In this document: positions 1-41,714 of the stretch, piece by piece
Layout of the letters: every line of letters starts with the position of its first letter
Position numbering within the stretch: position 1 is the stretch's first letter
Assembly (NCBI GenBank): GCA_016874935.1
Contig: VGSS01000011.1
Coordinates: 1 to 41,714, forward strand
Direction of reading: 5' to 3'
Length of the DNA: 41,714 bases
From: Deltaproteobacteria bacterium
Lineage (GTDB): Bacteria; Desulfobacterota; BSN033; UBA1163
Notes under the pieces: generated by a model
Seen by the model: the letters and a program-made list of their open reading frames with translations, nothing else
Database searches by the model: none
What the model was told of the DNA's origin: nothing
Program-made: the position numbers and the translations under genes

Positions 1-569
1 CGGATCTCCGTTTGATTGCAAGGGCGTGTGAGATTACCGTTGAGGAGTTGAAGGAACTCAATCCCGAACTTCGGAGATGGTGCACTCCCCCTGATCCTCC
101 CGAATATGAGATCAAAATTCCTTTCGGGAAGAGGGACCTCTTCCTGAAGAATTTTGAGTCCCTCCGCCCCGGAGGAAAGACTTCATTCAAAACTCATATC
201 GTGAAAAAGGGAGATACCCTCCAGCAAATCGCTCGTCTTTACAGGGTCGAATTGGAACCGATCCTGGAGTTGAACCGTCTGGAAAAGAAAAGCCGCTTAT
301 CGGTCGGCACGAACCTTCTCATCCCCCTCCCAAAAGAGAGAGAGAGCAAATCCGTTCCGCCGGCATCGAAACCATCCGTTGAAAAGGGCAGGCCTTCCGG
401 TTCAGAAGAGATCACCTATATCATCAAAAAAGGGGATACCCTCTCAAGTATTGCCGCTAAATATAATATCAGTGTATCAGAGATCAGAAATTGGAATAAC
501 TTAAACACGACCGATCGAATCTATCCCTCTGACAGATTGAAACTGAAAGTGGGAAACCAAAAATCTTAA
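1..569 (+). CDS. MltD-like LysM protein, C-terminal part (5' end outside window)
   Basis: The reading frame is already open at base 3 and runs to the TAA at 567-569, so only the C-terminal ~188 residues are present. The first residues (LIARACEITVEELKELNPEL, then a CTPPD motif) look like the region after the lysozyme-like domain in membrane-bound lytic transglycosylase D. Two LysM repeats follow, each with a KKGDTL core (about residues 60-105 and 135-182 of the visible part), joined by a Ser/Pro/Lys-rich linker. LysM repeats bind peptidoglycan, so the full protein probably acts on the cell wall in the periplasm. The catalytic domain cannot be seen, so the enzyme name rests on the C-terminal pattern only. 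Confidence 0.75.
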   Translation, partial: DLRLIARACEITVEELKELNPELRRWCTPPDPPEYEIKIPFGKRDLFLKNFESLRPGGKTSFKTHIVKKGDTLQQIARLYRVELEPILELNRLEKKSRLSVGTNLLIPLPKERESKSVPPASKPSVEKGRPSGSEEITYIIKKGDTLSSIAAKYNISVSEIRNWNNLNTTDRIYPSDRLKLKVGNQKS

Positions 570-757
570 GCTTTCTTGGGATGTATTCTTATCTCTCTTT
601 TAAAAATCGCCCCTCCTCTTTTAACGTAGGTTAATATTAGAGGTTCCGCCCTAAAGCTTCTCCAATCCCTCCAACCCTGTGGGCCAGAACGAAGGCAATT
701 CCGAAAATGTAATTTTTTCACACCTTCCGGGGGCTCACAAAATTCTCCGTTTTCGAC
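570..757. other. Non-coding upstream region without a recognised feature
   Basis: No convincing gene or strong terminator was found. A 77-codon open frame starting at 679 covers the promoter and operator that follow and resembles no family known to me, so it is not called. Confidence 0.5.
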
Positions 758-793
758 TTGACAAGGACGCCTTTTATTTGTATACAGTATACA
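758..793 (+). promoter_or_regulatory. Sigma-70-type promoter overlapped by a 15-bp palindromic operator
   Basis: TTGACA (758-763) is followed after 17 bp by TATACA (781-786). A perfect palindrome, TGTATAC-A-GTATACA (779-793), covers the -10 element. The promoter faces the flavoenzyme gene at 965. The same palindrome, with one mismatch, lies at 23816-23830 before the CoA-transferase gene. Its position implies repression by a dimeric regulator. GTATAC-type sites are known for some GntR-family regulators, but no such gene is in this window, so the regulator class is a guess. Confidence 0.7.
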
Positions 794-964
794 TTATATG
801 TCGTTCTGTCGATTCCCGATCGGAATCGTGGATAAAAACCCCATGCTGGCGGGTTATTTCCATGCAGGCTGTAAATTGGGAACTATTCCTTGACAAAGGA
901 AGAAGGCGATGATAGAAACTTAACTCGTTTTTAAAGGCTCTAACCATATTGAAGGAGGAAGATT

Positions 965-2956
965 ATGTATCCAGGAATGAAAAAGTATCCAAATCTTTTC
1001 AGCCCCATCAAGATCGGTAAGGTGGAGATTAAAAACCGGATTAAATATGCCTCCACAGAGACAAATTTTAATTATCGGGATGGCTATGTCTCCGACAAAG
1101 AAGTGGGCTATATGGAGGCTCAGGCCCGAGGGGGAGCAGGCATTGTCACTTCACAAGGCGCCTTTACAGAACCCTCGGGTGAAGGAAAGGGGTATGTTGG
1201 AATGATGGCCATCTGGGATGACAAATTTATCCCGGGGCTTAAAAAGATTGCTGATGCCATCAAAAAACATGATTCTGTTGCCTGCCTCCAATTGATGCAC
1301 TGCGGGCGAGTGGGGGGGATTGAACTTCCCTACACGGCCGGCCCTTCCAATGTCCCCCAGAAGCTACCCATCTTCCGGCCTCCCAAAGAGATGACCAAAG
1401 AGGAGATTCATCGTTGCATACAGGAGCATGTCGATGGCGCGGTAAGGGCAGTGGAAGCGGGTTTCCAGATTATTGAAGTCTCTGGAATTGTTGGATACCT
1501 TCTCTCTAACTTCATTTCTGCTTACACCAATAAACGAACGGATGAATACGGTGGAAACATCCAGGGACGAAGCCGATTCATGAAAGAGATTATCGAAGGG
1601 ATTAAGAAAGCCTGCCCCTCTGATGTGGCCGTTGGCATCCGCCTCTGCGGCGAGGAGTTGCTGGACGACCGGGGTGGGAATACCCCGGAGGAAAGCCTTG
1701 AATCAATCAAAATCGCTGATAAGGCCGGCATTGACTACCTAAGCGTTACCGCCGGATGGCAAGAATCGCCTGTATCGGTGATCTCTCGAGATGTTCCCAT
1801 GGGGAACTGGCTCTACATTGCAGAGCGGATGAAGAAGAATATAAAAGCTCCTATCAGCATGGCTTATCGTCTCTTCGTCCCAGAAATTCCGGAAAAAGCC
1901 ATTGCAGACGGAAGGCTCGATCTGTGGGAGATGTGTCGCCCCATGATCGCAGATCCTTTCCTCCCCAAGAAGATTATGGAAGACCGTCAGCAGGATATCA
2001 TCCCCTGCATCGCCTGCAATGTCTGCCTGGCCCGGCTTTTCAGGGATACGGAACTCTGCTGCACAGTCCGGCCTTCCCTCGGACATGAGACGGAAGTAGA
2101 ATGGGGATTCTACGGTTTCCAAAAATCAAAGACGAAGAAGAAAGTCATCGTCGTCGGGTCAGGGATCGCCGGTCTTCAGGCTGCAGCCATTGCCGCAGAG
2201 AAAGGCCATGATGTGACCGTCTATGAGAAAAACGATCATGTAGGTGGTCAATTTGCTGCGGCCGCTCATGGACCTTGGGGCGACAATGAATTCCAGCGAA
2301 TGGTTGATTATCTCAAGGCTCAATGCGGCAAGCATGGGGCTAAGATCGTCCTCAAGACTCCTGTGACCAAGGAACTCCTCGAGAAGGAAAAGGCTGACTC
2401 TGTGATTATCGCCACGGGTGCCGCCCCTGATCGATCGATCCCCGGCAGTGACAAGAAACATGTGATCTCCCTATTTGATGTTCTGGAGGGAAAGGCAAAA
2501 CTTGGCCAGAACGTGGTCATCGTGGGAGGTACGGGAGCCGCCATCTCAACAGCCCTTTATATCATCGATAAAGGGAAGCATACGGTGACCATGGTGGATA
2601 AAACCAAAAAATTTGGGCTGGATGTCAATCCCTCCTATGTCTGGAGATATATGAAGAAACTGAAAGAGGGAAATGTGGTCCAGGTGGTCCTAAGCGCCGT
2701 GAAGGAAATTCGGGACAAAGAGGTGGTGTTGGAAGGACCGGACAAGAAGGAGACAACCATCCCTGCGGATTCCGTTGTCCTCGCCAATCTCGTTCCCAAT
2801 AAAGAGGTCGGCTATGGTAAATATGCGAAGGATGTTTATATGATCGGCGATGCGGTTCAGGTCAGAAGGGGAACGGCAGCCATTCGCGACGGTTACAGGA
2901 TGGGAATGAGGGTCGACTTCTGGCCCTATCAAACCTATCATCGGATCAAACATTAA
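965..2956 (+). CDS. NADH:flavin oxidoreductase / 2,4-dienoyl-CoA reductase-type enzyme
   Basis: A 663-residue three-part flavoenzyme of usual length for the FadH/BaiCD/enoate reductase family. Residues ~10-345 form the FMN-binding TIM barrel (QLMHCGR, then NKRTDEYGG). Cysteines 348, 351, 354 and 366 form the 4Fe-4S motif. Residues ~385-660 hold FAD and NAD(P) Rossmann folds (GSGIAGLQAAA and IVGGTGAA). The GYL tyrosine (Tyr178) is kept, but the GWHE histidine of E. coli FadH reads GWQE (Gln266), so the substrate may differ from a classical dienoyl-CoA. The ATG follows a GGAGGA ribosome site. A ferredoxin gene follows, and the promoter carries a palindromic operator. Confidence 0.88.
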   Translation: MYPGMKKYPNLFSPIKIGKVEIKNRIKYASTETNFNYRDGYVSDKEVGYMEAQARGGAGIVTSQGAFTEPSGEGKGYVGMMAIWDDKFIPGLKKIADAIKKHDSVACLQLMHCGRVGGIELPYTAGPSNVPQKLPIFRPPKEMTKEEIHRCIQEHVDGAVRAVEAGFQIIEVSGIVGYLLSNFISAYTNKRTDEYGGNIQGRSRFMKEIIEGIKKACPSDVAVGIRLCGEELLDDRGGNTPEESLESIKIADKAGIDYLSVTAGWQESPVSVISRDVPMGNWLYIAERMKKNIKAPISMAYRLFVPEIPEKAIADGRLDLWEMCRPMIADPFLPKKIMEDRQQDIIPCIACNVCLARLFRDTELCCTVRPSLGHETEVEWGFYGFQKSKTKKKVIVVGSGIAGLQAAAIAAEKGHDVTVYEKNDHVGGQFAAAAHGPWGDNEFQRMVDYLKAQCGKHGAKIVLKTPVTKELLEKEKADSVIIATGAAPDRSIPGSDKKHVISLFDVLEGKAKLGQNVVIVGGTGAAISTALYIIDKGKHTVTMVDKTKKFGLDVNPSYVWRYMKKLKEGNVVQVVLSAVKEIRDKEVVLEGPDKKETTIPADSVVLANLVPNKEVGYGKYAKDVYMIGDAVQVRRGTAAIRDGYRMGMRVDFWPYQTYHRIKH

Positions 2957-3034
2957 ACCAAAGATAAAAAATGAAGGGTGGCCTTCCTCTCCTGTTGCAG
3001 GCCACCTCCAATACCATCAAAAAAGGAGAATCTT

Positions 3035-3259
3035 ATGGTACCTCATGTAGATGTCTTTAAATGCAATGGTTGTGGAACTTGTGTCAGGGAGTGTCCGGAG
3101 CATATTATTGGTCTGGTCAACAATAAAGCAGCAATTTTAACCGATCTCTGCGTGGAGTGCGGAATTTGCGCCTTTGTCTGTCCCTTTGTCTCGATCGTGA
3201 ATGAACTTCCGAATGGGGGTTATGAAACCGGTAATATCATGCATTTTTCGAGGAGGTAA
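3035..3259 (+). CDS. Small 2[4Fe-4S] ferredoxin
   Basis: A 74-residue protein with two CxxCxxCxxxC clusters (CNGCGTCVRECP and CVECGICAFVCP), the classic bacterial dicluster ferredoxin pattern. The open frame extends upstream to 2978, but the ATG at 3035 follows AAAGGAGAA at good spacing and starts with MVPHVDVFKCNGC, so it is preferred. It lies 78 bp after the flavoenzyme and is probably co-transcribed with it. It may carry electrons to or from that enzyme, which is inferred from position only. Confidence 0.88.
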   Translation: MVPHVDVFKCNGCGTCVRECPEHIIGLVNNKAAILTDLCVECGICAFVCPFVSIVNELPNGGYETGNIMHFSRR

Positions 3260-3322
3260 ACCCCGTTAGAAATTCCAGTCGTTGCGACTCGAAATCGGAC
3301 GGGGCATTATTTCTAACAGGGT
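3260..3322. repeat. REP-like cruciform with ACCCCGTTAGAAAT arms
   Basis: ACCCCGTTAGAAAT (3260-3273) is matched by its reverse complement with one mismatch at 3309-3322. A smaller AGTCG/CGACT hairpin lies inside. It begins at the ferredoxin stop codon and could fold in the transcript. The ACCCCGTTAGA word recurs at 15862-15956, so this looks like a dispersed palindromic repeat rather than a plain terminator. A second small hairpin (CCACGA/TCGTGG) lies near 3337-3360. Confidence 0.65.
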
Positions 3323-3395
3323 AAAGGGTTAGGAACCCACGAGGTCAGCAAGCTTCGTGGACATTTTTAGGTTCGGCCAAAATAGGAGGTGTATG

Positions 3396-3818
3396 ATGAA
3401 AGTCAATAAGATCGATCATATTTGTATTGCTGTGAAGGATCTTGACGCCGCACGAAAGCTCTGGGAACCCATCCTTGGAAAGCCGCAACCCGATGATCCC
3501 TATGTGGATGAACCTGAAAAGATCAGGGTGGCGAGATACTGGCTGGGGGAGGTGGGATTCGAACTGATGGAATCAACGACCCCGGACGGTGATGTGGCCA
3601 AGTTCATCGAAAAAAGAGGCGAAGGCGTCATGATCATTGGTCTCAATGTGGACAATACCGAAACCGCCATGAATGAGCTGAAGGCAAAGGGATATAAATT
3701 CATCGGCGGACTGAGACCCTTCAGGGGCTGTAAATTTGCCTTTGTCCATCCCAAGGAGGTCAACGGCGTTTTGCTGGAACTGATCGACTATCCATGGAAT
3801 GAGTTTAAGAAAAAATAA
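3396..3818 (+). CDS. VOC (glyoxalase/epimerase-like) family protein
   Basis: A 140-residue protein resembling methylmalonyl-CoA epimerase and other vicinal-oxygen-chelate proteins: an opening beta strand with DHICIAV, a GEG motif near residues 75-77 and a closing VLLELIDYP strand. Metal ligands His8 and Glu128 appear kept. The HH pair that normally follows GEG in epimerases is Met79-Ile80, so a standard epimerase metal site looks incomplete. ATGs at 3393 and 3396 are both possible; 3396 lies better behind AGGAGG (3384-3389). It is the last gene before a strong terminator. The substrate is unknown. Confidence 0.8.
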   Translation: MKVNKIDHICIAVKDLDAARKLWEPILGKPQPDDPYVDEPEKIRVARYWLGEVGFELMESTTPDGDVAKFIEKRGEGVMIIGLNVDNTETAMNELKAKGYKFIGGLRPFRGCKFAFVHPKEVNGVLLELIDYPWNEFKKK

Positions 3819-3837
3819 TAAAAGGCCATCCGTTCCT

Positions 3838-3878
3838 AAAGGCATCCCGGACGAAGCGGGGTGCCTTTTTTATTTTTT
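3838..3878 (+). terminator. Rho-independent terminator after the VOC gene
   Basis: AAAGGCATCCC pairs with GGGGTGCCTTT through one G-U wobble, and a T-rich run follows. It closes the flavoenzyme-ferredoxin-VOC unit. Confidence 0.88.
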
Positions 3879-3925
3879 TCCCGCCTGGACACCTCTTAAA
3901 CCAAAAAAACCCAAAGAAAAACCCC

Positions 3926-3954
3926 TTGACAACTCCACCGATTATTGATATTTC
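3926..3954 (+). promoter_or_regulatory. Predicted promoter for the TrpB2 gene
   Basis: TTGACA (3926-3931), a 17-bp spacer and TATTTC (3949-3954). The start codon at 4075 leaves a leader of about 110 nt. A strong AAGGAGG inside the leader precedes an eight-codon frame (4017-4040), which has no tryptophan codons. Confidence 0.55.
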
Positions 3955-4074
3955 AAAACCTACCTTTAAAGGTGGGGAATTTAAAAACAACAACCAAAGA
4001 GTTAGAAAAGGAGGTGATGAAGAGAGAAACCCGCACCTAAAAAGAAATTTTATCACAAGAGAAGGAGGGAGATT

Positions 4075-5469
4075 ATGAAGGAGTTTAAGGTTTTTCTCAG
4101 AGAAGACGAGATTCCGAAGCAATGGTATAATATTCAGGCGGATTTACCAAGTCCTCTTCAACCAATCATCCACCCTGGAACAGGACAACCGATCGGCCCT
4201 CAAGACCTTGCCCCTGTCTTTCCCATGAATCTTATTGAGCAGGAAGTCAACACCAAAGACCAATGGATTGATATTCCTCAGGAAGTGATGGAAAAACTCC
4301 TCATCTGGAGACCTACTCCCCTCCATCGCGCCTATGCCCTTGAAAAAGCGCTTGGAACACCTGCAAGGATCTACTATAAGAATGAAGGGGTGAGCCCTCC
4401 GGGAAGTCACAAACCCAATACCGCTATCGCCCAGGCTTATTACAACAAAGTCTTCGGGATCAAACGCATCGCGACCGAAACAGGTGCTGGCCAATGGGGA
4501 AGTGCTCTTAGCTTTGCCTGTTGTCTCTTTGGATTGGAATGTAAAGTCTATATGGTAAGGGTCAGTTATGACCAGAAACCTTACCGCCGTCTGATGATGA
4601 ATACTTGGGGTGCCCACTGTGTTCCAAGCCCAAGCAAGGATACGAATGCGGGAAGAAAAACGTTAGAGCAAAACCCGGATCATCCAGGGAGTCTTGGACT
4701 TGCGATCAGTGAAGCGGTTGAAGATACTGTCACTTCGAAAGACACACGATATTCTCTTGGAAGTGTTTTGAACCACGTACTAATGCATCAGACCATCATC
4801 GGGCTTGAAGCAAAGAAACAGTTGGAAAAATTTGGGGAGAAGAAGGTTGATGTGGTGACAGGGTGTGTTGGTGGAGGAAGTAATTTTGGAGGCATTGCCC
4901 TTCCTTTTGTCCTGGATAAGATAAATGGGGCCAATATTACCATTATCCCTGCGGAACCAACCTCATGCCCTACCATGACCAGAGCCCCCTTTGTCTATGA
5001 CCATGGCGATACGGCTGGAATGATCCCGTGGGCACCCATGCATAGCCTTGGACATACCTTCGTCCCGCCTCCCATTCATGCTGGAGGTCTTCGGTATCAT
5101 GGTCTTGCCCCCCTTTTAAGCCAATTGATCATTGAAGGGCTGATTGAACCCCGGGCCTACAATCAATTAGAGTGTTACGCCAATGCCGTTCTCTGGGCAA
5201 GAACCGAAGGAGCCATTCCTGCTCCTGAAACCAGTCACGCCATTTCTGTGGTTATTGAGGAGGCAAAGAAGGCTAAGGAAGAGGGGAAGGAGAAGGTCAT
5301 CCTTCTCAACTGGAGCGGCCATGGCATCATGGATCTGGGAGGCTACGAATCCTACTTCAGTGGAAAACTGGTTGATTACCCATTACCAGAGGAAGAGATG
5401 AAAAAATCTCTCAAGGCCATCGAAGGATTTCCAAAACCAAAGATGTTGAGGAAAGGCAAGCCTATTTAA
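4075..5469 (+). CDS. trpB2: TrpB2-type tryptophan synthase beta chain-like PLP enzyme
   Basis: A 464-residue protein, longer than classical TrpB (~400) and typical of the TrpB2 branch. The PLP lysine is expected at Lys113 in GSHKPNTAI, and the glycine loop [11 protein letters not shown] binds the cofactor phosphate. The N-terminal extension with [13 protein letters not shown] is typical of the branch. TrpB2 enzymes join indole and serine into tryptophan, in some cases independently of TrpA; no trpA lies in this window. The start follows AAGGAGGGAGATT. It is transcribed alone between a promoter and a strong terminator, just before an aminotransferase and IorAB, which fits aromatic amino acid interconversion (inference). 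Confidence 0.9.
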
Positions 5470-5477
5470 TTGGAATT

Positions 5478-5514
5478 AAATCCTACGGGTCTGACAGGCC
5501 CGTAGGATTTTTTT
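5478..5514 (+). terminator. Strong rho-independent terminator after the TrpB2 gene
   Basis: AAATCCTACGGG (5478-5489) and CCCGTAGGATTT (5499-5510) form a perfect 12-bp stem, with a seven-T run ending at 5514. Confidence 0.95.
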
Positions 5515-5529
5515 AAACTGACTTTGTGA

Positions 5530-5541
5530 TAAAATATTCAA
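5530..5541 (+). promoter_or_regulatory. Extended -10 promoter placing transcription start at the ATG
   Basis: TGATAAAAT (5527-5535) matches an extended -10. The ATG begins 6 nt after TAAAAT, where transcription would start, and there is no Shine-Dalgarno sequence. A terminator lies directly upstream, so the next two genes need a promoter here. A leaderless mRNA is the simplest reading. Confidence 0.45.
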
Positions 5542-5811
5542 ATGATTGAAGAACATGATCACCTCATTATTTATTGCTCCATTTTAGGGGGTGAAGTTCC
5601 ATTCCAATATTGTCGAACCCTCAATGAAAACCTTCCCTGCCGAAAGATCATTATCTGCTGGGAGTTTCAGATTGAGATCGGAAAATTTCTGAACGAAAAT
5701 TATTCCTTTGACCAAATCCAGCAGGTATTAGCACCCCCAACCCAGACCAGACTCGAAACAATTCTCGAACTCATTGAAAAAGCAAAAAAGATAAAAGAAG
5801 AAGGAGCGTGA
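5542..5811 (+). CDS. Small conserved-looking cysteine-containing protein of unknown function
   Basis: Encodes 89 residues with the pattern YCSILGGEVPFQYCR then LPCRKIIICWE, a cysteine spacing I associate with small uncharacterised deltaproteobacterial proteins. The four cysteines (after Tyr, Tyr, Pro and Ile) could bind metal, but this is not shown. The C-terminal half is helical and charged. The stop lies 4 bp before the aminotransferase ATG, so translation is probably coupled. No ribosome site precedes the ATG and the gene may be leaderless. Function unknown. Confidence 0.65.
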   Translation: MIEEHDHLIIYCSILGGEVPFQYCRTLNENLPCRKIIICWEFQIEIGKFLNENYSFDQIQQVLAPPTQTRLETILELIEKAKKIKEEGA

Positions 5812-5815
5812 GAGG

Positions 5816-6910
5816 ATGCTGATCTCTGATCGATTAAGTAATATCAAACCCTCCGGCGTGAGGCGGATATTTGATCTGGCCCGTCAGATGAAAGATCCCA
5901 TCAATCTCAGTATCGGAGAGCCTGACTTCGATATTCCGGAACCGCTCAAAGAAGAAGGAATCGAATGGATTCGCAAGGGCTTCAATAAATATACACCCAC
6001 ACAGGGCATCCCGGAACTGAGGGAAAAGATCGCCTCCCATCTCAAAAAAAAGGGAATCCATTTCGACGAGGTGATGGTGACGGCAGGAGTAACCGGTGGT
6101 TTATTGCTGGCCAGCCTTGCCCTCATCAATCCGGGCGATGAGGTCATCATCCCTGACCCCTATTTTGTAATGTATGAATATCAGGTTCTCCTGATGGGAG
6201 GCGTTCCTGTCTTCGTGGATACCTATCCTGACTTTCGTTTGAGGGAAGAAGAGTTCGTCAAGAAGATTTCAAAAAAAACCAAATTCATCATCATCAACAG
6301 CCCTAATAACCCGACCGGAGCCATCTATCCAGAGGAAGATTTGGAGATGGTCGTCAGGATTGCCCGTGAGAGAGACCTTCTCATTCTCTCGGATGACATC
6401 TATGACAGCTTTGTCTTCGATGAACCCTCCTGCCCCTGTATCGGACAACTTTATGAAAAGACATTAACCTTTGGCGGATTTTCAAAGGGTTGGGCAATGA
6501 CGGGATGGAGATTGGGTTATGTGGCTGGTCCGAAGGAAATTCTTCAGCAGATGATCACGCTTCAACAATATACCTTCTCCAGTGTCAACTCCTTTGCCCA
6601 GAAGGCCGCCCTCAAGGCATTGGACTTCAATATGGAGGATTACATCAAACAATATAAGAGAAAGAGGGACCTGATCTATGAAGGGCTGAGGGAGAAGTTT
6701 CAAGTCCAAAAACCCCGGGGGGCTTTCTATATCTTTCCGGAAGTCCCTGGAAGAAATGGGGATGCCTTCGTCGAGAGGGCCATTCAAAACAATCTTTTCG
6801 TCGTCCCCGGTAGTGTTTTTTCGAAAAGAAATACCCATGTCAGGATCTCCTTTGCGGCTTCGGAGGAAACTCTCCTGAGGGGAATTGAGGTCCTCAACCG
6901 AATCGGTTAA
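5816..6910 (+). CDS. PLP-dependent class I/II aminotransferase
   Basis: A 364-residue fold-type I aminotransferase related to aspartate/aromatic aminotransferases. It shows the N-terminal SIGEPDFDIPEP segment, NSPNNPTGA, a SDDIYDSFVF aspartate strand, and the PLP lysine Lys224 in FSKGWAMTGWRLGY. The substrate-binding arginine region near the C-terminus reads HVRISFAASEE. It lies between a small coupled gene and the IorAB pair. Supplying aryl- or alkyl-pyruvates to IorAB is the natural proposal, but the exact amino acid cannot be read from sequence. Confidence 0.9.
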   Translation: MLISDRLSNIKPSGVRRIFDLARQMKDPINLSIGEPDFDIPEPLKEEGIEWIRKGFNKYTPTQGIPELREKIASHLKKKGIHFDEVMVTAGVTGGLLLASLALINPGDEVIIPDPYFVMYEYQVLLMGGVPVFVDTYPDFRLREEEFVKKISKKTKFIIINSPNNPTGAIYPEEDLEMVVRIARERDLLILSDDIYDSFVFDEPSCPCIGQLYEKTLTFGGFSKGWAMTGWRLGYVAGPKEILQQMITLQQYTFSSVNSFAQKAALKALDFNMEDYIKQYKRKRDLIYEGLREKFQVQKPRGAFYIFPEVPGRNGDAFVERAIQNNLFVVPGSVFSKRNTHVRISFAASEETLLRGIEVLNRIG

Positions 6911-6997
6911 GATAGGAAAAAATTTTGTAACTTCCCTGTCATCCCCACCCCCACCCCAACTCTCCCCCTGAGGGTGAGGGAATAATTGGGGAAACAA

Positions 6998-7297
6998 CCC
7001 TCCCCCTGAAGAGACTGTGTCGCAATCGCGAGCAAAGGGGAAGAGGCAGTCAGGTTCCAAAGCTTTAGGATGCGGGTCTTTTAGATGATGGGAAATTGTC
7101 ACTTGTATAAAATCAAATGTTTTCATATGCTTGGCACGCCTGAATCCGAACGGCTAAAGGTAACCGCCCTAAACCTTCTCCACCCGACCGCCTCTCCCCC
7201 TCTTCAAAAATGGGGTTTTTTCATATTACGACACAGTCTCGAAGGGGAGGGTAATCGTTACATACTTCGTGTAATTCCTCCCCCTTCAAGGGGGAGG
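6998..7297. repeat. Composite intergenic inverted repeat and GC-rich hairpin
   Basis: The 438-bp gap before iorA has no gene. A segment starting CCCTCCCCCTGAAGAGACTG (6998-7022) recurs as an imperfect reverse complement at 7229-7251, bracketing about 250 bp. A second perfect hairpin at 7277-7297 has 10-bp arms (CCTCCCCCTT) around one base. It resembles a non-autonomous mobile repeat, but no target duplication was identified. The hairpins would sit in the iorA leader. Confidence 0.6.
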
Positions 7298-7348
7298 TCA
7301 GGAGGGAGATGGGGAAAAGGAATCTAAAATTTATGAAAAGGGGTCATC

Positions 7349-9454
7349 ATGTCGTCTAAAGAAGAAAGAGTTGTCCTTGGAAACGAGGCAATTGCCAGGG
7401 GAATCGTAGAGAGCGGATGTCATTTCTTTGCCGCCTATCCCGGAACCCCCAGCTCGGAAATTCTCCCTGCCATCGTCCGTTTTAAAAAGGAGAACAACCT
7501 CGACATCTATGTGGAATGGTCCATCAACGAAAAGGTGGCATTCGAAAATGCACTGGTAGCTTCTTACACGGGGAAGAGAACCGCGGTGGCCATGAAACAG
7601 GTGGGGCTTAATGTGGCTATGGATCCATTGATGAGTTCAGCCTATATCGGAACCGTCGGCGGTTTTGTGATCATCACCTGTGATGATCCCGGACCTTTTT
7701 CTTCACAGACCGAGCAGGACACCCGATTTATGGCCATGTTTGCAAAGGTTCCGGTTTTGGATCCGGCCAATCCAAAAGAAGCCCAGAAGATGTTGCCCAT
7801 TGCTTTCGAGCTTTCGGAAAAATACCAGATCCCGGTCATTCTCCGGCCCGTATTAAGGGTTTCTCACGCCCAGCAGACGATCGCCTTCAATCCTATCGCT
7901 CAAATAGAAAGGAAAGCCAGCTTTGAGCACAATCCCCAGCGATGGAGCGCAACGCCAAGGTTCCGGTTCATCCTCCACAAGCAGCTTAATCAAAAGATCA
8001 AAAATATTGCAGAAGCGTTCAATTCAATGTCCCTCCTCAATTTTATTGAGAACGACAGGGACAGGGCCTCCCTGGGAATCATTGCCAGCGGAATCGGTTA
8101 CTCCTTCGCTCGAGACATCCTGTCGGAACTCGGCCTTCAGGGAGAGATCCCGATTCTCAAGATTGGAACTCCCTACCCTCTTCCCGTTGAGATCGTGGAA
8201 TCCTTCATCGGGAAATGCGATCATGTCCTGATCCTCGAGGAGACCGAACCCGTGATCGAGCTTCAGATCACGGATAAATCCAAACTCATTGGCAGGCTGG
8301 ATGGGACCATTCCCAATGAAGGAGAGATGCTTCCCGAAACGATCACCCGTGTAATATCAGACCTCTGCACGAAGTTTTCCATCCCCGTGCCGGAAGTGAG
8401 GTCCACAGCCCCGCTTGAGAAGATGGTGGCTGATCTTGGTCTTTCGGTTCGGCGGCCAACCCTCTGCTCGGGCTGTGCCCATCGGGCCTCATTCTTCGCA
8501 TTCAAACGCGCCTTCCCCAAAGGCATCTTCCCCAGCGATATCGGATGTTACACTCTGGGAATGAATCTCGAATCCGTGGATACCTGTCACGATATGGGCG
8601 CCGCCGTCACGTTTGCCAGCGGGCTCTATCAGGCTTATCATCAGGACGGCAAAGACATTCCCATCGTTGCCACGATTGGAGATTCAACCTTCTATCATTC
8701 GGGCGCACCCGGACTGTTAAATGCAGTCTATAATGGGGCAAAATTTATACTCGTCATCCTCGACAACTCCATTACAGCGATGACCGGTATGCAACCCACT
8801 CCGGAATCCGGACTGACGGCTGATGGCCATCCCGGCAACCCCCTCTCGATTGAAGAGCTGGTGAAAGGATGCGGAGTCAAATACCTCCGGGTCGTCAATC
8901 CCTACGACATCAAGGGATTGATACGGGAAGCCGAAAAAGCCTACAAGTATACTCTGCAAAAAGACGGGGGAATGGCTGTCATCATTACCCGCTATCCATG
9001 CGTCATCAATCAAAGGGAGCAGCTCAAAGTGAACCCCGTCAAGGTCGATATCCGCCATACCCCTGCGCCGGAAAAGGGTCTGCCTCAGGTTAAAAGCAAA
9101 GAGATGCCTTCATCCCTTCTGCCTGTGATTCAAGAAGACAAATGTTGTCAATGCGACACCTGTGTGATCCAGTGCCCTGTGGGAGCGATTTCCAGAACCG
9201 GCGATGACTATGTCATTGATTACAACAAATGCACAGGGTGTCGCGTCTGTGCCCAGGAATGCCCCACCTCGGCGATAGAAATGCCTGCCGTAGGGGCTTG
9301 TATTGCATGCGGTTACTGCCTTAGACGATTTGAGTGCCCCTCGCTAATCAGAGGGGAGGATGGCCGTGTCAAGATTGACCGGTTGACCTGCGTGGACTGC
9401 GGCCTCTGCCTCCAAGTCTGCGGTCAGGGCGGTATTTATAAAGTTTCATCATAA
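7349..9454 (+). CDS. iorA: Indolepyruvate:ferredoxin oxidoreductase alpha subunit with extra ferredoxin domain
   Basis: A 701-residue thiamine-diphosphate enzyme that oxidatively decarboxylates aryl-pyruvates to aryl-acetyl-CoA and reduces ferredoxin. The N-terminal half has the pyrimidine-binding fold (GNEAIARGIVESG, AYPGTPSSEI). The central TPP domain has CSGCAHRASFF and GDSTFYHSG. Residues ~596-701 carry four Cys groups (CCQCDTCVIQC, CTGCRVCAQEC, CIACGYCLRRFEC, CVDCGLCLQVC). The usual IorA is about 600-650 residues with only the last two groups, so the first pair looks like an added dicluster ferredoxin module. The start follows AGGGG at good spacing. iorB follows. Confidence 0.93.
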   Translation: MSSKEERVVLGNEAIARGIVESGCHFFAAYPGTPSSEILPAIVRFKKENNLDIYVEWSINEKVAFENALVASYTGKRTAVAMKQVGLNVAMDPLMSSAYIGTVGGFVIITCDDPGPFSSQTEQDTRFMAMFAKVPVLDPANPKEAQKMLPIAFELSEKYQIPVILRPVLRVSHAQQTIAFNPIAQIERKASFEHNPQRWSATPRFRFILHKQLNQKIKNIAEAFNSMSLLNFIENDRDRASLGIIASGIGYSFARDILSELGLQGEIPILKIGTPYPLPVEIVESFIGKCDHVLILEETEPVIELQITDKSKLIGRLDGTIPNEGEMLPETITRVISDLCTKFSIPVPEVRSTAPLEKMVADLGLSVRRPTLCSGCAHRASFFAFKRAFPKGIFPSDIGCYTLGMNLESVDTCHDMGAAVTFASGLYQAYHQDGKDIPIVATIGDSTFYHSGAPGLLNAVYNGAKFILVILDNSITAMTGMQPTPESGLTADGHPGNPLSIEELVKGCGVKYLRVVNPYDIKGLIREAEKAYKYTLQKDGGMAVIITRYPCVINQREQLKVNPVKVDIRHTPAPEKGLPQVKSKEMPSSLLPVIQEDKCCQCDTCVIQCPVGAISRTGDDYVIDYNKCTGCRVCAQECPTSAIEMPAVGACIACGYCLRRFECPSLIRGEDGRVKIDRLTCVDCGLCLQVCGQGGIYKVSS

Positions 9455-9531
9455 GGTCAAAGATTCACATCAAGGAAATCTTTATGAATTCACAATCCTC
9501 AATCCGAAATCCGCAATCCACATTGGAAAAG

Positions 9532-10116
9532 ATGAACATCCAGATGATTATTTCCGGTGTGGGGGGACAGGGCGTTCTCCTGGTGACACGCATCATCTCC
9601 GACTTTGCGCTCCGCGAAGGATACCCACTGATCGGTTCCGAAGATCATGGGATGAGCCAGAGGGGAGGCTCCGTGATCACCTATCTGAAGATCGGAGATT
9701 TTAACAGCCCTCTTGTAAAAAGGGGAAGCGCTGACATCCTCTTATCTCTTGAAAGGAGCGAGGCATTAAAAACCCTTCACTATCTCCGCCCCTCTTCAAA
9801 TGGCCAAAACGGAGGCCTCGGTTTTATCAATGCCTCCGATCCCAACTATATGAACGAGCCGATCCGAAATTACCTGAGAGAGAAGGGGATTGAAATTCAC
9901 ATCTTCCCGGCGGACCGCATCGCCGTAGAAATGGGATCGGTCCAATCGACCAACATCGCCCTGATCGGCTTTGCCTCCGCCCATCCCAGATTTCCTTTTC
10001 CGCATGATAAACTGAGGCAATCCATCGACCGTGTCACTCCTCCAAAATTTCGGGAAGTGAGTTTAAAAATTTTTGACAAAGGATTCTTGGAGGGGGGAAA
10101 ATCGATGAAACCGTAA
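9532..10116 (+). CDS. iorB: Indolepyruvate:ferredoxin oxidoreductase beta subunit
   Basis: A 2-oxoacid:acceptor oxidoreductase gamma-type domain with the opening ISGVGGQGVLL nucleotide-binding loop and GSEDHGMSQRGGSV. It pairs with IorA. The frame extends to an ATG at 9484 that has AAGGAAATC before it, but the 16 extra residues are encoded by a copy of the AATCCGCAATCC intergenic repeat. Family members start at the MNIQMIISG position, so 9532 is preferred; the longer form is possible. At 194 residues the length is normal. Confidence 0.9.
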   Translation: MNIQMIISGVGGQGVLLVTRIISDFALREGYPLIGSEDHGMSQRGGSVITYLKIGDFNSPLVKRGSADILLSLERSEALKTLHYLRPSSNGQNGGLGFINASDPNYMNEPIRNYLREKGIEIHIFPADRIAVEMGSVQSTNIALIGFASAHPRFPFPHDKLRQSIDRVTPPKFREVSLKIFDKGFLEGGKSMKP

Positions 10117-10173
10117 CTTTTATCCCCAAACATCCTCTCTCGCCGACCTGAAGTCTTTCCCAATCTTCAAATT

Positions 10174-10596
10174 TCAAGAAACATACCCTAAAAAATCCTG
10201 TGGCGAGACAATCTTGCATGATATTCCATTGCTTTTCAGTTGGTCTTGCGAAATGCTAAGCAAGTCTTTGTCTCCCGTGACCAGGAAATCGGCTCCTGTC
10301 TCCTTACACAGAGAGAGATAATGGTCATCCTTGGGATATCTTGATAAAACCACAGGGGTTAAAAGGGAAACAGGTGTTGCCAGAGTCAATAATTGTTGGA
10401 TTTTCTCATGGATGAATGAGAGTTGTTCTTCGGAAAGTTTTTTTGAAAGTCCGGGCAGGACTCCTATTAATTCCCTTATGATCGTCTCCGACACATAGAC
10501 TTCATGACTTTCCAGGGCTCGAACAACTGCTTCCAGAGGCTTTCCTCCAAAAGCAGCTGAGATGATCACATTGGCATCAACGATCACCTTAGCCAT
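10174..10596 (-). CDS. PIN-domain toxin-like ribonuclease
   Basis: A 140-residue PIN protein of the putative toxin-antitoxin group. The conserved acidic residues are visible: Asp in IVDANVIISA, Glu in SETIIREL, Asp in YPKDDHYLSL and Asp in VTGDKDLL. These build a metal-dependent RNase site. It overlaps the end of the upstream antitoxin-like gene by 8 bp, a typical toxin-antitoxin arrangement. The RNA target is unknown. Confidence 0.88.
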   Translation of the reverse strand: MAKVIVDANVIISAAFGGKPLEAVVRALESHEVYVSETIIRELIGVLPGLSKKLSEEQLSFIHEKIQQLLTLATPVSLLTPVVLSRYPKDDHYLSLCKETGADFLVTGDKDLLSISQDQLKSNGISCKIVSPQDFLGYVS

Positions 10597-10822
10597 AGAT
10601 CTTCTTCCTGGCTTGGTCGAGCGCTTTGAGCGCTTCTTTTTTTGAAACTCCTGCCTCGCTTAACACTCTTCCAATTTCCAAAAGGATGATCTCCGGGCTA
10701 TTTTCCTCAACCGGGGTGAGGCGGGCAATCGGTCTTTTCCGTTTCAATACCACGATCTCACTCCCTTCATTTAAATATCTCACGACATCCTCTTTGAATT
10801 CTCTGACACCCACAAATTTCAT
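10589..10822 (-). CDS. Phd/YefM-like antitoxin partner of the PIN protein
   Basis: A 77-residue protein whose N-terminus (MKFVGVREFKEDVVRYLNEG, then IVVLKRKRPIARLTP) matches Phd/YefM-type DNA-binding antitoxins. The C-terminal helix (SKKEALKALDQARKKIYG) would hold the toxin. The open frame starts at 10852, but the ATG at 10822 follows GGAGGTGG with good spacing. It is divergent from htrA, with about 140 bp between the start codons. Confidence 0.82.
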   Translation of the reverse strand: MKFVGVREFKEDVVRYLNEGSEIVVLKRKRPIARLTPVEENSPEIILLEIGRVLSEAGVSKKEALKALDQARKKIYG

Positions 10823-10899
10823 CTTCGCCACCTCCGGAGTAAATGTTACCACAAATGTGGGAATAATGCAAAAGCCTTTGAGACGAAGATTTCAAACAT

Positions 10900-10928
10900 T
10901 TGACAACTCGTCAAAAAAAAGATAATCT
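10900..10928 (+). promoter_or_regulatory. Promoter of the HtrA gene
   Basis: TTGACA (10900-10905), a 17-bp spacer and TAATCT (10923-10928), a good sigma-70 match. The leader is short and includes the TTGGAGGAATAAGCG ribosome site. No clear RpoH-type element was seen. Confidence 0.72.
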
Positions 10929-10958
10929 ATAAATATCGGCATCTTGGAGGAATAAGCG

Positions 10959-12410
10959 ATGAGCAAAAAAATGATTAAAAGATTGATCTTTGGACTTTCT
11001 TTAGCTCTTCTCCTGTCTGGCCTTTTCTTTTGTATTGATAAAGACAAGGCCAATTCCCTTCCCAAAAACGATAAATTGACCACGGCTAAATCTCTCGGCC
11101 AGGCCTTTGTGGAGGTCGCAAAAAAGGTCCAACCTTCTGTCGTCAATATTACCACGGAAAAGACAATCACGATCAAGCCCTGGGAAAGATTCGGTGAAGA
11201 TTTTTTTAAGGGAAGCCCTTTCGAAGAGTTTTTCAAGGGGTTTGGTAGCCCCCGTGAAAAAGGAAAGGAGTATCGGCACAGACAGAGAAGCGGCGGATCA
11301 GGAGTCATCGTTGACAAGGAGGGCTATATCCTCACAAACAACCATGTGATAGAAGGGGCGGATAAGGTCAAGGTGCGTCTCAACGATGGGAGGGAATTCA
11401 TTGCCACAGTCAAGGGTCAGGACTCGAGGACAGATCTCGCTGTTCTCCACATCAAAGCGAAGGACCTCCCCGTGGCTATTCTGGGAGATTCGGATAAGCT
11501 TGAGGTCGGCGAGTGGGCCATTGCAATCGGAAGCCCCTTTGGACTGGAGCATACGGTCACCGTGGGGGTCATCAGCGCCAAAGGACGTTCAGGATTGGGA
11601 ACAGGAACCTACGAAGATTTCGTTCAGACCGATGCTTCAATCAACCCCGGCAACAGCGGGGGCCCCCTCATCAATATTGATGGAGAAGTCATCGGCATCA
11701 ATGCCATGATCATCCAGCCGGGCACAGGGATCGGGTTTGCCATCCCCATCAATACGGCCAAACAGATATTGAACGACCTCATCAAAACAGGCAAAGTCGT
11801 CCGTCCCTGGCTGGGGATCAGCGTCCAGGACCTCACACCCGAGATGATGGAACATTTCAAAGTGAAAGAGAAAGAAGGGGTGCTCGTCGGACAGGTCTAT
11901 CAGGGCACAGGAGCCGAAAAGGCCGGGCTGGCATCAGGCGATATCATCAAATCGGTGGAGGATAAGCCCGTTAAGAATGTGAGTGAACTGATAAAGGAAA
12001 TCCAGAAGAAAAAAGTGGGCCAGAAACTGAAACTTTCCATTGTCAGGGATGGGAAGGCGATGACCATCGAGATCACCACCTCTGCTATGCCCGACAAGGC
12101 CGAATTGCAGAAGGAGAAGGAAGGGGAGGAAAAATTAGGGGCAAGGGTTCAGGAATTGACCCCTCAGCTATCGGCTCGATTCCGTATTACCGGAATCAAA
12201 CAGGGCGTGGTCGTCCTGGCCGTGGAGGACGGGAGTTTTGCCGATGAGATGGGCTTGCAGGAAGGGGATGTCATTCTGGAGATCAACCGGAAGAAGATCG
12301 AGTCATTGAAGGATTTTGAAAAGGCGATGAAAGACGCCAGTGTCGAAAAGGGCATCCTCTTTCAGATCCATCGAAAAGGAAGCAGTTTCTATCTAACCTT
12401 CAAAAAATAA
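10959..12410 (+). CDS. HtrA/DegP-type periplasmic serine protease
   Basis: A 483-residue Do-family protease. Residues 1-32 form a signal peptide (KKMIKRLIFGLSLALLLSG), so it is exported. The catalytic triad is His129 (TNNHVIEG), Asp159 (RTDLAVL) and Ser233 (GNSGGPL). Two PDZ domains follow (about residues 285-375 and 390-480), the first starting with RPWLGISVQDLTPE. It degrades or refolds damaged envelope proteins. A Cys lies at the end of the signal region, but the preceding LFF is a poor lipobox. The nearby CIRCE-rpoH gene makes a stress-response neighbourhood. Confidence 0.94.
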   Translation: MSKKMIKRLIFGLSLALLLSGLFFCIDKDKANSLPKNDKLTTAKSLGQAFVEVAKKVQPSVVNITTEKTITIKPWERFGEDFFKGSPFEEFFKGFGSPREKGKEYRHRQRSGGSGVIVDKEGYILTNNHVIEGADKVKVRLNDGREFIATVKGQDSRTDLAVLHIKAKDLPVAILGDSDKLEVGEWAIAIGSPFGLEHTVTVGVISAKGRSGLGTGTYEDFVQTDASINPGNSGGPLINIDGEVIGINAMIIQPGTGIGFAIPINTAKQILNDLIKTGKVVRPWLGISVQDLTPEMMEHFKVKEKEGVLVGQVYQGTGAEKAGLASGDIIKSVEDKPVKNVSELIKEIQKKKVGQKLKLSIVRDGKAMTIEITTSAMPDKAELQKEKEGEEKLGARVQELTPQLSARFRITGIKQGVVVLAVEDGSFADEMGLQEGDVILEINRKKIESLKDFEKAMKDASVEKGILFQIHRKGSSFYLTFKK

Positions 12411-12415
12411 AAAAA

Positions 12416-12563
12416 GGTTATCAGGATATCAGGGAATCAGGATGCAGAATACCAGGAAATCAGGATATCGGGTGAAATCATTAAACCGTCAGTTTTTTTG
12501 TTTACTGGTATCCTGATATTCTGATACCCACAACCTGTTATCCTGGTACCCTGATATCCTTGG
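12416..12563. repeat. Word-array stem-loop built of ATCAGGATA-type repeats
   Basis: The left arm (12416-12473) is a run of degenerate words such as ATCAGGATATCAGGG. The right arm (12504-12561) is a run of their reverse complements such as ATCCTGATATTCTGA. The two arms pair imperfectly into a long stem. It lies between the convergent htrA and DUF1844 genes and may act as a bidirectional terminator. Similar architectures with different words occur at 13999, 25054 and 27406. Confidence 0.7.
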
Positions 12564-12565
12564 AA

Positions 12566-12964
12566 TCAACCTGCGGCTTTCACATACCTCATTCTTAAAT
12601 CGAAAAGGATTTGTTCGATAAATTTCTCTTCCTCTGGAGTCAAATTCCCCTTTGTCTTCTCTTTAAGCATCCCGATGAGGTCGATGGTCTGTTTGGCTAC
12701 GGGAAGATTTTTTGACTGTTTTTGAGTAAAGGGATCCTCGATCTCTCCCAATTGGATGAGGGCAGATGTGCTAAGCGACAAAATCAAATTCGCAAAATTG
12801 ATCTCCGGAAGAGGGCCCTCCTCTTCCGGGATTTCTTCTTTTATTGGCTCCTCCTTCATCTCATCTTTGGGGGAAACCTTTTCCTCCTCTTTTTGGGCAG
12901 TAAACCTCTTGTCCCTCACAACAAAACTCTTTTCCGTCTCATTATTTCTCTTTTCGTCAGCCAT
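12566..12964 (-). CDS. DUF1844 family protein
   Basis: A 132-residue protein. The first ~55 residues are a highly charged, probably disordered Glu/Lys tract. The rest (INFANLILSLSTSALIQLGEIEDP, then AKQTIDLIGMLKEKTKGNLTPEEE) is the DUF1844 helical core known in deltaproteobacteria and planctomycetes. Function is unknown. It is divergent from rpoH and shares the upstream region that carries CIRCE. Confidence 0.85.
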   Translation of the reverse strand: MADEKRNNETEKSFVVRDKRFTAQKEEEKVSPKDEMKEEPIKEEIPEEEGPLPEINFANLILSLSTSALIQLGEIEDPFTQKQSKNLPVAKQTIDLIGMLKEKTKGNLTPEEEKFIEQILFDLRMRYVKAAG

Positions 12965-13045
12965 GGCATCCTCCAGAAAGGGTTAATCCGTATGGGCTTA
13001 ATATAAAATAATTTGTAATTATTTCAATAAGATATATCGCTTGTC

Positions 13046-13102
13046 TTGACTTTGATAAATCGATATATTATATTTTTAGCACTCTCTCTTTTGGAGTGCT
13101 AA
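13046..13102 (+). promoter_or_regulatory. rpoH promoter with perfect CIRCE operator
   Basis: TTGACT (13046-13051), a 17-bp spacer and TATATT (13069-13074) form the promoter. Immediately downstream, at 13076-13102, lies TTAGCACTC-N9-GAGTGCTAA, an exact CIRCE inverted repeat. CIRCE is the binding site of the heat-shock repressor HrcA, and here it covers the expected transcription start. The hrcA gene is not in this window. Confidence 0.95.
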
Positions 13103-13125
13103 TTAATCGATATGGGGTTTATATA

Positions 13126-13977
13126 ATGTCCACACTGCCTTCTGTCAAGAATTCTCTTGATACTTATCTCGTACAGATCAATCAGTTCCCCCTCTTAACA
13201 CCCGAAGAGGAGTTTAGTCTTGCCAGAAAATATCGTGAACACAATGATATTGGCGCGGCACATAAATTAATTACAGCAAACTTGAGATTTGTTGTCAAGG
13301 TCGCCCTTGAATATAAGTCTTATGGCGTTAAACTTCTTGACCTCATCCAGGAGGGAAATATAGGGTTGATGATGGCGGTCAAGAAATTTGACCCTGACAA
13401 AGGAAACAGGTTCATCTCGTATGCCATCTGGTGGATCAGGGCCTTTATGCAGAATTTTATCATCAAGACCTGGAGCCTGGTGAAGATAGGAACCACCCAG
13501 GCCCAGAAGAAACTTTTTTACAAAATCGGAAAGGTGAGAAAGGCGCTCGAATCTGACCGGGAGAATGAAGAGAAGTATGAGCTTTTAGCCAAAGATTTAG
13601 ATGTTCCCAAAGAAGATATCATCGAGATGGAGCAGAGGATGGCCGCAAGGGATCTCTCCCTCGATGCACCTTTTGACGAAGGAAAAGAACTGACGCATCT
13701 CGACCTCCTTCAGGAAGAATCTCCCAATCAGGAAGAAATGCTGGCTCATGAACAGGAGAAAGAGGCCCGGGAAAGGGAGGTCCAGAAGGCATTGAAACGT
13801 TTAAACGAAAAGGAAGTCTTCATCATTAAAAACAGGGTGATGTCCGACGAACCCCTCACTCTCCAGGAGATTGGCACCCAGCTTAAACTTTCGCGGGAGC
13901 GGGTCAGGCAGATTGAGAGTGAGGCGCTAAAGAAGTTAAAAAGGGAGATCGGCTCCAGCATGCAACTGCAAGCCTAA
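13126..13977 (+). CDS. rpoH: Heat-shock sigma factor RpoH (sigma-32 type)
   Basis: A 283-residue sigma factor close to the usual RpoH length. Region 2 (NLRFVVKVALEY, LIQEGNIGLMMAVKKFDP, FISYAIWWIRAFMQNFI) binds core enzyme and the -10 element. An RpoH-box-like QKKLFYKIGKVRKAL follows. Region 4 has the helix-turn-helix LTLQEIGTQLKLSRERVRQI. The frame opens at 13096 inside CIRCE; the ATG at 13126 (MSTLPSVKNSL) matches the family start. It directs RNA polymerase to heat-shock genes. The CIRCE operator places it under probable HrcA control. Confidence 0.93.
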   Translation: MSTLPSVKNSLDTYLVQINQFPLLTPEEEFSLARKYREHNDIGAAHKLITANLRFVVKVALEYKSYGVKLLDLIQEGNIGLMMAVKKFDPDKGNRFISYAIWWIRAFMQNFIIKTWSLVKIGTTQAQKKLFYKIGKVRKALESDRENEEKYELLAKDLDVPKEDIIEMEQRMAARDLSLDAPFDEGKELTHLDLLQEESPNQEEMLAHEQEKEAREREVQKALKRLNEKEVFIIKNRVMSDEPLTLQEIGTQLKLSRERVRQIESEALKKLKREIGSSMQLQA

Positions 13978-13998
13978 AAGGGTCTGCGAGGGCATTAG

Positions 13999-14127
13999 AA
14001 ATAACCAATCACCAAATTCCAAAAACCAAATAATCACCAATGGCCAATACCCAAAAAAAGAATTCGATCATTAGTAAATTGATTATTGGAAATTATTTGG
14101 ATATTGGTGCTTGGTTATTGGAATTTA
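13999..14127. repeat. Word-array stem-loop built of ACCAATAACCAA-type repeats
   Basis: The left arm (about 13999-14053) repeats words like AACCAATCACCAAATTCC. The right arm (about 14079-14127) repeats their complements, such as TTGGTTATTGGAATTT. It lies between rpoH and the FmdB-type gene, with the same layout as 12416-12563 but an unrelated sequence. Confidence 0.65.
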
Positions 14128-14165
14128 AAGTAATCGCATGAACTAGATTGGAGGAGGTTGTCGGA

Positions 14166-14447
14166 ATGCCCATCTATGAATACCAATGTCGAAAATGTAA
14201 CGAGGTCTTTGAGATCTTTCATAAGATAGATGAGGACTGCAATGCGGCCTGCCCCAAATGTTTGGGCCCGGCCAAAAAACTGATTTCAGCCACCAGCTTC
14301 ATCCTCAAAGGCTCTGGCTTCTATGTGAACGACTACCCTTCGCAAAGCCGGAAAGAAGCGAGTAAGTCGGAAAAAGAGTCTTCTGAAACACCGAAGAGCC
14401 TAAAGGCTGAGGATAAAACGGCAGAAAAGAAAGCCGACATAAAATAA
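14166..14447 (+). CDS. FmdB-type zinc-ribbon protein
   Basis: A 93-residue protein with the characteristic N-terminus MPIYEYQCRKCNEVFE. Paired CxxC motifs (CRKC and CPKC) would bind zinc. A Ser/Lys/Glu-rich tail follows. The frame extends upstream to 14148, but MPIYEY is the universal start of the family and GGAGGAGG lies 9 nt before this ATG. It was named after the formamidase regulator FmdB; the actual role of most members is unknown. Confidence 0.9.
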   Translation: MPIYEYQCRKCNEVFEIFHKIDEDCNAACPKCLGPAKKLISATSFILKGSGFYVNDYPSQSRKEASKSEKESSETPKSLKAEDKTAEKKADIK

Positions 14448-14554
14448 AAAGTCTCCTCCTCCTCATGGTCAGGCTTTGAAGAAATTTTTGATAAAGAAAA
14501 TAATGTCGAATACCCGATTTTCAGCTACGGAATAAATTGAATCTAACCTATCTT

Positions 14555-15739
14555 TTATCCAGAGTTGACTCCAAGAACCCGATCAATAAAGCTTCCTGGA
14601 ACCGCAGTAATTTTATCAGTTAACCGATAAGGGTGTGAAGTCCTTGAAGCGATATATCCAGCAATAATATTTTCCTCCCCGTAGGATTTTATCAGGGCAT
14701 TCATCCCTTTCAAGCTGGCTTGGTCTACCTGTTCCGCATACTTACACTCAATCGCAATAAACTGGCCCCCCCGTTCAATGAGAAGATCAACCTCTTCTCC
14801 CTGTGAAGTCCTCCAAAACCAGAGCGGCACGGTTTTTCCTTGTGAGTAGAAATGCTTCACGACCTGCATGACTACATGGGTCTCCCACAAAGCCCCAACC
14901 ATGGGGTGCTTTGAAAGTCCTCCCCAATTTTCAAAACCCATCAGGAAGGCGGCAAGTCCTGTATCACAAAGATAAAGTTTGGGAGACTTCACTAACCGCT
15001 TGGTCATGCTTTTGTAATAGGGTTCCAAGAGAACGATCTGGCCAGAGGCTTGCAAGACAGAGATCCATTTCTTGGCTGTATTGGGAGCAATCCCGATGTC
15101 ACGGGCAAGATCTGAATAGGAAAGAGTTTGACCCGTCCTGCTTGCAATGGCTCTTAAGAAGCGATCGAAATCTCTGAGATTGCCAACGCTCAGTATGTTT
15201 CTAACATCTCGTTCAAGATAAGTGGTCAAATAGGATGTATACCAAAAAGAATGATCGACCTCCGGTCTTACATAAAGTTCAGGATACCCACCATGAAAAA
15301 GATAATGGCTCTCATCGAAGCGATGAAGGGCATCCTTTAGCTCTACAGCAGATAAGTTCAGCATATTTAATACACCGCACCTGCCTGCTAAACTCTCTGA
15401 TACTCCTTGCATCAATAGGAAGTTTTGTGAGCCGGTCAGGATATAGAGGCCGGGTTTTTTATCCTTATCAATCATTACCTTGAGGTGCCGGAAAAGAGAT
15501 GGAGCATACTGAACTTCATCTATGATCAAGGGGGTGTCAAAACGTTTGAGGAATTCCTCAGGCAAGGTTTCAGCTTGGGAGGCAATAGAGGGCAGATCAA
15601 GGGATACATAATCCGCATTGGGGAAAACTTTGCGCACCAGTGCGGTTTTCCCGACCTGCCTTGGACCCGTCACCAAAACCGCCGGAAATTGCCGAGACAT
15701 TGCCTTCAGAGTTTTCTCATATTTTCTTGTAATCCACAT
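14555..15739 (-). CDS. AAA ATPase with DUF4143 domain (first of two)
   Basis: About 394 residues. Walker A is GPRQVGKTAL, Walker B is LIIDEVQYAP, and a sensor-like TGSQNFLLM follows. The C-terminal DUF4143 part carries a restriction-endonuclease-like motif (GEEVDLLIERGGQFIAIECK). Families of this type are common in accessory islands, and their biological role is poorly known. The in-frame ATG at 15754 lies inside a palindrome; the ATG at 15739 is preferred because it coincides with the predicted transcription start. There is no Shine-Dalgarno. A second, divergent member lies at 18679-19842. Confidence 0.88.
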   Translation of the reverse strand: MWITRKYEKTLKAMSRQFPAVLVTGPRQVGKTALVRKVFPNADYVSLDLPSIASQAETLPEEFLKRFDTPLIIDEVQYAPSLFRHLKVMIDKDKKPGLYILTGSQNFLLMQGVSESLAGRCGVLNMLNLSAVELKDALHRFDESHYLFHGGYPELYVRPEVDHSFWYTSYLTTYLERDVRNILSVGNLRDFDRFLRAIASRTGQTLSYSDLARDIGIAPNTAKKWISVLQASGQIVLLEPYYKSMTKRLVKSPKLYLCDTGLAAFLMGFENWGGLSKHPMVGALWETHVVMQVVKHFYSQGKTVPLWFWRTSQGEEVDLLIERGGQFIAIECKYAEQVDQASLKGMNALIKSYGEENIIAGYIASRTSHPYRLTDKITAVPGSFIDRVLGVNSG

Positions 15740-15774
15740 GCAAATATTTTGCATTTTGATTGCAAATTTGTCAA
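15739..15774 (-). promoter_or_regulatory. Promoter with TTTGCA palindromes over the start of the first ATPase gene
   Basis: On the minus strand, TTGACA (15774-15769), a 17-bp spacer and CAAAAT (15751-15746) place transcription at the ATG at 15739. Half-sites alternate across the same bases: TGCAAA-TAT-TTTGCA (15739-15753) is a perfect palindrome, and TTTGCA (15748-15753) pairs with TGCAAA (15761-15766). This suggests autoregulation of a leaderless gene. Confidence 0.55.
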
Positions 15775-15861
15775 GTTCATTTTCTCCGTCTTTGCAGGAT
15801 CATCTGTCCGGAAGCACAATGTATTTTCCAATTGATCAAAAAAGAAAAAGGTGATCAATTT

Positions 15862-15956
15862 ACCCCGTTAGAAAGCCCCGCAGCTCTACTGCGGGGATGG
15901 TGGTTGTTTCCTTTTCAGCGAACCCCGTTAGAGATTTATCTCTAAACGGGGCGAAT
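15862..15956. repeat. REP-like ACCCCGTTAGA hairpin pair
   Basis: Two ACCCCGTTAGA words are present. The first is followed by a perfect CCCCGCAG/CTGCGGGG hairpin. The second forms its own stem with TCTCTAAACGGGG. It shares the defining word with 3260-3322. It abuts the point where homology to the zeta-like ATPase ends and probably broke that gene. Confidence 0.65.
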
Positions 15957-15964
15957 ACGGGGTT

Positions 15965-16126
15965 TAGGGCAGCTCTTTCCGGATCGAACGGAGCTAAACC
16001 ACTTGTAATGAGATCTACGTTCACAAATTCTAAGCATTTCACATACTCCGGGAGAAACTTACAGGCGAAGGTCGTCTTCCCAGCTCCATTGGGACCAGCA
16101 ATGATGTAAAGATTTGGTTTTTGATC
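15965..16126 (-). pseudogene. Zeta-toxin-like ATPase, N-terminal fragment
   Basis: The minus frame reads [18 protein letters not shown], then [17 protein letters not shown] and [12 protein letters not shown], the conserved opening of zeta-toxin-like ATPases with Walker A GPNGAGKT. No start codon lies between the upstream in-frame stop and the homology. After PERAAL the frame runs into the REP-like hairpins, so the remaining ~130 residues are missing. An overlapping frame just upstream (VNLFKDVISRRARKLFEEL) could be the tail of an antitoxin partner, but it too is cut. Clearly a remnant. Confidence 0.78.
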
Positions 16127-16478
16127 TTAATTCTTCAAATAATTTCCTCGCTCGACGGCTTATCACATCTTTGAACAAGTTGACTGAATTATTCAGTTAC
16201 GAACTGAAGTCTAAATTTTTAGATTTTATCGCCAGATGTCATCATTTGCTTCGAACCTCAATACAGCCGGCTTGCTCTTTTGTTTTTAATTCCCCAATCC
16301 ACAATCTAAATTCACCCGACTTGGTCGGGACAAACGCAATTGAGATGGCCAATACCAATTTACCGTTGCCTGGTCCTGAGATTCTTTCCCTAAATTCACA
16401 ATTCAAGGTCTGACACCGAAGCCTTCTTCTGAAAATCCAAACATCCAAAGCCTGACCCTAAGGACTACTAAGGACTTT
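16127..16478. other. Non-coding stretch between two gene remnants
   Basis: Only short, unrecognised open frames are visible. The bases just after 16127 may encode the last part of a lost antitoxin. A CCCAATCCACAATCTAAATTC-like word resembles the intergenic word repeats. Confidence 0.4.
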
Positions 16479-16994
16479 CTAGTTGTTTCGGATGGCCTCA
16501 ATTTCGTAAAACGACCGAGCCAGGGTCGATTCAACACCGACAAGATGTCGATAGAGGGACCACGATAGGTTGGGATGCAGTAGGCCAGACTTCCACGATT
16601 GGTCACACGATGTGCGACCAATTCCCGTTGGGAAGGTAATAATGGCAGAGACTGATGTTTCGCATTCTGGCAGAGATTGGTCACGCAGTGTGTGGCCAAT
16701 TCTCCCCCTGAGTAAGTCAGGGTATTCAAGGAAGAACTGGCGGAAAAGCTTTAGGTTGGTGGCGCTGTATCCGCTACCGAAATCCTTCTGGAGTTTCTTC
16801 GAAAGTTCAACAATCAACTTCTGTCCATAAATAGCTTTCTTACGTCCACGCTGTTCCTCCTCAACGATCTCTCGTCCGACGAGCCAGTTGGCAATTACTT
16901 GTGCAGTGTTTACTGAGCGTACGGCCACCCCCCTGGCCGATTCCAGAATCTGCCGGATACGTTTATATAATTCCGTCCTTCTCCTTCCCGACAT
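16479..16994 (-). pseudogene. DUF1016 (YhcG-type) protein, truncated
   Basis: 171 residues match the DUF1016 N-terminal domain: LYKRIRQILESAR, VNTAQVIANWLVGREIVEEE, YGQKLIVELSKKLQKDFG, YSATNLKLFRQF and LSWSLYRHLVGVES. The frame ends at FYEIEAIRNN followed by TAG, where family members continue with the PD-(D/E)XK nuclease half; full-length proteins are about 340-380 residues. No continuation was found downstream in any frame. It is therefore probably inactive as a nuclease, although an N-terminal-only protein could still be made. Confidence 0.75.
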
Positions 16995-17024
16995 ACACTC
17001 CTTTACCTAACCAGGAGGCATCCA

Positions 17025-17072
17025 TTTTTCCCTGAAGTGTGATGAGTCAACCAATAATATGAACCCGTCCCC
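17025..17072. repeat. Direct repeat flanking the HEPN/MNT module, copy A
   Basis: The segment with GAAGTGTGATG and AATATGAACCCGTCCCC recurs at 18211-18256 with about 80% identity. The two copies bracket the HEPN/MNT genes. GGGGACGGGTTC-type words often lie beside REP-associated transposase sites; that link is inference. Confidence 0.6.
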
Positions 17073-17109
17073 TAAAGCTTCCCGTCCAATGTGAGATTTT
17101 TCTTCGGGG

Positions 17110-17574
17110 CTATTTTTCTCTAAAAAGACCTTTTTCTTTTCCTTTAATATTTTCGTAAATAGCATCGATCAGTTTCTTTGCATCTTTTATGGACTGATCC
17201 GCTTCTGTTTTTGATATGGGGCTATCAAACTCATAGACAAACCTATGCCTTTTCTGCCTCATTCTATGAAATTTGTTCATTAACAAACGATAATCTTCAC
17301 CTAAAACATTGGAACAAAATTCTACCACTGTTTTGTGTTGGTCTTTCCCTTTAGGTCAATACCCAAGAGAGAGCATTAAGGCTCTTCCTGCCCGAAGCAT
17401 AGCATGGTAGGCAATCGTGAAAGCCCACTCCTCATCACGACTTATAATCGCCTTGGCGGTCACTAAGTCTTTCCCTACCCTCCCCAACGCCCTATTTACT
17501 TTATCAATATTTGCGTTTATCTTTTCGATGAGCCCTAAGGACTCAAGGCCTTCTAATTTCATCTTTATTTCCAA
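17110..17574 (-). pseudogene. HEPN-domain protein interrupted by one in-frame TGA
   Basis: Two 72-codon frames on the minus strand (17574-17356 and 17328-17110) are in the same phase. The only stop between them is TGA in SLGY-stop-PKGKDQHKTVVEF. HEPN relatives have Arg there (YRPKGKxQHKTV), so a single C-to-T change in CGA explains it. The parts together give a normal-length HEPN protein (about 154 residues), ending in the RxxxH-like RQKRHRFVYE motif. HEPN proteins are RNases paired with MNT nucleotidyltransferases. It starts inside the end of the MNT gene (32-bp overlap). Confidence 0.82.
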
Positions 17575-18121
17575 GGAGCATAACTTTAGGTTCTTTGAGA
17601 ACGTTCAATATAAAAGGGTCTTTGAACACAATCTTTTCCCGAAACTCCTTTAATGAATATGAAGTGATGTTTATTGTTTTTCTCAATTGATTCTCTGCTT
17701 GGGAAACCATCTCCTCCAATTTATCTAAATCCCCTTTCCCAACTATCATGAGATCAATGTCGCTTTCCATATGCTCCTGGTTTTTTGCAAAAGAGCCATA
17801 GATCAATGCATATCTTATCCCCGGAACTTTTTCCAATGACTTCTTGATGATTCCCACGACGCCGATGGTCTTAAAAACCAGTCCTTTCAATTCCTCATAA
17901 AAAGGGCAATCTTTATTCACTTTGAAATATTTTTGTCTACCCTCCGTTTCGGAAATGAGAATCTTCAGGGACTCTAGTCGAGCCAATTCTCTGCTCAAGT
18001 TTGTCGGATCTTCAGTCAATAGAGATTGCAGTTGCCTAATAAAAAAACGTTCGTCGACGTGGGTAAAAAACCAACTCAGAATTTTCGCTCTTAACTTAGA
18101 CCCGAAGAGTTTTTCCATCAT
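17543..18121 (-). CDS. MNT-type nucleotidyltransferase with N-terminal winged helix
   Basis: About 192 residues. The N-terminal ~85 residues look like a winged-helix DNA-binding domain (LFGSKLRAKILSWFF, FFIRQLQSLL, LSRELARLESLKIL). The nucleotidyltransferase core has YGSFAKNQEHMESDIDLMIVG, the GS...DxD signature. MNT antitoxins neutralise HEPN toxins by adding AMP. Start at 18121 follows AGGGGTG; the adjacent ATG at 18118 is also possible. The winged helix and the palindromes just upstream suggest self-repression. The partner HEPN gene carries a stop, so this may be an orphaned antitoxin. Confidence 0.85.
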   Translation of the reverse strand: MMEKLFGSKLRAKILSWFFTHVDERFFIRQLQSLLTEDPTNLSRELARLESLKILISETEGRQKYFKVNKDCPFYEELKGLVFKTIGVVGIIKKSLEKVPGIRYALIYGSFAKNQEHMESDIDLMIVGKGDLDKLEEMVSQAENQLRKTINITSYSLKEFREKIVFKDPFILNVLKEPKVMLLGNKDEIRRP

Positions 18122-18143
18122 AATGGAGAACACCCCTAAAAGG

Positions 18144-18186
18144 ATTGTAGTAAATAATACTACAATTGTAGTAAAAAAAGCTACAA
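18144..18186 (-). promoter_or_regulatory. Two abutting palindromes upstream of the MNT gene
   Basis: ATTGTAGTA and TACTACAAT (18144-18166) form a perfect 9-bp inverted repeat around 5 bp. TTGTAG and CTACAA (18167-18186) form a second. They lie about 25 bp upstream of the start codon and are likely operator sites for the gene's own winged-helix domain. Confidence 0.65.
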
Positions 18187-18210
18187 ATTTAACCCGATCA
18201 ACTCAGAATA

Positions 18211-18256
18211 TTTCTCCCGAAGTGTGATGGTGATTGACTAATATGAACCCGTCCCC
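18211..18256. repeat. Direct repeat flanking the HEPN/MNT module, copy B
   Basis: Matches copy A at 17025-17072, in the same orientation. Confidence 0.6.
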
Positions 18257-18415
18257 GATCTCATCTTTACCTTTTCCAAAGATCATCAGGCACGCCCCAC
18301 CTGAACGTCCCTCATATCCGTTTCGTTCGCCGACTGATTGCCAAGGTGCAAACGACCCGTGGTTATTCTTTTCTCTTTCTGGATATCTTCTTTTGCTCAG
18401 GACGGAATATGGAAT

Positions 18416-18529
18416 ATGGGGACGTTGGTTCAAATACAACTTAACCATCACCGAAACAACCCCCAATCCTTCTTCTGGAAAATCGTCAAATCTTCAATCG
18501 GTGCAATCGCTGGCATAGTTACTCCTGAG
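18416..18529. repeat. 114-bp direct repeat, copy 1
   Basis: About 95% identical to 20123-20236, in the same orientation. The pair flanks the second ATPase gene. On the minus strand it contains AGGAG followed by an ATG at 18516 and a 22-codon frame beginning MPAIAPIEDL, which ends early because of an extra base relative to copy 2. Confidence 0.85.
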
Positions 18530-18678
18530 GAAAAACATGATTCGTGGATCGTGACCGTGATTCGTTAATCAAACCATTTTAACTTGACCGTCTCCCCCTC
18601 GACTGAATCGGGGAAGCGCAAATTCTGAATCACACTATTTTAGTGCCTCTTCTGTTGTCCCGTACAATTGGATCGGCA

Positions 18679-19842
18679 TTAACTCAAAGGTTGAATATCC
18701 TTCAGCAAATTTCTGAAAGACACCGCTCGTATTTTTTTATCTAATGGAAAGGTATAGTCTCCTGCATGGGTCACATCCAGAGATTGGAGATGAAGATCGG
18801 ACAAGGCATGACGCATGGAAGGGGTAATCTGTGGAGAAGTCGTCCTCTTGATCTCAAACCCTATCCGCCTTTGCCCTTTGACAATCAGAAGATCCAACTC
18901 TGCTCCTCCATGGGTCGCCCAGAAGAAACAATCCTCCCAACTGACGCCGAGGTGATCAATGACCTGTTCAAGAACAAAGCCCTCCCATGAGGCTCCGACC
19001 TTTGGATGGTTCTCAAGATCCTTAAGTGTTCTGAGGCCCAATAGGGTATGCAATAAACCACTGTCTGCAATGTAGATTTTCGGAGCTTTCACCTGTCGCT
19101 TCGATAGGTTCTCATACCAGGGCAAAAGCTGACGGACCACCAGGGCTGCACTCATCAGATCCAGATAGTTGCGGATGGTCGTGTCTGCCACCCCAAAAGA
19201 CCGAGCAAACTCAGAACTATTCCAGATTTGGCCGTGGTAGTTTGCCAGCATCGCCCAAAAGCGACGGAGCGTGGCAGATCGAATGGTAATTCCAAATTGA
19301 GGGAGATCCCTTTCTAAAAATGTACGAATAAATCCCTGACGCCATTCATCGCTCTCGGTCTGGTTACGGGCCAGGTACGATCTTGGAAAACCTCCCCTTA
19401 ACCATCGCTGATTGTAGTTCTCAATGCCAACCTCTTCGAGAGAAAACCCACCCAGTTCGTGGTAGAAAATCCGGCCTGCCAGAGTCTCAGAACTCTGGCG
19501 AAGCAAGTCGGGTGAGGCACTACCCAGCACCAGAAAACGGACGGCGGATTGGGGGCGATCCACTAAAACCCGTAAGATTGGAAAAAGGTTGGGCTGCCGG
19601 TGGACTTCGTCAATGACAACCAGTCCCTTCAGGCCTCTCAAAGCAATCATGGGATCGGAAAGCCGAGCCGTATCTTCGGGGTTTTCCAGATCGAAGTAGG
19701 AAGTTGGACCTTTTGTTCTCTCAATAAGAATTCGAGCCAGAGTGGATTTTCCGACCTGGCGTGCACCGATTAATCCCACCACGGGATGTCTTCGGAGAAG
19801 TCCTTGAAGCGTTTCCACTTCTTGTTTACGGTTTATCAGCAT
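18679..19842 (-). CDS. AAA ATPase with DUF4143 domain (second of two)
   Basis: 387 residues. Walker A is GARQVGKST, Walker B is LVVIDEVHRQP, and a sensor GSASPDLLRQ follows. DUF4143 ends in a nuclease-like motif (GGAELDLLIVKGQRRIGFEIKR). It shares the plan of the ATPase at 14555-15739 but is clearly divergent, so the two are separate acquisitions rather than a recent tandem copy. No ribosome site precedes the ATG, which falls exactly where transcription should start. It is flanked by 114-bp direct repeats. Role unknown. Confidence 0.9.
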   Translation of the reverse strand: MLINRKQEVETLQGLLRRHPVVGLIGARQVGKSTLARILIERTKGPTSYFDLENPEDTARLSDPMIALRGLKGLVVIDEVHRQPNLFPILRVLVDRPQSAVRFLVLGSASPDLLRQSSETLAGRIFYHELGGFSLEEVGIENYNQRWLRGGFPRSYLARNQTESDEWRQGFIRTFLERDLPQFGITIRSATLRRFWAMLANYHGQIWNSSEFARSFGVADTTIRNYLDLMSAALVVRQLLPWYENLSKRQVKAPKIYIADSGLLHTLLGLRTLKDLENHPKVGASWEGFVLEQVIDHLGVSWEDCFFWATHGGAELDLLIVKGQRRIGFEIKRTTSPQITPSMRHALSDLHLQSLDVTHAGDYTFPLDKKIRAVSFRNLLKDIQPLS

Positions 19843-19848
19843 GAGATG

Positions 19849-19877
19849 AGTTTACCTTGATAATTCTGTCTTGTCAA
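19849..19877 (-). promoter_or_regulatory. Promoter of the second ATPase gene, leaderless layout
   Basis: On the minus strand, TTGACA (19877-19872), a 17-bp spacer and TAAACT (19854-19849). The ATG begins 6 nt after the -10, the same distance as for the first ATPase and the gene at 5542. Confidence 0.65.
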
Positions 19878-19905
19878 CCGATATTTCAAGGTACGAAATG
19901 GAGCC

Positions 19906-19973
19906 CCGCGGGCAAAGCCCGTGGTTCCCAAAAAAACGCCCACAGAATCAAGGCCTTGGGGAAGGCCTTGGGG
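19906..19973. repeat. Hairpin and tandem 12-mer
   Basis: CCGCGGGC/GCCCGTGG forms a hairpin (19906-19924). AAGGCCTTGGGG occurs twice in tandem at 19950-19973. The rest of the 440-bp gap before the ORF6N gene shows no gene apart from the repeat copy at 20123-20236. Confidence 0.55.
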
Positions 19974-20122
19974 TCACATCTTCACGGGCTGTTGCCTAAA
20001 AGGTCAATCCAGAAGTATCTGAACATTTAATCTTCGATGCATGATAACCGAGGGTAATTAAGATTCAAAAGCACTATTGGGCCGATATTTGAGTTCATCA
20101 ACCCCTTAAAACCTGTCTGAAG

Positions 20123-20236
20123 ATGGGGACATTGGTTCAAATACAACTTAACCATCATCGAAACGCCCCCAATCCTTCTTCTGGAAAATCTTCAAATCTT
20201 CAATCGGTGCAATCGCTGGCATAGGTTACTCCTGAG
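20123..20236. repeat. 114-bp direct repeat, copy 2
   Basis: Partner of 18416-18529. On the minus strand AGGAGTAACC precedes an ATG at 20222 and a 24-codon frame (20222-20148) beginning MPAIAPIEDL. This may be a true small gene or the front end of a lost gene carried in the repeat. Confidence 0.82.
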
Positions 20237-20281
20237 TGAAACCGTGACCCCCGATATGTCGGGGCAGGCGTTTCCGTAAGA

Positions 20282-20851
20282 TTATTGCTTCTTCTGCTTT
20301 TTAAATCCTTTTGAGACCTCATAGGGCACATGTGGTTCTTCCACGAGAAAACCTATAGGTCGCTTCTTGGTCTCCGGAGGTGCCATCAGCTGCCGAATGG
20401 CTTCGAAAACAATTTTGAATTGGGCATCGTATTTCTTTTCGAGTTCATCCAATCTTCTGGCAAGCTCTTTGTTTGACGCAAGTATTTGTCGGAGCCTAAC
20501 AAAGGCCCTCATAATTTCAATATTCACCTTAATCGCTCTCTCACTATTTAGTACACTCGAAAGCATGGCTACACCCTGCTCGGTAAACGCATAGGGGAGT
20601 GCCCCGCCCAAATACTTCTTGTGTGGTATCACATTTTGTGATACCAGCTGTTCTGCCTCAGCGATACTTAGCTGAAACATGAAATCTTCAGGGAACCTAT
20701 TGATATTCCTTTTCACTGCTTGATTTAAAACCCTTGTTTCAACATTGTAGAGGATCGTTAAATGAATACTCGGCATTACCTTCTGTCCACGTATTAATAG
20801 GATGGATCGTTCAATCTGCTCAATTGGAATAATGGCTTTCTGACCTGTCAT
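20282..20851 (-). CDS. ORF6N-domain protein
   Basis: 189 residues. The ORF6N domain covers about residues 10-120: IERSILLIRGQKVM, LYNVETRVLNQAVKRN, RFPEDFMFQL and LPYAFTEQGVAMLSSVL. A coiled-coil-like segment follows (ASNKELARRLDELEKKYDAQF) with a basic tail. ORF6N domains come from phage and plasmid regulators and probably bind DNA. The segment PSIHLTILYNVET departs from the usual LDxDLAxLYGVET. The start follows GAGGTTAGG. Palindromes lie upstream and one lies inside the gene, so self-regulation is plausible. Confidence 0.85.
   Translation of the reverse strand: MTGQKAIIPIEQIERSILLIRGQKVMPSIHLTILYNVETRVLNQAVKRNINRFPEDFMFQLSIAEAEQLVSQNVIPHKKYLGGALPYAFTEQGVAMLSSVLNSERAIKVNIEIMRAFVRLRQILASNKELARRLDELEKKYDAQFKIVFEAIRQLMAPPETKKRPIGFLVEEPHVPYEVSKGFKKQKKQ
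20624..20646. promoter_or_regulatory. Intragenic palindrome inside the ORF6N gene
   Basis: TGGTATCACA and its reverse complement form perfect 10-bp arms around TTT. The core ATCACATTTTGTGAT matches the upstream palindrome core ATCACAAATTGTGAT at 13 of 15 positions. Confidence 0.55.
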
Positions 20852-20876
20852 CCTAACCTCATTTCTGCTTACACAA

Positions 20877-20943
20877 TGAGGTCACAATTCATGACCTCAA
20901 GCAAAATAAAAATTTCTTTTGAAATCACAAATTGTGATTTCAA
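20877..20943 (-). promoter_or_regulatory. Two palindromic operator-like sites upstream of the ORF6N gene
   Basis: TGAGGTCA (20877-20884) pairs with TGACCTCA (20892-20899). TTGAAATCACAA (20919-20930) pairs perfectly with TTGTGATTTCAA (20932-20943) around one A. Both lie 25-95 bp before the ORF6N start. Confidence 0.65.
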
Positions 20944-21326
20944 GGTGAAGAAATCCCCTCATGTGTTTTATTACCTTAAAAGCAAAAATCCCATTCCTTT
21001 TCAGAACAGGTTTATTGTTGGAAGATCCATGAGATCCGCCTCCACCGGAATTTGCCCCAATATATCAAAAAAAGAAATTTATGGCAATCCTTGACACAAT
21101 ATAAATCGTCAGGGGTTAGGTGAAATCGGAAGGCAGCCCATCTTGATATCCATCTTCAGACAGAAGAGAGATGTGGCACATGAATTATGGCGACGATGAT
21201 ACCTACTGATATTGGGGAGTTTGAGACCTAAAAATTGGCAGAAGAATTGGGGCACCCATTAAAAGGCACCTGAGACCAGACAAGCTTTTTGAGGGATCTT
21301 GGCCCATTTGAATAAAGGAGACGACC
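20944..21326. other. Region without a recognised gene
   Basis: A 72-codon plus-strand frame begins at 20876 but overlaps the palindromes and resembles no family. The rest, up to the end of coaBC, shows nothing I can identify. Confidence 0.4.
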
Positions 21327-22532
21327 CTATTTTCTTTTTCGTTTCAACAAACTGACGACCTCATCCAGGATTAATTGAGAGACCTCCTCTTTTGACATTA
21401 AAGGAAGATCTTTCACCTCTCCGGATGGGTATAGAAACTTCACCTGATTCGTTTCTGAGGTAAAACCCGCCCCAGGCTTTGTCACATCATTGACCACAAT
21501 CAGGTCTAAATTCTTTTCTTTCAATTTCTTTCTCGCATTGGAAACGAGGTCCTCGGTTTCTGCGGCAAACCCGACCAGAATTCGCTTTCCCTTCTTCTCT
21601 CCTATCTCTCTGAGGATATCCCTTGTCCTCTCCAATTCAAGAGAGGAACTAGAAGCAGTCTTCTTCAGTTTTGCCCGGCTGATCTCCCTTGGCCGGTAAT
21701 CCGAAACGGCAGCGGCTTTAATCACCACAGAACAGTCTTTCAGATGCGCAAAGACAGCCTTTCTCATCTCCTCAGCCGTCGTTACAGAAACCAGTTCAAT
21801 GTCACTACGGGGAAAAGGCAGAGAGGTGGGCCCTGAAACCAATACAACCTCAGCCCCTCTCCTTCTGGCCACTTTTGCCAGGGCATATCCCATCTTTCCT
21901 GAAGAAGGATTGGTGATGAATCGAACCGGGTCAATGGATTCCTGGGTTGGCCCGGCGGTGACAAGGATTCTCTTTCCTTTTAAATCCTTCGGAGACAGGA
22001 TATCTTCCATCCTCTCCAGAACGTCACCTAGCTCAGCCAGCCTTCCCTTTCCATACCAATGGCAGGCTAACTCCCCCTCCCCGGGTTCCATGAAATGGTA
22101 ATTCCAATCCTTCAAGGTCTCGATATTCTTCTGGAGAGCCCTGCTCTCCCACATATTGACATTCATGGAAGGGGCAAAAAGGACCGGAGCTTTTGAGGCC
22201 ATCACCATGGTGGAGAGAAAATCGTCTGCTATTCCATTGGCTATCTTTCCGATCACATTGGCGGTTGCCGGGAGGACCACGATCAGCTCTGCCAAGTCGG
22301 CCAGTGCGATATGACCGATCTGCGTCTCATCGGTGAGGGCAAACGGATCCGTCACCACCGGATTTCCGGAAAGAGTTTGAAAGGTGAGAGGGGTGACGAA
22401 TTCCTGTCCATTCCGGGTCATGACCACATGAACCCTTGCCTCCTGTTTGACCAGAAGCCTGACAAACTCAGCGGCCTTATAAGCCGCAATCCCTCCGGTT
22501 ACCCCTAAAACGATCTCTTTTCCCTTCAGCAT
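21327..22532 (-). CDS. coaBC: Bifunctional phosphopantothenoylcysteine decarboxylase/synthetase
   Basis: About 401 residues, the usual length. The N-terminal flavin decarboxylase has GVTGGIAAYKAAEF, PATANVIGKIANGIADD, a PSMNVNMW substrate clamp and the active cysteine in GELACHWYGKGR. The C-terminal synthetase has VTAGPTQESIDPVRFITNPSSGKMG. It converts 4'-phosphopantothenate and cysteine to 4'-phosphopantetheine for coenzyme A. The frame extends to 22571; the ATG at 22532 (MLKGKEIVLGVTGG) fits the family. No clear ribosome site is present. A core housekeeping gene, marking the end of the accessory island. Confidence 0.94.
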   Translation of the reverse strand: MLKGKEIVLGVTGGIAAYKAAEFVRLLVKQEARVHVVMTRNGQEFVTPLTFQTLSGNPVVTDPFALTDETQIGHIALADLAELIVVLPATANVIGKIANGIADDFLSTMVMASKAPVLFAPSMNVNMWESRALQKNIETLKDWNYHFMEPGEGELACHWYGKGRLAELGDVLERMEDILSPKDLKGKRILVTAGPTQESIDPVRFITNPSSGKMGYALAKVARRRGAEVVLVSGPTSLPFPRSDIELVSVTTAEEMRKAVFAHLKDCSVVIKAAAVSDYRPREISRAKLKKTASSSSLELERTRDILREIGEKKGKRILVGFAAETEDLVSNARKKLKEKNLDLIVVNDVTKPGAGFTSETNQVKFLYPSGEVKDLPLMSKEEVSQLILDEVVSLLKRKRK

Positions 22533-22584
22533 GATTATTTCTATATCATAAAAAGACCAAATCCACAACACCTATGGGGTGTGT

Positions 22585-22613
22585 TTGACATTTCCTCTTT
22601 CCGCTGCTATCTT
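22585..22613 (+). promoter_or_regulatory. Promoter facing the TIR-like gene
   Basis: TTGACA (22585-22590), a 17-bp spacer and TATCTT (22608-22613). A MITE-like element starts at 22623, close to the expected transcription start. Confidence 0.55.
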
Positions 22614-22622
22614 GCCTATAAA

Positions 22623-22770
22623 TAGAGTCTGTCCATAAACTAAAGATTTTTGAAAAGGTCGTCATTCCGGCGAAGGCCGGAATCCAGTAATTTCAGTCCC
22701 GCCAAAGGCAGGACTGGATGCCAGATCAAGTCCGGCATGACACAAAAAGTGCATTTATAAACAGACTCTA
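22623..22770. mobile_element. MITE-like element with TAGAGTCTGT terminal repeats
   Basis: 148 bp bounded by TAGAGTCTGT and ACAGACTCTA, a perfect 10-bp terminal inverted repeat that extends imperfectly into ATAAA. TA at both ends fits the TA target duplication of IS630/mariner-type elements (inference). The core contains GTCATTCCGGCGAAGGCCGG and further GTCAT-type palindromes. There is no coding capacity. It lies in the probable 5' leader of the next gene. Confidence 0.7.
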
Positions 22771-22801
22771 AATAGATAGATAAAGAGACGGAGAATTAAA
22801 T

Positions 22802-23518
22802 ATGGCTGAGCGGGACCCGATCGATCTGATCAAAAACCAATTAAGCCGATGGGAGGGAATGGCAGACCTCCATCCTGACCACGAGCTTTTCAAACAATGG
22901 CAAGCCGAAACCCGAACCATACTGGAAAAGGTTTTCAATCCCAAATCGACTCATGTTCAAAATTTCATGGCCCTTCGGTTTCGAGAGGTCAGCGTAAAAG
23001 CATTTGATTCTCCGGAGATCAATAAAATCAACTCTGCGCGCTATAAAAGGGATATCGAGAATGCAAAAAATATCCTGCTTTCGGCTATCAAAGAATTGAC
23101 TCTCGATCGAACCCTCTTTAAGAAAATCCAGACCACCCCAAAAACAGTGGAGATCTCCCTCACGGGCGAATATTTCATCTCCACTGGAATAACAGATCCT
23201 GAGGTGAGAAAGGCTATTGAACTCGCTTTTGAGGGGAGCGGTTTGACCTCTGTTTATGGCGGCGCCCTTTCGGGGGAAGGGGAACCCCTTAATCAACGGA
23301 TAGATCACATCAAACGTGCCAGGTTTGGAATTTATGACCCTTCATCTCCCAACAAGGAGGCGCTCCTCGAACTGGGGGTCGCCCTCGGCATGGGGAAAAA
23401 GGTGACGATCATTTATCAAAAAGGTTTTAGATTCCCCGAAATGATGAGGAAATTTCCCAAAATCGAATATGAAAATCTCACCGAACTCACCGACCAATTG
23501 AAGAAAAAAATGGGCTGA
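22802..23518 (+). CDS. TIR / nucleoside 2-deoxyribosyltransferase-like protein with N-terminal helical domain
   Basis: 238 residues. The N-terminal ~115 residues are predicted helical and charged (LIKNQLSRWEGMADLHPDHE, FKQWQAETRTILEKVF). The C-terminal ~120 residues look like a Rossmann-type nucleotide fold: VEISLTGEYFISTG, then IKRARFGIYDPSSPNKEALLELGVALGMGKKVTIIY. That last pattern is typical of deoxyribosyltransferase-like and TIR-like domains, with the glutamate in LLELG as candidate catalytic residue. Such domains occur in anti-phage systems, but no partner defence gene lies beside it. The start follows GGAGAATTAAAT. Function is inferred, not established. Confidence 0.68.
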   Translation: MAERDPIDLIKNQLSRWEGMADLHPDHELFKQWQAETRTILEKVFNPKSTHVQNFMALRFREVSVKAFDSPEINKINSARYKRDIENAKNILLSAIKELTLDRTLFKKIQTTPKTVEISLTGEYFISTGITDPEVRKAIELAFEGSGLTSVYGGALSGEGEPLNQRIDHIKRARFGIYDPSSPNKEALLELGVALGMGKKVTIIYQKGFRFPEMMRKFPKIEYENLTELTDQLKKKMG

Positions 23519-23779
23519 GAATGAGCGAAGTCCGTCCTGACTGAATCTGGACGCTACTAAAAAAGGGGGGGCGTTAGCTAACCAATCATTACATGCAACT
23601 GAGTCATTATAAAACTCTCCCAGAGAGCACTGAAATTCTTTTGCTATCTGATTACATTGATTAAAAAAATGACTCGACAGATTTTCCTTTATTTATCCAT
23701 GCATTTCTAATCTGTGTAATTATCGCTAATCGGTGTAATCAGAGATTTCTGGACTTTCTCAGAAATCTCCCTAAAATTC
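23519..23779. other. Non-coding gap before the CoA-transferase promoter
   Basis: AT-rich, with the word TCTGTGTAATTATCGCTAAT and a similar GTGTAAT repeat near 23710-23745. No gene recognised. Confidence 0.4.
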
Positions 23780-23830
23780 TTGACATCGGGAACGGCTTGG
23801 GTATATAACATTTCTTGTATACAGTATCCA
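23780..23830 (+). promoter_or_regulatory. CoA-transferase promoter with shared TGTATAC palindrome
   Basis: TTGACA (23780-23785) is followed by a TATATAA stretch (23802-23808) as -10. TGTATACAGTATCCA (23816-23830) lies just downstream and matches the perfect palindrome at 779-793 in 14 of 15 bases. Its position over the transcription start suggests repression. Confidence 0.68.
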
Positions 23831-23855
23831 ATCAATTGACCTTGGGGTTGCAGGG

Positions 23856-25055
23856 ATGGAAGAGGTTGACCTTTTCAAAAAGATAACGGTGTTAAGCCTG
23901 GAACAGGCCACGGTCCTTCCCTATCTGACCCTCCGTCTCGTTGAGGACGGAGCCAGGGTGATTCGCATCGAGCATCCGGTCTATGGCGACCCCAACCGGA
24001 GAGTGGGAGAAGATGTTCTGAAAGAAGACCGAATGTTCTCCTACTTTCTTCCGATCAACGCAGGGAAAAAGGCTCTGACTCTGGATATAGGAGCGCCGGA
24101 AGGTCGGGAGATTCTGAAAAAGCTGATCCTCAAGCTAAAGGTGGATATTTTTGCCACCAATCAATTGCCTAAAAATTATCCCAAACTCGGGATCGAGTAT
24201 GAAACGCTCAGGCAGATTAAAGAGGACATCATCTGGCTTGGGATGACCGGCTTTGGCCCGCAAAGCAATGAGGCGGCATACGATCCTATCTTGCAGGCCA
24301 GGGGCGGGTTGATGGAATTGACCGGTGAGAGAGATGGTTCTCCCCAGGTCCTGGGCATACCACTTCCCGATATGGGCGCAAGTGAACACGGTTATGGCCT
24401 CTTGATGAAGGCCCTCTATGAGAGAGCGGTCACAGGCAAAGGAAGCCGCATCGACCTCTCCATGTTTGAGAGCACAACATCCTGGCTCACCCAGCCAATC
24501 ACCCATACGGTTACATTTAAGAAGAAGGTGGCACGAAGGGGAAATACCCACGAATTCTTTGCTCCGGTCTCTGTCTATGAGACAAAAAACGGATATGCCT
24601 ATATCGCGGTCGGGAATGACCGGCAATGGGAAACAATGACGAAAATTCCGGGATTCGAATCTCTTTACAAGAAAGAATACGAACGGAATGCGGGCCGGAT
24701 TGCGGATGTGAGCCATTTAAATCAGGCGGTCAATGCGATTACTAAAAATTTAATGACGGAGGAGCTCATCGACATCTTCAACAAGGCCACGATCCCCATT
24801 TCAAAAGTGAATACGATCGAAGAAGTGGTTAATGACCCTCTGGTGAAACCCAATCTCATCCGGAGCAAAGACTCCAAAACAGGGCTTGAAATAACTGTGG
24901 CGCCTCCTCCCTTTATGACCCCCTATCTGAAATCAACCGGGCAGACACTCCCTTTCCCTCCTCGATTCGGGGAGCATAATGAGGAGATCTACGGCGGCCT
25001 GTTAGGATACAGCCCGGAACGGCTGAAGGAGTTGAAGGAGAAGAACATTATTTAA
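23856..25055 (+). CDS. Family III (CaiB/BaiF-type) CoA-transferase
   Basis: A 399-residue class III CoA-transferase. These move CoA between carboxylic acids. The catalytic aspartate is Asp172 in GIPLPDMGASEHGYG. Other family marks are ARVIRIEHP, NAGKKALTLDIGAPEGREIL and GKGSRIDLSMFES. The length is normal. It opens a plus-strand unit with an acyl-CoA dehydrogenase and etfBA, so it probably activates the acid that the dehydrogenase oxidises. The acid is unknown. The ribosome site is weak (GGGG, 8 nt upstream). Confidence 0.92.
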   Translation: MEEVDLFKKITVLSLEQATVLPYLTLRLVEDGARVIRIEHPVYGDPNRRVGEDVLKEDRMFSYFLPINAGKKALTLDIGAPEGREILKKLILKLKVDIFATNQLPKNYPKLGIEYETLRQIKEDIIWLGMTGFGPQSNEAAYDPILQARGGLMELTGERDGSPQVLGIPLPDMGASEHGYGLLMKALYERAVTGKGSRIDLSMFESTTSWLTQPITHTVTFKKKVARRGNTHEFFAPVSVYETKNGYAYIAVGNDRQWETMTKIPGFESLYKKEYERNAGRIADVSHLNQAVNAITKNLMTEELIDIFNKATIPISKVNTIEEVVNDPLVKPNLIRSKDSKTGLEITVAPPPFMTPYLKSTGQTLPFPPRFGEHNEEIYGGLLGYSPERLKELKEKNII

Positions 25056-25120
25056 TTTCGGAATTCGGATTGCGGATTTCGGAATTAAATTCCGCATTCC
25101 GCAATCTGCAATCCACAATC
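25054..25120. repeat. Word-array stem-loop built of GGATTGCGGATTTCGG-type repeats
   Basis: The left arm uses GGATTGCGGATTTCGGAATT and the right arm its complements (AATTCCGCATTCCGCAATC). It starts at the CoA-transferase stop codon and ends just before the acyl-CoA dehydrogenase ribosome site. The same words make up the optional N-terminus of iorB at 9484-9530. Confidence 0.7.
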
Positions 25121-25136
25121 AATAAAGGAGTGAGAT

Positions 25137-26297
25137 ATGTCTCTCGATTTTTCTTTTACCGAAGAACATGAGTTTTTCAGGCAGACCGTGCGGGATGCCG
25201 TGAATCGGCTGATCATGCCCAGGGTTAAGGAATTAGACGAAAAGGAGGAATTCCCCTGGGACCTCTGGAAGGAATTTGCCGGCCTCGGGTATCTCGGTTT
25301 AAGGCATAAAGAAAAATATGGCGGAATGGAGACCGATACGATCATCCAGATGATCTTCTACGAGGAACTGGCCAGAGGGTCCTGTGGGTTTGCGATGTCG
25401 GCGATCATGCAGATCCTGATGGGAACTTACTTCATCGCCCGTTTCGGAAACGAAGAGATTAAGCAGAGGATCCTGGTCCCTGCCATCAAAGGCGAAAAGA
25501 TCGGGACGATCTGCTTTACCGAAGACCAGTCCGGCTCTGACCTTGGCGGGACGAGAACGCTTGCCACCAAAGTGGACGGCGGCTGGAGGGTCAATGGCCG
25601 AAAACAGTGGGTGACCAATGGCCCCATTGCCTCCTTTGCCACGATCATGGCTACGGTTGACCCGAAGCTTGGGCTTAAAGGGCTTAACTTCTACCTGGTC
25701 GAAAAGAAGACCGAGACCCAGGATGGGTTTACGGTCGGCCAGAGGCTTCATAAACTGGGCTCTCGGTGTTCAGTGACAGGGGAGCTGGTCCTCGACAATG
25801 TCTTCATCCCTGACGAGAACTTCCTCGGAGAAGAGATCGGAAAAGGCGTTCAGTATGCAGGAGAGATTCTCAACGAAGTCCGTGTTATGACCGGAATGAA
25901 TGCCCTGGCCATTGCCAAGGAATCCATGGAGGATGCAAGACAGTATGCCAATAACCGGATCGCCTTTGGAAACGCCATCAGCAGGTACCAGTTGATCCGT
26001 GAAAAATTTGCCAAATACTGGGCCTGGTATGAGGCCTCGAGGACCTTCCTCTACAGATGCGCCTGGATGATTCAGAGCAACATCCCCTGCACCAATGAAT
26101 GCATGCTGGCAAAATATCATTCCACGGAGATGTGCATGTATGCTGTTGAGGAGGCGATGAGGATTTACGGCGGAAACGCCTTCTGCAGTGAATATCCTGT
26201 CCAGCGGTTCTGGCGGGACGCCAAATTCCTACTCTACGGCGGCGGCACCCACGAAGTCCTGTGCGATTATCTGGGAAGAGTATATTGTAAAGATTGA
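25137..26297 (+). CDS. Acyl-CoA dehydrogenase
   Basis: 386 residues, normal length. The FAD-binding segment ICFTEDQSGSDLGG and the substrate region KQWVTNGPIASFA are present. The catalytic base is expected at Glu373 in GGGTHEVLCDYLGR, in place of the commoner YEGT. It introduces a double bond next to the thioester and passes electrons to ETF; etfBA follows. The start follows AAAGGAGTGAG. It differs clearly from the dehydrogenases at 39668 and 40888. Confidence 0.93.
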   Translation: MSLDFSFTEEHEFFRQTVRDAVNRLIMPRVKELDEKEEFPWDLWKEFAGLGYLGLRHKEKYGGMETDTIIQMIFYEELARGSCGFAMSAIMQILMGTYFIARFGNEEIKQRILVPAIKGEKIGTICFTEDQSGSDLGGTRTLATKVDGGWRVNGRKQWVTNGPIASFATIMATVDPKLGLKGLNFYLVEKKTETQDGFTVGQRLHKLGSRCSVTGELVLDNVFIPDENFLGEEIGKGVQYAGEILNEVRVMTGMNALAIAKESMEDARQYANNRIAFGNAISRYQLIREKFAKYWAWYEASRTFLYRCAWMIQSNIPCTNECMLAKYHSTEMCMYAVEEAMRIYGGNAFCSEYPVQRFWRDAKFLLYGGGTHEVLCDYLGRVYCKD

Positions 26298-26625
26298 AAT
26301 TCGAAGCACGAAATCTGAAATTCGAAACAATTACGAATATTCAAAATACAGATGACCGAAACAGAAAAGAATAGTTTAAGAATTCGAAAATTTGTATCAA
26401 TTTAGCGCTTTGAAAATGGTTTAGTGATTCGGCTAATCAGCTTGTCATTCCTGCGGAGGCAGGAATCCAGAGTTTTAGATTCTGGATTCCCGTTTTCACG
26501 GGAATGACATAAATGGGGATTTTTTCAAAACGCTAAAGTGTTACGAAAATTTGAATTTAGGATTTGTTTCGGATTGGTCCGAGACGGACGCTTCGCCCGA
26601 TATTCGGATTTCGGATTTATTGGAG
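26298..26625. repeat. TCGAAGCACGAAAT...CGGACGCTTCGCCCGATATTCG element, interrupted copy
   Basis: Its ends match the element at 38430-38588: a left AATTCGAAGCACGAAAT block and a right block with TTTCGGATTGGTCC and GGACGCTTCGCCCGATATTCG. The ends are partly complementary to each other. A MITE-like element sits inside (26401-26537). The right end lies just before the etfB ribosome site. Confidence 0.7.
26401..26537. mobile_element. MITE-like element with TTTAGCG terminal repeats, nested
   Basis: 137 bp. TTTAGCGCTTTGAAAA at the left and its complement at the right agree at 15 of 16 positions. The TA dinucleotides at both ends fit a TA target. The core is a GTCATTCC...GGAATCCAG palindrome followed by a GGGAATGAC half, as in the element at 22623-22770. 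It interrupts another repeat. Confidence 0.72.
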
Positions 26626-26631
26626 GTTGGG

Positions 26632-27405
26632 ATGGAAATCTATGTCCTCGTCAAACAGGTTCCTGATCCTGAGGCGATCGTGAAGGTCAAATCCGATTCG
26701 GAACTGGAGATTGAAAATAAATATTTCACCAGCTTCTTCGATGAGATCGCTATCGAGGCCGGTCTGAAACTGAAAGAGAAGACCGGCGGCAAAGTGACGG
26801 TTCTCACCGTTGATAACCGGAGAGTGGACGCCCTGAGAAGGGGCATCTCTATGGGAGCGGACGACGCCGTTCAGATCGCTGATCCGGCTCTGGAAGGCGC
26901 CGACCAGTTTGCCCTTGCCAGAACCCTTTCAACCTATCTCAAAGATAAACCCTTTGATCTCATTCTGACAGGAAGGCAGGCCATGGATGATGATGCAGGC
27001 ATAGTCGGGCCTGCGGTTGCCGAATGCCTTGGTATCCCTCATATCCATTCCATCATTGGGCTCGAGGTGGATGATCAGAAGAAGGAGGCAAAAGTCCTGA
27101 GAGAGGTTGAAAATGGGAAAGAAAGTCTGACCTGTCCCCTCCCTGCCCTCTTCACCTGCCAGAAGGGGCTCAACGTTCCGAGAATTCCTCTGGTGATGAA
27201 TGTGATGAAGGCGATGAAGGCCCAAATTAAGAAGGTGGACTTGGCTTCACTCGGATTAGGCCCATCCGACGTGAGTCCTTATATCAAAATAGAAAAATAT
27301 GTTCCGCCACCGAAAAGGCCTCCGGTGAAAATGGTTAAAGAGGACTTCCCCCAGAATGTGAAAACGCTGGTCAAACTGCTCAGGGAAGAAGCGAAAGTCA
27401 TATAG
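26632..27405 (+). CDS. etfB: Electron transfer flavoprotein beta subunit
   Basis: About 257 residues. MEIYVLVKQVPDPEAIVKV is the standard start, and DDDAGIVGPAVAECLGIPHI is the nucleotide (AMP-type) binding region. The frame extends upstream to 26551 through repeat sequence; the ATG at 26632 follows GGAGGTTGG and is preferred. Together with EtfA it takes electrons from acyl-CoA dehydrogenases. Whether this ETF is bifurcating cannot be decided by eye. Confidence 0.93.
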   Translation: MEIYVLVKQVPDPEAIVKVKSDSELEIENKYFTSFFDEIAIEAGLKLKEKTGGKVTVLTVDNRRVDALRRGISMGADDAVQIADPALEGADQFALARTLSTYLKDKPFDLILTGRQAMDDDAGIVGPAVAECLGIPHIHSIIGLEVDDQKKEAKVLREVENGKESLTCPLPALFTCQKGLNVPRIPLVMNVMKAMKAQIKKVDLASLGLGPSDVSPYIKIEKYVPPPKRPPVKMVKEDFPQNVKTLVKLLREEAKVI

Positions 27406-27489
27406 GATAGTGGAGGGTAGAGAGTAGAATGTGGTGTGAAAAGATCCACCCTTCTCTCCACACACCGCCTTCTACGTTCCACCTACGAA
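27406..27489. repeat. Word-array stem-loop between etfB and etfA
   Basis: The left arm repeats GTGGAGGGTAGAGAGTAGAA-like words and the right arm TTCTACGTTCCACC-like complements. Degenerate, but with the same plan as the other word arrays. Confidence 0.55.
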
Positions 27490-27507
27490 TTTTAAGAGAG
27501 GTGTACC

Positions 27508-28500
27508 ATGTCTAACGACATCTGGGTTCTTGCAGAGCATCACGAAGGAAAGGTAAAAAAGATTACCTTTGAACTTCTCTCTGCGGGAATCGATTTTTCA
27601 AAAAAGACAGGCCAGGAGGTCGCCGCCCTTCTTCTGGGAAGCGGCCTTGAGGAAGCGGTAAAGAGTCTAACCCCTTTTGCGGATAAAATTTATTTAATGG
27701 ATGCCCCATCCTTCACCCCCTATACTTCGGACGCCTATTTAGCGAGTATCGCCTCGCTGATAAAAGAACATCAACCCTCCATTCTTTTAGGAGGCGCCAC
27801 ATCCACCGGAAAGGACCTCTTTCCGAGACTGGCCATGCATCTTCAAACAGGCTATGCGCCTGACTGCACGGGTTTGTCTATGGGAGAGGATGGAAAACTC
27901 ACAGCCAGGCGCCCCCTTTTCGGTGGGAAGGTCTTTGCGGAAATGGCTTTTTCCGAAGCCAGACCCCGGATGGCAACAGTGAGAAACAATGCCTTTCTCG
28001 TCAATGAAAACCCGGGTAAATCTGCGAAGGTGATTTCGGTTCCTCCCCATATCGATCCCTCCTTATTAAAGAAGAAGGTGACCGGATTCGAGAAAGCCAC
28101 CGGTGCAAAACTCGACATTACGGAGGCCGATATCGTAGTGGCAGCAGGCAGAGGGATCAAAGCCCCTGAAAATTTTAAGTTGATCGAAGATCTGGCAGAT
28201 GTCTTAAATGGGTCGGTTGGGACGACACGAGCCACCGTGGATGAAGGATGGAGGGACCTCAAAGACCAGATCGGAAAGAGCGGGAAGAACATCTCCGCCA
28301 AGCTCTATATGGCCTTTGGCATCTCAGGAGCCATACACCACGTCCTGGGGATTGGCACATGCAAAACGGTCGTCGCCGTGGATACTGACCCGAATGCCCT
28401 CATCTTCAATTACGCAGATTATGGCATCGCCGGAGATCTTTTCCAGATCGTTCCTGCATTAACGGAAGAATTTAAAAAAGCTCTGGTAGCGGATCAATAG
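27508..28500 (+). CDS. etfA: Electron transfer flavoprotein alpha subunit
   Basis: 330 residues. The C-terminal FAD domain shows VAAGRGI, GTTRATVDEGW, QIGKSGKNISAKLY, GISGAIHHVLGI and DYGIAGDLFQIVP. The common GAIQH reads GAIHH and the QTGK threonine is Ser, both near the flavin, so the redox potential could differ from model ETFs. The start follows AGAGGTG. The gene ends facing the minus-strand URO-D-like gene. Confidence 0.94.
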   Translation: MSNDIWVLAEHHEGKVKKITFELLSAGIDFSKKTGQEVAALLLGSGLEEAVKSLTPFADKIYLMDAPSFTPYTSDAYLASIASLIKEHQPSILLGGATSTGKDLFPRLAMHLQTGYAPDCTGLSMGEDGKLTARRPLFGGKVFAEMAFSEARPRMATVRNNAFLVNENPGKSAKVISVPPHIDPSLLKKKVTGFEKATGAKLDITEADIVVAAGRGIKAPENFKLIEDLADVLNGSVGTTRATVDEGWRDLKDQIGKSGKNISAKLYMAFGISGAIHHVLGIGTCKTVVAVDTDPNALIFNYADYGIAGDLFQIVPALTEEFKKALVADQ

Positions 28501-28543
28501 GTAAGAAATACCGAAGGGCTTTTGAGACCTGCACTTCTCATGA

Positions 28544-29602
28544 TTAAGGATAAACTCCGGCGACCTGGGCATAACGACACATTTCCATGAGGGCTTCTAT
28601 CTCAACCCCCTCATGGGCTGAACCAGCAATGGAGAGGATGAACCCGCCTCCCTCCATCCCTTCCCTGAGACTACGGTCCACTTCTTTTCGAACCAACGAC
28701 AAATCCTTCTGGCACATAATCTCGTTTCCATCCACATTTCCCATCAACACCAAATCTTTACCAAATTCTTTCTTGATTTCCTTCATATTCATGCCGGCTC
28801 CTGGTTCGATACCATGAAGGCCCTTGATTCCGGCTTCAATGGCCAGGGGAATGTAATCCCGGATGTAACCTTCCGAATGCCAGAACACAGGAACAGGGAT
28901 TGCATCAACGATGCGCCGATAGTAAGGAAAAGCTAATTCTTTAAAATCCTTGGGCGAGATATAGCCATGGTCTTTAAACCCCATATCATCCCCCATGACC
29001 ACAAAATCCACTCCCAAGGTGACTGCGAACTTCGAGGTTTGAATGAACCATTCCGTCTTTAGCTCCACACTTTCCTGGATCAACGCTCTTTTATCAAATA
29101 GCGCATAGCTGAATTCTACGAGGCCGAAACATTCAATGGTCAACCCGAGTGGGCCTGAATGGGAGAAGAGGGCATAGGCATGATCAGGGTAGTTTTTCTT
29201 CCAATCTTCGATGAGGGGCTGATTGAATCGCTCTTCTAACTTCAACTCAGGTGAGTATTTTTGTAGGTCTTCCAAGGTCGCAACAGCTCCTCCCAGATAG
29301 CGGCCATGCATCCACCGTCTGCCAAATTCATCAACTCCGTTCCAGCCAGCTGAACCAGAACCTCCGAGGGATTCCTCTTGAGGAGGTGGAGAAGATGAAA
29401 AACCCAGGCCGGATGGTTTATCTTCACACCATGCTTTCCTCCCAACGACAAAGACATCCACCCCGAGTCGCTTCCATGTCTTCACCATGTCATGATCTCC
29501 AAGGGCGCGAACAAACTTTGCCTCAAGGGTATTGAAAAAAAGAGGCACACGATCCGGTGTCTTATGGTTGATGGTGATAAGAACTCGTTCCCTTGAATTC
29601 AT
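28544..29602 (-). CDS. Uroporphyrinogen decarboxylase (URO-D) superfamily protein
   Basis: 352 residues of the COG0407 fold, starting MNSRERVLITINHKTPDRVP. Corrinoid methyltransferases of this fold bind zinc through HxC; here the equivalent strand reads FWHSEGYI, so the cysteine is absent. A later GIEPGAGMNMKEIKKEFG and LMGNVDGNE fit the uncharacterised branch. It is not expected to make haem. The frame opens at 29635; the ATG at 29602 follows AAGGAAACCG. It is the last gene of the TetR-ligase-TRAP unit, so its substrate may be the imported compound. Confidence 0.85.
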   Translation of the reverse strand: MNSRERVLITINHKTPDRVPLFFNTLEAKFVRALGDHDMVKTWKRLGVDVFVVGRKAWCEDKPSGLGFSSSPPPQEESLGGSGSAGWNGVDEFGRRWMHGRYLGGAVATLEDLQKYSPELKLEERFNQPLIEDWKKNYPDHAYALFSHSGPLGLTIECFGLVEFSYALFDKRALIQESVELKTEWFIQTSKFAVTLGVDFVVMGDDMGFKDHGYISPKDFKELAFPYYRRIVDAIPVPVFWHSEGYIRDYIPLAIEAGIKGLHGIEPGAGMNMKEIKKEFGKDLVLMGNVDGNEIMCQKDLSLVRKEVDRSLREGMEGGGFILSIAGSAHEGVEIEALMEMCRYAQVAGVYP

Positions 29603-29666
29603 CGGTTTCCTTTTTTTCAAAGACCCCGCTTTCAAAAGAAGACCTTCATGATATCATGCAGCGAGG

Positions 29667-30971
29667 TCACTTGGTTACAAAACCTGGCAGAAACAAGGCG
29701 ATGGAAGGAAAAAGAATCAGAAGGATGGTACAAACGATGATTGCGCCGAGGAAAGGAAAGATTCCCTTGAATATGGTCTCAAGGGGGACATCTACGGCTA
29801 CCCCTTTGATCACATAGACATTTATCCCCACGGGCGGCGTAATAACCCCCATCTCGCCGACTAACACAATGATGACTCCAAACCATATGGGATCAAAACC
29901 TAATTTGAGTATGACCGGATACAGAATAGGCACGGTAAGGGTAATCAGGGCCAATGAATCCATAAAACAACCGCCGATTAAATACCCAAATATGATAAAA
30001 CCCATAATCACATGAGGAGACATCCCGAGCCCCCCTACCCACTCTGAGAGCTCAAAAGGAACCCTGGTCACCGCCATGAAACGGCCAAAAAGCGTAGCCC
30101 CGGTGATAATAAGAAAGACCATCGCCGAAATTCGCGTCGTCTCAGACAGAGAGTCAAGCAAACCTCTCCAGGTAAGTTTCCGCCTTGCCAGGGCCAGCAC
30201 TAACGTTCCTGCAGCTCCTGCAGCGCCCGCTTCCGTAGGAGTAAACCAGCCCACAAAAAGACCGCCCATGACCAGGGCAAACAGGATCAACATCTCGATG
30301 ATACCCGAGAGGGAAGCAATCCGTTCTTTCCAGCTTGACTTCTCTCCCGCAGGAGCAAGAGCGGGTCTGAAGCGGCAGAGAAGGAAGACCACCAGGCCGA
30401 ACAATGCAGTAAGAAGCAACCCTGGCAGAATTCCGGCGGCAAAGAGTTTTCCTATGGATTGCTCTGTCATGATCCCATAGATGATCAAGACCGTGCTTGG
30501 CGGGATAAGTATGGCCAGACTCCCGGCAGCAGCAACGCAGCCGGTGGCCAGAGAGGGGTCGTAATGATATCTCCTCATCTCAGGCAACGTGACCTTGCCC
30601 ATGGCAGCCGCTCCGGCAATGGTTGAACCGCACATGGCACCAAAACCGGCACAGGCCATGACCGTGGACAAGGCCAGTCCTCCGCGCAGTTGCGCAAAAA
30701 ATTTATGGGCTGCATCGTAAAGCCGGCCCCCCATCCCTGAATGGAAGGCAAGGGTTCCCATAAATACAAACATGGGAACGACTGTTAAGGAATTGGATGA
30801 AAACATCACCCAAAAATCCTTAGCCAGGAGGCTAAGCCCGCCTCCTACTGAAACCATATAAGAGAAGCCGAGAAAACCGACCAGAGCCATCACATAGGCT
30901 ACCGGCATCCGCAAAAGGAAGAGGAAAAGAAGCAGTACGATACTGATGATCGCTATTGTTCCCGGGTTCAT
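29667..30971 (-). CDS. dctM: TRAP transporter large permease, DctM-type
   Basis: 434 residues with about 12 hydrophobic segments. DctM marks include FMGTLAFHSGMGGRLYDAAHKF, GFGAMCGSTIAGAAAMG and LIPPSTVLIIYGIMTEQSIGKLF. It forms the main transport channel for sodium-driven uptake with DctP and DctQ. Its ATG overlaps the DctQ stop (ATGA). Confidence 0.94.
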   Translation of the reverse strand: MNPGTIAIISIVLLLFLFLLRMPVAYVMALVGFLGFSYMVSVGGGLSLLAKDFWVMFSSNSLTVVPMFVFMGTLAFHSGMGGRLYDAAHKFFAQLRGGLALSTVMACAGFGAMCGSTIAGAAAMGKVTLPEMRRYHYDPSLATGCVAAAGSLAILIPPSTVLIIYGIMTEQSIGKLFAAGILPGLLLTALFGLVVFLLCRFRPALAPAGEKSSWKERIASLSGIIEMLILFALVMGGLFVGWFTPTEAGAAGAAGTLVLALARRKLTWRGLLDSLSETTRISAMVFLIITGATLFGRFMAVTRVPFELSEWVGGLGMSPHVIMGFIIFGYLIGGCFMDSLALITLTVPILYPVILKLGFDPIWFGVIIVLVGEMGVITPPVGINVYVIKGVAVDVPLETIFKGIFPFLGAIIVCTILLILFPSIALFLPGFVTK

Positions 30972-31453
30972 TTCTTCACCGCCTTACTGAATGATTTTAT
31001 AAGGTCAAACAGAATAACCATGCAGAGCAAAATACAGCCAAAGGAAACAACATAAATATAGGGATAGAAAGGAATGAGCGCGGTCATGGATACCTCACCG
31101 GCTCGCCGCATTTCTCCTGCCAACACCATGCATTGCCAGGTGATTAAGGAGAAAATGGCAAGGCTAAGAATATTGGTAAAGATGCCAACGATTCCCTGGA
31201 CACGATCCGAAAACCTGACCATAAGCAGCTCTACTTCAATATGGCCTTTTCGGACAGCGCAATAGGCAATGGCCAAAGAAACCATGATCGCTCCTAAAAA
31301 ACAGACATAATCGTAAGTGCCATGAATGGGTTTCCAGACCTTCCTCAGTATGATATTGCCAACAACGAGAAGCAACATGGCCATAACGGCAACCTGCGCG
31401 ATCCAGTCACAGAACTTGCTTACAAACTCCACCGTGCGGTTAAGAAAAACCAT
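30968..31453 (-). CDS. dctQ: TRAP transporter small permease, DctQ-type
   Basis: 161 residues with four predicted membrane segments and the family pattern (RKVWKPIHGTYDYVCFLGAI, AYCAVRKGHIEVELL). It partners DctM in the membrane, and its stop overlaps the DctM start by 4 bp. Confidence 0.9.
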   Translation of the reverse strand: MVFLNRTVEFVSKFCDWIAQVAVMAMLLLVVGNIILRKVWKPIHGTYDYVCFLGAIMVSLAIAYCAVRKGHIEVELLMVRFSDRVQGIVGIFTNILSLAIFSLITWQCMVLAGEMRRAGEVSMTALIPFYPYIYVVSFGCILLCMVILFDLIKSFSKAVKK

Positions 31454-31577
31454 CTGATCTAACCCTCCCAGAATATAAAGATAAAAAATAGAGGGTGCCC
31501 CTCTTAGTCTATCCTAAACCAGCGGGGCACCCATTCAATAGGTTTTTATCTCATAAGTTTCAGGTGCGTCCGTCTCC

Positions 31578-32657
31578 TTAAGGCTTCCAGGGTTCATACT
31601 TGAGTTTGTTATATTTTTCCACAATCCTGCCCGCCTCTTTAACAATCTCGTCGCCGGGAAACCCTCTTCCCTTCAATGTAGCGGCATATTCTGTCCCTAA
31701 TGGCTCCAGCATCTTTTTCAACTTTGCCACTTCGGGCTCCGGTAAATAGAGGAACTCATGCCCGCCGGTTTGTTTCTTGGCAAAATCCATGCCCCGTTTC
31801 TGCATAAACTGCCAGATTTGACCCGCTTCCTTCATCGCTTCCTCAGAAACAGCCTCAAAGGCATCCTGGAGGTCTTTTGGCAAAGCCTTCCACTTAGCCA
31901 AGTTCATCCCGGTCCAAAAATACTCGGAATACAGATGGGGGACAAAAGTGGAAAAATCAAAAACCTCGTGATGCTTCCAGCCCTCAAGCGTCTCGGCCGG
32001 AGAGACAAGCGCATCAACAATCCCTTTTTGCGCCGCAATATAAACCTCACCCATCACCATTGCGATCGGGTCTCCCCCTAATGCCTTAACCGCCCCCACT
32101 CCGGGCCCTGTGACTCTTATTTTCATACCCTTCATATCCGCCACAGTGCGGATCGGCTTCTTAGTGTGCAACCAGCCTGGTCCAGTCGCATAACAGTAGA
32201 GCACCTTCGCATCCTCAAACTCCTTTGGCCTAAATTTTTTGTAGAATTCCCAGATGGTATGGGCAGCCGCATCACAACTTTCCGGCGGGGCAACACCTGG
32301 CTGATTCAAGGTCAACATGACAGGGAATTTCCCCGGGGTCCAACCAAGTGAGGTCGTTCCGGCATCAGCAATGCCTTTTACGACTCCGTCATAAATCTCA
32401 GCTCCACCTAATAAAGTTGAAACCGGGAAAAATTTAATGTCAAGCAGGTACTTCCCCCCTGCTGCCTTTTCGACCATTTTGAAGTAACGGGTGGCTTGGT
32501 CCACCTGAGTGAAATGGGTAGAAGGCCAAGGGGTGACGAATCCAAGTGAAATCTTTTCCGGTTTGGGTTGAGCAGACGCCTCTGGATGAGTCCAAACGCC
32601 AAAACAGAATGCAATAAACGCAGCCATGAACAGACCATACAACGCCTTTTTTTCCAT
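31578..32657 (-). CDS. dctP: TRAP transporter solute-binding protein, DctP-type
   Basis: 359 residues. An N-terminal signal peptide (ALYGLFMAAFIAFCFGVW) sends it to the periplasm. The binding fold shows ADMKGMKIRVTGPG, whose arginine normally holds the substrate carboxylate, and GEVYIAAQKGIVDALVSPAE. The start follows GGAGGGCAAGCA. The substrate is probably an organic acid, given the CoA ligase upstream, but sequence alone does not say which. Confidence 0.92.
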   Translation of the reverse strand: MEKKALYGLFMAAFIAFCFGVWTHPEASAQPKPEKISLGFVTPWPSTHFTQVDQATRYFKMVEKAAGGKYLLDIKFFPVSTLLGGAEIYDGVVKGIADAGTTSLGWTPGKFPVMLTLNQPGVAPPESCDAAAHTIWEFYKKFRPKEFEDAKVLYCYATGPGWLHTKKPIRTVADMKGMKIRVTGPGVGAVKALGGDPIAMVMGEVYIAAQKGIVDALVSPAETLEGWKHHEVFDFSTFVPHLYSEYFWTGMNLAKWKALPKDLQDAFEAVSEEAMKEAGQIWQFMQKRGMDFAKKQTGGHEFLYLPEPEVAKLKKMLEPLGTEYAATLKGRGFPGDEIVKEAGRIVEKYNKLKYEPWKP

Positions 32658-32829
32658 TGCTTGCCCTCCTTATTGAGTATGTTTTGTGATTCATTCAAGC
32701 ATGACCTTCTCTCTGTAACCCGATCACCTCCTTTCCCTCGTCCTTATTTAACCTCCCATGTTGAGAGCGGGATGATTAACGATTGACTGATTCCATGGCC
32801 GCCCCTTGGATTACTGGGACTCGTGTTGA

Positions 32830-34407
32830 TCATGAAGGACATGGTGTCAGGTCCCCTTTCGCATAAGCCTCCCGAAGCCTGGGTTTTTCAATCTTGCCTG
32901 TCGCGCTTCTGGGAACGTGACCAAATACCGTATGGCGGGGGCGTTTGTAGCGTGGTAGATTTTCCTCGTAAAAGGCGACCATCTGGCTAAGGATCAGTTC
33001 TTCTCCAGGAACCCTTTCAATGACTGCACAAACCGTCTCTCCAAGCCTCGGTTCCGGAACCCCTATGACTCCAACATCGCGCACTTTCGGGTGACGTCGG
33101 ATCACGTTTTCTATCTCAACCGGATAGATATTCTCTCCGCCAGAGATGATCAGGTCTTTCTTGCGATCCACAATGTAAATAAAACCGTCCTCGTCGGTCT
33201 TGGCTAAATCTCCAGCGTAAAGCCAACCGTTTTTGATCGTCTGTGCCGTTGCATCAGGGTTCTTATAATACTCTTTCATAACGCCGCTTCCTTTTACGAC
33301 AATCTCTCCCACCTCTCCACTCTTTACGTCCCTGCCATTTTGATCAACGATGCGGACATCCCAAAGGAGACCTGGCTTTCCTATGGCTCCCACCTTATGT
33401 TGGTTCTCCATCCCAAGGTGGGTTACCCCGGGACCGCCCCCCTCACTCAACCCATAGGTTGTATCATATTGCATCGCTGGAAAATAAGCCTTCCATCTTT
33501 TTACGAGACTCGGAGGAATGGGCTGGGCGCCCATGTGCATGAGCTTCCAGTTCGAAACATCATAGTCCTTTAAATGGATCTCCTTTTTATCCAGCGCCTC
33601 AAGAATATCAAGCGCCCATGGCACGAGGAGAAAAACCATTGTCATTTGTTCCTTTGAGACCGTCTCCATAACGATTTTGGGATGGATCTGCTCGGTGAGC
33701 AGGACGTTCCTTGCACCAACAAGGACGCCGCCCAAAAGATGGCCAATGGCTAAATGGTACAGGGGAGCAATCATCAAATGGATGTCTTGCATAATCCATT
33801 GATGACCGGTGCACTCCGAAATCGCAGCGACCATGAGACTGCGATGGGCATGCAGGACAGCCTTGGGCGCTCCAGTTGTGCCTGACGTGAAGTAAAGGGC
33901 GCAATCCTCTTCATCGCCCACCTCAATATATGGAAGTACCTGAGAGGCTTGACCGATCAGGGTTTCCATATCCTGTACTCCAGCAGGGAAACCATGACCC
34001 ATTCCCACAACCTCTTTCACGGTTTTCAGCATTGGACGTAATGTATGAATCCGTTCGATATATTCCTGGTCCGCGATGAAGAGGATGGGTTCTGCAATGT
34101 CAGCACAGTATTGGATATCCTGGTCGGTGAACCTGAAATTGAGCGGCACGGCACAAGCGCCTGTTTTCAGAATGGCGAAAAAGGCCTCTAACCAATGGAT
34201 GGAGTTTCTGCCAAGCAGGGCCACCTTTTGACCCTTGACCGCTCCCCTTTCGAGCAGGGCGTTTGCCAAACGGTTTGTTCTTTCATCGAACAGCCTCCAG
34301 TTCGTCTCTTTCCGCTCCTTGCTCAGTGGTCTCACTTCAACGAACGCGATTTGGTCAGGACACTGCCTTGCATTCCGTACCACCAGGTCAGCAATCGTCA
34401 TGTTCAT
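32830..34407 (-). CDS. AMP-forming acyl-CoA synthetase/ligase
   Basis: About 525 residues. The adenylate motif is YFTSGTTGAPKAVLHAH, followed by YGLSEGGG, YAGDLAKTDEDGF and the hinge DRKKDLIISGGENIYPVEIE. The C-terminal catalytic lysine lies in RSATGKIEKPRL. It activates a carboxylic acid with ATP to the CoA ester. The frame opens at 34497; ATGs at 34407 and 34401 near GGGGGAAG are more likely. It is encoded between tetR and the TRAP genes, so it probably activates the imported acid. Confidence 0.93.
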   Translation of the reverse strand: MNMTIADLVVRNARQCPDQIAFVEVRPLSKERKETNWRLFDERTNRLANALLERGAVKGQKVALLGRNSIHWLEAFFAILKTGACAVPLNFRFTDQDIQYCADIAEPILFIADQEYIERIHTLRPMLKTVKEVVGMGHGFPAGVQDMETLIGQASQVLPYIEVGDEEDCALYFTSGTTGAPKAVLHAHRSLMVAAISECTGHQWIMQDIHLMIAPLYHLAIGHLLGGVLVGARNVLLTEQIHPKIVMETVSKEQMTMVFLLVPWALDILEALDKKEIHLKDYDVSNWKLMHMGAQPIPPSLVKRWKAYFPAMQYDTTYGLSEGGGPGVTHLGMENQHKVGAIGKPGLLWDVRIVDQNGRDVKSGEVGEIVVKGSGVMKEYYKNPDATAQTIKNGWLYAGDLAKTDEDGFIYIVDRKKDLIISGGENIYPVEIENVIRRHPKVRDVGVIGVPEPRLGETVCAVIERVPGEELILSQMVAFYEENLPRYKRPRHTVFGHVPRSATGKIEKPRLREAYAKGDLTPCPS

Positions 34408-34519
34408 CTTCCCCCGAATCCAGTCCTTCGAGATCAGTAAGGGTATGAGCCGCCTGCTATCTTCATGGGTGCATAGGGAGGTGCCCTGAAGCCCCACATC
34501 GCCCTGGGCAAGCGGATAA

Positions 34520-35137
34520 TCAGGATCGAGGCCCAGCTTTTATTCCATTGACAAAAAGTTGAAAAATGATGTTCGATAACTCCTTCGGCTTCAACGATTT
34601 TTTGGGATCATACCAGGAATAAATCCAGTTCAACAACCCGAAGAGGCTAAAGGCAAGTGCGGTGATGACACTTTTTTTGACTCCCGGGCCGAGATATTCA
34701 GATAAAACGCTCTTCACAATTTGAAGATATTCTCTTTCTCTCGACTTGACCCGTTTGAAATACCTGGTGGGAAGGCAATAGGATTCATTGAGCAGAGTTT
34801 TGGCTGAATATTCGTACATCGAATAATGTTCGATGTGACGAAAAACGATAAATTTGATCTTTTCAATGCTTGCATCAAACCTCTTCAACGATTGCTCAAG
34901 GCTCTCCATATCCGTATCCACATACGTTGAACAGATAAAATAGAGAATTTCAGCCTTGCTTTTAAAATAATAATACACACCGCCTTTGGTCACCCTGGCT
35001 GCAGCAGCAATATCATCTATGCTCGTTTCAAGATAGCCCTTTGTACCGAATAGCTCAGCGGCAACTTCGGAAATCTTTATGATCCTCTGTCTATGTTTTG
35101 GGTCGGCTGTATCGAATTGAATGCCCCTCTTGGTCAT
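34520..35137 (-). CDS. TetR-family regulator (first of two paralogues)
   Basis: 205 residues. The helix-turn-helix region reads KGYLETSIDDIAAAARVTKG then GVYYYFKSKAEILYF. The ligand domain is all-helical and ends NGIKAGPRS. The ATG at 35137 gives a normal TetR N-terminus; the frame opens earlier, at 35269. It resembles the TetR at 39027 throughout. It is the first gene of the ligase-TRAP-URO-D unit, and a CCGACCGGT-type palindrome lies at its promoter. Acyl-CoA ligands are usual for such regulators beside acyl-CoA genes (inference). Confidence 0.9.
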   Translation of the reverse strand: MTKRGIQFDTADPKHRQRIIKISEVAAELFGTKGYLETSIDDIAAAARVTKGGVYYYFKSKAEILYFICSTYVDTDMESLEQSLKRFDASIEKIKFIVFRHIEHYSMYEYSAKTLLNESYCLPTRYFKRVKSREREYLQIVKSVLSEYLGPGVKKSVITALAFSLFGLLNWIYSWYDPKKSLKPKELSNIIFQLFVNGIKAGPRS

Positions 35138-35167
35138 CTCTTCATTCCAATCCGTTGTTAAAATTCC

Positions 35168-35211
35168 TACCGGTCGGTATGTTACTATACACGATCCTTT
35201 CCCTTTGTCAA
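35168..35211 (-). promoter_or_regulatory. Promoter and operator of the tetR-ligase-TRAP unit
   Basis: On the minus strand, TTGACA (35211-35206), a 16-bp spacer and TATAGT (35189-35184), then TACCGACCGGTA (35179-35168) over the transcription start. The core CCGACCGGT is shared with the site at 38963-38974 before the paralogous tetR. Confidence 0.75.
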
Positions 35212-35391
35212 CAAAATAATCACTTCTGAAATAACGTATTATAGAACAGTCCCATTGTATGATGACCAATGAATGGGAATTGGTGAACGATGTCTCTTGC
35301 CCTGAATAAACCCAGACTCGACAACCTTGCGGGTGACATCTGGAAATCCGCTGAGCGGTTGCGCGGTAAATTCAAGGCTGCCAAGGCGCCA

Positions 35392-35420
35392 TTGATAAAC
35401 ATCTAATATAATGCTATATT
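35392..35420 (+). promoter_or_regulatory. Promoter with palindrome for the Phd/ParE genes
   Basis: TTGATA (35392-35397), a 17-bp spacer and TATATT (35415-35420) with an extended TG. AATATA (35405-35410) and TATATT (35415-35420) are inverted around ATGC, so an operator overlaps the -10. This fits antitoxin autoregulation. Confidence 0.6.
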
Positions 35421-35453
35421 TGATGCTAAATAACATGTTTTAGGAGGCACGTT

Positions 35454-35741
35454 ATGTCGCGCATAAGTCCTTCGGAAGATATCCGTTCCGTCACGGATTT
35501 GAAGCGTAACACACGCGAAATACTTGACCATCTCCACACCAGTGGGCGACCGGTCATTTTAACGGTCAACGGAAGGGCCGATTCTGTGCTACTGGATGTG
35601 CGCGTCTATGAAAAGCACCTGCAGGCAGGGAATCTGGCAAAACTTCTTGCCCCGGCCGAGCAGGAGGTGGAAAAGGGACGGACTCGTCCTGCCCGCGAGT
35701 TCCTGAAAGAGTTCAAGCGTGCCAAGAAAATTCAAGGTTGA
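35454..35741 (+). CDS. Phd/YefM-family antitoxin
   Basis: 95 residues. The N-terminal DNA-binding part reads DIRSVTDLKRNTREILDHLH and PVILTVNGRADSVLLD, typical of Phd/YefM. The start follows TAGGAGGCACGTT. It overlaps the toxin gene by 23 bp. It would neutralise ParE and repress its own promoter. Confidence 0.9.
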   Translation: MSRISPSEDIRSVTDLKRNTREILDHLHTSGRPVILTVNGRADSVLLDVRVYEKHLQAGNLAKLLAPAEQEVEKGRTRPAREFLKEFKRAKKIQG

Positions 35742-36042
35742 GATTACACAGACCGCCGAGAAGGATGTGGCCGAAATGTGGGAGTACATCGCTCAGGACA
35801 AACCTGATGCAGCGACGGCCTTTATCATGCGATTGGAGGAGCAGATCAGCACACTGGAACGATTTCCTGAACGCTGCCCGCTGGTACCGGAAAACGAATT
35901 GCTCGGCGCCGCCTATCGCCATCTGTTGTATGGTAATTATCGGACCATCTTCAAGATCGTCGGCCCCAGAGTAATCATTTTGCGGGTGCTGTATGGGGCT
36001 CGCTTACTGGATACAGGAATGCTGGAGAGGTTCGAAAAATAA
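35719..36042 (+). CDS. ParE/RelE-family toxin
   Basis: 107 residues with the ParE pattern: VEITQTAEKDVAEMWEYIAQ, FPERCPLVPEN, YRHLLYGNYRTIFKI and ILRVLYGARL. ParE toxins poison gyrase and RelE toxins cleave mRNA; this one looks closer to ParE. It is translated from within the antitoxin end. Confidence 0.9.
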   Translation: MPRKFKVEITQTAEKDVAEMWEYIAQDKPDAATAFIMRLEEQISTLERFPERCPLVPENELLGAAYRHLLYGNYRTIFKIVGPRVIILRVLYGARLLDTGMLERFEK

Positions 36043-36110
36043 AAGAATTGCAATGGGGTCAGGCTTGCAATGTTGCAATTTGCATTTCATAGCTAAGCCT
36101 TCACACCCTC

Positions 36111-36129
36111 TGACTCAATTTTTGAGTCA
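36111..36129. promoter_or_regulatory. TGACTCAA palindrome upstream of the SDR gene
   Basis: TGACTCAA and TTGAGTCA form perfect 8-bp arms around TTT. It lies about 50 bp before the SDR start and could be an operator. A GGGGTCAGGCTTGCAATGTT word nearby resembles REP-associated flanks. Confidence 0.5.
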
Positions 36130-36177
36130 ATACCCCAACAAAAACAAGTTTAAATTTTGGCGATTTTAGAGGACACA

Positions 36178-37041
36178 ATGCAATCAAATCAAGGAATTCG
36201 TATTTTTGACAAGGCTACTGCTATTGTCACAGGGGGAGCTTCTGGAATTGGTCGGGCCCTAGGCGAGGAATTAGCAAAATGTGGCTGCGAAGTAATCTTA
36301 GCTGACCTTCAGATTGAATTAGTTGAAAAAGTCGCCTTGGAAATTCGCGGTTCCGGTGGTAAAGCAACAGCAGTTGAAATAGATGTGACCGACTTCCCAA
36401 CAATGGAACGATTGGTTCAAGAAGCCGTTAGAAGGACTGGTCGTTTAGACTATATTTTTAACAATGCTGGCATTGTCATTGTTAGTACCGCTGATCTTTA
36501 TAGTATCGAAGATTGGAACCAGATCATAAATGTTAATCTCCGTGGCGTTGTCAATGGAATTCAGGCGGCTTACAAAGTGATGATCACCCAGGGATTCGGG
36601 CATATCGTCAATACGGCTTCAATGGCTGGATTGATGGTTGGCTCGGGAAACACAGCCTATACTACGACCAAGCATGCTGTTGTTGGTCTTTCGACATCAC
36701 TACGAGTTGAGGCCGAACAAATGGGAGTTCGGGTCAGCGTCATATGCCCGGGTGTGGTTCGAACACCTATTTTAGTTGGAGGCGGGAGGTATGGCAAAAT
36801 GCTTATTGATATTCCTTCTGAAAAAATGGACCGCCTCTGGGAAAAACTCAAACCGATGTCCCCAAATCTGTTTGCCAACAAGGTCCTGAAATCCGTTGCA
36901 AAAAATAAGGCAATCATTATTGTGCCCACATGGTGGAGGGTCTTTTGGTGGATTAACCGATTATCTCCTTCGCTCGGGATGTATCTTTCGAAAAGACAGC
37001 TTCAGAAAATGCAAAAGGAACTTGGGGTAGAATTGCATTAA
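36178..37041 (+). CDS. Short-chain dehydrogenase/reductase
   Basis: 287 residues. The NAD(P) loop is TGGASGIGRALGEELAK, the structural motif is NNAGIV, and the catalytic pair is Tyr161 and Lys165 (YTTTK), with an upstream Ser in NTASMAG. The ATG at 36178 follows AGAGGACACA; the frame opens with a TTG at 36157. The C-terminal ~50 residues are basic and Trp-rich (VPTWWRVFWWINRL), which may touch membrane. Third codon positions look more AT-rich than in neighbours, so it may be acquired. Substrate unknown. Confidence 0.88.
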   Translation: MQSNQGIRIFDKATAIVTGGASGIGRALGEELAKCGCEVILADLQIELVEKVALEIRGSGGKATAVEIDVTDFPTMERLVQEAVRRTGRLDYIFNNAGIVIVSTADLYSIEDWNQIINVNLRGVVNGIQAAYKVMITQGFGHIVNTASMAGLMVGSGNTAYTTTKHAVVGLSTSLRVEAEQMGVRVSVICPGVVRTPILVGGGRYGKMLIDIPSEKMDRLWEKLKPMSPNLFANKVLKSVAKNKAIIIVPTWWRVFWWINRLSPSLGMYLSKRQLQKMQKELGVELH

Positions 37042-37127
37042 GGAAACTGGTCAATTCTCAATTGATAATTATTTGTAGTTAGTGTAGTAACAATATTGAT
37101 AATCTTGCAAGTAACGGTGAATGATTC

Positions 37128-38417
37128 ATGGAAAAAGTGGATGTGATTGTTGTGGGGGGAGGATTGGCGGGTCTCTCCTGCGCCTATGAGTTGGCAGATT
37201 CGGGAATGACTGTTCTCGTGCTGGAGCGGGGTGACTTCTCGGGAAGTAAGAATGTGACTGGAGGAAGGATTTATCTTCGTCCCATTCTTCCTTATCTTCC
37301 CGACATCTGGGAGCAGGCCCCTTTCGAGAGGCACGTGGCGAAAGAGGTCTTCACTGCAATGGGAAAGACCAACTCCACCACCTTCGAACTTTACAGTGAC
37401 CGGTTCAATCAGGAGCCTTACCCCAGTTATACGATTCTCAGGGCCAAATTCGACCGCTGGTTTGCCGACCTCGTAACAGAAAAAGGAGGTTTCGTCATTC
37501 CCCAGAAGACAGTCGATGACCTCATCAAAGAGAATGGGAAGGTCATCGGCGTGAAATCCGGAGATGAGGAGATCGGAGCGGACTGTGTGGTTGCCGCAGA
37601 TGGGATCCTCTCCTTCCTGACCGAAAAGGCAGGCCTTCGGAAACCTTTTGAGCCCAAGCATTTTGCCCTGGGATTTAAGGAAGTGATCCAGCTCGATTCA
37701 AAAACAATCGAAGACCGGTTTCGATTGGGAGAGGGCGAGGGGTCTGCCCAGCTCTTCTTCGGCTCTGTCACGCAGGGGATGATGGGAGGGGGTTTCCTCT
37801 ACACCAATAAAGACAGCCTCTCCCTCGGATTGGTCATTGGGCTTCAATCCCTCAACCTGAGAGAACCCCGCGAGGAAGTTTATAAGCTTCTCGATCAGTT
37901 CAAAGAGCGACCTGAAATCCGAAATCTGATCAGAGGAGGAGAGACGGTTGAATATTCCTCCCATCTCATCACTGAGGGCGGGATTCATAATATCCCAAAG
38001 CTCCATACCGATGGGATGCTCGTCGTGGGCGATGCCGCCAGCCTCAGCCTCAATATGCTCTTCACGGTTAGAGGGATGGAATATGCCATGGTTTCAGGTG
38101 TGTTAGCGGCTCGGACCATCAAGAAGGCAAAGGGAAGGAATGACTTCTCCGCCTCCTCTCTCGCCGAATATGAGAAGCTTCTGAATGAGAGTTTCATCAT
38201 CAAGGAGATGAACACCTTTAAAAACACGCTTCGGGTCCTGGAGAACGAAAGGCTCTTTACGAAATATCCGCAGGTGATCTGTGATCTTTTCGAAAAGGTG
38301 ATGTGGGTGGATGAGAACCCCAAGGAGGGAGTCTATAAAACCAAAATGGCGGAGTTGAAAAAGGAATTTTTTAACGTTGAAACATTGAAAGACTGGTGGC
38401 AGTTCAGAAAAATATAG
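37128..38417 (+). CDS. FixC-like FAD-dependent ETF:quinone oxidoreductase-type protein
   Basis: 429 residues. The dinucleotide fold is VVGGGLAGLSCAYELADSG, with ERGDFSGSKNVTGGRIY and a second FAD motif GDAASLSLNMLFTVRGMEYA. It matches the FixC group, which with FixX and an ETF passes electrons to quinone. The ferredoxin-like fixX lies 180 bp downstream across an intergenic repeat. Neighbouring etfBA and acyl-CoA dehydrogenases make it the likely membrane outlet for electrons. Confidence 0.9.
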   Translation: MEKVDVIVVGGGLAGLSCAYELADSGMTVLVLERGDFSGSKNVTGGRIYLRPILPYLPDIWEQAPFERHVAKEVFTAMGKTNSTTFELYSDRFNQEPYPSYTILRAKFDRWFADLVTEKGGFVIPQKTVDDLIKENGKVIGVKSGDEEIGADCVVAADGILSFLTEKAGLRKPFEPKHFALGFKEVIQLDSKTIEDRFRLGEGEGSAQLFFGSVTQGMMGGGFLYTNKDSLSLGLVIGLQSLNLREPREEVYKLLDQFKERPEIRNLIRGGETVEYSSHLITEGGIHNIPKLHTDGMLVVGDAASLSLNMLFTVRGMEYAMVSGVLAARTIKKAKGRNDFSASSLAEYEKLLNESFIIKEMNTFKNTLRVLENERLFTKYPQVICDLFEKVMWVDENPKEGVYKTKMAELKKEFFNVETLKDWWQFRKI

Positions 38418-38429
38418 CCCCAAGTGGAT

Positions 38430-38588
38430 AAATTCGAATATCGAAGCACGAAATTCGAAACAAGCACAAATGTTTAAAACACCAATTTATCAAATAAAAA
38501 AGTTTGTAATTTTGAAATTAGAATTTTGGTCATTGTTTCGGATTGGTCCTAAGAGGACGCTTCGCCCGATATTCGAATTTCGGATTTA
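38430..38588. repeat. TCGAAGCACGAAAT...GGACGCTTCGCCCGATATTCG element, uninterrupted copy
   Basis: Shares both ends with the element before etfB at 26298-26625. The right end again lies just upstream of a ribosome site. The ends are partly complementary, and a GTCC/GGAC hairpin lies in the right block. Confidence 0.7.
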
Positions 38589-38600
38589 AGGAGAGGCTTG

Positions 38601-38873
38601 ATGAAGATTACCGAAAAGCTTGCCCTCGATGCCTTTAAAAACGATAAGGAAACCCACATTCTTCTCGACCAGAAAATCTGCCATTCTTGCAAGGAACGGT
38701 TCTGCATCTATGCCTGCCCGGCAAACCTCTATTCCCTGAATGAAAAGGGAGAGATGGTCGTGGAATTTGCCGGTTGCCTCGAATGCGGCACCTGCATGAT
38801 CGCCTGCATTTATGGTTCAGTCAAATGGAAATACCCCCGCAGTGAATACGGCGTCCAGTACCGCTGCGGATAA
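38601..38873 (+). CDS. FixX-like ferredoxin
   Basis: 90 residues. Cysteines are in CHSCKERFCIYACP and CLECGTCMIAC, followed by the YGSVKWKYPRSEYGVQYRCG tail typical of FixX-type proteins. It probably serves FixC. The ATG at 38601 follows AAGGAGAGGCTTG. Confidence 0.9.
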   Translation: MKITEKLALDAFKNDKETHILLDQKICHSCKERFCIYACPANLYSLNEKGEMVVEFAGCLECGTCMIACIYGSVKWKYPRSEYGVQYRCG

Positions 38874-38929
38874 AAAAATCTACCTCCAAATACCTTCATC
38901 GGTTTTTATGCACATCCAGTATTTTTCTC

Positions 38930-38994
38930 TTGACAACTCTTTTTCATTCAGTTAATATTCGACCGACCGGTCGGATTTAAACCAAATGGTCGGT
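38930..38994 (+). promoter_or_regulatory. Promoter and operator of the second tetR-dehydrogenase unit
   Basis: TTGACA (38930-38935), a 17-bp spacer and TAATAT (38953-38958). The perfect palindrome CCGACCGGTCGG (38963-38974) covers the transcription start. A further half-site GGTCGGT lies at 38988-38994. Confidence 0.8.
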
Positions 38995-39026
38995 TTTTAG
39001 TATTGCCATAACTTACAGGGATCATT

Positions 39027-39656
39027 ATGGAAAAAAACTGGACAGAATTGAGTAAAAAAGAATTAGATAAAATGGAGAAGATTGCCAAATCGGCGGCCAA
39101 ACTCTTTAATGAGAAGGGTTATCTCGAGACGAGTATGGACGATGTCTCGAGTGCGGCCCGGTTGAGCAAGGGGGGGATCTACCACTACTTTTCAAGCAAA
39201 AATGAAATTCTCTTTTTTATTTCGTCCAATTTCATGGACCTTCTCCTGGGGGGGCTGGAGGAGGAACTTAAAAAGATCGAGGATTGTTTTCCAAAAATAA
39301 AATACTTCATCTCCCGCCATATCCAATTTTATGCCCGGTATATCTCCGAAGCCAAGACCGTCATTCATGAGGCCCACCTTCTTCCTCCGGAATACTTTAA
39401 GGTCATCGCGGACAAGGAGAGGCAGTACCATCAAATTGTCAGTGACATCCTATTCGACTACTTTGAGGGAAATATTCCAAAAGACCAGTTAAAAACGATT
39501 GCTTTTATCCTGTTCGGGACATGTAATGGGATCTACTACTGGTATGATCCCAGGGGATCCATTACCCCCCAGAATCTCTCTGAAATTATCGGCGATATTC
39601 TCTGCGGGGGATTAAGGGGTTTTGAAAAGAAGCGAAAAATAAAGCCCAGGAGTTAG
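39027..39656 (+). CDS. TetR-family regulator (second paralogue)
   Basis: 209 residues. The helix-turn-helix reads KGYLETSMDDVSSAARLSKG then GIYHYFSSKNEILFF. It parallels the TetR at 34520-35137 along the whole length, including YWYDPRGS against YSWYDPKKS and a PRS end. It is the first gene of a unit with two acyl-CoA dehydrogenases, with an ideal operator at its own promoter. A repressor relieved by an acyl-CoA is the usual model (inference). Confidence 0.91.
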   Translation: MEKNWTELSKKELDKMEKIAKSAAKLFNEKGYLETSMDDVSSAARLSKGGIYHYFSSKNEILFFISSNFMDLLLGGLEEELKKIEDCFPKIKYFISRHIQFYARYISEAKTVIHEAHLLPPEYFKVIADKERQYHQIVSDILFDYFEGNIPKDQLKTIAFILFGTCNGIYYWYDPRGSITPQNLSEIIGDILCGGLRGFEKKRKIKPRS

Positions 39657-39667
39657 AAAGAGGGAAG

Positions 39668-40831
39668 ATGTTTGACCCAACAAGTCTCATCCCAACAGAA
39701 GAATTAAAGGCCTTTCGGGACCGAATCCATCAGGTAGCTAAGGAAAAGATTTCTCCCCAGGCCGCTCTGGTTGATGAAGAAGAATTTTTTAACCGGGAAG
39801 TGGAATCCCTTTTATGGGACCTCGGACTGCTCACTCTAACTTTCCCAGAAGAATATGGAGGAATAGGCAAAAACAAGACAGCGGCTTTATGCATTGCGGT
39901 GGAGGAAATCGCAAAATATTGCGCCTCTTCCGCGCTCCTGTTGATCATTCAAGCGGTCGGAAGTTTCCCTATCATTCACGGCGGCTCGGCTGAATTGAGG
40001 CGCACATACCTGCCTCAGATGAGCAAGGGACGAAAACTGGTCGCCTACCTGGTGACGGAGCCTTCTGCCGGCTCGGATGTTTCGGGCATCCGGACCACAG
40101 CAAAGAGGGTTGGAGATCATTACCTTCTCAATGGCTCCAAATGTTTTGCCACCAGCGGCGGAGTGGCGGGGATCTACTCCGTGCTGGCCAAGACCTCCGA
40201 AGAAAAGGAGAAGAGTTCTTTTTTCCTTGTCGAAAGGGGGGTTCAGGGGCTCTCGGTCGGCCGGACTGAACACAAACTCGGGCAGAGAGGGTCAAATACT
40301 ACGGAAGTCTTTCTCGACAGTGTGCAAATTTCCGCTGAAAATCTCTTGGGCATTGAGGGAGAAGGATTCCTGATTGCCATGAAAGATTTCGACATGTCTC
40401 GTCCTGCCATCGCCGCCCAGGCATTGGGCATTGCCGAAGGCGCCCTTGAGACGCTTCTTCAATCCGCAAGGGAAAAACAGAACCTTCAGCAGCCCGTGAA
40501 GGAACTCCCTATCCTTCAGGCAATCATTGCGGATTCAGCCACTCTCATCGAGGCCTCCCGCGGGCTGGTCTATCGCGCCGCCATCCTGAACGATGAGGGG
40601 AAGAACAATACGAAACTCGCCTCCATGGCAAAGTGTTTTGCGGCGGATGCCGCCATGAAGATTACTGCTGAAGTCATCGATGCCCTTCATATCCTGGATG
40701 GATATGGTTCCTTAAAAATATCAGATGCAGAGAGGATGTTTCGCGATGCCAAATTGACCCAGATCTTCGAAGGGACCAACCAGATCCAGCGGCTGGTCAT
40801 CTCCCGGCAGGTTTTGAAAGAATGGATTTAA
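39668..40831 (+). CDS. Acyl-CoA dehydrogenase
   Basis: 387 residues. FAD-binding region LVTEPSAGSDVSGIRTTA; catalytic base Glu368 in FEGTNQIQRLVISRQVL. It starts 11 bp after tetR, so the two are one operon. It is closer to the short/branched-chain type than the enzyme at 25137, judging by the EGTNQIQ motif, but chain length cannot be assigned. Electrons would go to ETF. Confidence 0.94.
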   Translation: MFDPTSLIPTEELKAFRDRIHQVAKEKISPQAALVDEEEFFNREVESLLWDLGLLTLTFPEEYGGIGKNKTAALCIAVEEIAKYCASSALLLIIQAVGSFPIIHGGSAELRRTYLPQMSKGRKLVAYLVTEPSAGSDVSGIRTTAKRVGDHYLLNGSKCFATSGGVAGIYSVLAKTSEEKEKSSFFLVERGVQGLSVGRTEHKLGQRGSNTTEVFLDSVQISAENLLGIEGEGFLIAMKDFDMSRPAIAAQALGIAEGALETLLQSAREKQNLQQPVKELPILQAIIADSATLIEASRGLVYRAAILNDEGKNNTKLASMAKCFAADAAMKITAEVIDALHILDGYGSLKISDAERMFRDAKLTQIFEGTNQIQRLVISRQVLKEWI

Positions 40832-40887
40832 GGTGAACGATTCAGGATAGATTCCCAACAAGATCCCATTTCAAGGAGAAAATGATT

Positions 40888-41714
40888 ATGGATTTTAGCC
40901 TCACATCCCGACAGCGGCTTTTGAAAGAAGCCATCCGCGAATTTATGAAAGGGGAATGCGACCCTACAGTCACGCTCGATCTGGCAAAGAAGAAGCAGTT
41001 TCCCTGGGAGATCTACAAAAAGGCCGGTCAAAATGGCTATCTCGCCTCCTACTATCCCAAGGAACTCGGAGGACAGGGATTGCCCTTGCTCGATTACTGC
41101 CTGATCATGGAAGAGATGATCCGTTATGACAACCGGGTCGGAATGGCGCTCAGCCTCGGCTCCATTCCTGCCAAAACCCTTCTGAGGTTTGGGAACGAAG
41201 AGCAGAAGAAGAAATACCTTCCCGGGCTGACAAAAGGCGAGGCTGTTTCTTCGATTGCCGTCACAGAGCCGAATCACGGGAGTGATATCCGTTATCTCGA
41301 AACCCGCGCCGAGAGAAAGGGGGATGAATACATCCTTAACGGCAATAAAACCTTCATCACCAATGCGGACATTTCCGATTTCTACACCGTCTTTGCCCAG
41401 ACGAACCCGGACGCCCCTGCCTACCGTGGGATCAGCGGTTTCATCGTGGAGAGAGAACAGGAAGGCGTGACCGCACTCGATCTCGGAGAGAAGATTGGCC
41501 TGAGAACCACCTCCTCATGCAGTATTGAATTTCGAGACGTAAAGGTGCATAAGAATAATCTTCTCGGGAAAGAGAATCATGGCTTCACCTATATCATGGA
41601 GGCTTTAAATGAGGGGAGAGCCGAGATTGCCAACGAGGCCGTTGGCCTTGCAAGAGGGGTTTACGATCGGGCGCTCTTGCATACCAAAACCCGTGAGCAG
41701 TTCGGCCAAAAGAT
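40888..41714 (+). CDS. Acyl-CoA dehydrogenase, 3' end outside window
   Basis: The open frame starts MDFSLTSRQRLLKEAIREFM and runs off the window after about 275 residues. FAD-binding AVTEPNHGSDIRYLETRA, the KTFITNADIS segment and REQFG are seen. The catalytic Glu would lie beyond the end. ATGs at 40882 and 40888 are both possible; 40888 has better spacing to AAGGAG. Third gene of the tetR unit. Two dehydrogenases side by side may act on successive or different acyl-CoAs, or form a heteromer. Confidence 0.92.
   Translation, partial: MDFSLTSRQRLLKEAIREFMKGECDPTVTLDLAKKKQFPWEIYKKAGQNGYLASYYPKELGGQGLPLLDYCLIMEEMIRYDNRVGMALSLGSIPAKTLLRFGNEEQKKKYLPGLTKGEAVSSIAVTEPNHGSDIRYLETRAERKGDEYILNGNKTFITNADISDFYTVFAQTNPDAPAYRGISGFIVEREQEGVTALDLGEKIGLRTTSSCSIEFRDVKVHKNNLLGKENHGFTYIMEALNEGRAEIANEAVGLARGVYDRALLHTKTREQFGQK

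Follow-up and report, generated by a model that had tools for sequence, protein, structure and literature searches.

The best explanation of the results presented here is that, in a class of Desulfobacterota-like bacteria, HrcA represses rpoH alone and the heat-shock sigma factor RpoH drives the chaperone genes together with hrcA, a reading that we consider probable. The parts of it that are seen in the sequence are the CIRCE operator, its position, its conservation, its occurrence once per genome and a motif shared by the chaperone genes.

The CIRCE operator and the rpoH promoter

In the window (the whole stretch of DNA analysed, 41.7 kb), rpoH is located at 13126-13977 on the forward strand and encodes a heat-shock sigma factor of the sigma-32 family with 283 aa. 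The product presents the Pfam sigma-70 regions 1.2, 2 and 4, and its score with the RpoH equivalog model TIGR02392 (334.1 bits) is above the cut-off of 323.1. The gene is preceded by a sigma-70-like promoter on the same strand, TTGACT-N17-TATATT (13046-13074), in which a 17-base spacer separates the -35-like hexamer TTGACT (13046-13051), whose TTGAC is kept throughout the family, from the -10-like hexamer TATATT (13069-13074).

The preliminary description had placed a perfect CIRCE directly after this -10, and this was confirmed. The element is located at 13076-13102 on the forward strand, beginning one base past TATATT and ending 23 bases before the rpoH ATG (13126). It is an inverted repeat, TTAGCACTC-N9-GAGTGCTAA, with both arms perfect, and its complete sequence is TTAGCACTC-TCTCTTTTG-GAGTGCTAA. 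No other match with up to three mismatches was found in the 41.7 kb of the window, and 0.01 matches are expected in shuffled sequences. The predicted transcription start of rpoH (around 13080) is within the left arm, and the transcription start is the usual location of CIRCE operators. A longer rpoH reading frame has a GTG start at 13096, which would fall inside CIRCE and is unlikely; the ATG at 13126 is favoured. Considering the perfect palindrome, its position after the -10 and its conservation across the class, 13076-13102 is likely to be a DNA operator through which HrcA would act on the transcription start of rpoH.

Conservation of CIRCE at rpoH

The search set of the class consisted of 23 genomes, 20 of which yielded rpoH. 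CIRCE is directly upstream of rpoH in all 20 of these genes, 19 times in the N9 form and once, in G013, in an N8 form. The G013 element presents perfect arms and an 8-base middle (locus L171 upstream of rpoH, and L081, which is the same sequence), and it could serve to test how strict HrcA is in recognizing the spacing. In the three class genomes without CIRCE, the bin contains neither rpoH nor its neighbour, the DUF1844 gene, so a contig is probably missing. The idea that four class genomes had lost CIRCE was rejected, as three are these bins and the fourth is the genome with the N8 element.

In the alignment of 19 class sites, hardly any variation was seen at the 18 arm positions, while the 9-base middle varies freely; the arm changes present in some sites (C to A, G to A) are uncompensated. 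The CIRCE of the window is identical to the one of the sister genome G007. Concerning a wider sample, CIRCE is also present at rpoH in 68 of the 80 named rpoH relatives, and in 79% of these 68 loci the best -10 ends between -4 and +1 of CIRCE, versus 13% in shuffled sequences. The RpoH tree unites the class with L092-L094 in a single group (support 100/96) in which every member has CIRCE. Second RpoH-like genes were observed in two class genomes (L176 in G015:C205 and L177 in G018:C66).

One recognisable operator per genome

Exactly one N9 CIRCE per genome was found in 19 class genomes allowing up to two mismatches, and it always adjoins rpoH. The groES gene, which is usually present in two copies per class genome, is located away from it. 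No CIRCE was found at groESL or at the hrcA-grpE-dnaK operon of the class, and in the groES and hrcA upstream sequences examined CIRCE scores were no better than those of shuffled sequences, even with 8- and 10-base middles. The check for CIRCE at groES and dnaK proposed in the preliminary description was therefore negative in the class, which leaves rpoH as the only recognisable HrcA target, a more unusual situation than that description supposed. Judging from the distribution of its operators, HrcA seems to act in this class as a single-target switch on rpoH and not as a parallel repressor of chaperone genes. It could have further targets with diverged operators outside the patterns searched, such as the N8 site of G013.

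Beyond the class, 26 further genomes were searched. Most of the other CIRCE-bearing families of the phylum have the element at groESL. Geobacter- and Desulfuromonas-type genomes present three or four CIRCE sites, and those sampled are at rpoH, groESL or hrcA. Four of the genomes, including G031 and those of L092-L094, have one CIRCE, at rpoH, and three Syntrophaceae-type genomes have zero.

Occurrence of hrcA and alternative readings of the site

The preliminary description had named the absence of hrcA from the genome as evidence against its proposal. Taken literally, this is what was found, since hrcA gave no match in this genome bin (91% complete), but grpE is likewise absent from it. Of 40 relatives, 33 gave an hrcA match, among them most members of the genus, and the sister genomes carry hrcA-grpE-dnaK in a row. 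Because grpE is also missing and the sisters carry the three genes, hrcA is more likely to have been missed in the binning than to have been lost from this genome. Hence, it is very unlikely that CIRCE is a relic, unused after the loss of HrcA in the organism: the missing hrcA match would agree with a relic, but the missing grpE points to a lost contig from a bin of that completeness, and the gene order of the sisters, the perfect arms and a site that is the same as in G007 and kept across the class all argue against it.

The palindrome at the 5' end could also be read as an RNA hairpin in the leader that sets the stability or translation of the rpoH mRNA; in other systems, hairpins of CIRCE have been connected with the stability of the mRNA. 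Nevertheless, a transcript starting around 13080 would be without part of the left arm, the fold of the leader and early coding RNA is not better than those of shuffled sequences (z = -0.6), and the arm changes of some class sites are uncompensated, all of which makes this hairpin function highly improbable. An RNA thermosensor in the rpoH leader was rejected because of the same fold result and the lack of an Rfam match around rpoH. As for the divergent DUF1844 gene (12566-12964, reverse strand; PF08899), the preliminary description had suggested that CIRCE could affect it too. The element is within the common intergenic region and the rpoH/DUF1844 synteny is preserved in families f1 and f2, but CIRCE is around 80 bp upstream of the likely DUF1844 start, versus 23 bases between it and the ATG of rpoH, and in family f3 and G031 it remains with rpoH when no DUF1844 match is present inside the 3-kb locus. 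The suggestion is thus unsupported; control of DUF1844 by CIRCE is unlikely, the gene is probably outside it, and there is scarcely any chance that CIRCE serves DUF1844, alongside or in place of rpoH. The reading of the site as an HrcA operator on rpoH is the one followed below.

Two other features were observed in this region. Between rpoH and an FmdB-like gene there is around 170 bp of inverted-repeat DNA (13978-14149) with arms at 14005-14048 and 14078-14121 that are 75% complementary. In the sister locus L011 the gap between both genes is only around 18 bp, so this stretch looks like a small insertion. On the reverse strand, 10174-10852 encodes a PIN-domain-like protein and a small Phd-like partner, which, from their translations, resemble a toxin-antitoxin pair.

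A promoter-like motif at chaperone and protease genes

Alignments upstream of groESL, clpB and hrcA revealed the motif TTGNCAA-N11-ATGATTAT, which is common to the two groESL copies, clpB, hrcA, htpX and lon. In the class it gave 172 matches with up to one mismatch, versus 9 for a reversed-pattern control. With the same threshold, it is upstream of 19 of 20 groES genes (full upstream sequence examined), 14 of the 16 second copies of this gene and 14 of 19 clpB genes, and all nine hrcA genes have it upstream when up to two mismatches are allowed. A background of 257 kb gave no match with up to one mismatch and nine with up to two. The motif is also directly before htpX in six genomes, including this one (at C119), and before lon in three; neither gene was used to define it, and both names come from reading the translations, with no family search. 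It is absent from the rpoH promoter.

The motif retains a sigma-70-like -35 and spacing, and it does not match the -10 of Escherichia coli sigma-32 (CCCCAT). The complete E. coli consensus, CTTGAAA-N11-16-CCCCAT, gave few and inconsistent matches, with none good upstream of most groES and hrcA genes. A part of the motif (TTGACAAA with a weaker -10) is also present at those hrcA genes that carry a CIRCE of their own. From this distribution we infer that TTGNCAA-N11-ATGATTAT is the RpoH-type promoter of the class. A class-specific RpoH change at what we take to be the position of E. coli K130, which is Q here, was rejected as the cause of the changed -10, as Geobacter-type RpoH also has Q.

On the other hand, HrcA could repress rpoH via CIRCE while sigma-70 transcribes the chaperone genes, with GATGATTAT binding another heat-shock regulator and rpoH being a side branch. 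The TTGACA-like -35 of the chaperone promoters and their 17-base spacing to a TA-rich -10 would fit this arrangement, as would the lack of an E. coli-type sigma-32 consensus before the majority of the groES and hrcA genes. However, the fixed 11-base gap between the motif halves resembles a sigma recognition pattern, the -35 of clpB is TTGCAAA or TTGAAAA and not TTGACA, and the recurrent motif matches inspected are mainly heat-shock genes, including htpX and lon. Transcription of the chaperone genes by sigma-70 is therefore considered rather doubtful, and transcription by RpoH is preferred.

Some additional observations were made at these loci. The motif was also seen before the gene of an exported, conserved 403-aa protein with no assigned function (L256 and L258, in G013:C90 and G015:C21). 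Moreover, most family members conserve AAGGAGGTGGTG, a near-perfect ribosome-binding sequence, around 100 nt upstream of groES in the first groESL copy (L045; also L036-L054), and this may represent a leader peptide or a leader element of another kind. Rfam gave no match around groES, including the AAGGAGGTGGTG leader.

Proposed circuit

GroEL is established in other bacteria as the factor that keeps HrcA active. In unstressed cells of this class, HrcA maintained in this way by GroEL would block the housekeeping promoter of rpoH. Under heat shock, GroEL would be titrated, HrcA would be released and RpoH would rise. RpoH would then transcribe both groESL copies, clpB, htpX, lon and the hrcA-grpE-dnaK operon from TTGNCAA-N11-ATGATTAT, and the newly made GroEL and HrcA would turn rpoH off again, closing a feedback loop. 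In this scheme, we infer the binding of HrcA, the function of GroEL as thermometer and the recognition of the motif by RpoH.

The idea that HrcA nests the sigma-32 gene under the negative heat-shock pathway was already in the preliminary description. It is strengthened by the anatomy of the site, its presence at 20 of 20 class rpoH genes and the fixed geometry of promoter and operator, but hrcA is absent from the bin and the CIRCE sites expected at groES and dnaK were not found.

Comparison with known systems

Heat-shock control by the repressor HrcA and by the activator sigma-32 is commonly presented as two strategies that run in parallel and overlap, in which groESL is the one constant target of HrcA. 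Compared with the HrcA/CIRCE system of the Bacillus subtilis type, the operator is the same and is at the transcription start, and the hrcA-grpE-dnaK operon is present in the sister genomes. However, the chaperone operons and hrcA present no recognisable CIRCE here, and the target is a sigma factor. With the proteobacterial sigma-32 regulon, the class shares an RpoH orthologue and a common promoter-like motif at groESL, clpB, the dnaK operon, lon and htpX. It differs in the predicted transcriptional control of rpoH by HrcA, in the -10 element, which is GATGATTAT and not CCCCAT, and in that the regulon seems to include hrcA.

Concerning the delta-proteobacteria, a survey from 2004 predicted CIRCE at rpoH in Geobacter sulfurreducens (PMC545781). 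The CIRCE of that predicted regulon is also perfect at rpoH, there at -51 from the translation start, but unlike here it is found at groESL and hrcA-grpE-dnaK-dnaJ as well. In the same survey, groESL was the only constant member of the HrcA/CIRCE regulon in delta-proteobacteria (PMC545781), a statement from which this class departs, as groES loci and CIRCE do not coincide in it. Hence, CIRCE at rpoH is an already known kind of arrangement, and its single-target form over a whole class looks new. On balance, we favour the idea that the whole class moved HrcA from the chaperone genes to a single rpoH operator, with hrcA among the RpoH targets, a feedback loop with one input and a changed RpoH promoter, TTGNCAA-N11-ATGATTAT.

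Only the gene of the activator seems to be left under the repressor, which would make these bacteria a natural case of the shrinkage of a regulon to one node. The genomes searched can be arranged as a series of this shrinkage, with three or four CIRCE sites in the Geobacter-type relatives, one in related lineages and none in a further lineage. For the biology of the class, this predicts that the loss of HrcA would affect all chaperones only through RpoH.

Follow-up and report, generated by a model that had tools for sequence, protein, structure and literature searches.

The gene transcribed divergently from coaBC in the window (the whole stretch of DNA that was analysed, 41,714 nucleotides) encodes a two-domain protein that is core to its lineage, and whose features suit a metabolic guard better than a mobile anti-phage weapon (Table 1). 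The best explanation, held tentatively, is a putative lineage-core nucleotide or NAD(P) N-glycosidase, or guard, of the TIR/nucleoside 2-deoxyribosyltransferase (TIR/NDT) superfamily, equipped with a metabolism-linked helical control domain.

Table 1. Features of the gene, its protein and its immediate neighbours (positions in the window).
Feature	Position	Strand	Remarks
Complete gene, 238 aa, two domains	22802..23518	+	ATG start; lineage-core, single copy
N-terminal four-helix domain, residues 1-110	22802..23131	+	PDC-S35 homology and model
C-terminal TIR/NDT-type alpha/beta domain, residues 115-238	23144..23515	+	Fold and profile matches
Y124	23171..23173	+	Tyr 15/16, Phe 1/16; first strand
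R166	23297..23299	+	Arg 15/16, Gln 1/16; DNPH1 catalytic-Asp column
LLELGVALGMGK motif, residues 188-199	23363..23398	+	Contains E190 and G192
coaBC (phosphopantothenoylcysteine decarboxylase/synthetase)	21327..22571	-	Divergent neighbour
CoA-transferase family III (CaiB-like)	23856..25055	+	Next gene

The open reading frame (ORF), with an ATG start, lay exactly where an earlier, sequence-only reading had placed it, and the two domains which that reading had described, a helical N-terminus followed by a TIR/deoxyribosyltransferase-type fold with a catalytic-glutamate motif, were recovered in agreement by AlphaFold2, Foldseek, VIA and profiles. All 16 orthologues (window protein included) were full length, the other 15 being 57-85% identical to the window protein, and the window's own genome carried a single copy of the gene. 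In nine chosen pairs of 120, dN/dS amounted to 0.06-0.18 for residues 1-112 and to 0.21-0.40 for residues 113-238; values well below 1 in both halves indicate purifying selection on both, and together with the full-length orthologues they show that the ORF is not due to chance. The helical half is more constrained than the TIR/NDT half. The full-length AlphaFold2 model, built from five sequences, was weak (mean pLDDT 66.9) and displayed four helices within residues 6-108, then an alternation of beta strands and alpha helices from about residue 116.

As judged from the model, residues 115-238 belong to the TIR/NDT superfamily at the fold level. The Foldseek check advised by the earlier reading, run against the PDB, placed the CMP N-glycosidases MilB/BcmB first (E 1.3e-4 to 7e-4) and DNPH1 next, with TIR domains after them (SARM1 TIR at rank 38). 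VIA scores were highest for BcmB (Z 11.1, rmsd 2.5, 111 aligned) and DNPH1 (Z 10.5, rmsd 2.5, 108 aligned), followed by the SPARTA TIR (Z 9.1, rmsd 3.0, 117 aligned), MilB (Z 8.9, rmsd 3.1, 119 aligned) and the RPS4 TIR (Z 8.2). When the PDB was searched with a profile of the domain and nine distant relatives from other genomes, BcmB (1.3e-5), rat DNPH1 (2.9e-5) and an NDT (3.3e-5) were obtained. A phmmer search with one orthologue yielded the TIR chain 4lzp (E 0.003) and TcpB (4lqc, E 0.044), and the 4lzp/TcpB-like stretch corresponded to the first half of the domain, including the loop preceding the helix to the third strand.

Pfam matches were in the same superfamily and below the gathering cut-off in all cases shown. 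PF05014 (Nuc_deoxyrib_tr, nucleoside 2-deoxyribosyltransferase) was matched by 13/16 orthologues at E<=1 (best 4.7e-6), the best score being 27.2 bits against a cut-off of 28.8, and the window protein by itself yielded nothing noteworthy in Pfam, with no PF05014 match at E<=10. TIR_2 (PF13676) was found in 5/16 orthologues (best E 3.7e-4, 21.4 bits against a cut-off of 28) and PF10137 in 3/16 (best E 0.0027; the one shown at 14.3 bits against 24.7), while hhalign of the domain with PDC-S35-type TIR slices returned 94.4% (E 9.3e-8). A PDB phmmer match to receptor-type tyrosine phosphatase zeta (E 2.5e-4) was dropped, as it fell to E 0.58 with the 16-row profile, and matches to DUF1542 (E 0.16) and fatty acid synthase (E 0.47) were taken as chance. 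Phage matches were found for L070, a relative of the C-terminal domain.

The conserved-looking motif LLELGVALGMGK pointed out by the sequence-only reading held the family nucleophile position, E190, which was invariant along with G192 (16/16 each in the orthologue alignment), while A194 and K199 were each found in 15/16. E190 aligned with the glutamate of BcmB and with that of rat DNPH1; the MilB E103A variant is described as inactive (PMC4081090), and DNPH1 as using Y24, D80 and E104 (PMC10603095). R166 sits where the rat DNPH1 alignment has an aspartate 24 residues before the glutamate, a distance equal to the D80-E104 spacing, and thus occupies the column of the catalytic aspartate. Two positions further, D168 was acidic in 15/16 orthologues (alignment reading) and might compensate for the lost aspartate. 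The usual acidic residue ahead of the motif, D179, was variable (Asp in 12/16), and the asparagine of the NPNV motif, present in several relatives, was missing here. Y124 is the probable counterpart of DNPH1 Y24 and MilB F17, a placement drawn from the ends of the structural alignment only. TIR NADases depend on a single glutamate, and NAD(P)+ is their substrate with a good leaving group. Since no general acid is apparent, an activated nucleotide would be the likelier substrate by analogy with TIR chemistry, pointing to a TIR-like reaction on a molecule such as NAD+.

By profile comparison, the helical domain shares homology with PDC-S35 (PDLC05005) over the first ~100 model positions; this PADLOC candidate was matched by 16/16 orthologues. 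The window protein covered model positions 1-126 of 264 (E 5.2e-7), and residues 1-178 of the best orthologue covered positions 1-174 of 264 (E 3.5e-13); in the three orthologues shown, the match ran into the second domain. No paper naming PDC-S35 was found by literature search. The domain was detected in 39/395 genomes of the phylum by its 15-row profile, the window's family (f1) accounting for 13. An independent HMM built from ten f34 proteins outside that profile recovered every one of the 16 f1 loci (E 2e-9 to 4.8e-4) in a search space of 5025 ORFs, with the first unrelated ORF at E 3.3. An HMM from three f12 proteins performed less well: E values of the f1 loci ran from 1.4e-4 to 1.8, and the first unrelated ORF came at 0.3. 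Modelled alone, the domain formed a four-helix bundle (pLDDT 82.0, pTM 0.73) for which Foldseek returned nothing at E<=0.001. The best VIA row, a FAT domain (Z 10.0, rmsd 2.8, 106 aligned), lay within the range of helical bundles, and no relationship is claimed.

Elsewhere in the phylum the helical domain was also fused to other effector-type domains. One protein (L161 5990-7183, G260:C48) joined it to TIR_2 (E 2e-6) and matched PADLOC TIR-TM at 9.4e-41, and another (L177 5954-6760, G312) joined a weakly matching helical domain (E 4.1e-5) to the DpnII-MboI nuclease domain PF18742 (2.6e-10). The G260 fusion adjoined DnaK/ClpB-like ORFs, named by sequence reading. The C-terminal parts of f12/f25 proteins (L160, L037, L038) weakly matched Cas11b (4.3e-4 to 0.022), probably by chance between helical bundles. 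The gene for a PF10137 TIR protein (L128 6328-7140, G048:C12) immediately preceded that of an HsdM-type methylase, in what seems to be a type I restriction operon.

Judged by its neighbourhoods, the helical domain has chiefly metabolic associations in this phylum. Purine-biosynthesis genes were found near it in 21 of the 28 loci outside f1 (the 27 non-f1 loci of the domain profile plus G398), namely 8/9 loci used in the profile and 13/19 loci not used. Controls were negative (0/16 f1 loci, 0/9 coaBC-flank loci and 0/5 PDC-S35 TIR-type loci, these five being part of the PDC-S35 loci found). The survey relied on tblastn with PurA, C, D, E, F, H and a PurH-like ORF, the references being checked with NCBIfam, over at most ~6 kb on each side of loci of unequal length, several of which were ended by contig edges; PurB, PurK, PurL, PurM, PurN, PurQ, GuaA and GuaB were outside the query set. 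Four of the nine training loci (L037, L038, L039, L123) had supplied the Pur references, which makes the 8/9 partly circular; the 13/19 is independent. Positive loci were confined to four of the eight family labels outside f1 (f2, f12, f25 and f34, with 12 in f34 and six in f12) and therefore do not count as 21 independent events, the true number being much smaller. The purine partner nevertheless differed by label, which argues against one inherited accident.

In f34, purH-purD-purE lay downstream of the helical-domain gene and were co-directional with it; in f12 the helical-domain gene came after a PurH-like gene, only a few bases apart in most loci; it faced purA in f2 and purF in f25. The PurH-like ORF adjoining it in f12 (L037, L120, L121, L159, L160, L162) was about 430 amino acids long and comprised the AICAR-transformylase half only, that of L037 scoring below NCBIfam cut-offs. 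Purine-negative loci were those of f3, f58, f69 (three loci), f95 and a second f12 locus, and they included G260 and G312 with the two fusions described above and G355, from the window's class, where panE and panB (L176, 943-1863 and 2156-2989) lie beside the helical-domain protein. The panE-panB pair of G355 echoes the coaBC neighbour of the window gene. Given the absence of purine genes around the f1 loci, the purine link reaches the window protein by domain homology only. No paper apparently describing this protein or the purine link was found in a literature search of titles and abstract starts.

The gene is a core chromosomal gene, vertically inherited. A profile of the 16 orthologues, searched in 23 genomes of the class, found it in 16/17 genomes of f1, one copy each, and not in the six other genomes. 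coaBC was divergent in 12/12 f1 loci with both genes on one contig (gap <=350 bp in 11), and the CoA-transferase family III gene came next on the same strand in 15/15 loci where visible (gap <=341 bp in 12), followed by acyl-CoA dehydrogenase and electron-transfer-flavoprotein ORFs named by sequence reading. Three f2 genomes had coaBC facing the CoA-transferase gene with this gene missing between them, and in two of the three, transporter-like and thioesterase-like ORFs (named by sequence reading) stood in between. The only f1 genome without the gene, G192, had another ORF upstream of coaBC and a contig end ~1.2 kb away, so that gene loss and missing assembly are inseparable there.

Copies were absent from 72,556 plasmid records, 50,697 phage records and IMG/VR contigs, and scans of viral contigs with A1 and with L080 gave no match. 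Five loci (L084-L088) were obtained when viral contigs were scanned with L073; these are outside the analysis counts. The position just outside an accessory island, claimed earlier, was confirmed: the accessory stretch (~14.5-20.9 kb) is located between ORF 14148-14447 and coaBC, two genes that adjoin in relatives, so that coaBC stands between this stretch and the gene. Two ATPase-like ORFs of the window (14555-15754 and 18679-19842, labelled by sequence reading) had relatives flanking coaBC (L119 5248-6447, L036 5173-6282), one relative in G337 being 96.7% identical; the coaBC neighbourhood thus looks like an insertion hot spot.

These distributions bear directly on the defence effector that the sequence-only reading had proposed. 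Part of that proposal stood, as the N-terminal half does match PDC-S35 and other proteins carry this domain joined to TIR or to a DpnII-MboI nuclease, but a mobile defence gene does not fit a near-universal, single, syntenic copy free of plasmid and viral relatives, and a mobile anti-phage effector was ruled out as first choice by distribution and synteny. The survey of neighbours that it had called for showed no defence partner beside the orthologues, and elsewhere the helical domain was mostly beside purine genes. Orthologues stood beside coaBC and/or a CoA-transferase operon, the exclusively housekeeping context that had been named in advance as speaking against defence; this context and a partner domain that is mainly metabolic in the phylum weaken the defence reading.

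In the favoured N-glycosidase or guard, Glu190 would attack C1' of the nucleotide ribose, and the missing general acid would favour a substrate with a good leaving group, e.g. NAD(P)+. The helical bundle may respond to the purine-nucleotide or CoA state and control oligomerisation or activity, so that the protein would tune or guard cofactor pools rather than serve as a mobile phage-defence module. Several points weigh against it: the PDC-S35 match and the TIR_2 and DpnII-MboI fusions would favour a defence origin, the NDT-like domain has changed faster than the helical domain, which a tuned enzyme would not usually show, the full-length model has a low pLDDT, D179 is variable, and the purine link is indirect. 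A defence origin without mobility, i.e., a PDC-S35-type protein fixed in f1 as a vertically kept abortive-infection NADase, seems rather unlikely overall; infection would shift nucleotide pools, the helical domain would sense it and the TIR/NDT domain would deplete NAD+. The PDC-S35 match in every orthologue, extending into the second domain in the three shown, and the hhalign result agree with such a putative NADase, as do the NDT-like proteins of retrons and the defensive DUF4062 TIR-like NADases as described in PMC8989520 and PMC13174449, whereas a near-universal single copy at one site, housekeeping neighbours, the lack of plasmid, phage or viral-contig copies and of an adjoining defence partner tell against it.

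The domain might instead have kept its fold and lost catalysis, Glu190 and Gly192 being retained for ligand binding in a nucleotide-binding regulator. Arg or Gln in the general-acid column, a varying D179, the absent NPNV asparagine and the higher dN/dS of the C-terminal domain would all suit a regulator, which is nevertheless unlikely, given that E190 persists in 16/16 amid varying residues and that TIR NADases likewise need one glutamate. More speculative, and judged doubtful, is a single receptor for housekeeping and immune use: the helical domain would sense purine-pathway or adenine-cofactor status and be employed in two ways, as a partner of purine operons (stand-alone or extended) and as the trigger of TIR/NDT and nuclease effectors, the fusion seen here coupling purine/CoA status to NAD(P)/nucleotide cleavage as a guard of metabolic integrity. 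A putative DNPH1/MilB-like sanitiser of the nucleotide pool, which would cleave damaged or unwanted bases off nucleoside 5'-monophosphates, is improbable: although the nearest solved folds are exactly MilB/BcmB and DNPH1, the partner domain has a purine-pathway linkage and Y124 may lie near DNPH1 Y24, the catalytic aspartate is replaced by arginine in nearly all orthologues, and D168 would need to take over.

If the favoured N-glycosidase or guard is correct, a domain catalogued within the anti-phage candidate PDC-S35 would, across this phylum, be largely metabolic and purine-linked; a TIR/NDT enzyme would have become a fixed part of the core genome next to coenzyme A genes. Such a protein would connect nucleotide metabolism with TIR-type effectors in a way open to experiment, and would caution against automatically taking PDC-S35 matches near pur genes for defence genes.

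Among known systems, MilB/BcmB, DNPH1 (Rcl) and the PF05014 NDTs share with the window protein the fold, the glutamate of the ElG motif and the order of elements, but the window protein differs from them by an arginine in the catalytic-aspartate column and an extra helical N-terminal domain; the catalytic aspartate expected of DNPH1/MilB nucleotide N-hydrolases (human DNPH1 D80) is R166 or Gln instead. TIR NADases (TIR_2 PF13676; CAP12/Pycsar PF10137; SARM1, TcpB and SPARTA TIR) have the position of the single catalytic glutamate in common with it. The TIR stretch of TcpB aligns to the first half of the window domain, and VIA gave Z 8-9 for TIR structures; unlike TIR NADases, the window family is NDT-like in its second half, lacks a defence partner and stays below the Pfam TIR cut-offs in the matches shown.

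Retron-Eco1-type NDT-like effectors and DUF4062 (Swarozyc) also pair an NDT/TIR-like domain with an accessory domain, and the retron-Eco1 effector reportedly acts by NAD+ hydrolysis, going by the title of a paper. NDT-like accessory proteins are described for retrons in PMC8989520 and a defence role of DUF4062 TIR-like NADases in PMC13174449, but no reverse transcriptase was seen among the neighbours of the window gene, and DUF4062 was matched by one orthologue only (E 0.12). PDC-S35 has the same order, a helical N-terminal domain and then a TIR-like domain, but the relatives of it that were scanned carry a PF10137-type TIR, whereas the window protein is NDT-like, core and syntenic. The proteins of purine loci (PurH-, PurA- and PurF-linked) possess a homologous N-terminal domain and carry other, mostly helix-rich-looking C-terminal parts, where the window protein has an enzyme-type domain.
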